Shown here: in pieces, positions 1-50,627 of the stretch
Layout: each line of letters opens with the position of its first letter
Numbering within the stretch: position 1 is the first letter of the stretch
Source: Turneriella parva
GTDB taxonomy: Bacteria; Spirochaetota; Leptospiria; Turneriellales; Turneriellaceae
Direction: 5' to 3'
Assembly (NCBI GenBank): GCA_020719945.1
Contig: DYPL01000009.1
Span: 6,960 to 57,586, forward strand
DNA: 50,627 nt
Program-made: the position numbers and the translations under genes
Notes under the pieces: model-generated
The model's input: the letters and a program-made list of their open reading frames with translations, nothing else
What the model was told of the DNA's origin: nothing
Database searches by the model: none

Positions 1-1
1 T

Positions 2-277
2 GTCTTTGGAGAAATGTTCTATCTGTTCAATTCGCGTTCGTTAAAAGGGTCAGCCTTCTTTCGAGGATTTTTCAGCAATGGCTGGCTCTGGAGCGGCGTA
101 ATACTCATGACTGTATTTCAGATTCTGGTAACATACCTTCCCCTCGTACAGCCCGTGTTTCGCTCTGCCAGTTTGTCTCTGGAAGACTGGATACTGGTTA
201 TTACTCCTGCACTGGCAATCTTTACCATCGTAGAACTGGAAAAAGCCTTTACCCGCCGTCGAAAACCGAAAGAGTGA
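2..277 (+). CDS. P-type cation-transporting ATPase, C-terminal fragment
   Basis: Only the last 91 codons are in the window; the reading frame is open from base 2, so the gene starts upstream. The fragment carries two hydrophobic helices separated by a short polar loop. It contains the pattern GEMFYLFNSRS, then a SNGWLW segment, and ends in a basic tail (FTRRRKPKE). This matches the last membrane helices (Cation_ATPase_C) of Ca2+/Mg2+/Na+-type P2 ATPases, where the corresponding segments read like FNVRS and SNPWL. Such pumps couple ATP hydrolysis to cation export at the inner membrane. Ion specificity cannot be read because the transmembrane site in the earlier helices and the DKTGT phosphorylation site lie outside the window. 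The next gene starts 3 bases after the stop, so they are probably co-transcribed. Confidence 0.8.
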   Translation, partial: VFGEMFYLFNSRSLKGSAFFRGFFSNGWLWSGVILMTVFQILVTYLPLVQPVFRSASLSLEDWILVITPALAIFTIVELEKAFTRRRKPKE

Positions 278-280
278 AAC

Positions 281-841
281 ATGCATTTTGCCGATCTCCT
301 GCGATCCTCTTTATCTTCGCGCGATGAATTCTGGAACCAGTTTACCCATGTGGCACCTTCGGATGTCCGCAGAGAAACCCTCCATGCCGTTTTGCTTGCT
401 CTTCCCCTGCCCATCCTGTTTTTTGCAGCATTGGAAATCATGGGCAGATTTTCGATGCTGAGTCTTGCCAAAGCGATGCTCGCACCTGTCATTCTTATCT
501 CAGGTATTATCGCTTTGTTTTACGTAATATCTCTGTTTCTCCGGGGAACGCTTCAACAAAAAGGAGTGCAGCCTGGCAAATACCAGATCTACCGCATGGT
601 GTTAATGAGCGGGCTTCCCATGCTCACGGGAACTTTTCTCTGGATATTTCCCCTGATTGCCCTGTTGCTCTACGTGCTTCTAATGGCTCGAATGCTCTTT
701 ATTTTAGCGGGTGGCCTTAAACATGCTTTTGCACTGGCAGACGAACAAGCCTGGAAAATTACCGCAACGAGCATGGTAGCCACGGGATTCGCTGGCCTGT
801 TTTTACTGCTTCTAGCCAGTCTGGTTACCTCAATTGTGTAA
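281..841 (+). CDS. Integral membrane protein, possibly Yip1-like
   Basis: The 186-residue product has a short charged N-terminus (about residues 1-35) followed by four or five hydrophobic stretches, roughly residues 36-58, 63-90, 105-145 and 162-186. The length, the polar N-terminus and the run of helices ending at the C-terminus fit the loosely defined bacterial Yip1/YIF1-like membrane family, but I see no diagnostic motif. The start lies 3 bases downstream of the ATPase stop, suggesting translational coupling with the cation pump. Function unknown; a role beside the pump would be a guess. Confidence 0.6.
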   Translation: MHFADLLRSSLSSRDEFWNQFTHVAPSDVRRETLHAVLLALPLPILFFAALEIMGRFSMLSLAKAMLAPVILISGIIALFYVISLFLRGTLQQKGVQPGKYQIYRMVLMSGLPMLTGTFLWIFPLIALLLYVLLMARMLFILAGGLKHAFALADEQAWKITATSMVATGFAGLFLLLLASLVTSIV

Positions 842-895
842 CTTTCTATTTATTTACTTTACAAAGACAGTATATAAAGAGAAAGAGTCCTCATT

Positions 896-1612
896 ATGAG
901 TACTGTTAAAATCTATCCCTTTAAACCCGGTCAGGGTGACCTTGGCGAGCACAAGGCAAAATCCAAGCGAGTCAATTCTGAGCTGGGCAAAAATTCTCTC
1001 ACAGAAAAACAGCAGACGATTCTCGATTTTATCAGAGACCATATTGAATCGGTGGGATACCCGCCGACCGTGCGCCAGATTGCAACGTATTACTCCATTT
1101 CTGCCAAAGCCGCACACGACCATGTTCGCGCCATTGCTCGCAAAGGATACATCAATCTTTCTCCGGGGTTTGCGCGCGGCATTGAACTCGTAAAAGACGA
1201 AGAAGACTTAGTAGAAACCGTGACAATTCCGCTGCTCGGACGAATCGCTGCCGGCGTACCCATTCTCGCAGAAGAGAACATCGACGAAAAAATAGCACTG
1301 CCAAAATCCTTTGTTCCACCAACCGGGAACATGTTTGCCCTCCAGGTAAAAGGCGACTCCATGGAAAAGGCAGGCATTTTCGATGGCGATATAGCCGTAC
1401 TGCGCCAAGTCACCAACTACGCCATTGAAGTGCGTGACGGAGATATCGTGGCTGCGCTTATCGATGGGAGCGCAACGCTAAAAACGTACCGCGCTAAAGG
1501 AAAACAGCTTTTTCTCCAGCCCGAAAACGATCGCTACAGCAATATTCCGCTCACCGGAAAAGATCCCGTTTCCATTGTCGGAAAACTGAGCGGAATTTAT
1601 CGCAAATACTGA
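896..1612 (+). CDS. lexA: LexA repressor (SOS regulator, S24 self-cleaving)
   Basis: LexA represses SOS genes and inactivates itself by RecA-stimulated autocleavage. The winged helix-turn-helix occupies about residues 35-98 (LTEKQQTILDFI, then GYPPTVRQIA). The cleavage site is Ala119-Gly120 in GRIAAGVPI. The catalytic dyad is Ser155 (GDSMEKAG) and Lys196 (SATLKTYR). All key residues are present, so it should be active. At 238 residues it is longer than typical LexA (about 200) because of a basic 34-residue extension before the HTH. No internal ATG or GTG lies between residue 1 and the HTH, so the extension is probably real. I found no convincing SOS operator upstream; an AT-rich stretch (TATATAAAGAG) lies just before the start. 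Its stop shares one base with the deoB start (TGATG). Confidence 0.95.
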   Translation: MSTVKIYPFKPGQGDLGEHKAKSKRVNSELGKNSLTEKQQTILDFIRDHIESVGYPPTVRQIATYYSISAKAAHDHVRAIARKGYINLSPGFARGIELVKDEEDLVETVTIPLLGRIAAGVPILAEENIDEKIALPKSFVPPTGNMFALQVKGDSMEKAGIFDGDIAVLRQVTNYAIEVRDGDIVAALIDGSATLKTYRAKGKQLFLQPENDRYSNIPLTGKDPVSIVGKLSGIYRKY

Positions 1613-2835
1613 TGGAAATAGGAGTCCGAAAGAGCATTCTGCTCGTCATGGATTCACTCGGCGTGGGCGAACTCCCCGATGCCGCCAATTTTAACAGTCG
1701 CGGAGCCAACACTCTTGCCCACATTGCGGAGTCTCTTCCGCAGGGGCTGGAGCTTCCCAATCTTTCGCAGATGGGTCTGGGCAACCTGACATACGCGCGT
1801 GGGCTTCCCCGCTTTGCAGAGACGACCGGCTTTTTTGGAAAGGCAAGGCTTCGCTCCGGTGGAAACGACAGCCTGAGCGGGCACTGGGAAATGGCGGGTC
1901 TATCGATTGTAGAGGGATTCACATCCTTCCAGAATGGACCCAGCGATGTTTTACTGGCGGAAGCAGAGAAACTCGCAGGGACAAAATTTCTGGTGTTTCG
2001 AGTTGGCGAAGAACACGATCCCACTGTAGATATTATGTCTCAATATCTCGTGGAACACAGAATTACAAAACAACCCATTCTGGTTTGTTCTGGCAGCTCT
2101 ATTTTCCAAATTGCAGCACATCCCCAGGTAATGCCCCTTGAACAGCTTTTTACAATACTCAAAAATTTATCGCCTCTTGCCAAAAAATTTAACATTGCCA
2201 AACTTTCTGCCATCCCCATAGCGGGAGAACCCGGCAATGTTCAGTTTTTATCGGAAGATCAACAGGAAATTCATCTTCCTCCCGTGCAGCCAACGCTGTT
2301 TGACATGCTAATCGCACGCGGGATACCCGTGATTGGCGTGGGCAGAATTCGCGATATGTTTTCCGGACTGGGGCTAACCGACACCATGCCGGCAGACAAC
2401 AACCACGAAGTTATTTCCACCGTTATGCAGTTGCTCCGCGATTCCCAAGTGAACCGAGAGGGGCAGGCTGTCATTGTAGCCAATCTGTACGATTTCGATA
2501 AATACTATTCGCACCTGCGGGATCCCATCGGTTACGCCAATGCTCTCGCAGAATTTGACGACATGCTTCCGCGCCTTAAGCGCGCCATGGAAAACGAAGA
2601 CGTGCTGTATTTAACAGCAGACCATGGGGGAGATCCCACCTTTCCCGGAAACAATCACACGAGAGAACATGTACCCATCCTGGTATTTTCACGCATGATT
2701 CAACCGCAAAAAAATGCTTCTCTTGGCGTCCGCAAAACGCTGGCCGATATTGCCCAGACTGTTGCCGAATCCTATGATCTCGGAGCCCACTATGCAGCCG
2801 ACAGTTTCTGGGGGGATATAGTTGCCCACATGTAA
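1612..2835 (+). CDS. deoB: Phosphopentomutase
   Basis: Interconverts ribose/deoxyribose 1-phosphate and 5-phosphate in nucleoside salvage (cytoplasm, Mn2+ dependent, alkaline-phosphatase superfamily). The 407-residue length equals E. coli DeoB. Metal-site motifs are present: LVMDSLGVGELPDA near residue 11, GHWEMAG near 90, and DHGGDPTFPGNNHTREHVPI near the C-terminus. The phosphoacceptor position, normally Thr in a DTxTGHWE motif, reads Ser here (DSLSGHWE, Ser87), a conservative nucleophile change. The ATG overlaps the lexA stop by one base, so translation is probably coupled to that of the SOS repressor. No deoA/deoD neighbours are present. Confidence 0.96.
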   Translation: MEIGVRKSILLVMDSLGVGELPDAANFNSRGANTLAHIAESLPQGLELPNLSQMGLGNLTYARGLPRFAETTGFFGKARLRSGGNDSLSGHWEMAGLSIVEGFTSFQNGPSDVLLAEAEKLAGTKFLVFRVGEEHDPTVDIMSQYLVEHRITKQPILVCSGSSIFQIAAHPQVMPLEQLFTILKNLSPLAKKFNIAKLSAIPIAGEPGNVQFLSEDQQEIHLPPVQPTLFDMLIARGIPVIGVGRIRDMFSGLGLTDTMPADNNHEVISTVMQLLRDSQVNREGQAVIVANLYDFDKYYSHLRDPIGYANALAEFDDMLPRLKRAMENEDVLYLTADHGGDPTFPGNNHTREHVPILVFSRMIQPQKNASLGVRKTLADIAQTVAESYDLGAHYAADSFWGDIVAHM

Positions 2836-2854
2836 TCGTTGGAAAGTTTGCCCC

Positions 2855-3049
2855 ATGTATTTCCAGGAAACCATGACCATTGCAGAAGCACTGCGAACTC
2901 ATGCAGACGTTGCACTCGTACTCGAAAGTTACGGCCTCACAGGCTGCACCCGCTGCAGCATCAACCAGGTGGAAACTCTTGCTCAGGCGGCTAACAGCTA
3001 CGGTGTTCCGATTGATGCTCTGTTAGCCTCTCTCGAAAATTTGTTTTGA
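2855..3049 (+). CDS. DUF1858 domain protein (hybrid-cluster-associated redox domain)
   Basis: A 64-residue protein that is essentially a single DUF1858 domain: TIAEAL followed by a CTRC pair and ETLAQAANSYGV, the typical C-x2-C-x(6)-ETL arrangement. The domain often occurs alone or fused to Fe-S, nitric-oxide-related or sulphur-metabolism proteins, and the cysteine pair is thought to be redox active or metal binding. I start it at the ATG at 2855, preceded by GGAAAG eight bases upstream; a longer frame from 2822 would overlap deoB and adds non-domain residues. It lies 19 bases after deoB and probably ends that operon. Confidence 0.8.
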   Translation: MYFQETMTIAEALRTHADVALVLESYGLTGCTRCSINQVETLAQAANSYGVPIDALLASLENLF

Positions 3050-3061
3050 TTCGGTAACCTC

Positions 3062-3100
3062 TGAACGCGAAGCGAGCCGCAGGCAAAAAGTCCCTCCGTG
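3062..3100. repeat. Dispersed intergenic repeat, copy A
   Basis: The first 23 bases (TGAACGCGAAGCGAGCCG...) reappear with one mismatch, in the opposite orientation, at 31985-32007. The next 16 bases (AAAAAGTCCCTCCGTG) match 36399-36414 with one mismatch. It sits between the convergent ends of the DUF1858 gene and lpxA. Confidence 0.6.
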
Positions 3101-3134
3101 TGACCTTGCGAAAAAGGGGAGGAGGTCACTTACT

Positions 3135-3962
3135 CTATTCTTCTACGGGAGCAAAAGCCCTTGCGGATTCGTGAAAAGCAATCCCCCGCTTTGTTTCCTT
3201 GAGAAAATTCACAAAATATTCTATGCGGGCTTTCTCGTTAGATCCTTCGGGAAGCAAGGAGAGCAGCTCCTTTTCTATGGCCTCCACTGCCTTAGGGGCA
3301 GATTGACCGCGTAAATACAGAATCTTAAAGGCTGTGCGGATTGCCCGCCGTTCTGATTCACTTATCCCCGCTCGGCGCAGGCCAACAGCATTGAGACCAT
3401 GAATGGTAGCCGGATTCCCATTGACGAGAGTAAATGGTGGAATATCGCGGGTCACCTTGCTCACCCCGCCTATCATGGCATAAGAGCCAATCCGCGTAAA
3501 CTGGTGCACCATGGACAGTCCGGAAATCATGGCATTGTCATCTACCGTTACATGCCCTGCCAGTCCACTGTTGTTTACAATGACAATGTTATTTCCTACT
3601 ATGCAGTCATGGGCAATGTGCACGTTTACCATAAAATAATTTTTATTGCCAATAATTGTTTTTTCACCTTTAATTTTAGGTTTATGGACTGTGCAGTTTT
3701 CACGAAATATATTATTGTCCCCAATTATAATCTCTGCCTCGGGGTTATTGAAGTGAACATCCTGGGCATCTTCTCCTATTACTGTTCCGGAAAAAATTCT
3801 GTTTCCGCTGCCAATCTTTGTCTTACCGACAATGCGCACATTTGAGTAAAGCTCCGTATTATCGCCAATTTCTACTTCGGAACCAATAATACAGAAGGGA
3901 CCTATTTTTACGTTTTCGCCAATTCTGGCGCCAGGCTCAATAATCGCTGAAGGATGTATCAT
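3135..3962 (-). CDS. lpxA: UDP-N-acetylglucosamine O-acyltransferase (lipid A step 1)
   Basis: Transfers a 3-hydroxyacyl chain from acyl-ACP to UDP-GlcNAc (or its 3-amino analogue in some bacteria), the first step of lipid A synthesis. About ten hexapeptide repeats ([IV]-G-x4) from residue 1 to about 185 form the left-handed beta helix. The catalytic His is His118 in NVHIAHDC. The helical C-terminal domain starts near LNAVGLRRAGIS. At 275 residues it is slightly longer than E. coli LpxA (262) because of the C-terminal tail. Gly-Gly in AMIGGVS corresponds to the E. coli chain-length ruler Gly173, so a long hydroxyacyl donor is possible (inference). It overlaps the upstream Fe-S oxidoreductase by 4 bases (ATGA). 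No lpxD, fabZ or lpxB is adjacent, so it is outside the usual lipid A cluster. Confidence 0.95.
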   Translation of the reverse strand: MIHPSAIIEPGARIGENVKIGPFCIIGSEVEIGDNTELYSNVRIVGKTKIGSGNRIFSGTVIGEDAQDVHFNNPEAEIIIGDNNIFRENCTVHKPKIKGEKTIIGNKNYFMVNVHIAHDCIVGNNIVIVNNSGLAGHVTVDDNAMISGLSMVHQFTRIGSYAMIGGVSKVTRDIPPFTLVNGNPATIHGLNAVGLRRAGISESERRAIRTAFKILYLRGQSAPKAVEAIEKELLSLLPEGSNEKARIEYFVNFLKETKRGIAFHESARAFAPVEE

Positions 3963-5992
3963 GCTTTGACTTCCTTTTTTCGCTTCATATTCTGCAAAGT
4001 AATTTCTGCTATATCGAGAGTCTTTATTTCTTCCTGGTCTAACGCCTTGACCCCGTCGCTCACCATGGTTCGGCAGAAAGGACAGGCCGTGGCAATCGTC
4101 TGTGCTTCTGTGGCTAACAACTGCTCTGTTCTCGCTACATTAATTCTCTTGTCTCCCTTCTCTTCTTCTTTCCACATTTGTGCTCCACCGGCCCCACAAC
4201 ACATGGCTGCTTTGCCATGTTCGATGGGTTCGAGCAGAGGAATGCCTGCAGCTTTCAGAACATAGCGCGGAGATTCAACTGTGTCGTTGTAGCGCGCGAG
4301 ATAACAGGAATCGTGGTAGGTAACCGGCTGTCCGGAACCGCTGTTCAGCTCTATCTTTTTGTCTTTGAGCAGTGAAGCAATAATATCGGAATGATGGATC
4401 ACCTCGTATTGGCCACCCATTTGCGGGTATTCATTTTTAAGGGTATTCAAACAGTGTGGACAGGTTGCCACAATTTTTGTCACACCATAATTATTCAGAG
4501 TTTCTATATTCGATGCAGCAAGAGTCTGGTAAAGATATTCATTTCCCGAGCGCCTTGCCGAGTCGCCGGTACAGCTTTCCTCAGTGCCCAGAATTCCAAA
4601 GGAAACTCCCGCCTCTTGCAGAATGCCGGCAAACGCACGTGCTGTTTTTTGCCCGTTATCGTCAAAGGCACCGGCACAGCCAACCCAGTACAAAACGTCT
4701 GGCTGTTGTCCACTTTCCTTCCACTCTCTCATGGTTTTAATTCCCAGTCCGCTGGCCCACTCTTCTCTTTTGTGAGCACCGGCTCCCCATGGGTTAGCCT
4801 GGTTTTCCAGATTGACCATGGCACTCTGCAGCTCGCCCGGCATTCTCCCCTCTTCGAGAACCAGAGAACGCCGCATGGACAGAATAGCATCTACCTGATT
4901 ATTGCCAACGGGACAATTTTCTACACAGGCATAACAGGTCGTGCAGGCCCACAGGGCTTCTTCGCTGATCAAATTGCCAATCAATTTAGCCTGGCTTAAC
5001 GAGTGTACTTCTTCCGGATTTTTTCCGTCCTGCTTTGCATGGGTGACGAGATCCATGGAATATTCGAGAGAATGCTTCAGGGAAGTCATGATTTCTTTGG
5101 GATTCAAGATTTTGCCAGTTCGATTGGCCGGGCACTGCAACGTACAGCGACCGCATTCGATGCAGGATAATCCTCCGAGATGATCCATCCACGAAAAATC
5201 TGAAACAAAATTTGCCCCAAACTGCACTGAATTTTCCAGATCCATAAACTTTAACGCGCCCCTTGGAGTATTTTTCTGAAAGAAGAAATTCACCGGCGCC
5301 CAGATAAGATGCGCATGCTTGGAACGCGGAACATAAATCATAAAAGCAAAAATGGTGAGGATATGTCCCCACCAGCCAAACAGAAATAGATTCCACGGTT
5401 CTATCTGCGTGGCTTTGAGAATGGAAACCAGAGCGGGCCGTATGCCCTCTGCCTCTCTGTGTGCGAGCATGTCGCGCGCTGGTTCGGAAATCAGGGAAAA
5501 CGCCATGAGGAGAAATATAAGGCTCAATACAACAGCGCTCTGGAACGAAGGCCTGTCGAGCTCGCGCGCCTCGGCTGCCCATCGCCGAAGGGCAAATATC
5601 GCAAGAGCAATAATCACGAGAATGGAGAAAATATCGAGAGCCGTGTCATAGATGCGGGAAAAACCCGGCAGAACAGAGTCCATTATTCGTGGAAGATACA
5701 GCAAGTAATCTCCCGCAAGGCCCCCGGCAATCTGGCTGAGCGTATGCAGAAGATAGGCAAGAAATCCATAAAACACGATTGCGTGCAGCATTCCCCGCAG
5801 GGGACTCTTAAACAGCTTTCGCTGCAACAGCACGTTCACAAAAACATTTTTTAGCCGCATCACTAACGGAGTGGCAATTTTTTCGGCGGCTGCCGACCGG
5901 AGTCTTTTCCAGTTTAGCCATATCTTGCTGATAAAAAGCCCGGTTGAAACTGCTAAAAACGAGGCAAATACAATTCTTTCCCAAAGTTGCAT
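3959..5992 (-). CDS. Membrane Fe-S oxidoreductase, HdrD/EMO-like (EtfAB:menaquinone oxidoreductase type)
   Basis: About 677 residues. The N-terminal third has six or so membrane helices resembling a nitrate-reductase-gamma/b-type cytochrome domain. It is followed by two 4Fe-4S motifs (CIECGRCTLQCP and CTTCYACVENCP) and two CCG-type domains (YWVGCAG...ESCTGD...CPHC, then DSCYLARY...CCGAGGAQM...CPFC). This order is that of the DUF224/HdrD-like membrane proteins proposed to pass electrons from electron-transferring flavoprotein to menaquinone during fatty-acid oxidation. That role would fit Leptospirales, which live on fatty acids, but no etf genes are adjacent, so it is inferred. I chose the ATG at 5992: a TTGACT lies 34 nt upstream, like neighbouring genes. 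A GTG at 6019 would add nine residues. Confidence 0.85.
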   Translation of the reverse strand: MQLWERIVFASFLAVSTGLFISKIWLNWKRLRSAAAEKIATPLVMRLKNVFVNVLLQRKLFKSPLRGMLHAIVFYGFLAYLLHTLSQIAGGLAGDYLLYLPRIMDSVLPGFSRIYDTALDIFSILVIIALAIFALRRWAAEARELDRPSFQSAVVLSLIFLLMAFSLISEPARDMLAHREAEGIRPALVSILKATQIEPWNLFLFGWWGHILTIFAFMIYVPRSKHAHLIWAPVNFFFQKNTPRGALKFMDLENSVQFGANFVSDFSWMDHLGGLSCIECGRCTLQCPANRTGKILNPKEIMTSLKHSLEYSMDLVTHAKQDGKNPEEVHSLSQAKLIGNLISEEALWACTTCYACVENCPVGNNQVDAILSMRRSLVLEEGRMPGELQSAMVNLENQANPWGAGAHKREEWASGLGIKTMREWKESGQQPDVLYWVGCAGAFDDNGQKTARAFAGILQEAGVSFGILGTEESCTGDSARRSGNEYLYQTLAASNIETLNNYGVTKIVATCPHCLNTLKNEYPQMGGQYEVIHHSDIIASLLKDKKIELNSGSGQPVTYHDSCYLARYNDTVESPRYVLKAAGIPLLEPIEHGKAAMCCGAGGAQMWKEEEKGDKRINVARTEQLLATEAQTIATACPFCRTMVSDGVKALDQEEIKTLDIAEITLQNMKRKKEVKA

Positions 5993-5997
5993 GACAT

Positions 5998-6026
5998 ACG
6001 AAATCTGAACAATCCGCACGAGTCAA
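5998..6026 (-). promoter_or_regulatory. Putative promoter, HdrD-like gene
   Basis: On the minus strand TTGACT (6026-6021) is followed after 17 bases by TTTCGT (6003-5998), then five bases and the ATG at 5992. There is no Shine-Dalgarno, so a leaderless transcript is likely. The -10 is weak. Confidence 0.4.
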
Positions 6027-6167
6027 GCAATAACTTTCCGGTGTTGCATTCTTGTACAGACGAAAGGCCCACGCCAGTGGAACGTGCAAAGAACCGGTTG
6101 CCCGTCTGGCGAAAAAACACCCATTCAAACAATACAACCCCGCGCGGGTAGCGCCCCCTTTTTCCGA

Positions 6168-6196
6168 TTGACAATAGGACATTTCCTCTCATAAAT
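6168..6196 (+). promoter_or_regulatory. Putative promoter for a leaderless mRNA
   Basis: TTGACA (6168-6173), a 17-base spacer and ATAAAT (6191-6196). The GTG start codon is at 6202, five bases after the -10, where transcription would be expected to begin. No Shine-Dalgarno can fit. Confidence 0.6.
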
Positions 6197-6201
6197 ATAC
6201 G

Positions 6202-8973
6202 GTGAGACGAATCTTCCTCCTCGTGGCTGTTTATCTTTTTTTTCTGTTTCCCTCCACCGTATTTGCCGGGGACTTTCCCCAAAACATTCGCTGGTATTCT
6301 CTCAAGGGAAAAGATTTCACTGTGATCTATCCGGAAACGGCAGAAGAACAGGCCCGCTATACGTATGGTCTACTCACGCATACCGTGAGCGAAGTTACGG
6401 CAGACATGCCGGGCAAACTTCCCCATTATCCTCTCGTATTATCTGGTTCCGGAATTATATCAAATGGATTTGTCACTACAGGGCCCCGCCACAGCCGTTT
6501 TTATTTAACACACCCGCAGGAAAATTTTGCGGGCAGTGGTGACTGGCTCACTCTGCTGGCTTCGCACGAAATGCGGCACATGGCACAGTTTAAGCAATCC
6601 CGCCATGGATTGAATGGATTTTTTTCTGCCGTGTTTGGACAGTATACGGAAGGCACTCTTTCCATGCTTGCCGTTCCGCTGTGGTTATGGGAGGGAGACG
6701 CAGTCTGGAGCGAAAGCAGACTGACTTCCGGAGGACGGGCCCGCGTTCCCGAATTTACCGAAGCTCTCCGGGGCAGAATTCTCTCGGACACAGCGCCCGA
6801 TTTTGATAAAGCCTGGCTGCGGCAGCTCGATACACCTTGGATGAGCCATTATACTCTGGGGTATCTCATGCATGGATATTTTGTCTATAAATACGGCGAA
6901 TCTTTTACAGCATCGCTATACCGAGATGCGTCGTGGTATTCGGGATATCCCTGGGCTCTGGAAAGAGTTCTTAAAAACAGAACGGGCCTTTCGCTCGAAG
7001 ACGCCTACTGGAAGGCCATGCGCCACTATACGCTGCTCCTGCGTGAAAACAAAACAGAGCCAACCGCAGCCGAACATTTTACGACAAAGCGCCATCGCTT
7101 TGAATATCATTACCCTCGCGCAGATGGAAAAAATGCCATTGCGCTTAGAACATCTCCGGATACGCTTCCTGCCATTGTCCGAATATTTTACAATAAAAAA
7201 AGGGGAGAACAAACCATTGCCGAAATGGGATCTCTGTTTCAGTATCGCTTTGCCCGGGCAGATAATCTCTTCGCGTGGATTGAATACAGCCCCGATGCGC
7301 GGTACGGCGAATCTTCCCGCAGCAATGTTATTCTGTATTCAGAAAAAACGCGCAAGCGAAGCACGGTGCTGCGCAATGCAAGAATTACCAGCATTGATCT
7401 CTCTGCCGATGGAAAAAAAATGCTCGCGGTAGAAAGCTCGGTCAATGGACGGGAATCCCTGGTTATGTACAATCTGGAAACAGAGCCAGTTCAAAAAATA
7501 TTCCACAAAGTATATATATTTCCAGAACATCCCAGAGATCCTGTATTTACTTCAGATAATAAAAGTATTGTCACTCTTGTCAATTCTCCGGAGGGCAACC
7601 GCATAGATCGCATAAACATCGAAACAGGCGTTGCGGAAAATCTTCTCCCTGTTACCCATACCCTGCTGTCATCCCCCCGCGACACAGACGGGAAAATATT
7701 TTTTACAGCCGGAGCCCGTGCCATAGACGAAATCTATTCGCTCCATACAGAAACCCAGAAAGTGGTCCTCGAAGCCTCGCGCCCGGTTGCAGCCAAACAA
7801 CCCTTTTACGATGCTGCCTCTCAAAAGCTGTTTTTTATTGATACGCGCGAAGATCTCCAGCATATTTCCATTGCCAGTCCTGCCGGCATTCCAGCGGAAA
7901 TTCCCAAGCACCCCCGGACAGATCCTCTGTTTACCAAGGAAGAAAAAAGAAATTTTTACGAAACGTATTACGCAAAATTCAGAAACAGAGAAACAGCCAC
8001 TCCTCCGCCAGAACGCTACCATCCACTCCTGCATGCCGTTAACTTTCACTCCCGCTCTTTTTTTTACGACCCCGTGAACCAGGAACTGAGCGGAGGAATC
8101 TACTCCAGCGATATATTCGGAAACCTCAACCAGGAAATTCTCTATACCCACCGCTATCCAAATAATACGGACGCCATTTCTGGAACAATTACATTCAGCG
8201 CTTTCTATCCTGTAATTTCTGTCTCTGGCCTTTATGGCACAGGCTCTGTCTCTACGGACGAGAAGACGATGATTCGGTATGACACAGGAAGTGCCACGGC
8301 ATCACTGGCCGTTCCCGTTTCCGGAGCAGCGGGACGATGGCATTATTTTGCAGCCGCACAGACAGACATTGCCCGGCATTCTTTGTGGAACAGTGCGCTG
8401 CCTGACAGCTCTTTAGAAAACAGCAGAGTTGCCATACAGGGAACGTACTATAAACAAATGACATCGCTCGACTTTGTTCCACGCATGGGAACCGCTTTGT
8501 ACGCTTCCCGATCCTATGATTTTGCCGGTGCTACCCTGCTGACAGATGGATCCGCTACGATGTATCTTCCCGGATTGTTTAGAACGCAGGGACTCTTTGG
8601 CGGGCTATCGTATGCAAAACACGAGACAGATTTTCTTTCTTCCATGGTGGCCCCGGCACGCGGCTATATTTTTGCAGGAAACTTTTCCCACGTTACCATT
8701 CATGCCAATTATGTTCTGCCACTGGGGTATCCCTCGGCAGATCTCTGGGACTGGCTGTATTTTAGGCGGATTCTGCTGCTTGGATTTGTGGACAAAAGTG
8801 CGAGCCTAAAAACGGGATTCGAATATTCTACCGCTGGCTTCGATCTCATTTTCGATTTCAAAATTTTTTCCACGCCCATTTTTCTGCAGCCGGCCCTGCG
8901 CTATGCCCACCGCTACGCAGATAAGCTGGACGAATACGCCATAGTGATTTATGGAGCTGGTTTTGCTTTTTAA
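6202..8973 (+). CDS. Outer-membrane gluzincin-like peptidase with beta-propeller and barrel
   Basis: A 923-residue protein with a Sec signal peptide (cut near FPSTVFA-GD). The N-terminal domain (about residues 25-270) contains HEMRH at about 123-127, matching the HExxH zinc motif. A downstream WLWEGDAVWSES could supply the third ligand Glu, as in MA-clan peptidases. Residues of about 290-600 show repeated TolB/propeller-like strands (for example ITSIDLSADGKKML, SPRDTDGKIFFTAG). The last 300 residues look like amphipathic strands ending in aromatic Phe, typical of outer-membrane barrels. I infer a surface or periplasm-facing peptidase anchored in the outer membrane. Homologous combinations occur in Bacteroidetes and spirochaetes; substrate unknown. 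The GTG start is chosen because it gives an exact signal peptide. Confidence 0.7.
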   Translation: MRRIFLLVAVYLFFLFPSTVFAGDFPQNIRWYSLKGKDFTVIYPETAEEQARYTYGLLTHTVSEVTADMPGKLPHYPLVLSGSGIISNGFVTTGPRHSRFYLTHPQENFAGSGDWLTLLASHEMRHMAQFKQSRHGLNGFFSAVFGQYTEGTLSMLAVPLWLWEGDAVWSESRLTSGGRARVPEFTEALRGRILSDTAPDFDKAWLRQLDTPWMSHYTLGYLMHGYFVYKYGESFTASLYRDASWYSGYPWALERVLKNRTGLSLEDAYWKAMRHYTLLLRENKTEPTAAEHFTTKRHRFEYHYPRADGKNAIALRTSPDTLPAIVRIFYNKKRGEQTIAEMGSLFQYRFARADNLFAWIEYSPDARYGESSRSNVILYSEKTRKRSTVLRNARITSIDLSADGKKMLAVESSVNGRESLVMYNLETEPVQKIFHKVYIFPEHPRDPVFTSDNKSIVTLVNSPEGNRIDRINIETGVAENLLPVTHTLLSSPRDTDGKIFFTAGARAIDEIYSLHTETQKVVLEASRPVAAKQPFYDAASQKLFFIDTREDLQHISIASPAGIPAEIPKHPRTDPLFTKEEKRNFYETYYAKFRNRETATPPPERYHPLLHAVNFHSRSFFYDPVNQELSGGIYSSDIFGNLNQEILYTHRYPNNTDAISGTITFSAFYPVISVSGLYGTGSVSTDEKTMIRYDTGSATASLAVPVSGAAGRWHYFAAAQTDIARHSLWNSALPDSSLENSRVAIQGTYYKQMTSLDFVPRMGTALYASRSYDFAGATLLTDGSATMYLPGLFRTQGLFGGLSYAKHETDFLSSMVAPARGYIFAGNFSHVTIHANYVLPLGYPSADLWDWLYFRRILLLGFVDKSASLKTGFEYSTAGFDLIFDFKIFSTPIFLQPALRYAHRYADKLDEYAIVIYGAGFAF

Positions 8974-8983
8974 GAAATGGAGG

Positions 8984-9003
8984 TTGGGGGCAACGCCCCC
9001 CAA
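8984..9003. terminator. GC-rich hairpin between convergent genes
   Basis: TTGGGGGC-AAC-GCCCCCCAA forms a 7-8 bp stem between the convergent peptidase-like gene and the 9016-9600 gene. It has no strong U-tract on either side. It shares the GGGC-x3-GCCC core with palindromes near 37991, 38054 and 49320, so it may be one copy of a small palindromic repeat family. Confidence 0.5.
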
Positions 9004-9015
9004 AAGAATCTAATC

Positions 9016-9600
9016 TTACAAATCGTCGTTTTCTTCTACTACCGGAGGCTGAACATCCAAAAAGAAAGAAGACAATTCTTTTGCCTTCCAGATTCCTTTG
9101 TCATTGCGAACCATCATCATGGGGCGAGGCGAAAACCCGTAGACCGACACAAAAACTTTTAGCGTGCCAGTTGCTTCGTCGCCACTGTATTTGGTACGGC
9201 TGATGTTGAAACGAATCGGTTCAGAATACTCGTATCCATTCTGGGGAGTGGTTCCCTGGATATACGCTTTGGGCCAGTATTTTGTTTTGCGAAAGCGATC
9301 GAGATGATAGTCAAGATGGCCTGCCGGTTTGTAACCCTTGTATACATCTCCCTGAGAGAGGTTGTTTTTGTCGAGTGCGACGGTCATACACTTAAGCCCT
9401 TCTGTTTCGTCCTCGGCAAATACCAGCATGGCCAGTACCATCATGGCTGCGCCACCCTCTGGTGTCGTAGCAATCCTGTCGCGAATCTTCTCGAACTCTT
9501 CTACTGTTTTGGGTACATTCTTTATTTCGATTGTTTTTGCCTGTGCAAAAATTCCCGTTGCTGCGGTTGCGAACAACAGAATGCTAATTATTTTTTTCAT
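9016..9600 (-). CDS. Secreted protein of unknown function
   Basis: A 194-residue protein with a classical signal peptide (MKKIISILLFATAATGIFAQ). I start at 9600 because AGGAGAAACA precedes that ATG; the open frame reaches 9633 but adds nothing. The mature part has VEEFEKIRDRIATTPEGGAAMMVLAML, then LDKNNLSQGDVYKGYKP and a C-terminal beta-rich segment with FVSVYGFSPRPMMM. Similar proteins (TPEGGAA plus VYKGYKP) occur in spirochaetes and some Firmicutes as an uncharacterised domain family. No catalytic motif is visible. Converges with the preceding gene; its upstream region holds only short imperfect hairpins. Confidence 0.65.
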   Translation of the reverse strand: MKKIISILLFATAATGIFAQAKTIEIKNVPKTVEEFEKIRDRIATTPEGGAAMMVLAMLVFAEDETEGLKCMTVALDKNNLSQGDVYKGYKPAGHLDYHLDRFRKTKYWPKAYIQGTTPQNGYEYSEPIRFNISRTKYSGDEATGTLKVFVSVYGFSPRPMMMVRNDKGIWKAKELSSFFLDVQPPVVEENDDL

Positions 9601-9815
9601 TGTTTCTCCTTGCGTGTTTCCCGCGAAGTCCATTTGCCTTTTGCAGCATAAACAGGCAAGCCCATTTGGCTATTTCCCTGTGCGGGGAAAAAGCATTTTT
9701 TCTACCGCGCCCCGCCCCCTTCAGCTAACGCTCTGGGTTAACCGGGTGGGGCTTTCCACAACACCAAAAACAGCATAATAGATTGACAACAGCCGCGAAA
9801 GTTTTACAGGGATTC

Positions 9816-10151
9816 ATGCAGGAAAAAGATCGAAAATTTCCACGAGTCAAGCCGGAAGTAACTCTGGAATACCAGATAGCCAGTGATCACGAAACCAGCC
9901 ACAATGCCTCGCCTCTCGACATAAGCGCAAGCGGCATCTCTTTTTGCACGGAAGACGATATCGGTATAGACTCCGTGCTGCGCCTCACGATACGTCTCGA
10001 TGGAATAGACCACCCCATACCCGCAATTGGCCACGTGGTTCGCACCTACATGGAAGAAGGAAAACACTGCCTTGCGGTAGAGTTCAATTCCATCGACTAC
10101 GACGATTTTTTGACCGTACTCGATTACACGCTGGCCGGCTACGGCGACTGA
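9816..10151 (+). CDS. PilZ domain protein (putative c-di-GMP receptor)
   Basis: A 111-residue single-domain protein. The two c-di-GMP-binding signatures are present: RKFPR (RxxxR, residues 6-10) and DISASG (DxSxxG, about residues 40-45). The remainder alternates hydrophobic strands of a PilZ barrel (RLTIRLDG, AIGHVVRTY, CLAVEFNSID). It should bind c-di-GMP and act as an adaptor; target unknown. I start at the ATG at 9816, which follows AGGGA; a TTG at 9783 would extend it by 11 residues. That TTG is part of a TTGACA lying 33 nt upstream and more probably a -35 element. It ends exactly where the convergent ABC-F gene ends, with no gap. Confidence 0.88.
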   Translation: MQEKDRKFPRVKPEVTLEYQIASDHETSHNASPLDISASGISFCTEDDIGIDSVLRLTIRLDGIDHPIPAIGHVVRTYMEEGKHCLAVEFNSIDYDDFLTVLDYTLAGYGD

Positions 10152-12086
10152 CTACCCAAGTAGCGGTGCGAGCCGCTCGTGCTCAGCGTGCATTTTTTCC
10201 CATTTTTCAATGGTGAGCGCCAACTCTGCCTGCAGATTTTCTCGCTGCGATGCTAACGCTGCGATATCTCCGCTGGACGTGGCAAGCTGCCCTTCTATGG
10301 CGACAATGCGCTCCTCCAGTTGTGCTATGTTTTTCTCTGCTTCTGCCGAATCTTTTTTTAATTTAGATACTTTGTTTTTAAGCGCCTTGCGCTCCTCGTA
10401 CGACAATGCGGGAACAGCCTTAACCAGCTCTTCTTTGAGAACGACTTCTACCACATCTTCTTTTTTGCGCAGATTGGGATTGGCGCGGGCCAGATAATCG
10501 TCCCCCAGTTTGTCGAGATATTCCACGTAAGAACCCGAAAAGTCGCGCAGGCCTTCTTCTGTGATAGCCAGAATGCGCGTAGCAACAGTCGACACAAAAT
10601 GTTTGTCATGGCTTACAAAAATGACAGTACCTTCAAAGGTGGCCAGTGCCTCTTCGAGAGATGCCACGCTTTCCAGGTCGAGATGGTTGGTAGGCTCGTC
10701 GAGAATGAGAACATTCCCCCGAGCCAGAACCATTTTGGCCAGCAACAATCGGGCCGATTCTCCCCCGCTCAATGCCTCAATCTTTTTGTGAACATCGTCC
10801 CCGGAAAACAACAGAGCTCCCAGAGTACCGCGAATGGTGCCAATGGAAGCGTCGGGCTTGTAAGCGTACAGCCACTCGTACACTGTTTCGGGACCGGACA
10901 AAGCCTCGTGGTGGTCCTGCGCAAAATAAGAAATTCTTACCTCGTGGCCCCATTTGTACGTACCCGAATCGGCCTTGAGTTCATCCTGAATAATTTTGAG
11001 AAGGGTTGATTTACCAACGCCGTTAGGACCCACGATGGCAACTCTTTCACCCCGTTCTATTTCAAATGTCAAATTCTGAAAAAGATTTCTTGCGCCATAC
11101 GATTTTGAGAGTCCAGAAACAGCGAGCACTTCGCGGCCCGTCGATGTTTCAAAACCAAACCGGATGGAGGGATAAATGCGCGATGTTTTCTTTATGTCCG
11201 GCAGTTCTATTTTATCGAGCTGTTTTTGCCGAGACTGCGCCTGTTTGGCCTTGCTGGCCTTGGCCCCAAATCGGTTGATAAACTCCTGCAGCTCGGCCCT
11301 CTTTTTCTCGGCACCCTCTGCCTCTTTGATGCGTTGTTCCATGGCAAGGCTTTTGGAATCTACAAAGTCTTCGTAATTGCCGGTGTACAAAGTAACGGTT
11401 TCGTAATCGACATCGGCAATGTGGGTGCAAACGCGGTTCAAGAATTCACGGTCATGGGAAATGAGAACGAGAAGTCCCCGGTACGAAGACGCGAGAAAAT
11501 CTTCGAGCCAGCGAATAGAAACAATATCGAGGTGGTTGGTGGGCTCATCTAACAGCATTATATCAGGATTCTGAAACAACACGCGGGCCAATAGAACGCG
11601 CAGTTTGTATCCACCGGAGAGCTCCTTCATTTTGCCCTCCTGCTGTTTGGTAGAAATGCCCAGACCAGAGAGCAACCTGCCCGCCGCCGCTTCCGCAGAA
11701 TAACCGTCTTCTTTTTCTATGATTTCTTCGAGAATGGCCAGGCGCGTTCCATCGGCATCGGTCAGCCCTGCTTTTTCGTAAATGGCGTCTCTTTCCCGAA
11801 GTGCGGCGTGCAGTTGCGGATTTCCTCGAATGACGACATCCATTACGCGTTCCTCCTCGTACAGAAACTGGTCCTGTTTGAGAAAACCGATCACAGAGTC
11901 TCGCGGCCAGCTTACTTCACCCAGAGTTGCCGATTCCATTCCACTTAAAATTTTTAGCAGAGTGGTTTTGCCAGCACCGTTGGCGCCAATGAGCCCATAG
12001 CGGTTGCCGGGATTAAACTGAAAGGAGACATTTTCAAAAAGGGTTCTCTCGCCAAAACGCATGGCAAGATTGCTGGCACTGATCAT
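10152..12086 (-). CDS. ABC-F family ATPase (YbiT-like)
   Basis: A 644-residue soluble protein with two ABC ATPase domains and no membrane segment. It starts MISASNLAMRFGERTLFENV, close to E. coli YbiT. Domain 1 has GLIGANGAGKTT, signature LSGGYKLRV and LLDEPTNHLD. Domain 2 has AIVGPNGVGKST, LSGGESARL and LDEPTNHLDL. The linker between them is the charged P-site tRNA-interaction motif region (about residues 240-300). A C-terminal coiled coil (about 560-640, Lys/Glu rich) resembles that of Uup. ABC-F proteins act on ribosomes at the E/P site to relieve stalling. The start is supported by GAGGAAAC upstream of the ATG at 12086. Confidence 0.93.
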   Translation of the reverse strand: MISASNLAMRFGERTLFENVSFQFNPGNRYGLIGANGAGKTTLLKILSGMESATLGEVSWPRDSVIGFLKQDQFLYEEERVMDVVIRGNPQLHAALRERDAIYEKAGLTDADGTRLAILEEIIEKEDGYSAEAAAGRLLSGLGISTKQQEGKMKELSGGYKLRVLLARVLFQNPDIMLLDEPTNHLDIVSIRWLEDFLASSYRGLLVLISHDREFLNRVCTHIADVDYETVTLYTGNYEDFVDSKSLAMEQRIKEAEGAEKKRAELQEFINRFGAKASKAKQAQSRQKQLDKIELPDIKKTSRIYPSIRFGFETSTGREVLAVSGLSKSYGARNLFQNLTFEIERGERVAIVGPNGVGKSTLLKIIQDELKADSGTYKWGHEVRISYFAQDHHEALSGPETVYEWLYAYKPDASIGTIRGTLGALLFSGDDVHKKIEALSGGESARLLLAKMVLARGNVLILDEPTNHLDLESVASLEEALATFEGTVIFVSHDKHFVSTVATRILAITEEGLRDFSGSYVEYLDKLGDDYLARANPNLRKKEDVVEVVLKEELVKAVPALSYEERKALKNKVSKLKKDSAEAEKNIAQLEERIVAIEGQLATSSGDIAALASQRENLQAELALTIEKWEKMHAEHERLAPLLG

Positions 12087-12244
12087 GTTTCCTCAATGGA
12101 TTTACGGAATAGAGTGTAAAGTCAAAGCCTGAAGGAGGTTGCAGATTCGGCACTCATGGCAACGACAGGAAGCTGCTCAAACACATGACCCTCTCTGCTC
12201 ATACGGATAACCGACAAGAGTTTGTATAAAAGGCCAATTCTTTT

Positions 12245-12688
12245 TTACCAGACGGGAGCCTCGCTCACAACCCAGTTATTGAGAATTTCACGCGCATCGT
12301 CTGGCAACGATACAGGGCGATTGGTAGACAGATCCAGCCAGATGCCAACAGCGCGAGAAATGCAGACCACTTTTTCATCCTTTTCACGCACCATTCTATG
12401 GTGAAACAGAGCGCGCGTTCGCTTATAGGGCTCCACGAATGTTTCTATGCGAATTATGTCCCCAAAAAAAGCCTCTCCTTTATATTCAAATTCCGAGCGC
12501 AGCAGCATTGGCCGTATTCCGGCGGCAATCAGCGAATCGTGGTTCATCCCAATATCCTGAAACAGCCGAAAACGCGCCTCGTCTCCATAGGCATTGTAGC
12601 TCCCGTTGTTGACATGTCCGTTCGCGTCTGTATCGGTAAACCGGACATTCACGCGCACAATGTATGGCTCTTTTTTCTTCATGGCCAT
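12245..12688 (-). CDS. Hotdog-fold acyl-CoA thioesterase (4HBT/YbgC-like)
   Basis: A 147-residue protein with a single hotdog domain: VRFTDTDANGHVNNGSYNAYGDEARF at about residues 14-40 carries the YbgC-type catalytic Asp (TDxxGHVNN). It is followed by EFEYKGEAFFGDIIRIETFV and SRAVGIWLDLSTNRPV. It should hydrolyse acyl-CoA thioesters; chain length is not readable. The start at 12688 (MAMKKKEP) has no obvious Shine-Dalgarno; a second ATG two codons later is possible. It precedes the ABC-F gene on the same strand with a 158-base gap. Confidence 0.88.
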   Translation of the reverse strand: MAMKKKEPYIVRVNVRFTDTDANGHVNNGSYNAYGDEARFRLFQDIGMNHDSLIAAGIRPMLLRSEFEYKGEAFFGDIIRIETFVEPYKRTRALFHHRMVREKDEKVVCISRAVGIWLDLSTNRPVSLPDDAREILNNWVVSEAPVW

Positions 12689-12934
12689 ATCTGCATTGCA
12701 CTCGCACGGTGAAAATCATTAACAGGCTGTTAAGAAGCTATACCCCAGCGATACGACAACGTAATGGACAATGATCCATTATTCTGGCTCGTCAGGTAAA
12801 CACGGATTTTTTTTGCAGCCTACTCTAATACCGCTTGACATTGTACTGACCATATAAACAGTGGCGTACCGGAAACCACCGAACTTTACAGCGAACTGTT
12901 CCGGGAAAATTTAGATTGAGAGTTGAAGAACAAA

Positions 12935-13222
12935 ATGAACATTTACGTAGGAAATTTGCCTTACTCGGCAAGTGAAAGTTCCCTCCGGGAACAATTTGGA
13001 AGATTTGGAACCGTGTCCAGCGCGAGAATTATTACTGACCGCGAAACAGGTAGATCAAAAGGATTTGGCTTTGTAGAAATGCCGGATCATTCGGAAGCGG
13101 AACAGGCGATTTCGCAGTTAAACGGCGCTGAACTAAACGGACGCAATATTACTGTAAACGAAGCCCGTCCCCGCGAAGAAATGGGTGGTGGAGGACATGG
13201 CGGTGGCCGTCGGTCCCGCTGA
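12935..13222 (+). CDS. RRM-type RNA-binding protein
   Basis: A 95-residue protein made of one RNA-recognition motif (about residues 1-78) and a short Gly/Arg tail. RNP2 is IYVGNL at residues 3-8 and RNP1 is RSKGFGFVEM at about 40-49, with the expected aromatic residues Tyr and Phe for stacking on RNA. This is the small Rbp family found in cyanobacteria, spirochaetes and others, often cold induced. I start at the ATG at 12935; a TTG four codons earlier is possible. The upstream gap of 246 bases contains a TTGACA at 12835 but no matching -10 at 17 bases, so the promoter is unresolved; a structured 5' leader would fit the family. A strong terminator follows. Confidence 0.93.
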   Translation: MNIYVGNLPYSASESSLREQFGRFGTVSSARIITDRETGRSKGFGFVEMPDHSEAEQAISQLNGAELNGRNITVNEARPREEMGGGGHGGGRRSR

Positions 13223-13253
13223 TTTCTAACCCGTTCCTTCGTGAACAAAACCG

Positions 13254-13279
13254 GCCCGCTTATTCGAGCGGGCTTTTTT
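13254..13279 (+). terminator. Intrinsic terminator after the RRM gene
   Basis: Perfect 7-bp stem GCCCGCT (13254-13260) / AGCGGGC (13267-13273), 6-base loop, then six T. It ends the RRM transcript 31 bases after its stop codon. Confidence 0.92.
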
Positions 13280-13336
13280 GTGGCCATTCAAAAAAAAAGA
13301 TTGCCGCACTCTCTACAGCCTTAAACTATACTCATT

Positions 13337-13918
13337 ATGGAAATAGTAAAAGTCTGGGATATTTTTATCCGCATTTTTCACTGGTCTCTCGCGTTCGGCT
13401 TCATGGCTCTCATTGCCACGGCCCAGTTAGAACTGTACGAAGTGCATGTACCCCTGGGGCAATTCCTGATGGTTATGCTGACCGCCCGCATCCTCTACGG
13501 ATTCGTCGGCCCCAAACAAGCCCGATTTTTATCGTTTCTCTACAGTCCCGGAGCGGCTATCCGCTATCTTAAATCCATGAAAACGGATAAGCCCGAACAT
13601 TATATCGGCCACAACCCTGCTGCCTCTTTCGTCATGCTTGGCCTCATTTTTGGCGTGTATTTTGCCGGCATTCTCGGAATGTTTGCTCTCGGCGTTTCTG
13701 AAGGCGCAGGCCCGTTTGCTTCTCTCGTTTCCGCTTGGCCGGAAGCCACCCAAGATATGCTCGTAGAAGCCCACCACATTTTACCCAAGCTTCTCATTCT
13801 GCTCGTGCTCGCTCACTTTTATGGCATTTTTATGCACAACAAGGTGTATAAAGACAACATTATCAAAGCCATGATCGATGGCAAAAAAGTTAAGCACGGC
13901 GACGAAAAAGACCTGTAA
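13337..13918 (+). CDS. Cytochrome b561-family membrane protein
   Basis: A 193-residue protein with four membrane helices, starting VKVWDIFIRIFHWSLAFGFMAL. That is the N-terminal signature of di-haem cytochrome b561 / Ni-Fe hydrogenase b subunits. Candidate haem-ligand histidines are in RIFHW (helix 1), EVHVPLGQ (helix 2), EAHHILPK and LAHFYGIFMH (helices 3-4). It would move electrons between quinol and a periplasmic partner, but no partner gene is adjacent. A TATACT lies four bases before the ATG and a TTGCCG 36 bases before it; there is no Shine-Dalgarno, so a leaderless start is possible, though the spacing between those hexamers is long (20). panC follows after six bases. Confidence 0.85.
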   Translation: MEIVKVWDIFIRIFHWSLAFGFMALIATAQLELYEVHVPLGQFLMVMLTARILYGFVGPKQARFLSFLYSPGAAIRYLKSMKTDKPEHYIGHNPAASFVMLGLIFGVYFAGILGMFALGVSEGAGPFASLVSAWPEATQDMLVEAHHILPKLLILLVLAHFYGIFMHNKVYKDNIIKAMIDGKKVKHGDEKDL

Positions 13919-13924
13919 AAATCT

Positions 13925-14767
13925 ATGCAGATTATCCGTAGCATTTCGGAAATGAAAGCTCTCTCGGAAAAATTATTCAGAGAGGGCACGCCGACTGTTT
14001 TTGTTCCCACCATGGGATACCTTCACGAAGGCCACGCTTCACTGTTCAGGCGTGCAAAACAGATTCACCCCGTACTCATTGCTTCCGTTTTTATCAACCC
14101 TATTCAGTTTAACTCGCGCGAAGACTTTGAAAAATACCCCCGCTCCGAAGAGAGAGATCTGGAAATCTTAAAACGCGAAGGGGTCAATATTGCCTTTTTG
14201 CCAACTGCCTCGGAAATATACCCCCACCAGCCTGGTATCCGCATCTTATACCCTGCCCTCACAGAGGGGAAGCTTTGCGGCGCAACCCGCCCCGGACATT
14301 TTGAAGGCGTTTTGCACATTGTTCACAACCTCTTTTTATGGACAAAGCCTGCTGTTGCCGTGTTTGGAGAAAAAGATTACCAGCAGTTTCTCCTGATCGC
14401 CCGCATGGCCCAGGAGCTCGATCTCGGAGTAACCGTCTACTCTGCCCCGACAATTCGCGAAGCAGACGGTCTCGCCATGTCCTCGCGCAATACCCGTTTA
14501 TCTTCTTCCGGACGCAGGGAAGCCACAAGAATTTTTCATGCTCTATCTTTAGCGAAGAATTTACTGGATTCGGGCACCAGCCTGGACGAAGTGCGGCAAG
14601 CCATGTTAGAACCCCTTCATCCCTTTAAAGTGGAATATGCCGATATATTTCATCCCGATACTCTTACACCGCTGCAGGAGCGAGCCGAAGAATATCTACT
14701 CGCCGTAGCCGCCTGGGTGGACGGGATACGGCTCATCGACAATTTTTTAATTCGGAAACCCCATTGA
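13925..14767 (+). CDS. panC: Pantothenate synthetase
   Basis: Joins pantoate and beta-alanine using ATP in coenzyme A synthesis. The 280-residue length is standard. Motifs are intact: PTMGYLHEGHASL (HIGH-type ATP motif), FINPIQFNSREDFEKYPR, GHFEGVLHIVHNLF, FGEKDYQQ and MSSRNTRLS (KMSKS-like). Starts six bases after the cytochrome gene. The decayed polyprenyl synthase frame begins inside its stop region, showing the two were once coupled. Confidence 0.96.
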   Translation: MQIIRSISEMKALSEKLFREGTPTVFVPTMGYLHEGHASLFRRAKQIHPVLIASVFINPIQFNSREDFEKYPRSEERDLEILKREGVNIAFLPTASEIYPHQPGIRILYPALTEGKLCGATRPGHFEGVLHIVHNLFLWTKPAVAVFGEKDYQQFLLIARMAQELDLGVTVYSAPTIREADGLAMSSRNTRLSSSGRREATRIFHALSLAKNLLDSGTSLDEVRQAMLEPLHPFKVEYADIFHPDTLTPLQERAEEYLLAVAAWVDGIRLIDNFLIRKPH

Positions 14768-15090
14768 CTACGACAATAAACAATATAGAGAAAATCAGGC
14801 AATTCTTTGAGGAAAAATATATTCGCTTTCTCGATGGCATAGTCTCCCTGGAACGGCCATCGCTTACCTACCCCGCATGTATGGATCTTCTCGCCTTTGC
14901 CAAAACTCCCGGGAAAAGGCTGCGCCCTGTAATTCTATGAACACTTGGCAGATCTCTGGGATTGTCTCCCATGGATCTCATGTCGGCAACCATCTTTGTC
15001 GAGCTGCACCATTTACAGTTGCTGATTCTCGACGATATCATGGATGAAGACGAGTTCCGCAGAAAAGCGCGAACCGTACACAGGTTTTTT
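14764..15090 (+). pseudogene. Decayed polyprenyl (farnesyl/geranylgeranyl) diphosphate synthase
   Basis: A frame beginning TTGACTACG overlaps the panC stop and encodes KIRQFFEEKYIRF and then FAKTPGKRLRPVIL, the GKRLRP motif of trans-prenyl transferases. An in-frame TGA (14938-14940) interrupts it. The same frame continues with TLGRSLGLSPMDLMSATIFV, ELHHLQLLILDDIMDED (first Asp-rich motif DDxxD) and FRRKARTVHRFF. The homology then stops near 15090. The second Asp-rich motif and the whole C-terminal half are missing. The gene would have made C15-C20 prenyl diphosphates for carotenoids or quinones. Nonsense mutation plus C-terminal loss make it non-functional, unless the first 58 codons are read through. 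A 73-codon open frame from 14962 is only part of this remnant. Confidence 0.82.
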
Positions 15091-15091
15091 A

Positions 15092-15659
15092 CTCTCTTTG
15101 AGTTTTCTCCACGCGAATCCCGTCACTCTTCCCAGCCTGCTCAATGTAGGTACTCTTTATCTCCGGAGTTAAAAATAAACTGAACGCATTCCTCCCGCGC
15201 AATCGAATGCAAAGAGTCTACGAAACGATCGATTCCGCCTCTGGGAAATTTAACACCCAAACCAAAATCTACCTACGTCATGAGCAAATAGAGTGCCGGT
15301 GCTTTCGCGGGAGAGTTTCCGAGAAATACCTGGTTATAGCCGAGTACCTTCAAGTGCCTTGATCTTTGAATATTCTCTTTTGCCAGCCCTCCGGAGAACC
15401 CAATAGTTTTGCTCCAAGAAAGGACTTTTCTTTTAGCATAGGTTTCTACAAGTCTGGCTTGCGAAAATCACAATACAGTACATGTTCCAGGGCATTTTAG
15501 TACTTGATCTGCGCCTCTGCAAGACAGCTCCGCAACCTGGGGCCCACCCCGGATTCTATGCAATCAAACCGGCCTCGAGTGCATCGGGATTGTGCGGTAG
15601 ATCCAGCTTTTCGCCGTCTTCAGAAAACGGCCCGGAAAACGGGATCAATGGTCAGTAGC
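15092..15659 (-). pseudogene. Decayed CrtI-like phytoene/carotene desaturase remnant
   Basis: Translating the minus strand in several frames gives successive pieces in the order of a CrtI-family FAD desaturase. They are LLTIDPVFRAVF, then DGEKLDLPHNPDALEAG, then LKEKSFLGAKLLGSPEGWQ, then RHLKVLGYNQVFLGNSPAKA and PALYLLMT, then VDFGLGVKFPRGGIDRFVD, and a degraded tail like EIKSTYIEQAGKSDGIRVEK. The core GNSPAKAPALY...GVKFPRGG corresponds to the conserved middle of carotenoid desaturases. Frameshifts and stops (for example between ALYLLMT and VDFGLG) show it is dead. The N-terminal dinucleotide-binding fold and the C-terminal third are absent. It runs tail to tail with the polyprenyl synthase remnant. 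Identification rests on pattern recognition and has not been tested by search. Confidence 0.72.
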
Positions 15660-16122
15660 TTAGGCCATTGCGGCGCAAATGTACGACTGGTTTTTCGTCC
15701 TGCAATACGACAGAAGAAATCACTTCTGCGAGAATGAGCTCATGGTCACCCGGATGAAAATGAGCTATTTTGCGGACATCAATAGATGCCAGCGCCTGAG
15801 TAAGCTCAATGCCACCGTTTTCTGTTTCGCGATAGGGAAGCTCATCAAAGGGATTTACGGATGGATCATACCCTTTCCAGAAAAGTTTGAGAAACGATTT
15901 ATCGTGCTCTCCGACCACGTTGATGGTAAACACAGATCCCGCAATAATGGAATCGTAAACGGGTCTGCCCGGTTTAACGGCAAGGGCAATAACCAGTGGC
16001 TCCACGCTCACCTGCTGTACAAAACTGCCAAGAAAACCATCAACGCGATCTCCGTGGCGCGCTGCAATAATAAATAAACCCGATGGAATTTTTCCTACAC
16101 CTGCTGTTTCTTCTGGTTTCAT
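15652..16122 (-). CDS. Flavin reductase-like FMN-binding protein
   Basis: A 156-residue split-barrel flavin reductase domain. It starts with KIPSGLFIIAARHGDRVDGFLGSFVQQVSVEPLVIALAVK, matching the N-terminal FMN-binding half of FlaRed/HpaC proteins. It continues with SIIAGSVFTINVVGEHD and ends with LILAEVISSVV...KPVVHLRRNGLSY, a normal C-terminus. These enzymes reduce free or bound flavin with NAD(P)H. I start at the ATG at 16122, preceded by GAGGGA; the open frame extends to 16191 without support. It is intact although both flanking genes are broken. Its 3' end touches the CrtI remnant. Confidence 0.85.
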   Translation of the reverse strand: MKPEETAGVGKIPSGLFIIAARHGDRVDGFLGSFVQQVSVEPLVIALAVKPGRPVYDSIIAGSVFTINVVGEHDKSFLKLFWKGYDPSVNPFDELPYRETENGGIELTQALASIDVRKIAHFHPGDHELILAEVISSVVLQDEKPVVHLRRNGLSY

Positions 16123-16201
16123 GACCCATTCCCTCGCAAGGATATAAACGAGAAAGCAAAAATAGATTTTCGTGCTAACAGCGCGCCGCAAATATGATAC
16201 A

Positions 16202-16578
16202 ATGACGCAAGAGCCTGCTCTGCTCAGTCTTTTTCAATTGCCAACGGAACTTCGCAGAACCCTGCTGAGACTGGCCCTCATTCGTTTGGGATACACCCCC
16301 ATAGAAGCCGTAAACGGGCAGGATGCTCTCGAAAAAGTGAAACAGTACCGCCCCATTGCGGCAATTCTGGATTTGCGCATGCCCGTGATGGATGGCAACA
16401 AGGCAGCCAGCCTTATCCTGGATACAGGTCTTGGCATTCCTCTGATTGCCTACACGGCGGCAGACACTGACGAAATTCCCGATAAATCCCATTTCTCTTA
16501 TATTCTCGCAAGCCCTCACCCCTGTCTGAACTCATGGATGAGCTGCGCAACTCATTTGTTAAACCGGGAAAGTCTTGA
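16202..16578 (+). pseudogene. Frameshifted response-regulator receiver (REC) domain
   Basis: The frame from ATG 16202 reads TLLRLALIRLGYTPIEAVNG then AAILDLRMPVMDGNKA (phospho-acceptor Asp in LDLRMP) and IPLIAYTA (conserved Thr). It then loses the motif at ILASPHP. In another frame, starting near 16510, the sequence continues RKPSPLSELMDELRNSF to a TGA at 16576-16578. Restoring one A in the CAAG run at about 16510 gives ILAKPSP, the usual REC ending with the conserved Lys. So one base is missing. The N-terminal acidic pair is also absent (LFQLPTEL where a VEDN-type motif is expected). The gene was a stand-alone receiver of about 120 residues and is probably dead; the shifted frame reads on to 16597. 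A sequencing error in the A-run is the alternative for the frameshift, but not for the missing acidic pair. Confidence 0.7.
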
Positions 16579-16607
16579 CTGTTTGTCTTCACATTGAACA
16601 TTTCCCC

Positions 16608-17468
16608 ATGTGGAAAAAAATTCTGACTGTATCCCTGATTGCCGGTATTGCGGCAGCCGGATGCCGCTCCTCTAACAAAGATAACTATCTTAACAAACTG
16701 GAAGAAAAAATGAAAAACGAACAAAACCCGCTCGTCAGCATGAAAACCAACATGGGAGAAATCGTCATAGAACTCTATTCCGATGCAGCTCCCGAAACGG
16801 TTAAGAACTTTCTGGAACTCGCAGAAGGCACAAAGGAATTCACAGATCCCAAAGACGGCCAAAAGAAAAAAGAACCCTATTTTAACGGAGTTACGTTTCA
16901 CCGCGTTATTGATGGCTTTATGATTCAGGGTGGAGACCGCAAGGGAGACGGAACCGGTGGTCCGGGATACCGCTTTAACGACGAAATCAGTGCTGCAGCT
17001 CTTGGTCTGAACAAACTCACTCTCGCAGAAGCACCCCAGTACCAGAGAGAACTCCAGATGGCTGCCCAGCAAAAAGTCTTTCAGGAGCTTGGCATTCGCT
17101 CCCAGGAAGATATCGATAAAAAAATGGACGCAGTCAACGCTGCCTTCCAGAAAGCCGTGACGCAGCTCAAAAACTCCACGGTAGAAGAATTGCTCACGAC
17201 ATCTGGCTATCAGTACAATAACCAGCTCCCTTCCGTACCCAACGAACCCTTTACTCTCTCTATGGCCAACTCTGGTCCCAATACAAACGGCTCGCAGTTT
17301 TTTATCAACCTTGCTGACAATGCCTTCCTGAACGGCAAACACACTGTTTTTGGCAAAGTGCTCAAGGGGCGCGAAATTGCAAAATCCATTTCCAAAGTAG
17401 AAAAAGACCAGCGAGATAAACCTGTCAAGCAGGTCGTGATTGAATCTGTCATTCGTCTCAAAGATTGA
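16608..17468 (+). CDS. Cyclophilin-type peptidyl-prolyl isomerase lipoprotein
   Basis: A 286-residue protein with a lipoprotein signal (MWKKILTVSLIAGIAAAGC, Cys19 lipidated). The cyclophilin core is split. VSMKTNMGEIVIELYSDAAPETVKNF and FHRVIDGFMIQGGDRKGDGTGGPGY are followed by an insertion of about 80 helical residues (LGLNKLTLAEAPQ to LTTSGYQYN). Then come FTLSMANSGPNTNGSQFFI and KHTVFGKVLKGREI. The catalytic Arg (FHRV) and the QFFI core are present. I infer an envelope protein-folding catalyst facing the periplasm. The insertion is unusual but known in spirochaete-like PPIases. The start is the ATG at 16608; TTGACT lies 33 bases upstream and there is no Shine-Dalgarno. It heads the long plus-strand operon. 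Confidence 0.9.
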   Translation: MWKKILTVSLIAGIAAAGCRSSNKDNYLNKLEEKMKNEQNPLVSMKTNMGEIVIELYSDAAPETVKNFLELAEGTKEFTDPKDGQKKKEPYFNGVTFHRVIDGFMIQGGDRKGDGTGGPGYRFNDEISAAALGLNKLTLAEAPQYQRELQMAAQQKVFQELGIRSQEDIDKKMDAVNAAFQKAVTQLKNSTVEELLTTSGYQYNNQLPSVPNEPFTLSMANSGPNTNGSQFFINLADNAFLNGKHTVFGKVLKGREIAKSISKVEKDQRDKPVKQVVIESVIRLKD

Positions 17469-17469
17469 T

Positions 17470-18513
17470 ATGAAACGCGTCGGAATTTTAGGGGCGGGTG
17501 GTTTTACCGGGCAAATGCTGATCCGCCTGTTATCCCACCACCCGGAAGTATCGGTTGTCTTTATCAGCTCGGGTGAGTATGCGGGAAAGTCGCTGGCAGA
17601 TGCTCTGCCTGCCATGGATTCGATCAAGTACAAAGGTTTATCATTTACCAGGCATCCAGACAGCATTGAACATTTTCCCGATGCCGATGTTTATTTTCTG
17701 GCGACTCCTGATTCTGTCTCCCTTACCTGGGCGCCGCAGCTCGTGGAACGGGGATATAAAGTAATCGATATTTCCGGAGCATTTCGCATCAAAGACGCCG
17801 CTGTTTTTGAAAAGGCCTATAAACTGAAGCATAATGCTCCCGAAGCCTTGCTCCAGGCAGCCTACGGCATTCCTGAAATCAATCGCAATCGAATCGCATC
17901 TGCAAGTCTGGTCGCGAATCCTGGCTGCTATGCATCGGCAGCACTACTCTCGCTGTATCCCCTGTCTGCCTTTCCACCAGACACTTTTGGCATGCCTGTT
18001 CTCGACGGAAAAAGCGGAACTTCCGGAGCGGGCGGGCGGGCAGAAAAAGATGCCCTCCCTTTTTCTGGCGTTTATGAAAACTTTAGGGCATACAAAGTTC
18101 AGGGGCACCAGCACGAACCAGAAATCCGCCAGGAGTTTGCATCGTTTATGGGAAACCCGGCGGCCTCGCTGCGCTTTACGCCGCACCTGATTCCCATGTA
18201 CCAGGGCATATTCATGAGTACCTATATTCCCGTTGCAAGCCCGGAAAATTTTTCCATAGAGAAACTGCGCAAGTCGGCAGATGATTTTGCTCACCGGGAA
18301 TTGTTTGTTCGCCACTACAACGATCCCAACGAAATCGAAACCAGAAAAGTCCGTCTTACCAATTTTGCGGACATTTCATACCATTACGATCCAGAACACC
18401 AGTTGCTCATAGCTGTATCTGCCATCGATAATTTAATGAAAGGCGCTGCCGGGGTCGCTGTTCAAAATCTAAATTTACTTTTTGGCTTTCCGGAAGAAAT
18501 GGCTCTATTATGA
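17470..18513 (+). CDS. argC: N-acetyl-gamma-glutamyl-phosphate reductase
   Basis: Third step of arginine synthesis: NADPH-dependent reduction of N-acetylglutamyl phosphate. A 347-residue protein with the nucleotide-binding GILGAGGFTGQML at residues 4-16 and the active-site Cys in VANPGCYASAALL. YKVQGHQHEPEI and the dimer/catalytic segment FTPHLIPMYQGI are also present. The start is one base after the PPIase stop (ATG 17470), so translation is coupled. No other arg gene lies in the window. Confidence 0.94.
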   Translation: MKRVGILGAGGFTGQMLIRLLSHHPEVSVVFISSGEYAGKSLADALPAMDSIKYKGLSFTRHPDSIEHFPDADVYFLATPDSVSLTWAPQLVERGYKVIDISGAFRIKDAAVFEKAYKLKHNAPEALLQAAYGIPEINRNRIASASLVANPGCYASAALLSLYPLSAFPPDTFGMPVLDGKSGTSGAGGRAEKDALPFSGVYENFRAYKVQGHQHEPEIRQEFASFMGNPAASLRFTPHLIPMYQGIFMSTYIPVASPENFSIEKLRKSADDFAHRELFVRHYNDPNEIETRKVRLTNFADISYHYDPEHQLLIAVSAIDNLMKGAAGVAVQNLNLLFGFPEEMALL

Positions 18514-18998
18514 AACTGTTTCTCATGAGACACGCAAAGTCGGACTGGACAACAGCAGGTGAAAACGACATAGACCGTTCCATCAATGCCAGGGGGAAAA
18601 AAACGGCTTCCTTCATGGGCCGTTTTCTGGCAAGCACGGGAGAGATGCCGCAAAGAATACTCGTCTCCCCTGCGAAGCGGGCACAGGAAACGTATGAACT
18701 CTTTGAAAAAGCATCTGACTTTAGGGGCGAAGTAGAAACTCGCGATTCCCTGTACTATTCCCACGCAGGCGCCCTGCACGAAGAAATTCTCAAAGAACTG
18801 GAAAAAACTCCAATGCTTATGCTCATTGGCCACAATCCCATTCTGGAAGAGCTCGGTTCCCTGTTTCTGCACAGTGAACTTCCCGTAATAAAAATGGCAA
18901 CGGGCTCCATTGCTGTTATAGAGTGGGAACACGTTTACGCAAGACTCCGTTTTTTATTGCCACCCAAAGTTCTCATGAGAGCTCTTGGAGAACTATGA
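18510..18998 (+). CDS. sixA: SixA-type phosphohistidine phosphatase
   Basis: A 162-residue histidine-phosphatase superfamily member. The RHG-type motif is LMRHAKSDW (Arg7, His8), with ILVSPAKRAQET (second Arg) and LMLIGHNP (second His). SixA removes phosphate from phosphohistidine in phosphotransfer proteins; the substrate here is unknown. Overlaps argC by four bases (ATGA) and tsaE by four bases. Confidence 0.88.
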   Translation: MKLFLMRHAKSDWTTAGENDIDRSINARGKKTASFMGRFLASTGEMPQRILVSPAKRAQETYELFEKASDFRGEVETRDSLYYSHAGALHEEILKELEKTPMLMLIGHNPILEELGSLFLHSELPVIKMATGSIAVIEWEHVYARLRFLLPPKVLMRALGEL

Positions 18999-19420
18999 AA
19001 TGGTTCATTGAATCAGAGGAATCCTGGAGGCATGTGGTTTCTGAGCTGATGCCGCAAATCGCTCTGCCCACCCTGTTCCTGCTGCAGGGACCCATGGGCA
19101 GTGGCAAGACTACCTTTGTGCGGGAAGTTCTGCGAAATTATGACGCAGAAGAAACAGCATCCCCCACTTTTAATTTGCGCAACGATTACCGCGCGTGGAA
19201 CAGAGGTGCCCTGCTCCCTGTATACCATCTCGATTTGTACAGACTTACTCCTGATGACAAGGCAACAGATCTGTTTGATTTTTTTCTGGACGACGGAGAT
19301 TTTCTCGCCTTTGTAGAGTGGCCCGAAAAACTTCCTCTCGATTACGATCTGTCCGGCGCGCAGATTATTCGCCTGTTGTTTGCGCACTTGGACAATGGAC
19401 GAACTCTGGAGCAACCATGA
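18995..19420 (+). CDS. tsaE: tRNA threonylcarbamoyladenosine ATPase TsaE
   Basis: A 141-residue P-loop protein needed for t6A37 tRNA modification with TsaB and TsaD. Walker A is LQGPMGSGKTTF, followed by SPTFNLRNDY and VYHLDLYRL, and AFVEWPEKL, all typical of TsaE. I start at the ATG 18995, overlapping the sixA stop by ATGA. It also overlaps tsaB by ATGA, so both proteins of the complex are made together. Confidence 0.95.
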   Translation: MKWFIESEESWRHVVSELMPQIALPTLFLLQGPMGSGKTTFVREVLRNYDAEETASPTFNLRNDYRAWNRGALLPVYHLDLYRLTPDDKATDLFDFFLDDGDFLAFVEWPEKLPLDYDLSGAQIIRLLFAHLDNGRTLEQP

Positions 19421-20040
19421 ATCTGTTTGTAGCCGATGCATCGACTCCATACCTGTATCGGGGAATGCTTCGTCACGGAAAAGCAGAACTGGAGCTTACG
19501 CCTGTGCCCCGGGACCGGGATGACTATATCCGGATTCCAGCAGAATTTAAGCCCGATGCTCTTATTCTGGGAAACGGACCCGGATCATTTACGGGTATTC
19601 GCTCACTGTTCTCCTATGCGCGATCGTTTGCAATGATTCAGCAGATTCCCATTTTCACTTTTTCGTCACTCTCTCTGTGGCACTCTCTTTTGAGGCTAAA
19701 CAAAGACGAAATACTTCTTCTTAAAGTAAACCGAAACATTTTCTACAGTTACGATCCCCTGCTTCCTGATTCTCATGGAACAATTACAGCCTCAACCGCT
19801 GTAGCTCCCGACAACAGAAAAACCTCCTGTTTTACAAAGAGCTTTCGAGGAGACCAGAATTGTCCCTTTGGATCTGTAACCATACGGGATCTGCCAACAA
19901 CTGTTTCGTATATTCCAGCTCTCCCAACTGCTGCGGAAATTCAATCATCCGGAGAGAACTGGCAACACACCAGCATCAACTACGGGCACGAACTAATGTT
20001 CCTGCCAAAGGAATTACAACATGACAGAAACCGTCAATAA
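19417..20040 (+). CDS. tsaB: tRNA threonylcarbamoyladenosine protein TsaB
   Basis: A 207-residue ASKHA-fold protein, partner of TsaD and TsaE in t6A synthesis. The clear motif is LGNGPGSFTGIRSLFSYARSFA near residue 50, the most conserved TsaB segment. The N-terminus (MNLFVADAST) is the shortened ATPase-like phosphate-1 loop. The C-terminal half is divergent. Its last 20 bases overlap the start of rnr. TsaD is not in the window. Confidence 0.92.
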   Translation: MNLFVADASTPYLYRGMLRHGKAELELTPVPRDRDDYIRIPAEFKPDALILGNGPGSFTGIRSLFSYARSFAMIQQIPIFTFSSLSLWHSLLRLNKDEILLLKVNRNIFYSYDPLLPDSHGTITASTAVAPDNRKTSCFTKSFRGDQNCPFGSVTIRDLPTTVSYIPALPTAAEIQSSGENWQHTSINYGHELMFLPKELQHDRNRQ

Positions 20041-22192
20041 AGCTATCCGCTATTTCTCTTCCCTTTCCGGGAAAGCCGTTTTCATCCTGGATTTTGAAAA
20101 ACAATTCGGGGGTAAGGCTCAGAAACGAAAAGCCACCCATCCCGATGAAATTCTCGAATTTTTTAGCTCGTACAACCTCATCTATACGGACGGAGATAAA
20201 ATTGTCCCAGTGCATCCCTTTGCGGCAGAAGCCGTTCTTTCGGTTGCGCGTTCGGGAATTGCATTCGCCAAACCGCTTCATGGAGAGGAGATTTTTGTCT
20301 CCAGACAGAATCGCGGAAATGCCCACCATCGCGACAGAGTCTTTGTAAAAATTACCGGTTACGACAGAGGCAGGTTTGAAGGCGAAGTCTTTGAAATTCT
20401 CCAGACTTTTGCCCCCCGCTATGCAGCGCGGGTGTTTGCCAGTGTCCCGGCGGGTAGCGTAGCTGCTCTTTTTGATCTCCCGGATACTCCTTGGGTTTTC
20501 GTGAAAACCAAGCGTCCGGTCGGGACATTTCTTTTTTTAGAACCAACCGGCAACACGACGCGGGTGCTGATTCCGCCCTCTCCCGAAACCGGAAAATCTC
20601 CCATGCAGAAATCTCTGAGCGTTTACAGGGAAACCAGCCTTGCAAATCCCGGAGACCCGGCTGCCGATTTTGAACGCATTGCCTTAAAATTTTCTCTGCC
20701 ACTCCAGTACCCCCAGGAACTGGTTCCTCCCAAAAAAGAACTCAAAGAAAAAGAAAAGCTTGGCACCAGAGACAAATTCCGAAAAAAAATGACGCGCCTG
20801 TATACGTGCACCATCGACGGAGAAACGGCAAAGGATTTTGACGATGCCATTTCCATAGAGAAAAAAAAGGACAGGACAATTCTATACGTCCACATTGCCG
20901 ATGTAGCGTGGTTTGTAGAAACGGACTCACCGCTCGAAAAAGAAGCCCTTCGGCGGGGAAATTCCTATTATCTCAATAATCAGGTTCTGCCCATGCTGCC
21001 CGCCATTCTATCAGAAGATTTCTGTTCCCTGCGGCCCAAAACAAAACGTCTGGCTGTCACTGCAGAAGTTCATTACGATCTGGAACTAAACGTGATAGAA
21101 ACACATTTTTATCGTTCTCTCATATTTATCAACAAACGTTTTACGTACAATGAAGCCGAAAAAGATCTGGGCAGAAAAAATTCTCCGCTCCGTCCTTTTC
21201 TGGAATTAACCGACGCATTGGGAAAAAAACGTGCGGCAGATGGAAGAATAGATCTCAACCTGAGAGATTTTTCCGCAGTCTTTCGCGACGATGGATCGTT
21301 TTCCGGCCTGGAAGAAAAACCAAAATTAAAATCGCACAAACTCATTGAAGAATGCATGCTCAGTGCCAATGTGGCGGTCGCAGAATTTGCCGTAAAAAAT
21401 AACATTCCTATGCTCCACAGAAACCATGAGCCCATGGCGTATGATCACGCAGAGAGAATTAACGCGTTCCTGAAATTGTATGGTTTTAAGACGCAGGTAA
21501 AAGATACATCGCCCGCAGAAATCAACAAGGCCATTGCCGTCGTAGCCGGCTCAAAGGAAGAGCATGTGTTCAACTACATTCTGCTGAGATCGTTTATGCA
21601 GGCTAACTACCATCCACTGCCCAAAGGACACTGGGGACTTGGGTTTGAACATTACACCCATTTTACCTCCCCCATCCGACGCTTTGCAGACCTTGTCGTC
21701 CACAGGCAACTCACAGCTCATCTTGAAGGGAAGCCACTGCCCTACCCACCAGGGGACCTTTTATTGCAGGGGGACCAGACTTCTGTACAGGAACGCATTG
21801 CCATGGAAGCCGAGCGGAATATGCTTAAACTGCTCTCCCTGCGCCTTCTCGAAACGAGTGTGGGAAATACGTTCCAGGCTTTTTTTACCGGGTTTAATTC
21901 TTCGGGACTATTTATTTCTCTTCAGGAAATGTCCGTAGAAGGATTTATCCCCGTATCTGCCTTTTCCAAAAGAGGCGAAGTTCAGGCTCTCGATGATTTC
22001 AGAGTTTTGCTTCCGGATCTCTCTAAAACAATTTTTCTGGGTGAAACATTGGAAGTAGTTTTAGAAAAAGCGGACTGGGAAAAAATCCAGCTATTGTTTG
22101 GGTTTTCCGGAAAAAAAGAAAGCCCGAAAAATCCACAAAAGAAAATTCCGGAAAAAGCCAGATCGCCCCGGGGAGCCCGGAAACGTTCTTGA
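20021..22192 (+). CDS. rnr: Ribonuclease R / RNase II family exoribonuclease
   Basis: A 723-residue processive 3'-5' exoribonuclease. A cold-shock-like domain precedes the RNB domain, which starts near TCTIDGETAKDFDDAIS, with the catalytic Asp cluster. It continues with HIADVAWFVETDSPLEKEALRRGNSYY in several conserved blocks, MLHRNHEP and HFTSPIRRFADLVVHRQL. A C-terminal S1-like domain (FQAFFTGFNSSGLFISL) is followed by a basic tail (KKIPEKARSPRGARKRS), as in RNase R. It should degrade structured RNA and broken mRNAs. Starts inside tsaB (overlap 20 bases). Confidence 0.93.
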   Translation: MTETVNKAIRYFSSLSGKAVFILDFEKQFGGKAQKRKATHPDEILEFFSSYNLIYTDGDKIVPVHPFAAEAVLSVARSGIAFAKPLHGEEIFVSRQNRGNAHHRDRVFVKITGYDRGRFEGEVFEILQTFAPRYAARVFASVPAGSVAALFDLPDTPWVFVKTKRPVGTFLFLEPTGNTTRVLIPPSPETGKSPMQKSLSVYRETSLANPGDPAADFERIALKFSLPLQYPQELVPPKKELKEKEKLGTRDKFRKKMTRLYTCTIDGETAKDFDDAISIEKKKDRTILYVHIADVAWFVETDSPLEKEALRRGNSYYLNNQVLPMLPAILSEDFCSLRPKTKRLAVTAEVHYDLELNVIETHFYRSLIFINKRFTYNEAEKDLGRKNSPLRPFLELTDALGKKRAADGRIDLNLRDFSAVFRDDGSFSGLEEKPKLKSHKLIEECMLSANVAVAEFAVKNNIPMLHRNHEPMAYDHAERINAFLKLYGFKTQVKDTSPAEINKAIAVVAGSKEEHVFNYILLRSFMQANYHPLPKGHWGLGFEHYTHFTSPIRRFADLVVHRQLTAHLEGKPLPYPPGDLLLQGDQTSVQERIAMEAERNMLKLLSLRLLETSVGNTFQAFFTGFNSSGLFISLQEMSVEGFIPVSAFSKRGEVQALDDFRVLLPDLSKTIFLGETLEVVLEKADWEKIQLLFGFSGKKESPKNPQKKIPEKARSPRGARKRS

Positions 22193-22193
22193 C

Positions 22194-24659
22194 ATGGGAA
22201 GAATGGAATCACTTGCTCCTTTTATGCGGAATATTCTGCTCTTTCTTCTTGCTGCTTTTTCCTTGCATGCTCAAATTGCCGATCTGGTTCCAGAGGATAC
22301 TCTGCAGGCAAAACGCATGGTCATGCAGCCGAGCCTTCCGATAGATTCCATTGCGACATCGGACGATATTTCCGCTCTCTATTTTAATCCAGCCGGGCTT
22401 GCCTATCATCCCTTTCAGGTGGGATATTTTCTTGGCCACAACCCGGACGACAGCCTGCAGGACCACAGTATCTTTTTTAATCTGCTTGGTCTCGCTTTTT
22501 CCACGCAATGGCGGCTTGCTCCCGAAGATCGATATGCGCGCCGCATCACTTTGGGACAGGGAGTAAATCTTGGACCAGCGTTCAGCATGGGCACATCGTA
22601 CAGCTGGTTTCATTCCAGCGAATCCTGGCTCAACAATTATGACCAGTGGGATATAGGATTCATGCTGCGCCCCTGGCGCGTTCTTTCTTTGGGAGCCGTT
22701 GCCCGCCGTCTCAATCGCCCTGAATTTAACGGAGAACTCATTATGCCTTACTGGGATCTCGGTATTGCCATCCGGCCCATTCCAAAATGGTCCGAAGTGT
22801 TTACCTTCAGCGTTGATACAACGGTCAGTCCGGAAAATTCTTGGGAAGACCTGGTACCTCGCTATTCCATAGAAATACAGCCAACGCGCGGAATTTCCTT
22901 GTATGGCGGCTGGGACAATTATCAGAATGTTTTTATGGGAATTCACCTTCCCATAGAAAGCTCCCGCTTTTCGTTTCAATTGACTACGCCACAACATGCA
23001 GGTTCTTTTTACAGCACGGGTGCGGTCATCGGGACAGAAAGATTTCCCTCCTCCCTGACAAGCACGGGCCTTAAGCGTACTCTGATCATTTCCCTCGCTG
23101 GAGAATTTCCCGAGTATGGTGCGCAGTCTCTATTTCTCAAACGAAAAAAAACCTTTTATGAATTGCTCGCTCTACTCGACGCAGCCAAAAGAGATAAAAA
23201 CATCGGAAAGATCATCGTTGAGCCTTCCGGATTCCAGGGAGGCTGGGCACAGGCAGAAGAACTGCAAAAACTGCTCGCAAATATCGATACAACCAAACCA
23301 GTTTATGCCTACATGGAATCTTCGTCTCCCAAAGAGTTGTTTATCGCATCGGCTGCCAGGGAAATTTCCATGCCTCGCTCCTCCTCCCTGCATATCTCTG
23401 GCCTTTCTGCCCAAGTATACTATGTGGGTGCCATACTGGAAAAATTTGGCATAGACGCAGATTTTATCAAAATCGGAGATTACAAATCTGCGCCCGAAAT
23501 GTTTGAAAACGCTGCCATGTCTTCCCAAGAGAAAGAACAATTGACCGCACTCCTCACGGACATGGAAAACACAATCTATTCCGCCATTGCTAAAGGCCGC
23601 CGCATCGACGAATCCAAATGGAGCAATATACGAAAAGCCGGAATTCTAACAGCAACCCAGGCCCGCAATGCGGGACTCATCGATCACGTCGAATACGAAG
23701 ACGAGCTGAAAGAAAGGCTCCGCCCTGAAATGATCCGAGACTCGTTTTACTTTGTGGACATGGAACAATACAGTCGCACTACCATTTATGACGACCAGTG
23801 GGGAATAAAGCCTGCGATTGCTTTACTCATTCTCGAAGGCCCTATTGCGCGAGGCGACTCCCTGTTAGAAGAAAGCATTTCTTTGCCATCCGTACAAAAA
23901 TCGTTTCGATCCATTGCCGCCAACCTGCAAATTAAGGCACTCGTGATACGCATCAATTCTCCCGGTGGTTCCGCAGAAGAGACAGATTTTATCTTTAGAG
24001 AAATTGAACTTTTGAAAAAGGCAAGAAAAAACTTTCCTGTGATTATTTCCATAGGCAATATTGCGGCTTCCGGAGGATATTATCTTGCCGCATCGGGAGA
24101 TTCCATCCTTGTCAATGAGACTTCGCTGACGGGCTCCATTGGCATTTACACAGGAAAATTTTCTTTAAAAGAATTGTATGCAAGACTTGGCGTAAACAAA
24201 GAAGTCGTGAAAATCAATGAATCTGCAGACTTGTATACGGAAAGCCGTACTTTTTCGGAGGAAGAAAGAGCCATGATCTCTGCCAATCTTTCTTCGTTTT
24301 ACGATTTATTCCTGGAACGCGTTTCTGCGGGGCGTCGACTTGAGGGCGATGCATTGACCTCCGTTGCCGGTGGTCGCATATTCTCCGGGACTGCTTCGCT
24401 TTCTCGAAAGCTCGCGGACAAATCAGGTGGTTTGCTGCCGGCCCTGGAACTTGCGAGAACCAAAGCCGATATAAACAGTAATTATATGGAAATCGCTCTC
24501 ATCAAGAAATCCGGTATTTCCACCATTCCTCTGCTGAACTCCCTGTCCGAGCGGCTACCCGTATTTTCAAAAGAGATTGCAAGAGATATTGCCCGCACAG
24601 AAGCCCTCGGAAACGATTACGTTTACTTTTTACTCCCTTATGAAATCGAAATACAATAA
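22194..24659 (+). CDS. Outer-membrane-like barrel fused to SppA (S49) peptidase
   Basis: An 821-residue protein. A signal sequence (MRNILLFLLAAFSLHAQ, from residue 11) precedes about 270 residues of alternating strands with SIATSDDISALYFNPAGLAYHP, the start typical of PorV/FadL-like barrel proteins. Then come two S49 repeats. The first contains IGDYKSAPEMF with the catalytic Lys (about Lys431). The second contains INSPGGSAEETDF and NIAASGGYYLAAS with the catalytic Ser (about Ser626). Spacing matches 67K-type SppA, so the peptidase should be active on cleaved signal peptides or envelope proteins. The fusion is unusual. The start could also be the ATG at 22224, which begins exactly at the signal peptide. 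It begins one base after the rnr stop. Confidence 0.82.
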   Translation: MGRMESLAPFMRNILLFLLAAFSLHAQIADLVPEDTLQAKRMVMQPSLPIDSIATSDDISALYFNPAGLAYHPFQVGYFLGHNPDDSLQDHSIFFNLLGLAFSTQWRLAPEDRYARRITLGQGVNLGPAFSMGTSYSWFHSSESWLNNYDQWDIGFMLRPWRVLSLGAVARRLNRPEFNGELIMPYWDLGIAIRPIPKWSEVFTFSVDTTVSPENSWEDLVPRYSIEIQPTRGISLYGGWDNYQNVFMGIHLPIESSRFSFQLTTPQHAGSFYSTGAVIGTERFPSSLTSTGLKRTLIISLAGEFPEYGAQSLFLKRKKTFYELLALLDAAKRDKNIGKIIVEPSGFQGGWAQAEELQKLLANIDTTKPVYAYMESSSPKELFIASAAREISMPRSSSLHISGLSAQVYYVGAILEKFGIDADFIKIGDYKSAPEMFENAAMSSQEKEQLTALLTDMENTIYSAIAKGRRIDESKWSNIRKAGILTATQARNAGLIDHVEYEDELKERLRPEMIRDSFYFVDMEQYSRTTIYDDQWGIKPAIALLILEGPIARGDSLLEESISLPSVQKSFRSIAANLQIKALVIRINSPGGSAEETDFIFREIELLKKARKNFPVIISIGNIAASGGYYLAASGDSILVNETSLTGSIGIYTGKFSLKELYARLGVNKEVVKINESADLYTESRTFSEEERAMISANLSSFYDLFLERVSAGRRLEGDALTSVAGGRIFSGTASLSRKLADKSGGLLPALELARTKADINSNYMEIALIKKSGISTIPLLNSLSERLPVFSKEIARDIARTEALGNDYVYFLLPYEIEIQ

Positions 24660-25713
24660 TAATTCTCCCATTGTGGTACATGCACCAAACTGGGTGGGCG
24701 ACCACGCCATGGCATTCCCCTTTTACCTCACTTTGCGCGAACTGTTTCCGGATTATCCCAAAATTTTACTTGGACGGTACTGGATTTCGTCTCTCGTTCC
24801 CGACGGTATTTTTGATGAAATTATTATTGCCGATAAAAACAAAAGTTTTGTAAAATCATTTAAAGAGAAGCGCCCCAAAAAACCCTTCCTTGCTGTTAGC
24901 CTTTCGCCTTCTTTTCGCAGTGCACTCACTTTGCACAAACTTCAGCCGGAACTATTAATTGGCTACAAAACAGATTACAGAAACTTTTTATTGAAATACC
25001 CGCCTGCACGCGGTTCACAGAGAATTCCTCCGTTACACATCCATGAACACAGAGCCCTCTCGTATATTCGCTTGTTAACGCCTTTTTTCCCGAACAACCA
25101 GACGGCAGAAAATTACTTTGCGGAATTTGCACACTATACGTGGCGCTTTCCCATCAAGAAAAAAGAAAAGGAACATCTGGAAGAATTAAAAAAATCACAC
25201 AAGATCGTCTCCAAATCGATTCTTCTTTGTCCCGGTTCTGTAGCTCCCAGCAAAATTTATCCTGTAGAACATCTCGTTCAGCTGATAGAAATTATTTTTT
25301 TCAGAAAACTTGCGAGTGAAATTCTTCTCGTCGGAAGCCACATAGAAAAACCATTCGCAGAAAAAATTCTAAGCTTTCTGCCGGAAAAATTGCGCCCCAA
25401 AGTTAAAAATATTACGACTCAAACTTCGCTGAACGAGCTCATCCATCTGATGCGCGAAGCCAAAGCAGTCGTCGCCAATGATTCTGGCGTGGCTCACCTT
25501 ACTTCTCTTGCACAGGTCCCCCTTGTTTCATTTCAGGGCATGGGACGCAAAGATGAAACTGTTCCTCTCAATTACCAGAAGCAGATTTTGCACAAACAGC
25601 TCAGCTGCAGCCCATGCATGAAAAAGCACTGCCCGCGCGTTACAGAAAAATTAAAATGTCTTAAAGATATTACACCGGAAGAAGTTGCAGACAGTTTGGA
25701 GAAATTGTTATAG
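24640..25713 (+). CDS. Glycosyltransferase family 9 (heptosyltransferase-like)
   Basis: A 357-residue GT-B protein resembling ADP-heptose:LPS heptosyltransferases (WaaF/WaaC). N-terminal VVHAPNWVGDHAMAFPFYLTL matches the RxDxxGDxxLs-type acceptor motif region. LCPGSVAPSKIYPVEHLVQL and VVANDSGVAHLTSLAQVPLV match the nucleotide-sugar binding half, and CSPCMKKHCP the C-terminal cysteines common in this family. With lpxA elsewhere in the window it supports LPS core synthesis. The start at 24640 overlaps the SppA gene by 20 bases. Confidence 0.88.
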   Translation: MKSKYNNNSPIVVHAPNWVGDHAMAFPFYLTLRELFPDYPKILLGRYWISSLVPDGIFDEIIIADKNKSFVKSFKEKRPKKPFLAVSLSPSFRSALTLHKLQPELLIGYKTDYRNFLLKYPPARGSQRIPPLHIHEHRALSYIRLLTPFFPNNQTAENYFAEFAHYTWRFPIKKKEKEHLEELKKSHKIVSKSILLCPGSVAPSKIYPVEHLVQLIEIIFFRKLASEILLVGSHIEKPFAEKILSFLPEKLRPKVKNITTQTSLNELIHLMREAKAVVANDSGVAHLTSLAQVPLVSFQGMGRKDETVPLNYQKQILHKQLSCSPCMKKHCPRVTEKLKCLKDITPEEVADSLEKLL

Positions 25714-25743
25714 ACAAGGGAACAGTACGTCCTGTATTTCCTG

Positions 25744-25773
25744 TGCAAAAAATAATGCGGGCTATGAGCCCGC
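25744..25773 (-). terminator. Intrinsic terminator of the peroxiredoxin gene
   Basis: Perfect 7-bp stem GCGGGCT (25757-25763) / AGCCCGC (25767-25773). On the minus strand it is followed by ATTATTTTTTG. The plus-strand side has a shorter T-poor tail, so it mainly serves the minus-strand gene, ten bases after its stop. Confidence 0.88.
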
Positions 25774-25782
25774 CTGCAAAAA

Positions 25783-26370
25783 TCAGCCTTTTTTGCTGAA
25801 GTAGTCCAGAGATTTCTGAACGTCGGCCAGCATGGTGTCCGACCCTGGCGTCCAGTTAGCGGGGCACACTTCTCCGTCATGGCTTTCTACGTACTGGTCT
25901 GCTGCGACTGTGCGAATTACTTCGTCCACATTGCGACCAATATTGTTGTTATTGACAATCATGCTTTTAAGAACGCCTTTGTCATCTATCACAAACAGAC
26001 CGCGGAGAGCAATTCCTGCTTGTTCAATGAGTACGTTGTAAGCACGGGAAATATCTTTTGTGAGGTCTTCTGCGAGCGGGTACCCTATCTCACCAAGTCC
26101 ACCGTCTTTGCGGGGAGTATTGATCCATGCCAGGTGAGAAAATTTGCTGTCTACACTCACACTAATCACTTCTGTGTTCATTTTATGAAAGTCGGCGATT
26201 CTGTCAGAAAACGCGGTAATTTCCGTTGGGCATACAAACGTAAAATCGAGGGGGTAAAAGAACAGAACTACATACTTTCCGCGATAATCAGAAAGTTTGA
26301 TTTCTTTAAATTCTTTGCCAATAACAGCTGTGGTCTTAAATTCGGGGGCTTTTTGTCCTACTTGTAACAT
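25783..26370 (-). CDS. Typical 2-Cys peroxiredoxin (AhpC/Prx1 type)
   Basis: A 195-residue thiol peroxidase that reduces H2O2 and organic peroxides. The peroxidatic Cys is Cys47 in FTFVCPTE; the resolving Cys is Cys169 in GEVCPANW. The GGLG motif (about 90-93) and the C-terminal Tyr-Phe (190-191) are both present. That combination marks peroxiredoxins prone to over-oxidation (established for Prx1-type enzymes). I start at the ATG 26370, preceded by AAGGAG at good spacing; a GTG at 26376 is less likely. The upstream region holds a strong promoter and a Fur/PerR-type operator, so it is probably peroxide-regulated. Confidence 0.95.
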
Positions 26371-26379
26371 GGTCACTCC

Positions 26380-26394
26380 TTAGAATAATTCTAA
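26380..26394. promoter_or_regulatory. PerR/Fur-family operator (perfect 7-1-7 palindrome)
   Basis: TTAGAATAATTCTAA is a perfect 7-1-7 inverted repeat. The classical Bacillus PerR box is TTATAATNATTATAA, matched here at 13 of 15 positions. It lies just downstream of the predicted transcription start and just upstream of the AAGGAG of the peroxiredoxin gene, a good place for repression. Confidence 0.72.
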
Positions 26395-26403
26395 ATTTTA
26401 TAC

Positions 26404-26432
26404 AGTATACAACATTCAGGGCATAACGTCAA
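26404..26432 (-). promoter_or_regulatory. Sigma70-type promoter of the peroxiredoxin gene
   Basis: On the minus strand: TTGACG (26432-26427), a 17-base spacer and TATACT (26409-26404). Predicted start of transcription about 26397. The TGA of radA forms part of the -35 element. Confidence 0.75.
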
Positions 26433-27769
26433 TTTTTTTCTTTAAGGAATTCCCGAAAATCTTCTACCCGTTGAATATAGCGAACGTCTTTCTCTTCGCC
26501 TTTGCCACCAAACAAGAATCCACCTACTCCCAGAGCCTCGAATGCTTTTTTTCTGCGCTCGGCCACGGAGGGAAGGCGCACACTGCCCGTTAACGATACC
26601 TCGCCCGCTATGCCACCTCGAAAAGGAAGGTTTCTTTCCAGATAGGATTCCAGCATGGCCACGAGCAATGCGAGATCTCCAGCAGAATCATCGAGAGGAG
26701 TTCCACCCTGTACGCGAACAAATATATCCATTTGCGACATTTTTAACCGAAGGTATTTTTCCAGTATGGCAGCTGTTAAATGAATCTTGGAATTATCTAT
26801 ATTTTCACCAATTCTTCTACCGTTGGTAAATCCTGCGGGCGTGACCAGCACCTGTATTTCCAGCGGAATAATCTGGGATCCGGCTAATTGTGGAAACAAC
26901 ACGCTTCCAATGCCGCCCGTCTCATCTATGCGCAGCAAGCCCCGCGAAGCAGGAATTTCATGAAGTCCCTCTGCCGTCATTTCAAAAGCTGCAATTTCTC
27001 CCGTTGCTCCAAATCTGTTTTTTACAGAACGGACAATGCGATACGCATCGGAAGTCTGCGTTTCAAAATAAAGGACGACATCTACTGCGTGCTCCAGCAG
27101 CTTTGGACCGGCAATCTGTCCATCCTTGGTTATATGGCCCGTCATGATTACCGGCGTATTTGTCCTCTTGGCAAATTCAATGAGAGATCCGGCCGCTTCC
27201 CGAATTTGAACGGGAGATCCCGAAAAGCCACGTAGTTCTCCGGAATACACCGTCTGGATGGAATCCACCATCAAAATGTCCGGTTTCCATTTTTCGGCCT
27301 GCTCGAGAATATCGGGAAGAGATGTTTCCTGAAATACAATAACACCATCGGAAACGGCTCCAATGCGTTCCGCCCTGTCCAGAACCTGTCCGGAAGATTC
27401 CTCTCCCGCCACATATAAAACCTTTCCCATGGATTTTGCAATGGTGAGCAGCAGTGTCGATTTGCCGGCTCCCGGTTCGCCTCCAATCAGCAGCACACCT
27501 CCGGGAACAATGCCACCTCCGAGCATGCGGTCAAATTCAAGCAGGCCCGTACTGAGTCGCTGCTGCTCGCCTGCTCCTTGCTTTGTCATGGAAACAACAG
27601 CAGTGGAAGAGACCGAAGTCGATGCAGACGGACGCAGATTTTTTTCTTCGAGAGAATTCCACGCCCGACAGGACTGGCACTGGCCCATCCATTTAGGATA
27701 GGTTTCGCCACATTCAGAACAGACAAATACAATTTTCTCTTTTTTAGCCAAAGGTTTCCTCTTTATCAA
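26429..27769 (-). CDS. radA: DNA repair protein RadA (Sms)
   Basis: A 446-residue RecA-related ATPase helping branch migration in recombination. A zinc finger CSECGETYPKWMGQCQSC is at residues 16-33. Walker A is GGEPGAGKST and the RadA-specific motif is KNRFGATGEIAAFEM. The C-terminal Lon-like domain contains VRVQGGTPLDDSAGDLALL. Overlaps the downstream tonB-like gene by four bases in the order pgm-tonB-radA on the minus strand. Confidence 0.96.
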   Translation of the reverse strand: MIKRKPLAKKEKIVFVCSECGETYPKWMGQCQSCRAWNSLEEKNLRPSASTSVSSTAVVSMTKQGAGEQQRLSTGLLEFDRMLGGGIVPGGVLLIGGEPGAGKSTLLLTIAKSMGKVLYVAGEESSGQVLDRAERIGAVSDGVIVFQETSLPDILEQAEKWKPDILMVDSIQTVYSGELRGFSGSPVQIREAAGSLIEFAKRTNTPVIMTGHITKDGQIAGPKLLEHAVDVVLYFETQTSDAYRIVRSVKNRFGATGEIAAFEMTAEGLHEIPASRGLLRIDETGGIGSVLFPQLAGSQIIPLEIQVLVTPAGFTNGRRIGENIDNSKIHLTAAILEKYLRLKMSQMDIFVRVQGGTPLDDSAGDLALLVAMLESYLERNLPFRGGIAGEVSLTGSVRLPSVAERRKKAFEALGVGGFLFGGKGEEKDVRYIQRVEDFREFLKEKN

Positions 27770-28248
27770 TCCCTATTAAGCTTATAGTTTATAACCAGTT
27801 CATGGCGGCCAGCGTTTCCTGGCGGAAAATCCCACGAAGAAATGGCCTCCAGGGCGTTCGCATCGAGAAGATCAAATCCACTGCTCACCTCGATGTGGGT
27901 CTCAAGAAGATCCCCGTGAGAATCGATGACAATAGCAATAACAACTTTCCCAGACCAGCCCATTCGCTTTGCCATGCGGGGATATTGAATGGAGTTTTGA
28001 ATGGCAGTAGAAATGTCGCTAAACGCATCAGAATTTGCGCCAGGGTTCTCAACCGGCTGGCTGATCGCACCCAAGCCCACAGACGCAGGCTTTCTGGAAG
28101 AAGTTACAGATCCAGGCGCAACAAATGTCAGTTCAATCGTGCTTTGGCTTTCTACGGATTCCGCCTGGGGGGTCGGCAAAAAGAGCAGGCCCAACACCAT
28201 GGCATGAACGGCAACAGAAGCAAAACCAAATACGAAGAGCGGCCTCAT
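27766..28248 (-). CDS. TonB-like energy transducer protein
   Basis: A 160-residue protein. One N-terminal membrane helix (about 5-24), a linker rich in Ser, Pro and Ala, and a TonB C-terminal domain: IQNSIQYPRMAKRMGWSGKVVIAIVID then SGFDLLDANALEAISSWDFPPG. The YP and GWSGKV signature is normal for TonB/TolA C-terminal domains. It would couple proton motive force to outer-membrane receptors, but no ExbB/ExbD genes are adjacent. The linker is short compared with E. coli TonB (239 residues). It overlaps both pgm and radA by four bases. Confidence 0.8.
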   Translation of the reverse strand: MRPLFVFGFASVAVHAMVLGLLFLPTPQAESVESQSTIELTFVAPGSVTSSRKPASVGLGAISQPVENPGANSDAFSDISTAIQNSIQYPRMAKRMGWSGKVVIAIVIDSHGDLLETHIEVSSGFDLLDANALEAISSWDFPPGNAGRHELVINYKLNRD

Positions 28249-29942
28249 AAGCCCAGTTTTTTCAGAAAGTCTGACAATACCGCCTGTGCCTCTTGTTTCA
28301 ATTCCGCCTTTGCTTCGCTCAGATTATCGCTGTTCGGCCTGCCAGCGTACCGCAAAGAAACATATATTTTTATTTTTGGTTCTGTACCAGATGGGCGAAT
28401 TGTGACCCGGCCTTCCGGTGATAGCCAGTACTGAACGACCAGGCCCGACGCGAGATTTTTTTGGAGATGCTTAGCTTCTGCCGTTAACGGTTCCGCTCCG
28501 CTCTTCTGCAGATCCAGAATATCGAGAATGCTGCGCGAAGCAATGGAGCCTTCGGTAATCTCTGCCGGCTTTTTCAGTTTTTCTTTGATCTGATCCATCA
28601 GGGCAAGATTGTCCCCACCAAGGGATATATTGTGAAGCAGTTCCGTGTAAAGGCCGTCGCGCAGGTAAATGGCGTCAAGAGAATCAAGAAGCGAAGTCTC
28701 AGTAGCAAGGGTAGCAAGGGCAACGGCAGAGGAGAGAGAATCTTTATCGCGCACCCAGTCAACGGGCAGATAGCCGTAAGATTCTTCTCCGCCAAAGACA
28801 TAATTATCGGAATCCTGGCCTACTACTTCCGCAATATACTTAAAACCGGTCAGAGTTTCAATGGTGCGCACACCATGGGCAGCCGCCGTATGGCGCTGCA
28901 ACTCGGTTGTCACTATCGTCTTGCAAATATAGGGATCTTTGAGAGAGCCTGCTTTCCGGGGGGCGATGCTTTCTACCAGAAGCGTGCCAGCCTGGTTGCC
29001 CGTTAAAAAAGTATATCCGTTTTTTCCTGCAACGGCAATCCCCACACGGTCTGCATCGGGATCTGTCGCAATCAGCAACTCTGCACCGGTTTGCCGCCCT
29101 TTCTCTACAAGTTTTTCAAAGGCAGATTCTTCTTCTGGATTAGGGCTTTTTACAGTAGGAAAGTTTCCATCTGGCTGCGCCTGTTCTTCGAGGACAGAAA
29201 AATTGACAAACCCAAGATCGCGAAAGGCTCGTTCAAAAATCCAGCCACCCGTTCCATGCAGAGGAGAATAGAGTATCTTCAGTGATTTTTGCCCGGGCTT
29301 TATAAAGCTCTCTTTTTTGAGGCGAGAGATATAGGCCTGGTAGATTTCTTCTTCTATGAGGTCAGACGGATCGATCGCCTTTTCGGCATATTCGTGCACA
29401 GCGGCGGGAATTTCTGAATAGGCAACGGACGCAAACTTTGACTGAACCAGTTCGTCAAAAGGAGGAACAATCTGGGCGCCATCACTGCCATAAACTTTGT
29501 AACCATTATATTCGGGTGGATTGTGAGAAGCGGTGATTACGATTCCAGCGCGCGCGCCCAATTCGCGGACAGCAAAGGACAGCATGGGTGTTGGCGTTGG
29601 CCGCTGGAAAACTTTTACGCGAAAACCGGCGGCTGTCAATAGATGATATGTGAGTCTGGAAAATTGCGGCGAGGATAATCGGGAGTCGTAGGCAACCACG
29701 ACGAGAGAGCCGGGAGCATCGCTGCTTAAAGCACGGGACAGAGCCATCGTAAGGCGCGCGATGTTGTAAACATTCAGGTGGTTTGTGCCAGCTTTGACGG
29801 TTGCCCGCATGCCGCCCGTACCAAAAGATGGCTCTCCATTAAAGGACGATTCTTTCTGGTAACGATCGTAGTTTGTCTCTATTTCTTTCCTTTCGGCGTC
29901 TGTCAGCGGAGCCTGTAAATAGGCGTCTATTCCCTTTATCAT
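28245..29942 (-). CDS. Phosphoglucomutase/phosphomannomutase
   Basis: A 565-residue alpha-D-phosphohexomutase that interconverts hexose 1- and 6-phosphates. The active Ser is in VITASHNPPEYNGYKVYG. The metal loop is ATDPDADRVGIAV, the sugar-binding loop is FGGEESYGYLP and the phosphate-binding loop is VTIRPSGTEPKIKIY. The N-terminal FGTGGMRA pattern and length favour the PgcA/ManB-like subfamily rather than E. coli Pgm. No Shine-Dalgarno; a TATAAA lies eight bases before the ATG. First gene of pgm-tonB-radA and divergent from the mutarotase gene. Confidence 0.93.
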   Translation of the reverse strand: MIKGIDAYLQAPLTDAERKEIETNYDRYQKESSFNGEPSFGTGGMRATVKAGTNHLNVYNIARLTMALSRALSSDAPGSLVVVAYDSRLSSPQFSRLTYHLLTAAGFRVKVFQRPTPTPMLSFAVRELGARAGIVITASHNPPEYNGYKVYGSDGAQIVPPFDELVQSKFASVAYSEIPAAVHEYAEKAIDPSDLIEEEIYQAYISRLKKESFIKPGQKSLKILYSPLHGTGGWIFERAFRDLGFVNFSVLEEQAQPDGNFPTVKSPNPEEESAFEKLVEKGRQTGAELLIATDPDADRVGIAVAGKNGYTFLTGNQAGTLLVESIAPRKAGSLKDPYICKTIVTTELQRHTAAAHGVRTIETLTGFKYIAEVVGQDSDNYVFGGEESYGYLPVDWVRDKDSLSSAVALATLATETSLLDSLDAIYLRDGLYTELLHNISLGGDNLALMDQIKEKLKKPAEITEGSIASRSILDILDLQKSGAEPLTAEAKHLQKNLASGLVVQYWLSPEGRVTIRPSGTEPKIKIYVSLRYAGRPNSDNLSEAKAELKQEAQAVLSDFLKKLGL

Positions 29943-29996
29943 GCTCTGTATTTATACATGGTAACGGGCCTGCAAGAAAAAAATCAGGTTGCCTGT

Positions 29997-30920
29997 ATGA
30001 TTCTGGAATCGCTTTTATCCAAAATGGAATCCATTCAAACCTACCAACAAAAATACCACCTTGGCGGAAAAATCAATTTCCGCGATGTAAACGGCGTCCC
30101 CGTAATGGACATAGCATCCGAAAAAGCGAAAGCGTCGGTTTCTCTTCAGGGAGGTCAAATCCTGAGTTTTTCCGCACATGGAGAAAAAGAGATACTTTTC
30201 ACGGCTAAAGAGCCAGGGTTTGCACGCGGAAAATCCATTCGCTCCGGCGCTCCCGTATGCTGGCCCTGGTTTGGACCACACCCAACCGAGGGCGACTACC
30301 CCGCCCACGGCTTTATCCGCAATTCTCCCATGGAGCTCACTTCCGTAAAAGAATCCGAAAAAGGAATCCACATAGAGTTGGCTCTTAAAGAAGACGATCA
30401 CACCCTGGCCCTGTTTCCATTCACGTTTCGTTTTACTGTAGAAATCTGCATCTCAGAAAAACTCGAGATCAGCATGGTCACAATCAACGATGACGAAAAG
30501 CCGTTCACCATCAGCGAAGCCTTTCACACATATTTTCTCGTGGGAGATATTGGCAATGTTTCCGTAAGTGGCCTTAACGGCGTGCACTATCTCGACAAAG
30601 TGGCCCATGAAACCAAAACAGAAACAAGCGATTCCATTACAATCGGGGGGGAGGTAGACAGAGTATATCTCCATTCTTCTTCCACTGTAACGATTCGCGA
30701 CACTTCCATGGCCAGAGAAATTGTCATCGAAAAAGAAGGCAGCAATTCTACCGTTCTCTGGAACCCCTGGATAGAAAAATCCAAAAATCTAAAACTGCAC
30801 GAAAACGAATACAGAACCTTTGTCTGCGTAGAAACAGCCAATGCACTCGAAAACTCTGTCACCATTGAGCCTGGCCAGACACACCGCCACAAGGCCACGA
30901 TCTATTCCCGTGGTTTATAA
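29997..30920 (+). CDS. D-hexose-6-phosphate mutarotase (YeaD-like aldose-1-epimerase)
   Basis: A 307-residue galactose-mutarotase-fold protein. The pattern KASVSLQGGQILSFSAHGEKEILF, then SIRSGAPVCWPWFGPHP and YPAHGFIRNSPMEL, matches E. coli YeaD (GVPVCWPWFG, PAHGFARN). HTYFLVGDI contributes the second catalytic region. It equilibrates anomers of glucose 6-phosphate, and it lies beside the phosphoglucomutase, which works on the same substrate. I start at ATG 29997; the ATG at 29958 or 30024 are alternatives. Confidence 0.88.
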   Translation: MILESLLSKMESIQTYQQKYHLGGKINFRDVNGVPVMDIASEKAKASVSLQGGQILSFSAHGEKEILFTAKEPGFARGKSIRSGAPVCWPWFGPHPTEGDYPAHGFIRNSPMELTSVKESEKGIHIELALKEDDHTLALFPFTFRFTVEICISEKLEISMVTINDDEKPFTISEAFHTYFLVGDIGNVSVSGLNGVHYLDKVAHETKTETSDSITIGGEVDRVYLHSSSTVTIRDTSMAREIVIEKEGSNSTVLWNPWIEKSKNLKLHENEYRTFVCVETANALENSVTIEPGQTHRHKATIYSRGL

Positions 30921-30929
30921 GGATCTTTC

Positions 30930-31100
30930 TTAGAGATATAAAAATAAAAAAGCGTCCCGCTCAGGGACGCTCTTCTCTTCGCGCCGATTGTAACTCCCTT
31001 TTTTAGAGGGCAATATTCTGGAAAGGGGCGTTTTGCCCGCCGTGGCAGCTGAGCGGCGAACCGCTTTGGCAACCTCTCGTTTGCTGATTTTCTTTTCCAT
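30930..31100 (-). CDS. ArfA-like ribosome-rescue factor candidate, terminator inside the frame
   Basis: A 56-codon frame, MEKKISKREVAKAVRRSA at the start, very basic. The end of its middle part reads ILPSKKGSYNRREEKS, close to the KKGKGSYxRKxK core of proteobacterial ArfA, which rescues ribosomes stalled on broken mRNA together with RF2. After that core the sequence runs through an intrinsic terminator hairpin (30951-30971) whose U-tract lies before the TAA at 30930-30932. Most transcripts should therefore end without a stop codon, exactly the arrangement that controls E. coli arfA through tmRNA. A TTGGCA-N17-TATATT promoter ends seven bases before the ATG, and no Shine-Dalgarno exists. ArfA is known mainly from beta- and gamma-proteobacteria, so this is inference from motif and layout. 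Alternatives: a short basic protein of other function, or a chance frame. RNase R (20021) would degrade non-stop RNA. Confidence 0.5.
   Translation of the reverse strand: MEKKISKREVAKAVRRSAATAGKTPLSRILPSKKGSYNRREEKSVPERDAFLFLYL
30938..30971 (-). terminator. Intrinsic terminator embedded in the ArfA-like frame
   Basis: Perfect 8-bp stem AGCGTCCC (30951-30958) / GGGACGCT (30964-30971). On the minus strand it is followed by TTTTTATTTTTAT. The U-tract ends before the frame's stop codon at 30932-30930. The plus-strand side has no U-tract. Confidence 0.9.
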
Positions 31101-31107
31101 ACGTTGG

Positions 31108-31136
31108 AATATACTGCATTTCTCAATACTTGCCAA
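31108..31136 (-). promoter_or_regulatory. Promoter of the ArfA-like gene
   Basis: On the minus strand TTGGCA (31136-31131), 17 bases, TATATT (31113-31108). The ATG (31100) is seven bases after the -10, so transcription should start at or next to the ATG. Confidence 0.65.
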
Positions 31137-31160
31137 TAAAAAACCTGAGTCAACAGCAGA

Positions 31161-31919
31161 TCAGCGTATTTTTATTTTGTCGTTAATGGTGTAAAACTGG
31201 CGGAATATTACTTTCTTTTCTTCTGTATCGTAAAGAATAATGCCCACGTGATTGAAAAACCTCTGGGTGGCCGCTCTACGGGAATACAGGTTCGCCCATA
31301 CCGTCGTTTTCTGAGACTTACTGACTACATTGTAAATGTCGGTCTTAAGATTTTTGGTCTCCGTATTTTCCATCCCCTGCAGCGGAATTTCTATTCCTGC
31401 ATCCGGGTTTTGTTCGATGTAGTTTACGTAATCGATAAAAGATTCATAAACAGGTTTTCTCCAACGCGACATTTTTTGTTCTTCAGGAACTTCTTTCCCC
31501 TTCCACGCTGAAACATCGCTGGTGGCTATTTCTGGAATGCTTTGAAAAAATACGATTTTCTTTTTTTCTGCATCGATATCGTACGTTCTCCAAACGGGAT
31601 ACTCATTGTATTTTCTATGGAGAGATTCAATTTTTTCGTCGGTTTCGTGGAAGCCTATAATGAACATTCTCAAAGGAATATTGACATCGGTTTTATTGAC
31701 GACATCAAAGGACAGTTCGAGAAATTCACCGCGCCCGCTCGGAGCTATTTTTTTCCAGAAGTCAAAATTCTCCAAGCCCAGATATTCGCTGTAAACAGCT
31801 CCAGTCGATGAAATTTTGCCCTTGTTTTCCTGGGCAGGCGTTTCACCTTCCTGTGATAAGATGGGAGTAAAGTTAAGTGCGAGCAAAAGCACCAATGCGC
31901 TGATTTTTCCGGATTTCAT
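31161..31919 (-). CDS. Secreted protein of unknown function
   Basis: A 252-residue protein with a signal peptide (MKSGKISALVLLLALNFTPILSQ). The mature part has a beta-rich pattern (GEFLELSFDVVNKTDVNIPLRM, then KKIVFFQSIPEIATSDV). It ends with FFNHVGIILYDTEEKKVIFRQF. I recognise no domain or catalytic motif. Upstream of the ATG is AAGGAAAGGGTAC on the minus strand, a plausible ribosome site. It precedes the ArfA-like gene on the same strand, separated by 60 bases with that gene's own promoter. Confidence 0.7.
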   Translation of the reverse strand: MKSGKISALVLLLALNFTPILSQEGETPAQENKGKISSTGAVYSEYLGLENFDFWKKIAPSGRGEFLELSFDVVNKTDVNIPLRMFIIGFHETDEKIESLHRKYNEYPVWRTYDIDAEKKKIVFFQSIPEIATSDVSAWKGKEVPEEQKMSRWRKPVYESFIDYVNYIEQNPDAGIEIPLQGMENTETKNLKTDIYNVVSKSQKTTVWANLYSRRAATQRFFNHVGIILYDTEEKKVIFRQFYTINDKIKIR

Positions 31920-31961
31920 ATTTGTACCCTTTCCTTTTTATCGGCAGTTCTGGCAACAAGC

Positions 31962-32010
31962 TTAAGCAGGCTCTGAAAAAGTTCGCCTTCGGCTCGCTTC
32001 GCGTTCAAAG
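31962..32010. repeat. Dispersed intergenic repeat, copy B
   Basis: Contains GCTCTGAAAAAGTTC and then the reverse complement (with one mismatch) of 3062-3084. The first part also matches 36393-36406 and, less well, 41124-41138. Lies between the 31161 and 32023 genes. Confidence 0.6.
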
Positions 32011-32022
32011 ATTATTGTTCCA

Positions 32023-32673
32023 TTATTCGCCGGGCGTCTTTCTCTTGGCTTGGATAATTCGCTTATAGTCATTCAGGTTGTGAATGACTATTCTATCCAC
32101 GTAAAGATCCATTTTGCCAACTTTTACCCAGTGATTGATTATCTGCTGAACCTTGTCTACAGGCTCTCCACACCAGTTGGCAACACCGTCTATGCTCACG
32201 TCCAGCGTAATCTGGCGAAGATCCCGGTAGTTGGGTTCCTTTTCGGACAGCATCAAAAACACATCCGCAACCTTGGCTTGTAGATCGTCTAACAACAGAA
32301 TCATGAGTCTTCGCTTAGCGTCGTAAATGCGCTTGGAAAAAATCACGAGGAGCTTGTGGGCAAGCTGCGGCTGCGAAGTCATCAGAGAGACAAAGTTTTC
32401 CCGGTTAAAATGGAGTACGGATACATTGTCTACAGCCACGGCAGAAGCGGATCGCGGCTGTTCTTCGAGAATAGCCATTTCACCAAAGATATCCCCTGCT
32501 CCAAGAATATCCATCGTTTTTTCTTTATCTTTTACAATTTTAGTAATTTTTACTCGCCCATGCTGGATAAGATAAAAATCGTTTCCGGGCTCAAATTCGC
32601 AGAAGATGATTTCACTCGGTGTAAAGGTTTTCCCAAATTTGCTGTAGAGATTCCCCATCTGCATATCAGCCAC
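32023..32673 (-). CDS. CRP/FNR-family cyclic-nucleotide-binding regulator
   Basis: A 216-residue protein. A cNMP-binding domain occupies about residues 10-125 ([20 protein letters not shown]; phosphate-binding cassette [23 protein letters not shown]). The sequence GEM-x5-RSASA fits a real cAMP-type pocket. The C-terminal part (about 150-216) should be a winged HTH ([33 protein letters not shown]). Similar regulators are numerous in Leptospira. It overlaps the upstream cNMP/TPR gene by eight bases, so the two are made together. Target genes unknown. Confidence 0.88.
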
Positions 32674-33763
32674 CCCTCAACTTTTTGGCCTTTGTCTCAG
32701 CCTGTATGGAATCCTTGTCTTTCGGAGGCATTTGAGCCACTTTTTCGTAAATGCCAATGGCCCGCGCTATTTCCTTTTTTTGCTCGAGTGCAAGAGCAAT
32801 AAAGAGCATGGCTTTTTTCTGGTTATCGCTGCGCGGATATTTTTTCAGAAATGTAGACAGCTTTTCTATGGCTGAATCGTTCTTGGACATTTTAAGATAG
32901 GAGCGCGCCTGGTCGTACAGGGCTTTTTCCAGAACTTTGACATCGGAATTTCCGCTCAGAGTTTTTGTCTGCAAGACCTGTTCAAAAACCTCAATGGCCT
33001 GGGCAAAGCGCGACTGGGCAAATAAATCGAGACCGCGCGCATACACGTCGGCAATGGTTTCGTCGTTACCCGAAGCTGGATCGTCAAAACCCACCATGGG
33101 CGGCGGCTCAAGCTCTGTGCCCATGGTATTGTCAGAGGTGATAGTTTGTGAATAGTCTCCGAAGCGAATGGGTGTATGGCCCATTACTCGTTCAATTTCT
33201 TCATCGAGTTTTGGCACGTCCAGAGGAAACGGCTCGCCCTTTTTAATGGACTGGCTCATTCTGCGGGCTCGGTCAATAAAGGCCCCATCGGGATAATGGC
33301 GAATATAGGCGTCATAGGCGTACAGCGCGTGATCCGTTTTGTTCTGGCGATAATAGTATTCCGCCACGCGCAACAGCTCTACGGAACTCTCAAGGGCAGA
33401 GTCTTCTCCAAGAATCTGGCGCACGGATTTATGGATTTTGCGCAACTGCGAAGAAAAAACCTTGAGCATCTGCAGAACAATGCGGGAATTTTTTACGGAA
33501 AAGGCTTCAAACTCGGTCACCTTAAAAACGAGAACGAGACTGTCAGACAGTACCTGAGCCGTTTCTTCGCGGGGATAATGGCCCAGGGCAGATTTAACAC
33601 CAAAGAATTCTCCCCTCTGTACCTCTTCTTTCATATCCTCTTTTTGATCGAGAGACGTAGAGATAAGAACGACCCTGCCCTGCTGCAGTACAAAGATATC
33701 CTCGCCAATATCGTTGACAAAGTAAATAATGGATCCAGCGGAATATTTTCTCGGTACGGGCAT
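32666..33763 (-). CDS. cNMP-binding domain protein with TPR-like repeats
   Basis: A 365-residue protein. An N-terminal cNMP-like domain ([35 protein letters not shown] in pieces) has [23 protein letters not shown], in which the pocket Arg-Ser is changed, so ligand binding is uncertain. A second part has TPR-like pairs ([26 protein letters not shown] and [24 protein letters not shown], then [22 protein letters not shown]). I start at ATG 33763, four bases after the start of the amidohydrolase stop codon; the open frame extends to 33850 inside that gene. The same architecture with a similar N-terminus is conserved in Leptospira (from memory, unchecked). Confidence 0.82.
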
Positions 33764-33764
33764 T

Positions 33765-35000
33765 TTACCAGGGCTCCACGGGAAGAAATTCAATTTGCTT
33801 CTCGTAACGCACCGCTTTGCGGACATTATCGAGAAGGCCAAGCAGATCACCCGATACTATTTTTTTGGTTCCGGCCACCATGACTTTTTGATAGCCTACG
33901 TCAAGTTCTTCAAAGAGAGAAGAAAAGGCGGGATCGCCATACGCTGGCTTTCCATCGACAACGGACAGCATCAGTTTTTCGTAATTAATGTCGAGAACCG
34001 ATTGAATGGGACGCCCTATATCTCCATCGACCAGAATAAAATCCGCGAGTGCGCCGTCGCGCAGATTTCCGAGATCGGGCTGCTTAAAGGCGCGGGCCGC
34101 ATTAGTCGTCATCATTGCAAAAAGAGTTTTTTCGTCCAGAGTTTCTCCGTAGGTTTTGCGAAAATATTTTTGAGCCACTTCAATTTCTTCAAAAATATTA
34201 ATAGAACCAGACATGGGCGAATCGGTTCCGAGCACCACATTGACTCCTTTTTCTAAGAGTTTTTTCACGGGAGCTGTTTTTTCGAACATGTACAGATTGG
34301 AAACAGGACACCAGACAACAGAACACTTATTGCGGGCGAGAAGATCTATATCAGAATCCGAGAGAGCAATTCCGTGGATAATGACGGTTTGCGGACTCAA
34401 AGCATTTTTTTCGGCAAGAGTCTTAACGGTATCGATGGTTTCCTGGTCAAAGCCTTCTGAGCCATGCGTTATAAAAGGAAGATTATTATCAACCGCTTTC
34501 TGGTGTTCTTTTTCAATGCTGTCGCCCCATTTTAAGGCAAACGATGTAATGGAGTGGGCCACAGCATACTCTTTTAACAGGCGAATGGGCAAATCGGAGG
34601 CAAAGAGATCGCGCACAAAATGGGGAATGTGATCCTGGACAGAGGTAACACCAGTTATGAGATGGCGGTATGCGCCAAGTTTATATAAATACGACGATTC
34701 AATCTGCTGCCGTTCTTTGTAAATGGGAGAAGCCTTGAGATCGTTATCCCAGGCCAACCAGTTGAGATAGGGCCTGCGGTCTCCCACGCGGGGCCAGTAA
34801 GATCCCAAAAGATGGTCGTGGCCATCGATAATTCCGGGGGAGGCAATGATACCAGAAACGTCAATGCGCAATGATTGAGCATTGTGTTTTCGGGAAGAAT
34901 CGGACACGCCTGCAATGCGGTTATCTTCTATAGATAACACTCCCTGGCGTACGGTATCGGTCGGTGTAATAATGGTCGCGTTTGCTATTTCCCAATGCAT
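33765..35000 (-). CDS. Amidohydrolase-superfamily metal-dependent hydrolase
   Basis: A 411-residue TIM-barrel amidohydrolase of the SsnA/AtzA/cytosine-deaminase-like branch. The metal motif HxH is SPGIIDGHDHLLGS. Further ligands are the His in PFITHGSEG, the His in VIIHGIALSD and the Asp in VVLGTDSPMSGS. The C-terminal part shows LADFILVD, as in composite-domain enzymes. The substrate is probably an amino-heterocycle or guanidine; it cannot be named. GTGAGGC precedes the ATG. First gene in the run 35000 to 32023 with short gaps or overlaps. Confidence 0.85.
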   Translation of the reverse strand: MHWEIANATIITPTDTVRQGVLSIEDNRIAGVSDSSRKHNAQSLRIDVSGIIASPGIIDGHDHLLGSYWPRVGDRRPYLNWLAWDNDLKASPIYKERQQIESSYLYKLGAYRHLITGVTSVQDHIPHFVRDLFASDLPIRLLKEYAVAHSITSFALKWGDSIEKEHQKAVDNNLPFITHGSEGFDQETIDTVKTLAEKNALSPQTVIIHGIALSDSDIDLLARNKCSVVWCPVSNLYMFEKTAPVKKLLEKGVNVVLGTDSPMSGSINIFEEIEVAQKYFRKTYGETLDEKTLFAMMTTNAARAFKQPDLGNLRDGALADFILVDGDIGRPIQSVLDINYEKLMLSVVDGKPAYGDPAFSSLFEELDVGYQKVMVAGTKKIVSGDLLGLLDNVRKAVRYEKQIEFLPVEPW

Positions 35001-35006
35001 AATGCC

Positions 35007-35573
35007 TCACAGGATTTGGTTAGGGTTCACTGGCTTTCCCTGATAAGCGGCCAGGAAGAAAATTCTTTCCCTTCCTCTGCCGAGCAGCTGCCCTTCTGAA
35101 ACCCGGCTTCCTTTTTCGACGGCAATACTGTCGAGACAAGAATACAAGGTTGTCCAGCCCCCCCCATGGTCAATCAAAATATAGCGACCATAGCCGCGCA
35201 GCTCATCTATCCGCAATATTTTTCCGGCGGCAGCCGAACGCACTTCTGCTCCGTTGCGGACAGAATACCATACGCCGGGATTTGGCGTATCGCGCGACGT
35301 AGAATACGAAACGGAAATCTTTCCCTGCACGGGGGCAGAAAATTGCAGCTTCCCGGAAGGGTCGACATTCTTGCGCACAATCAGTTTTTGGCCGGCATGG
35401 ATATCATTGGCAGATTTCAGAGCATTCCACTGGACGAGATCCGAAATCCTTACACTGTAAACAGCTGCAATGCGGGTGAGATTATCTCCCGGACGCACGA
35501 CGTGGATTCCGTTGCTGAAAACCGATGCGGAAAAAACCGCGTGGAGGAAAACCGCAAGCAGAAAATTGCGCAT
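35007..35573 (-). CDS. LysM plus degenerate LytM/M23 domain protein
   Basis: A 188-residue secreted protein: signal peptide (MRNFLLAVFLHAVFSASVFS), one LysM domain (HVVRPGDNLTRIAAVYSV to AGQKLIV) and an M23-type domain. The zinc ligands of active LytM enzymes are mostly missing. The HxxxD position reads TPNPGVWYSVRNG and the YSH motif reads YSC (WTTLYSCLDSI). The final HxH strand reads IFFLAAYQGKPVNP. Only His in ILIDHGGGW remains. It therefore looks like a catalytically dead, EnvC/NlpD-type activator of amidases, bound to peptidoglycan by LysM. Downstream it is followed by the amidohydrolase gene (7 bases). Confidence 0.85.
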   Translation of the reverse strand: MRNFLLAVFLHAVFSASVFSNGIHVVRPGDNLTRIAAVYSVRISDLVQWNALKSANDIHAGQKLIVRKNVDPSGKLQFSAPVQGKISVSYSTSRDTPNPGVWYSVRNGAEVRSAAAGKILRIDELRGYGRYILIDHGGGWTTLYSCLDSIAVEKGSRVSEGQLLGRGRERIFFLAAYQGKPVNPNQIL

Positions 35574-35669
35574 GGTTTAGTTTCGGCCTTAGCCACCCCC
35601 AAACTCAATGTCCAAAAAAAATTCTTCTCAAGGGTAAGCGACTTTTTAGAGTGTCAGCTTGAGGAAATT

Positions 35670-36392
35670 ATGATTAAAAAAACAACATGGATATTAATAA
35701 CCCTTTCGTTTCTCGGTTTTGCATCGTGCAGCCAGGATAAGTCTCCCTGGATCTGGGAAATTAACGGCAAAGAAACAACGCTTAACGATTTTGAAGCAGC
35801 CTATGAGGGCTATCTGACTCTCGTGCGCGAACAGCTGCAAACGATGGCGGGCAGACAAATCAGCACAGAAGAACTCAAAGACATGATCCGTCATCCAGAA
35901 AAAGCGGGCAACGAACAGCAGGCAGCCTTTTTCGCTAATCTCCGCAAAGATGTGTTTGCAAATGAATACCAGATGATGCAGATTCTCAATGCAGAGGCCG
36001 AGAAAAAAGGCTTTCTAAAGAAAGAAGGCGTAGAAGCAAAACTGGGATACCTGCGGGCGTACTATCTATCTAACATGTACCTCATGGAAAAACTCAGCGA
36101 AACCAAAATTGAAATTTCCGAGGCAGAGGCTATCGCAGCGTGGGAGAAGGTTCGCAATTCCAATCCGCGCTACAAAGCGGTTCCACTGGACCAGGGAGTA
36201 GAAATGATTCGCCAGCAGTTGTACCAGCAAAAACTCATGAACGAACGCGGCACTCTGCTTTCCACCATCCGCGATCCCTATAAAATTGAAAACAATTCCG
36301 CTTTTGATTTCCGCAAGTATCTTGCAGACGACCAAAAGCAGGAAAAAAAATCTTCTGCATCGTCCGACGCATCTTCTTCGGAATCTAAGTAA
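35670..36392 (+). CDS. Lipoprotein with SurA-N/LipL31-like helical region
   Basis: A 240-residue lipoprotein (MIKKTTWILITLSFLGFASC, Cys20). GAGGAAATT precedes the ATG. The mature protein starts with WIWEINGKETTLNDFEAAYE, the N-terminal strand-helix opening of SurA-type periplasmic chaperones and of leptospiral LipL31. It continues as charged helices (EAIAAWEKVRNSNPRYKAV; MIRQQLYQQKLMNE) and ends in a Ser/Lys-rich tail. I infer a periplasmic chaperone-like role without a parvulin isomerase domain. A strong terminator follows. Confidence 0.72.
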   Translation: MIKKTTWILITLSFLGFASCSQDKSPWIWEINGKETTLNDFEAAYEGYLTLVREQLQTMAGRQISTEELKDMIRHPEKAGNEQQAAFFANLRKDVFANEYQMMQILNAEAEKKGFLKKEGVEAKLGYLRAYYLSNMYLMEKLSETKIEISEAEAIAAWEKVRNSNPRYKAVPLDQGVEMIRQQLYQQKLMNERGTLLSTIRDPYKIENNSAFDFRKYLADDQKQEKKSSASSDASSSESK

Positions 36393-36397
36393 GCTCT

Positions 36398-36423
36398 GAA
36401 AAAGTCCCTCTGTGGACTTTTTC
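36398..36423 (+). terminator. Intrinsic terminator, 10-bp perfect stem
   Basis: GAAAAAGTCC (36398-36407), loop CTCTGT, GGACTTTTTC (36414-36423). It works as a T-tract terminator for the lipoprotein gene six bases upstream and is symmetrical, so it may act both ways. It shares sequence with the dispersed repeat copies at 3085-3100 and 31971-31983. Confidence 0.88.
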
Positions 36424-36654
36424 TTTACCCATCTATGCGTTGCGGCAGTAAGGGCCCTATGCGGGCAGCAATCTCCTGTCGGCATAGTTTATTTTTCGCC
36501 AAAGCGGCTGCCGAACCTTTGTCCGTTCACTAGCCGTGGGCTTTTTGTTATTGTTGAACTGCTATCTATTTTGGTTCTAAAATTAAACTTCTTGAATTGG
36601 GCCGTTCCCTCTCAAAACCATCCCTGCATTACAGCTTACTGCGCGAGAAACATA

Positions 36655-36942
36655 TCAGTGCTTGCAGTTGCCGTGGCAAACATGCCCTGACGATTTAACC
36701 GTTTCGGTGGCAACCTTTGGCGTTTCAGAGCCGCCCGCAGGGCCCTCCTCCTTTTTCTTTTTCCCGTAATCATTCACGTGAAACCCGGATCCCTTAAAGA
36801 CAATCCCGCCACCAAAGGTCATTTTTTTTTCTACATTGTGCGAAGAGCAGGAAGGGCACTGCAGCACAGGTGTTTCTGTCATTCCGTGGACAGCTTCAAA
36901 GATGGCTCCGCAATCATTGCATTTGTAATCGTAGGTCGGCAT
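36655..36942 (-). CDS. FmdB-type zinc-ribbon protein
   Basis: A 95-residue small protein. The N-terminal zinc ribbon MPTYDYKCNDCG and LQCPSCSSHNVEKKM provides two CxxC pairs, the FmdB/CxxC_CxxC_SSSS signature, followed by GGGIVFKGSGFHVNDY. The Cys/His-rich C-terminus (HVCHGNCKH) could bind metal too. Family function is not settled. A TTGGAC lies 36 bases before the ATG, and there is no Shine-Dalgarno. Confidence 0.9.
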   Translation of the reverse strand: MPTYDYKCNDCGAIFEAVHGMTETPVLQCPSCSSHNVEKKMTFGGGIVFKGSGFHVNDYGKKKKEEGPAGGSETPKVATETVKSSGHVCHGNCKH

Positions 36943-37086
36943 ATTTTATTTTTACACTTTTCTTTTTCAATCGTCCAATAAAAGTGGTCTCTCTGACCGT
37001 TCTGCCGCATATTCCGCTAAAACGGTTCAGAAAAGAAAACCGCAAATTAACGCACTCCCCTAACGGAAGTGCAAAAGGAGAACACC

Positions 37087-37983
37087 ATGAAAAAATTGAC
37101 AACCATTGCGCTCGCTGGTCTCATGAGCACCAGCCTGTTTGCCTCCACAGAATCTGAAGACTTCCTGAAACTGGGAGACAACCTTGCCAAGTATCTCGCC
37201 AGCGAAATGCCCTTTATCAATACTCTCGGCGCGCCCGAATTCCAGGCACAGAGCCCCAAGCTCATCACGATTGGCGTGGCCGGTGGCGTTGGCTTTCTGG
37301 GTGCACCTGCTGCCGGTGAGATCATCGATGGTCTCCAGAAGACCGTAAGCACAGACAAACTTCCCATTGGCGATGGCGTGGTTCCCATGATGTACAGCCC
37401 TACCATTTTGGGCCGCGTCAATATTCCCGGCCTTCCGGTAGATCTCTCTGCCAAGATTGGTTTTCCTGTAAACTTAGAAATGCAGGGTATCAGCTTTCGG
37501 AACACGTCGTTTGGCGGTGAGGTTTCTTACACGCTGTTCCAGATTGTGGCCCTGCCCACGCTGACTGTTGGCGCTGGTTTTGATTTTATGGCCGGCCATC
37601 TTGCCTTTAGCGACAAAAAAGACTACGGTGATATTTACGGCGACTACACCATGACCACCGAGTGGAGCATGCTCAACTACCAGGCCAATCTGCTTGCCAG
37701 CTACCAGATTCCCTTGATTCCATTAAGCTTTGTGGCTGGTTTAGAGGGATATCTCGCGACGGGCACGGCTCAGACTAAACTGAAAGGAAATATTGGTGCG
37801 GACGCTCCTGGTACGCCAATTGGTAACTTAACCGGCAAAGAGCAGAATCCCGAAGGTTTTGAAGCCAAGTATTCTGTGGGAGCCTATTTTGTTCTTCCTT
37901 TTGTTGCCATTGGTGGAACCTTCGACCAGGCTTTGACAGGTGATGCCATGGCGGTCACGCTATCGGCACATTTAGCTTTTTGA
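37087..37983 (+). CDS. Probable outer-membrane beta-barrel protein
   Basis: A 298-residue protein with a signal peptide (MKKLTTIALAGLMSTSLFAS). The mature part has Gly-rich alternating strands (LITIGVAGGVGFLGAP, VDLSAKIGFPVNLEMQG, FQIVALPTLTVGAGFDFMAG, FVLPFVAIGGTFDQAL) and ends AVTLSAHLAF. This fits a barrel with C-terminal Phe. AAAAGGAGAACACC gives a strong ribosome site. Codon use looks more biased (fewer rare codons) than its neighbours, suggesting high expression. Function and family not recognised. Confidence 0.72.
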   Translation: MKKLTTIALAGLMSTSLFASTESEDFLKLGDNLAKYLASEMPFINTLGAPEFQAQSPKLITIGVAGGVGFLGAPAAGEIIDGLQKTVSTDKLPIGDGVVPMMYSPTILGRVNIPGLPVDLSAKIGFPVNLEMQGISFRNTSFGGEVSYTLFQIVALPTLTVGAGFDFMAGHLAFSDKKDYGDIYGDYTMTTEWSMLNYQANLLASYQIPLIPLSFVAGLEGYLATGTAQTKLKGNIGADAPGTPIGNLTGKEQNPEGFEAKYSVGAYFVLPFVAIGGTFDQALTGDAMAVTLSAHLAF

Positions 37984-37989
37984 CAAAAT

Positions 37990-38066
37990 TGGGGGCGCTG
38001 CCCCACTGAACCAATTCGTGTCACGAAACGCCTGAGCCTTTTTTACAAGTTTTGGGGGCACCGCCC
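37990..38066. repeat. Two GGGGGC-type palindromes after the outer-membrane protein gene
   Basis: Hairpins TTGGGGGC-GCT-GCCCCA (37989-38005) and TTTTGGGGGC-ACC-GCCCACA (38050-38068) share a core with 8984-9003 and 49320-49340. The first may terminate the barrel-protein transcript although no long T-run follows. The rest of the 214-base gap (37984-38197) holds a TTGACA at 38161 and nothing else clear. Confidence 0.5.
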
Positions 38067-38197
38067 ACACAAGGGGAACGGACAATAGAACGGCAGCCAC
38101 TCCGGGCGGGGATCTCCTCCATGCAAACAAAATCCGCCCGAAGGGCCCCCCCTTTCTCAATTGACAGAATAAACGACAATAAGAAGCATGGCACACC

Positions 38198-38767
38198 ATG
38201 GGAGACATACATAAATACCAGGAACTGACACAATGGGATACCATCACAGTCCTGTTGTACCGATCCGGAGTATTCCTGTCCACAATATCGCTAACCACCA
38301 TCGTGTTCCTGATGCACGCAAACCCGGCATCCAGTCTAATCGCTATTGCCCTGATCCTGTTTGCCCTGGGCACCGGTCTCTCCGTGTTTTTTATACACCT
38401 GTACATTTCACGGTTCAAAAAAATTTTTATGGCGCTTTACTCCGTTTCTCTCGCGGGTGCAACAGTCGTTGCATTTACCGGCTTTGAGAATCTGCTGCTG
38501 ACTATCCCTGGGATATTATTCGCAGGCGGGCTGTTGGCATCGTATTCATTAATTGGGGCAAAAGAAGCCTTTTGCTTTCGCCTTTGGGAAGGATATATTC
38601 TTTTTGTAGTTCATTTGATTGCCGGCCTGCTGCTCCTATTCTCTGCCCCCATGCAGTCCGTTCTGTCTTTTATGACCTACTCCACAGTGCTTGCCCTCTT
38701 GTTCGCCGTGCGCAAATTACCGCAACCCATGCATTTTGACATTGGCGACAAAAGCCAGTACCGCTAA
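38198..38767 (+). CDS. DUF2301-like integral membrane protein
   Basis: A 189-residue protein with about six membrane helices. SGVFLSTISLTTIVFLM, FFIHLYISRFKKIFMAL and the segment KEAFCFRLWEGYILFVVHLI agree with the DUF2301 family (mostly cyanobacterial), in which a conserved KEAFCFR motif occurs. Function unknown. The start at 38198 (MGDIHKYQEL) lies 37 bases after TTGACA; no Shine-Dalgarno. Confidence 0.72.
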   Translation: MGDIHKYQELTQWDTITVLLYRSGVFLSTISLTTIVFLMHANPASSLIAIALILFALGTGLSVFFIHLYISRFKKIFMALYSVSLAGATVVAFTGFENLLLTIPGILFAGGLLASYSLIGAKEAFCFRLWEGYILFVVHLIAGLLLLFSAPMQSVLSFMTYSTVLALLFAVRKLPQPMHFDIGDKSQYR

Positions 38768-38810
38768 ATTTTTAGCTGTACAGATTTTCTCCAGACAGCA
38801 GGCTGTACCC

Positions 38811-40049
38811 ATGAAACGACTTGCTCTTCTGATTGCTGCAGCCACAATGCTGGTGTACTTCTCCACTGCCCAGGCTGCCCCGTCTTCCATGGCCATGTCC
38901 GAAAAGATGAGAACAGTTCTCAAAACAAGGTTTTCCTCTGTCGATGCCCTGCGCATCTCTAAAGACGTAGAAAAACGGCTTGCTCCGTCCGGCATTGACG
39001 ACACCACCATTGACATTGCCGATAAAATTCTTCCTTGGGCAGAATTTGAAAAACTGGACGCCAAACAAACGGCTCGCGCCATTGCCACCATTCGCGGCAT
39101 TGCCGATTCAGGATTAGGCTTTGAGTCAGCAGAAGAACTCATCCCCGTGTATGCTCATAAAGAACTCAGCAAAGAGCGTGCCCTTACAATGGCACTTACC
39201 AACAACACCCTTGCACAGTCTGGCTATCTCGAAGGAAACCGCGCACGCTACATTGATCTGGCAGAAGAGAAATCTCTCGATAACAGCTCTCTGTATGCAG
39301 GAGCCAGTGCTCTGGCATTAAAACCGAGAGCTGCCATGCGCGCAGAAATTGAACTGTTCACAGATAAACTTCCCATCGATGGAAAATCGCTTGGAAAACG
39401 GGAGCTCGCCCAGCGCTCCTTTGCCGCTGCGGGGGTACAGGTAAAGGCAAGGGACAGAGCAAGCCTGGAAGATTTCCTGGCGGCCATCGAAACTCTCGAA
39501 GTGGCAGATCCTAAACAGCAAAAACAAATCAACTGGGAAGATCTTGAACAGGGACTCCTCGAAGGCCGCAAAAAAGCACAGGTGGAAATAGAGACACAAG
39601 AACCAGAAATTGATCCCAATAAACCGTGGAAGGTTCTTTCCCGCAACACTCTCAACCACGTGATCCAGCCTTGGGTGGGTACCCCCTACCGATACGGTGG
39701 AATGTCTAAAAATGGTATCGACTGTTCCGGGTTTACCAAACAGGTTCTCACGGATCTAAAAATCGGCGTTCCAGACGAGCTGATGCCACACGGAAACCAG
39801 GACCGCGTTTCGTCTTCTGTATACGGAAGCAAAGTCCCGCATGACGGTCCCTGGCAGGCCGGCGATCTCGTCTTTTATTCTGCCTCGCCGGGACAGTCCA
39901 AAATCACGCATGTGGGCGTTGTCTTTTCAAGCGACGAATTTTTTCACGCTTCTTCGAGTCGCGGAGTCGTAAAAGACAAGCTGAACAAAGACTACTATAA
40001 ATCGCGCAGGTTGCACGGCCGCCGCGTGTTTACCGAATTGCATCAATGA
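38811..40049 (+). CDS. Secreted NlpC/P60 cysteine peptidase
   Basis: A 412-residue protein. The signal peptide is MKRLALLIAAATMLVYFSTAQA. Residues of about 25-275 are charged helices (two related regions resembling alpha-helical repeats) of unknown role. The NlpC/P60 domain occupies the C-terminus: WVGTPYRYGGMSKNGIDCSGF with the catalytic Cys305, then ITHVGVVF with the catalytic His367 and EFFHASSSRGV. It should cut murein peptides (D-Glu-mDAP bond). I start at ATG 38811; upstream extension (to 38691) overlaps the preceding gene and lacks a signal peptide. Confidence 0.9.
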   Translation: MKRLALLIAAATMLVYFSTAQAAPSSMAMSEKMRTVLKTRFSSVDALRISKDVEKRLAPSGIDDTTIDIADKILPWAEFEKLDAKQTARAIATIRGIADSGLGFESAEELIPVYAHKELSKERALTMALTNNTLAQSGYLEGNRARYIDLAEEKSLDNSSLYAGASALALKPRAAMRAEIELFTDKLPIDGKSLGKRELAQRSFAAAGVQVKARDRASLEDFLAAIETLEVADPKQQKQINWEDLEQGLLEGRKKAQVEIETQEPEIDPNKPWKVLSRNTLNHVIQPWVGTPYRYGGMSKNGIDCSGFTKQVLTDLKIGVPDELMPHGNQDRVSSSVYGSKVPHDGPWQAGDLVFYSASPGQSKITHVGVVFSSDEFFHASSSRGVVKDKLNKDYYKSRRLHGRRVFTELHQ

Positions 40050-40495
40050 AGTTTATCACGGGAGCGTGCATGTATCTGTGCCTGCTGCTTGGGCTTAGAA
40101 TGCTGTGGTACGCTAAAGAATGGAACAAAGGCCAGTTTGATTACGAAGACTGGGTCAATCTTGGATTTCTGCTGTTGATTGCCTCGGCTTTCTTTGCCAT
40201 CTGGCGCATCGTCAGCAAAGCTCTGGGCCTGGCGATTGCTCTCGTGCTGGTCGCCATTCCCTATGTCGTATTTCCTGATTTGTACCAGAACCGGTTTATT
40301 TTTTATACTGTAACAGGCCTTTCCGTGGGACTCATTCTCGTTCGGTTTATGCCGCTCGTTTTTCCCGCCCTCACGTTAATACTCGTATTTACGGCCCTGA
40401 TAGCCACGGGAGGAGGAAAAACACCACTTCCCGAAGGAATTTCGCGGTTAGTCGAAACAAAAGGCGTCAATATAAAAGGCTCCCAGGATATATAA
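40046..40495 (+). CDS. Small membrane protein of unknown function
   Basis: A 149-residue protein with four or five hydrophobic stretches (about 5-20, 38-55, 60-80, 88-105 and 107-125), beginning MKFITGACMYLCLLLGL and ending in a polar tail. It overlaps the NlpC/P60 gene by four bases (ATGA), so translation is coupled and a shared envelope function is plausible. No recognised family. Confidence 0.68.
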   Translation: MKFITGACMYLCLLLGLRMLWYAKEWNKGQFDYEDWVNLGFLLLIASAFFAIWRIVSKALGLAIALVLVAIPYVVFPDLYQNRFIFYTVTGLSVGLILVRFMPLVFPALTLILVFTALIATGGGKTPLPEGISRLVETKGVNIKGSQDI

Positions 40496-40608
40496 CGCTT
40501 TTTGACTTAGAGATAAGTGGCTAAAGAAAAGGAGCACAAAAAAACTGTGCAAACGCATAAAGTCCTTTCCGCATGGCTTCCCCGCTATAGTCTGCCGCAG
40601 AGGTAAAT

Positions 40609-40923
40609 ATGAGCAAATATTGTATAGCAGCCCTTGACCTGAGCGAAGAAAATGAGGAAGAAGATTTCCTCGAAGCACTTGACAGCGTGGAAAATGCCCT
40701 CATAGAAGAACTGGAATTCTCGGAATGCACCCCCGAAGGAAAGGTTCTTCCATTTGGCATGTATATCCGCGAGGCTAAAGACGGAGAAAAAGCAGCAGAC
40801 GTGAGAAAACGCATCGAAGAAATCGGTGAACAACTCAATGTCTCTTTTGAAGCCATCACTGTTTTGATGACAGACGATGTTTCTGTTCTGAGCAGCGAAG
40901 ACTGTTCTGACGAAAAAGAATAA
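40609..40923 (+). CDS. Small acidic protein of unknown function
   Basis: A 104-residue acidic protein (many Glu and Asp): LDLSEENEEEDFLEALDSVE opens it and SVLSSEDCSDEKE closes it. AGAGGTAAAT precedes the ATG. The composition suggests an alpha/beta cytoplasmic domain. No motif recognised, and nothing in the surroundings assigns a role. Confidence 0.6.
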   Translation: MSKYCIAALDLSEENEEEDFLEALDSVENALIEELEFSECTPEGKVLPFGMYIREAKDGEKAADVRKRIEEIGEQLNVSFEAITVLMTDDVSVLSSEDCSDEKE

Positions 40924-41236
40924 AGATGCGCCTCCGGCGGGGGTCTTTGCTGCCAAAACACAAAGATTTTCTGCCGGAGTTAGTTATCGTTCTATAATTT
41001 TTCCCGTAAAAACAATCCTACCGCAACTATGGGTTTTCCATTTTCCTGAAATTATTGTTTTGCGATGCTTTATGCAACCAGCGTGTCGCTCGTGATACTC
41101 GGTCGCCAGAGTGCACACCCTTAGACCAAGCTCTGAACAAGTTCTGCGCAAATGTTCGCTCGTGGTGAACGCCCCGCTTTTCGAGTTGCCGTACCTGCAG
41201 GGTAAAAAACTGCATGCGTTTTTCCACAACCACGGA
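40924..41236. other. Intergenic region of 313 bases, no gene seen
   Basis: Contains a two-part hairpin (see 40932-40979) and a partial dispersed-repeat match (AAGCTCTGAACAAGTTC at 41122). The open frames here are short and lack ribosome sites. Convergent region between the small acidic protein gene and the FAD-linked oxidase gene. Confidence 0.6.
40932..40979. terminator. Two-part hairpin, possible terminator
   Basis: Outer stem CTCCGGC (40932-40938) / GCCGGAG (40973-40979) encloses inner stem TCTTTG (40944-40949) / CAAAGA (40961-40966). The T-tract is poor (TTAGTTATCG follows), so termination is uncertain; it could be an RNA structure. Confidence 0.4.
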
Positions 41237-42598
41237 CTAAAGCCGCAATGCCGGATTAAGCGTACCAAGCGGATCAAACGAGCGGCGAAGCGATTCCGCC
41301 AAAGACAATACTTTTGGCGAATACTCGAACCTGAGCGCACCGGCCTTGAGTCGACCAAGACCATGCTCACCAGAGGCAGAGCCCTCTAACTCTACAGCTC
41401 TGCGGCTCAGTTCCAGAATGAGCTGCTGTAGGGAAAGAAGTCTATCCGCCTCGTTAAATAGAAAATTGACGTGCAGGTTTCCATCTCCGGCATGCCCCCA
41501 GATGGCCACGTCGAACCCCTCCCTCTCTCCAGACTGGTATGCCCATTCCATGAGTATCCACATATTTTCCGTTGGCACGCTCACATCTTCTCCCACTTTA
41601 TACTTGTAGAGAGAGGCAAGCGTGAGCGAAACCTTTTCGCGGGCTTTCCAGATTTTACGGCGGGAATGATCATCGGGTGCCACAAACACAGATTCCCCCA
41701 GAATTTCTGCCGCTGCTTCAAAGTATTCTTCCTGGTTTTCAGGAGCTGTATCGATATCTGCCAGAATCGCAAACTCTGCCGTGCGCACTTCTGCGGGCCA
41801 CTGGGAACCAGCCATACTTTTCTGATCGATAAACTCCAGCGCAGAAAATGGAATAGAGCTGTTGCGAAGCAGATCCATTTTTTCCATGGCTTCGCGGGCG
41901 CTCCCAAGGGCCGCAAACAGAGAAACTCTTCCCGCAGGCGGAACAATAAGATCCAGCCATACTTCTGTGATGATGCCAAGCTGCCCCTGTGCTCCAATCA
42001 GCAGATCTTTTAGCGGAAACCCGGTGGAATTTTTTTTAGCCATGCTTCCGAGAATGTCGCTGCTGCCGTCTGCCCATACAACGCGCATTTTTTTCACGTA
42101 TCGCCTCGTGGGGCCGTACAGATACGAATGCGCCCCGGCTGCATTGGTCGAAACCGCTCCCCCTATGGTTGCCAGTTCTTTAGACGATGGAGCCGCTGGA
42201 TAATAGAGACCTGCCATTTCAGCAGCTTTTTCTATTTCTCCGATTATCGCTCCTGCCTGGGCGTGAACAAAGCGACTTCCCGGAACAAGTGAATATATTT
42301 TATTTATCTTTTCCAGAGACAAAACTATTCCGCCATTCGGCACGGCTGCTCCAGAAAGTCCGCTGCCGCCTCCCCGCACGGTGATTCCAAATTCATCGGG
42401 AACCTCTCCGGCTTGTTTTGCTTTGTGCACCAGCGAGACAATTTTCTCTACGTCCTCGTGGGAGCCTGCAAAAATGATTAGATCTGCGGATCCCTGCAAC
42501 CATGTCTGGTCGCGAAGATAATCCGAAAATGCGGGATCCTGCGGCAACAGAATCTGGCTTGCTGCAAACTGTTTTATGATTTCATTTAGAATGTTCAT
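41237..42598 (-). CDS. FAD-linked oxidase (D-lactate/glycolate dehydrogenase-like)
   Basis: A 453-residue protein of the GlcD/D-lactate dehydrogenase family. The FAD-binding PCMH domain is near residues 30-210 (VRGGGSGLSGAAVPNGGIVLSLEKIN, IGGAVSTNAAGAHSYLYG). The C-terminal FAD-oxidase domain has VAIWGHAGDGNLHVNF (metal/substrate His) and GSASGEHGLGRLKAGAL. It oxidises D-2-hydroxyacids such as D-lactate or glycolate; substrate not readable. AGGGAGAACC precedes the ATG at 42598. No neighbouring Fe-S partner subunit. Confidence 0.92.
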   Translation of the reverse strand: MNILNEIIKQFAASQILLPQDPAFSDYLRDQTWLQGSADLIIFAGSHEDVEKIVSLVHKAKQAGEVPDEFGITVRGGGSGLSGAAVPNGGIVLSLEKINKIYSLVPGSRFVHAQAGAIIGEIEKAAEMAGLYYPAAPSSKELATIGGAVSTNAAGAHSYLYGPTRRYVKKMRVVWADGSSDILGSMAKKNSTGFPLKDLLIGAQGQLGIITEVWLDLIVPPAGRVSLFAALGSAREAMEKMDLLRNSSIPFSALEFIDQKSMAGSQWPAEVRTAEFAILADIDTAPENQEEYFEAAAEILGESVFVAPDDHSRRKIWKAREKVSLTLASLYKYKVGEDVSVPTENMWILMEWAYQSGEREGFDVAIWGHAGDGNLHVNFLFNEADRLLSLQQLILELSRRAVELEGSASGEHGLGRLKAGALRFEYSPKVLSLAESLRRSFDPLGTLNPALRL

Positions 42599-42783
42599 GG
42601 TTCTCCCTGAATCTGTCTGCAATGGCTGCTACTACGGCATCACTCGTTACATTGACAATTCTCACTACTGCCAGCGAGAGACCGCTACACACGGAGGCAA
42701 GAACAGTACGACATATATTTATATATTTCGTTAAACACCGTTATATAGTTGACAACTTTAAGCAATAATAGGGGATCGTATCT

Positions 42784-45339
42784 ATGCGCCGTTATCTACC
42801 ATTTTTTTTGGTCTTGTGGGCGCTTCCCGCACTGGCACTGATTCAGGAAATTCCTCCTGAAGGAGCTGTTCTCGACTCTACGAAAGAATTCCCGTGGTAT
42901 GCCACCCAGGAGGCTGTAGAACCAGAACGGGAATCCCGCATCCTCGAAGAGATCGCGCAACCGGGAGAAATCTGGAAAGCGGTGACCATTCCAGGAAACT
43001 TGTTTGGACAACGCGGATTTTCCTTAAAAAAAGGACATCGCGCCTGGCTGCTCAAACTATTTAGCGCCTCGGTAAACAACAACGGTGAATTTGTTCTGCA
43101 CGCAGGGTTTATTACAGACAGAGACCGCGTATATCTAAATGGTCGGCTGATTGCGCAGACGGGAGAGTTTGGCGCGCGTTTGCCACAGGCTTATGAGAAA
43201 CAGCGCTATTACAGATTACCCGAAGAATATTTGCGACGCGGCGGCATCAATGTATTGCTGATCGAAGCAGAAGGCTACTTCAAGGACGAGATTGGGATAA
43301 CCGGCGGCGAAACAGAAATAAGACCGGCAGCAGTAATCTATAAAAAATACTTTTTTCAGAATCTGGCTCCCCTCTTTTTTCTGGCAATCTATATTACGGT
43401 GGCATCGTACTTTTTATTTTTATTTTTTCGTCGGCAGAAAGAAAAAACGAATTTGTTTTTTGCTCTTTTCGTGATTCTTCTCGTCATCTACCAGTTTCTC
43501 CGCACGGATATAAAGCATCTTATTTTCCCCGATTCTTTCTTTAACATGAAAAAACTGGAGTATCTGGTTTTATTTTCTGTGGTGCCTGCCTTTTACTTTT
43601 TCTTAAGAACTTATTTTACCCTGCAAAAAACAAAAGGGCTGCTGTTTCTCGACCGGTTAGTTTACCTGCCTCTGGGTGCACTCTCAGCCTCTTTTATTTA
43701 CGTCCTTTTTACTGACAATGTACTGCACTGGACTTCCATTAATAAAACAGTGGTGCAACTGTTTTCCTGGCCAATCATTATTATGGCGCTCATGCATATT
43801 TTGTGGCAGAGGATCAAGGCAAAAGATAAAGACGCGCTTGCTCTCGCATTTGGTCTCGTTGTCGTTATTATTTCTGTCGTCGTGGATGTGCTCACTTCCC
43901 GCAACGTCTTGAATCTGCCGCGCGTTTCCGGTTACACATTTTTTCTGTTTGTGATTGCCATGGCCACGGTGCTGGCCAATAAATTTGTGCGCGTCCACCA
44001 GCAGGTTGAGGAGCTCAACGAGTCGCTCGAAAAAAAAGTGGAGCTCAGAACGCGCGAGCTGCAGTTTTCCCTGGAGCAGGTTCAACTCATGAAGCAGCAG
44101 CAGGATGGAGATTATTTTTTGACATCGCTTCTGATTGACCCTCTTTCTGCCAACCGCGCCGAGAGTGATTTTTTAAGCGTTGAGTATATTGTGGAGTCTA
44201 AAAAGAAATTCAGTTTTCGCCGCTGGAAAAAAGAAATTGGCGGCGACCTGTGTGCCGCCCACAAGATTACTCTGCGCGGTAGATCTTTTGTCACTTTTAT
44301 GTCTGCCGATGCCATGGGTAAATCCATGCAGGGGGCCGGCGGTGTTCTCGTCGCGGGGTCTGTTTTTTCGAGCATTATAGAACGAACTCATTTGTCTTCT
44401 TCTGTATCTAGTCTGTACCCGGAGCAGTGGCTGCGTAATGCCATCATTGAGATTAATAAAATTTTTAAAAGCTTTGATGGTTCAATGCTGATTTCCATGG
44501 TGCTTGGCCTTGTAGACGAGCAAAACGGTTTTCTCTATTTCGTGAATGCAGAGCATCCTTTTTCCATTTTATACCGGGACAAAAAAGCATCGTTTATAGA
44601 AAAGGAAACGAATCTTCGCAAACTCGGCATGGCCGATGAAAACTTTGAAATACAAACGCTTCAACTTATGCCCGGAGATGTTTTTGTGGCTGGTTCGGAC
44701 GGGCGCGACGATATTCTTCTGGAAACGCCCGAAGGCAAAGTGATGAACGAAGACATGGATCGGATTTTATCCATCGCGGAGCAAAGCCAGGGCAGCCTTC
44801 CGGAAATGGTATCTCTGCTGCACCAGTCTGGCGAGATCTCCGACGATTTGTCGCTGTTGCGCATTGAGTTCCGCCATTCTCCGCCCCATCTTCTACCTGC
44901 CCAGACTGTTTCTATTCCTGACAATCTGGAGCAGTTCAAAGAATATCTTTCGCAATTTAACGACGCACCCGAATGGTATTCTCTCGCGCGGGAACTGTCT
45001 CTGGCTTTGTTTCGCCAGAAAAAATACAGCGAATGTTCCGACCTTTCGGAAGATCTAAGCAGCAGAAACCCTGCTCTCGAAGAGTTTATTTATTTGGCTT
45101 CTTACACGGCAAAACTTTCGGGACAGTATGCGCGCGCCATCCTGCTTTCTGAACGGCTGCGCCTTCGCAACCGCCGACACGCAAAAAATTTAGTAAATTT
45201 AATTGATTCCAGCATTGCCGATACGCGTTTTGAGAGAGCGGAAACTCTTCTCGAAGAAGCAGCATCGCTTGGTCTGGAAAATTCCAATATAGAGAGGCTC
45301 CGAAATGTATTACACAGCAAAAAGAAAAATATCGCTTAA
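42784..45339 (+). CDS. 7TMR-DISM sensor / SpoIIE PP2C phosphatase
   Basis: An 851-residue membrane signalling protein. Signal peptide MRRYLPFFLVLWALPALAL. A periplasmic jelly-roll-like sensor (about residues 60-180; GEFVLHAGFITDRDRVYLNG). Seven membrane helices (about 195-405). A coiled coil (VEELNESLEKKVELRTREL). A PP2C/SpoIIE domain (about 455-705; KKEIGGDLCAAHKI, MSADAMGKSMQGA, DVFVAGSDGRDDILL, ISDDLSLLRIEF) has the Asp residues that bind Mn/Mg. The last 140 residues look TPR-like (CSDLSEDLSSRNPALEEF). It probably dephosphorylates an anti-sigma factor antagonist or similar. This architecture is plentiful in Leptospira. AGGGGA precedes the ATG; TTGACA is 35 bases upstream. It overlaps the next gene by 35 bases. 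Confidence 0.9.
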   Translation: MRRYLPFFLVLWALPALALIQEIPPEGAVLDSTKEFPWYATQEAVEPERESRILEEIAQPGEIWKAVTIPGNLFGQRGFSLKKGHRAWLLKLFSASVNNNGEFVLHAGFITDRDRVYLNGRLIAQTGEFGARLPQAYEKQRYYRLPEEYLRRGGINVLLIEAEGYFKDEIGITGGETEIRPAAVIYKKYFFQNLAPLFFLAIYITVASYFLFLFFRRQKEKTNLFFALFVILLVIYQFLRTDIKHLIFPDSFFNMKKLEYLVLFSVVPAFYFFLRTYFTLQKTKGLLFLDRLVYLPLGALSASFIYVLFTDNVLHWTSINKTVVQLFSWPIIIMALMHILWQRIKAKDKDALALAFGLVVVIISVVVDVLTSRNVLNLPRVSGYTFFLFVIAMATVLANKFVRVHQQVEELNESLEKKVELRTRELQFSLEQVQLMKQQQDGDYFLTSLLIDPLSANRAESDFLSVEYIVESKKKFSFRRWKKEIGGDLCAAHKITLRGRSFVTFMSADAMGKSMQGAGGVLVAGSVFSSIIERTHLSSSVSSLYPEQWLRNAIIEINKIFKSFDGSMLISMVLGLVDEQNGFLYFVNAEHPFSILYRDKKASFIEKETNLRKLGMADENFEIQTLQLMPGDVFVAGSDGRDDILLETPEGKVMNEDMDRILSIAEQSQGSLPEMVSLLHQSGEISDDLSLLRIEFRHSPPHLLPAQTVSIPDNLEQFKEYLSQFNDAPEWYSLARELSLALFRQKKYSECSDLSEDLSSRNPALEEFIYLASYTAKLSGQYARAILLSERLRLRNRRHAKNLVNLIDSSIADTRFERAETLLEEAASLGLENSNIERLRNVLHSKKKNIA

Positions 45340-48300
45340 CTGGTTACCTTTATTCTCCTTGTTTTTTTTGGCGCACTGCGGCATGGGAGAACCGGCGCAG
45401 TCGTCCAAAGAGGGGATTCAATTATACGCCACCGACCCGGCCAGTCACAAATTTTCTGCCGCTTTAGATCCCGTATCCGATGCCATTGGCGCTGCCAGCA
45501 CTTCTGTGAAGTGTGCTCTATCTGGCCTGAACTCTTCTTCTATTGAGTCTGCCCTTGCCGGACGCGCATCGAACGGAATTCCCGTGACCCTTTACGCGGA
45601 TCGCGACAGCGTAAAGAAAGAAACGACTGTAACCGCAACGGCGTCGCGCTATAAGGGTTTTGAGAGGCTCATCAATACCCATGGATTTTCTCACAATTTA
45701 GATTCAGCCTCCTCTGGAACAAAAACAATCGTCTTTGGCAATACGGGCGATGGTCGCATGAGCTACAATTTTTGTCTCATTGATAACACCCAGGTTATTG
45801 TATCAACCGCTGCCTTAGACGAAGACGAATTGTTGTTAGAGCCTGCTGCCGTATTAATTTTTGGTTCTGGTGAGGATGGCATTTCCGTCGATTTTAAGCG
45901 CGAGCTCAACATGCTTTCCGAGGGTTCTTTTGGTGCAGCCAAAAACCGCACGGATTTGGCCACCAAGTATGCCGTTCGCGACCAGATTATTAGTTTATTC
46001 TGGGGTCAGCACGAAGATCCTGTTGAGGAGATAGCGGCGGATATTTTGCGCGCAAAGAAGTCGGTGGAGTTTTATTCTTCTTCTTTGAAGCAGACTTCTA
46101 CCACCGCATCTAAGGATATTGTCACTGCTTTGAAGACGGTGAATTCTACTGGTGTTTCTGTTGTAGCGCGCTTTTCCACGGCTGCACGCGAAGAGGCAAA
46201 CAACCTTATTCAGAATATTGTAGATGCGGGAATTACGCCTACTTACCTGACGAGTGAAGCATTGGGTGGAACGCAAATTTTTATTATAGACCGGGGCGAA
46301 ACCGACCAGCGGGTTCTACTGTATTCTGGTTCTCTGCATTCGCGCGGAAACAGCAGCGACGATTCTCTGCTCTTATCTCTAAAAGGCAAAACCTCTGTCA
46401 ATACCTACTCTTCTTTGCTGAACAAAATCGACGATTCCGTGAACGGAGCCCCCATTGTCATTAGCACGCTTCCAGAAAAGGACACTAACATTGCATTATA
46501 CCGCAAAACAATATCTATCACGTTCGACAAGGTCATGGATGCCAATACATTTTCCAATTCCGTACTCACTGCTAATGGTGAATTGTCGCATAATATTACC
46601 GGCATTAATTTTACAGGACTGGACGCCACGGGAAGAACGGCGTTTTTCTTTGTGCCTTTTTCTGTTGGAGAAATTGTTACGATCACATTGAACAATGTCG
46701 TGAAATCCGCCACGAATAAAACCATGGAGCAGCCTTATTCCTTTCAAGTGACTACTGTCGATAACGGCATTGCGTATCTTCAGATTACAGAAATAGAAGC
46801 GGATGCTACTATGGACTGGCTGGAAATTCGCGCTGTCTCTAGTGGAATATTGAGTGGCAGCAAGCTCCAGCTGTATAACAGCTCCGGAAATCTTACGGAA
46901 TATACGTTTCCGGAAACCACAACATCGGTTACCACTGGTAATTTTATCGTCGTGCACACACAGGAGACCGGGATCGATACAGCAACAGATTATTATCTCC
47001 CCACTGATATACAAACCTCGATTACAGCCACCGATGCCGTTCTGCTGCTGTTGGATAAAGATGGATACATGATGGATTTTGTAGCCTATGCCGATGGAGC
47101 CCCTGCCACTTCTCACCCGGCACTGGTAGATGCAGCCAAACTGCAGGCTGCATGGCTTACCAATGGGGCGGCGGGAGCCGTACAGGCAGATTTTGTCAAT
47201 TCTGCCAAAGATGATGCTACCACCAATACTTTAAGCCGCCACAAAAACACGGATTACCAGGATACCAATACCCATATTGACTGGGTCGCGGCGGCTGCAA
47301 GCAAAGGCAGCGAAAATGGCGCAACTACCGCAGAAACCTTTTCTCTCGTTTCAGCCCAATCCACGTCTTCTACGAACGTAGAAATCAATTTTTCGCATGC
47401 GCCGCTGCGCTATCTTGCAGAAACGGCTGCAAACTACTCCATCTCTCCCGCGATTTCCGTGCATGGAGCAACTCTGAATGGAACCAAAGTGACTCTCACG
47501 ACAGACGCTCAAACTTCTTCTACAGAGTACACCGTTACCGTAAATAATATCACCCGTTTTGGAGATGCCGCTACGCTAACGCCGAATACGAAAACCTTCA
47601 CTGGATACATTGTTCCAGGTGCGCCGGCAACAATCGCCATCAACGAAGTGTCCCCCGATGTAACCAGCACACCGTTTGACTGGATTGAATTGTATGTGGT
47701 GGATAACGGCAATACTAATCAATTTGTTTTAAAAGAAGGAACCAGCTCACTGATGATATTTCCTTCTGCAAACGTTACTGCGGGAGACTATATTCTCGTG
47801 CACTTAAAGGCCACCGGCAGCGAAATAAACGAAACGGCTTCCAAAACGCAGAGCAGCGACTTCGGATCTTCTGCCACCGCATGGGATTTTTATTCCTCTG
47901 ATACGGGACTCACCACAACAGACAATGTCATTACACTACTCTCCCCCGATACAAGCATTGCCGATGCTCTGGTGTTTGCGGATTACGGCGGGACTTTTTC
48001 CGGGAGCACAACAGAGGCAAACAATGCCATTACCGCCGGGGTGTGGAGCAAAGACGGTGGCAGTGTTGCCGAAACCGACGGCGCCTGGTCGGCAGAAGTG
48101 AGCTCTGCAAAATCAATCATGAGAAAGAGCGACAATTATACAGCGGGAAGCAAAAAGCGCTATAACTGGTTTGTGGCAACGGCAACCCCGGGAGCTACAA
48201 ATACAGGCAATGATTTTGCCCGAGCAACCGTTTCTTCTGCCGTGGCACCTTCCTCTTCCTCGCTTACGGTTACCTTTTCCCGCAACGTGGGCTCTGTAAC

Positions 48301-49096
48301 CCTTACTGATTTTTCTGTTACAGGCGGGTCTAGCTTAACGCTCAGCAATCCGGTTATTGCTGCCAACAAAGTTACCTTTGATACGACCTCGCAAACGGGT
48401 GGGACAAATTACACATTAAACTACAATGCAACTGGAATGGTGGATCCATATGGCGAGCCGTTAGCGGCAGCAGGGAGCACAGGCTTTGTGGGGTATCTTG
48501 CCCCCGCCTCTGCCGTTATTTCGGAAATATTTATGGATGACTCCCCAGATGCCTGCGAACTCACAATCACAGCACCGGGCAGCCTGACAAACTTCACCAT
48601 TGAATTAAACGATGGTCTAAAATACACTTTTCCATCCACTGTAGGGTTTTCGACAGGAGATGTTATTGTGGTGCACTGGCAAGCTACCGGAACGGACGAA
48701 GTGAATGGCAACCCTAACCTAAGCGCAGATACTGGTCATACCAACGGATATGATTTTTGGTTTTCATCAAGTACGACGATAACTTCTACTGATGCCGAAT
48801 TAACCCTAAAAAATAATACTGGCACTGTGTTAGACTATGCCGCATGGTACGATGTTGCTTTTGGTTCCGGCCAATCGACACGGGTCACAACGCATGTTTC
48901 CTCCGGACATTGGACAGATAATGGCGATGGATTAACGGAAGTTGATCTCATCAATTCAGCGCTTGACAATGGTACCGATAAATGTTTAATCAGAAATAAC
49001 GGAAGCACTGGAAATGGTACGCATACAGATACACATTCTGCCACAGACTGGTCTGCTAATACATGCAATCTGGGAAATAACCAGGCCGCTCCGTGA
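45305..49096 (+). CDS. Large lipoprotein: PLD-like domains plus lamin-tail-like repeats
   Basis: A 1263-residue lipoprotein (signal to FLAHC, Cys26). Residues of about 40-370 resemble two phospholipase-D-like halves (for example TKTIVFGN and FCLIDNTQVIVSTAALDEDE; FIIDRGETDQ then LLYSGSLHSRGNSSDDSL). However, the catalytic HxKxxxxD is missing in both, so it is probably inactive. Next a Big-like domain (about 380-480, ITFDKVMDANTFSNSVL). Then three lamin-tail (LTD)-like modules: YLQITEIEADATMDWLEI, IAINEVSPDVTSTPFDWIEL and AVISEIFMDDSPDACELT. Each is followed by strands ending in a DW motif (IDWVAAAASKG, YNWFVATATPG, TDWSANTCNLG). Bacterial LTD proteins are often surface-exposed. The start overlaps the phosphatase gene by 35 bases. 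Confidence 0.8.
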   Translation: MYYTAKRKISLNWLPLFSLFFLAHCGMGEPAQSSKEGIQLYATDPASHKFSAALDPVSDAIGAASTSVKCALSGLNSSSIESALAGRASNGIPVTLYADRDSVKKETTVTATASRYKGFERLINTHGFSHNLDSASSGTKTIVFGNTGDGRMSYNFCLIDNTQVIVSTAALDEDELLLEPAAVLIFGSGEDGISVDFKRELNMLSEGSFGAAKNRTDLATKYAVRDQIISLFWGQHEDPVEEIAADILRAKKSVEFYSSSLKQTSTTASKDIVTALKTVNSTGVSVVARFSTAAREEANNLIQNIVDAGITPTYLTSEALGGTQIFIIDRGETDQRVLLYSGSLHSRGNSSDDSLLLSLKGKTSVNTYSSLLNKIDDSVNGAPIVISTLPEKDTNIALYRKTISITFDKVMDANTFSNSVLTANGELSHNITGINFTGLDATGRTAFFFVPFSVGEIVTITLNNVVKSATNKTMEQPYSFQVTTVDNGIAYLQITEIEADATMDWLEIRAVSSGILSGSKLQLYNSSGNLTEYTFPETTTSVTTGNFIVVHTQETGIDTATDYYLPTDIQTSITATDAVLLLLDKDGYMMDFVAYADGAPATSHPALVDAAKLQAAWLTNGAAGAVQADFVNSAKDDATTNTLSRHKNTDYQDTNTHIDWVAAAASKGSENGATTAETFSLVSAQSTSSTNVEINFSHAPLRYLAETAANYSISPAISVHGATLNGTKVTLTTDAQTSSTEYTVTVNNITRFGDAATLTPNTKTFTGYIVPGAPATIAINEVSPDVTSTPFDWIELYVVDNGNTNQFVLKEGTSSLMIFPSANVTAGDYILVHLKATGSEINETASKTQSSDFGSSATAWDFYSSDTGLTTTDNVITLLSPDTSIADALVFADYGGTFSGSTTEANNAITAGVWSKDGGSVAETDGAWSAEVSSAKSIMRKSDNYTAGSKKRYNWFVATATPGATNTGNDFARATVSSAVAPSSSSLTVTFSRNVGSVTLTDFSVTGGSSLTLSNPVIAANKVTFDTTSQTGGTNYTLNYNATGMVDPYGEPLAAAGSTGFVGYLAPASAVISEIFMDDSPDACELTITAPGSLTNFTIELNDGLKYTFPSTVGFSTGDVIVVHWQATGTDEVNGNPNLSADTGHTNGYDFWFSSSTTITSTDAELTLKNNTGTVLDYAAWYDVAFGSGQSTRVTTHVSSGHWTDNGDGLTEVDLINSALDNGTDKCLIRNNGSTGNGTHTDTHSATDWSANTCNLGNNQAAP

Positions 49097-49167
49097 ATTA
49101 ATGATACAAATCAATCCACGGACTGGGCAGCCGGCACAAGCGTAAACACCATAGGCGCGCCAAACTG
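49097..49167 (+). other. In-frame remnant of a lamin-tail C-terminus after the stop
   Basis: Directly after the lipoprotein stop codon the same frame reads NDTNQSTDWAAGTSVNTIGA and then PN, stopping at TGA 49165-49167. It resembles the DW end motif found in the preceding protein (DTHSATDWSANTCNLGNN). It looks like the end of another LTD module left after recombination. No start codon or ribosome site belongs to it. The rest to 49319 contains short CTTCG-rich direct repeats (near 49208-49241) and no gene. Confidence 0.45.
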
Positions 49168-49319
49168 ATAAAGAGCAAGGCCTCCCCTGGCGGCTCATCT
49201 CGTTCTGCGCATACTTCGACTTCGCTACTTCGTCCACTTCGTGACAGTACAGGTCAGCACCGAAGGTACTACGCTCAATGAACGGAACTCAACGTAAACT
49301 TCCACCGCTCTTTTGGAGG

Positions 49320-49340
49320 CTCAAGGGCACCGCCCTTGAG
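49320..49340. repeat. 9-bp inverted repeat before the array
   Basis: CTCAAGGGC-ACC-GCCCTTGAG, a perfect 9-bp stem with a 3-base loop. The core GGGCACCGCCC is identical to that near 38056. It stands 34 bases before the first repeat of the array; no T-tract follows. Confidence 0.65.
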
Positions 49341-49373
49341 AACTCAGAAGGGAAAGACCACCGTGGCGGGCGC

Positions 49374-50602
49374 TTGGTAGGTAACAAAACGTGAGTATGA
49401 GACATAATGTGGCGAACGGTTGGTAGGTAACAAAACCCGTAAGTATGAGACATAATATGCCGAACGCTTGGTAGGTAACAAAACCCGAGTATGAGACATA
49501 ATGTGGCGCGCCGTTGGTAGGTAACAAAACCCGTGAGTATGAGACATAATGCGGCGCGCCGTTGGTAGGTAACAAAACCCGTGAGTATGAGACATAATGT
49601 GGCAGGCGCTTGGTAGGTAACAAAACCCGAGTATGAGACATAATGCGGCGAACGCTTGGTAGGTAACAAAACGTGAGTATGAGACATAATGCAGCGGACG
49701 CTTGGTAGGTAACAAACCGTGAGTATGAGACATAATGTGGCGAACGCTTGGTAGGTAACAAAACCGTGAGTATGAGACATAATGTGGCGGACGCTTGGTA
49801 GGTAACAAAACCCGTGAGTATGAGACATAATATGGCGAACGGTTGGTAGGTAACAAAACGGGAGTAGGAGACATAATATGGCAGGCGCTTGGTAGGTAAC
49901 AAAACGTGAGTATGAGACATAATGCGGCATGCCGTTGGTAGGTAACAAAACCCGTAAGTATGAGACATAATACAGCGCGCCGTTGGTAGGTAACAAAACC
50001 CGTGAGTATGAGACATAATGTGCCGAACGGTTGGTAGGTAACAAAACCCGTGAGTATGAGACATAATGCGGCGAACGCTTGGTAGGTAACAAAACGTGAG
50101 TATGAGACATAATATGCCGAACGCTTGGTAGGTAACAAAACGTGAGTATGAGACATAATGCAGCGGCCGCTTGGTAGGTAACAAAACCCGTGAGTATGAG
50201 ACATAATATGCCGAACGCTTGGTAGGTAACAAAACCCGTGAGTATGAGACATAATATGGCGGGCGCTTGGTAGGTAACAAAACCCGTGAGTAGGAGACAT
50301 AATATGCCGAACGCTTGGTAGGTAACAAAACCCGTGAGTATGAGACATAATGTGGCGGGCGCTTGGTAGGTAACAAAACCCATGAGTATGAGACATAATA
50401 TGCCGAACGCTTGGTAGGTAACAAAACCCGTGAGTATGAGACATAATATGCCGAACGCTTGGTAGGTAACAAAACCCGTGAGTATGAGACATAATATGGC
50501 GGGCGCTTGGTAGGTAACAAAACCCGTGAGTAGGAGACATAATATGCCGAACGCTTGGTAGGTAACAAAACCCGTGAGTATGAGACATAATGCAGCGGCC
50601 GC
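49374..50602. repeat. Direct-repeat array, 26 units of 46-48 bp with variable 11-bp tracts
   Basis: Repeat starts (TTGGTAGG) are at 49374, 49420, 49468, 49514, 49562, 49610, 49656, 49702, 49748, 49795, 49843, 49889, 49935, 49983, 50031, 50079, 50125, 50171, 50219, 50267, 50315, 50363, 50411, 50459, 50507 and 50555. Each unit has TTGGTAGGTAACAAAAC, a short CCGTGAG or GTGAG variant, then TATGAGACATAAT (about 37 bases), then 11 variable bases. A first variable tract (49363-49373) precedes unit 1. The commonest tract is ATGCCGAACGC; others include GCAGCGGCCGC, GTGGCGCGCCG, GCGGCATGCCG and GTGGCGGGCGC. The left half contains most of the 46-47-bp units; the right third is uniform at 48. The minus strand has no stop in any frame, giving three long but artificial open frames. 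No cas, integrase or transposase gene is near. Function unknown. Confidence 0.97.
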
Positions 50603-50620
50603 TCTGGCGGTTGTTTTTTT
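50599..50620 (+). terminator. Possible weak terminator at the end of the array
   Basis: CCGC-TCTG-GCGG, a 4-bp stem, followed by TTG and seven T. It directly follows the last repeat. If active, it would mean the array is transcribed on the plus strand. Confidence 0.35.
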
Positions 50621-50627
50621 ATTTATT

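Follow-up and report, generated by a model that had tools for sequence, protein, structure and literature searches.

One end of the window, by which we mean the whole 50,627-bp stretch of DNA analysed, carries an array of 26 head-to-tail units in which two conserved boxes alternate with variable linkers. With a probability of about one half, we read this array as a series of composite protein-binding sites, built by local duplication and with freely drifting linkers, that may serve as a reservoir titrating or clustering the protein that recognizes one of the boxes, box A. The array is real and appears to be neither an RNA locus nor a plain minisatellite; to judge from its sequence, it probably consists of protein-bound composite sites that use a motif old in this class of spirochaetes, the one to which the relatives of Leptospira belong.

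The array and its surroundings are composed as follows.

45305 to 49096, + strand: left neighbour, a 1263-aa protein that reads towards the array and has a weak lamin-tail-domain match.
49363 to 49373, no strand: leading tract before unit 1, GTGGCGGGCGC, at the left array edge.
49374 to 50591, no strand: tandem array of 26 units, in the + strand order box B, linker 1, box A, linker 2.
49374 to 49387, no strand: box B of unit 1, TTGGTAGGTAACAA, a 14-bp near-palindrome with a 2-bp centre that opens every unit.
49388 to 49396, no strand: linker 1 of unit 1, which differs between units in sequence and length.
49397 to 49408, - strand: box A of unit 1, ATTATGTCTCAT on this strand, present once per unit.
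49409 to 49419, no strand: linker 2 of unit 1, the GC-rich 11-bp tract, GTGGCGAACGG, from the column-wise comparison of units.
50171 to 50314, no strand: units 18-20, which in the unit code map form a 3-unit block with the same sequence as units 23-25.
50411 to 50554, no strand: units 23-25, the second copy of this block in the unit code map, 240 bp further on.
50573 to 50627, no strand: 55 bp shared exactly with the end of C44, another contig of this genome, on which the right neighbour lies.
50594 to 50621, + strand: terminator-like hairpin and T run directly behind the array and partly within the last tract.

TRF (period 48, 26.0 copies, 89% matches) and the unit table agree on the 26 units that had been predicted for this region. 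Units measure 46 bp (9/26), 47 bp (1/26) or 48 bp (16/26, the last unit being taken as 48), and every unit is followed by an 11-bp GC-rich tract, the final one at 50592-50602. The window comes from contig C99 of a draft genome of 2.42 Mb, and both window and contig end 25 bp past the last tract. Because the contig stops there and overlaps C44 by 55 bp, the copy number of the array rests on the draft assembly; copy numbers at the other loci also come from draft assemblies, in which several arrays contain N gaps. The lamin-tail-domain match of the left neighbour scores 28.2 bits, under the Pfam cut-off of 34.3. The right neighbour is a 321-aa protein with no Pfam match that also reads towards the array, and in the sister species both neighbours lie on one contig. 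Support for the hairpin after the array is weak, two terminator-like sites being found where 1.8 are expected; a similar CTCTGGCGG...TTTTTTT edge is also retained in the sister species.

Variation within the units follows the boxes closely. Box B is invariant in 26/26 units, and its dyad pattern has 28 matches in the window compared to 1.0 expected. Box A, which reads ATGAGACATAAT on the + strand (also given as ATGNGACATAAT), has a single varying column: it is intact in 23 units and carries one substitution, T to G, in the remaining 3. Matches to box A number 26 in the array and 35 in the whole window, where 12.8 are expected by chance. In total 15/22 linker columns vary, compared to 1/26 box columns (Fisher P 2e-6). 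The 11-bp GC-rich tract of the original prediction is the most variable part: 9/11 of its columns vary, with a mean pairwise difference per site of 0.34 compared to 0.064 in the other 37 columns. The further statement that changes are confined to the tract is refuted by linker 1, a second variable stretch inside the supposedly fixed 37 bp (variants CCCGTG, CGTG, CCCG, CCGTG, CGGG, CCCGTA and CCCATG), where columns 16-22 vary and indels occur. Given the three unit lengths, the fixed part measures 35-37 bp. The 11-bp tract looks like an unconstrained linker and not like the information-bearing part of the unit.

The free combination of tract halves described earlier was overstated. The ATGC front half is paired with CGAACGC in 7/7 cases, 17 distinct tracts are seen compared to 19.4 ± 1.3 under free assortment of halves (P 0.07 for so low a number), and the block of units 18-20 is found again five units later as units 23-25, as in ordinary multi-unit duplication. 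The combinatorial look of the tracts is partly linkage. Palindromes of 8-10 bp occur in the tracts of 5 units compared to 1.4 expected with columns shuffled, an excess that can also follow from linkage between columns. A third dyad in the tract was rejected, as all four combinations occur between columns 4 and 11, which hence show no pairing constraint.

The window array is one of dozens of intergenic elements of this kind in the genome and in its sister species. The same unit type is present at many other loci of the genome, often at contig ends. From the pooled loci, the element is defined by box A (ATTATGTCNCAT, the opposite strand of the window form) followed by box B (TTRNTA-NN-TANNAA). 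This A-then-B pattern has 47 copies in the window's genome and 125 in the sister species, the sole other genome of the genus, while the reversed control gave 0 and the other 46 genomes of the class gave only two single matches. A scan of genome contigs for spread beyond the genus returned the sister species and scattered single matches, two of which were inspected and found unremarkable. The likeness to Leptospira VNTR loci that had been suggested is therefore a loose one: the genomes that bear the unit belong to one genus, and wider relatives share the boxes alone. Across the two species, linker 1 is 9-11 bp long in 87/96 distinct units and linker 2 is 8-12 bp long in 68/71 of the units in which it could be measured. 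Linker sequences differ from array to array, and those of linker 1 include many unrelated sequences. The two half-sites of box B vary independently within a small repertoire (TTGGTA, TTGTTA, TTAGTA); perfect dyads make up 10 of 33 distinct box B sequences, compared to 9.6 after random re-pairing of halves. Since the arms do not covary, a site for a protein dimer fits box B better than a fold does, and box B as a fold was rejected.

Several other features were seen near these elements. A second repeat, with a promoter-like core TTKACA...TATANT followed by GGAAYGGCGGGTGCC, lies near many array ends, at ~13-27 bp where measured and usually pointing away from the array (L007, L009, L012 and L144 in the window's genome; L064, L065, L068, L153, L157 and L189 in the sister species). 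At L146:1587-1742, near parA/parB-like genes, a box A copy has TTGACA 17 bp upstream of its TTATGT and is followed within ~60 bp by a GC hairpin and a T run, so that the whole resembles a transcription unit of very small length; ~130 bp further on there is another box A copy, in inverted orientation. A solitary box-B-like site, TTTGGTAGATAACAAAC, is found at L040 ~1250 next to an ORF of unknown family.

Box A reaches far beyond the genus. It was found in 48/48 genomes of the class, typically in ~10-160 copies and in 321 copies in the sister species, while a reversed box A control mostly gave 0-2 per genome. Enrichment is unclear in the genera g12, g14 and g23, so that "class-wide" has exceptions, and in G018 the box A counts do not represent independent sites, because most matches belong to a longer repeated sequence; at loci L201-L225 they mostly lie inside repeats with GTGGGAACTCC or GGTGGAACTCC. 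The window's genome holds 87 exact copies, of which 13 were found as single sites outside arrays and the other ~74 lie apart from these; arrays and array remnants thus hold most box A copies. In G004, a member of the same family but of another genus, box A has 159 copies, and most of the 43 copies listed stand ~8-11 bp after a TTGTTAGTTACTAA-type dyad, in elements that are single. In G007 (same family, genus of G005) box A and a GGGGATAACTATCCCC-type dyad form arrays with a period of 31 or 39-40 bp. Together, the G004 singles and the G007 arrays indicate that the pairing of box A with a TAnnTA-centred dyad is shared at the level of the family, and the latter that array formation is not limited to one genus. 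In G004, the loci L231-L253 and L275-L294 carry intergenic mosaics of the palindromes TTCAGGAATTCCTGAA and TGGGGAATTCCCCA and of TGTCGGA pairs beside A-B elements.

Box A is also present on its own at gene starts, as taken from simple ORF reading. In G005 its sites have differing flanks, and many are at gene starts in either orientation. The form ATGTGACATAAT is positioned 0-1 bp before the ATG of one coiled-coil gene (MLELAIP.../MLEYALP...) in G000 (the window's genome), G001, G004, G005 and G007, that is in five genomes of three genera, the sequence further upstream differing between genera. Box A further precedes genes that were read from their sequence as fliO (G000, G005) and flhB (G005), and a beta-CASP RNase-like gene (Pfam) in G000 and G004. 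In both species of the genus, a box A copy lies between a DegT-like and a dnaA-like gene (L137:1502, L153:5400). The promoter region of the lexA-like gene of the window (841-896) carries neither box, and the array as a set of LexA operators was rejected. A search of the open literature for exact box A strings gave no relevant match and returned unrelated papers only.

The dispersal of the element raises the possibility that it is a selfish, REP-like interspersed repeat, mobilized by a transposase acting in trans on box A-like ends, with arrays as functionless by-products. Dozens of intergenic copies in two species, an element present at a site in one species and absent from it in the other, the inverted box A copies that bound many elements, and arrays that adjoin other repeat families all fit such an origin, as does the distribution of array flanks (21 gene 5' ends and 32 gene 3' ends, P 0.17), which shows no clear gene-start preference. 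The conservation of the boxes could likewise reflect the mechanism that spreads the element instead of a host function. Set against this, no transposase adjoins those arrays whose neighbours were examined, no target-site duplication was seen by eye at element edges, and the spreading of a repeat does not explain why a single box A is conserved before the same genes in other genera. The REP/BIME repeats of enterobacteria and pseudomonads, which are reported to bind several proteins (PMC2817692), are also short, partly palindromic and clustered, with many intergenic copies per genome, as is found here for the 47 and 125 A-B copies (the loci examined being intergenic). They differ in being built on a single stem-loop with a GTAG or CGTC tag at its foot, whereas the present units are directly repeated and contain two different boxes, no such tag is common to all box B variants (TTGTTAGATAACAA, for instance, has no GTAG on either strand), and box A also stands singly at conserved gene starts. 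We regard a selfish repeat as a possible but doubtful explanation. A viral or phage origin was rejected, the 17 single matches in 2.9 million viral contigs, never more than one per contig, being taken as chance.

How the arrays change was followed at four loci where the window's genome could be compared with the sister species. At the window locus the sister array lies between the same neighbours and has another unit, CACAACGATGGGTACCTAACAAACATTGAGTATGTGACATAAT, 43 bp long by position. This interval of the sister (L189:642-1275, 2009-2293) also contains a ParE-like gene and a nucleotidyltransferase/HepT-like pair, with repeated GACCACCGTTGGCGGGTGGCGATG sequence on their flanks. At L008 the window's genome has one unit, while the corresponding site of the sister, L156, has at least 6 (six listed and an assembly gap) within alike flanks. 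At the L013 site the arrays of the two species are oppositely oriented and have unrelated linkers, and at the L015 site one element is present in the window's genome and none in the sister. The arrays thus change by tandem growth and by gain and loss, with the boxes kept. Of the suggested recombination-driven variable locus, growth by tandem duplication and turnover between species are retained; other senses of the term are not.

Tandem growth, multi-unit duplication and different copy numbers at the same site in two species are what an ordinary minisatellite would show, in which slippage acts on a unit that happens to have fixed and drifting parts, and the lack of a coding or RNA signal agrees with it. 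In a minisatellite, however, substitutions are spread regardless of position, whereas here variation is strongly non-uniform and tracks the boxes, which are found again at dozens of unrelated places, in a second species and, with alterations, in further genera. The Leptospira VNTR or minisatellite typing loci (PMC1185519) resemble the array as tandem repeats of varying copy number in relatives of the same class; they differ from it in that, in the present case, both boxes are retained, drift is limited to the linkers, and copies of the unit are scattered through the genome. A minisatellite, already disfavoured, is accordingly unlikely, in line with the original suspicion that the array is not a plain one.

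The boxes might instead be sigma-70-like sites on both strands, giving rise to short transcripts or to antisense transcription into the neighbours. The region contains 38 promoter-like matches compared to 2.5 expected, with GTAACA-16/18-CATAAT on the + strand of all units and TTGTTA-18-TATTAT on the - strand of about half, and box A copies that stand singly coincide in part with a plausible -10 region immediately before start codons. These matches, however, are at the minimum score of the scan (9/12), and they arise on both strands because TTGTTA, GTAACA and CATAAT/TATTAT lie inside the boxes. The array site between converging genes, the presence of single box A copies at gene starts in both orientations, and a spacing in G004 that does not fit a 16-18 bp spacer also argue against promoters, which we hold to be improbable.

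An array of structured non-coding RNAs or of single-stranded hairpins such as integron-like sites, again already disfavoured, is the least credible reading: the near-palindromic box B and the excess of tract palindromes, which column linkage also yields, are outweighed by window units that, taken singly or in threes on both strands, fold no better than shuffled sequence (z -0.3 to +1.5), by half-sites that do not covary, and by the lack of any Rfam family match in the window, so that the suggested non-coding RNA array found no support and the conserved fold with covariation that marks a structured RNA family is missing. Three related assignments were also rejected. All three - strand frames are open across the array, and coding there is contradicted by the 46- and 47-bp units, which shift the frame, and no protein is kept. 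A CRISPR array requires spacers of more than 20 bp that are mostly unique; the present ones are only 11 bp, and one tract is present 7 times. Integron attC arrays have RYYYAAC...GTTRRRY cores, which are absent: the window units carry GGTAGGTAAC, GTTAGGT is found only in some other loci, and inside the arrays there is no room for gene cassettes.

Among the three roles proposed for the array at the outset, a protein-binding array fits, given that the boxes are retained from locus to locus and between the species, and with alterations in other genera, while the DNA separating them changes freely. Conserved boxes in regularly spaced units, joined by linkers that are free to vary, also characterize iteron, centromere and titration arrays. 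Plasmid iteron and centromere arrays, for example the sopC repeats of ~43 bp of the F plasmid, likewise consist of tandem units of ~43-48 bp that contain a dyad recognized by a protein and are joined by less conserved linkers; unlike these, the present arrays are chromosomal and occupy dozens of loci per genome, and no partition or replication gene adjoins the one in the window. The datA locus is a DnaA titration site and, under the effect proposed here, would be comparable in offering clustered additional sites to a protein whose regulatory sites lie at other places. It differs in that our boxes are not DnaA boxes (TTATNCACA), form 26 regular tandem units and are accompanied by a second box, box B. 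DnaA titration is the subject of PMC12371093.

On the protein-binding reading, each unit would offer two sites: box A (ATTATGTCNCAT), the 12-bp motif that in most genomes of the class is also present in single copies, frequently near the beginning of genes, and box B, whose 14-bp dyad with the half-site TTRNTA and a 2-bp centre would suit a dimeric DNA-binding protein. The boxes are kept, and the linkers roughly hold their length but not their sequence. Single A-B elements duplicate in tandem in place and so give rise to arrays, whose copy number and linkers vary between species. An operator role of the window array for its own neighbours is unlikely, because the genes converge and array flanks have no clear gene-start preference. 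We infer that the array most likely acts as a large site reservoir, titrating a protein for which box A serves as operator at other places or clustering it into a nucleoprotein assembly. If one protein occupies all copies, arrays must compete with the single sites, and titration or a nucleoprotein cluster would be the simplest consequence; it is the site numbers that suggest titration.

Going further, we tentatively propose, as a rather speculative extension, that an undescribed DNA-binding protein of most of the class uses ATTATGTCNCAT at the starts of coiled-coil, flagellar and RNase-like genes. Members of the family would have repeatedly arrayed its site, with up to 26 units here, so that arrayed sites outnumber the operators several-fold and could set the free level of the protein or form a chromosome-organising cluster. 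In this way an odd repeat becomes a lead on a regulator, through a 12-bp motif that is many-fold enriched over its reversed control in most genomes of the class. The arrays would provide a natural multi-copy bait for finding the binding protein, and the differences in array load between species a natural test of whether site number tunes the regulator.
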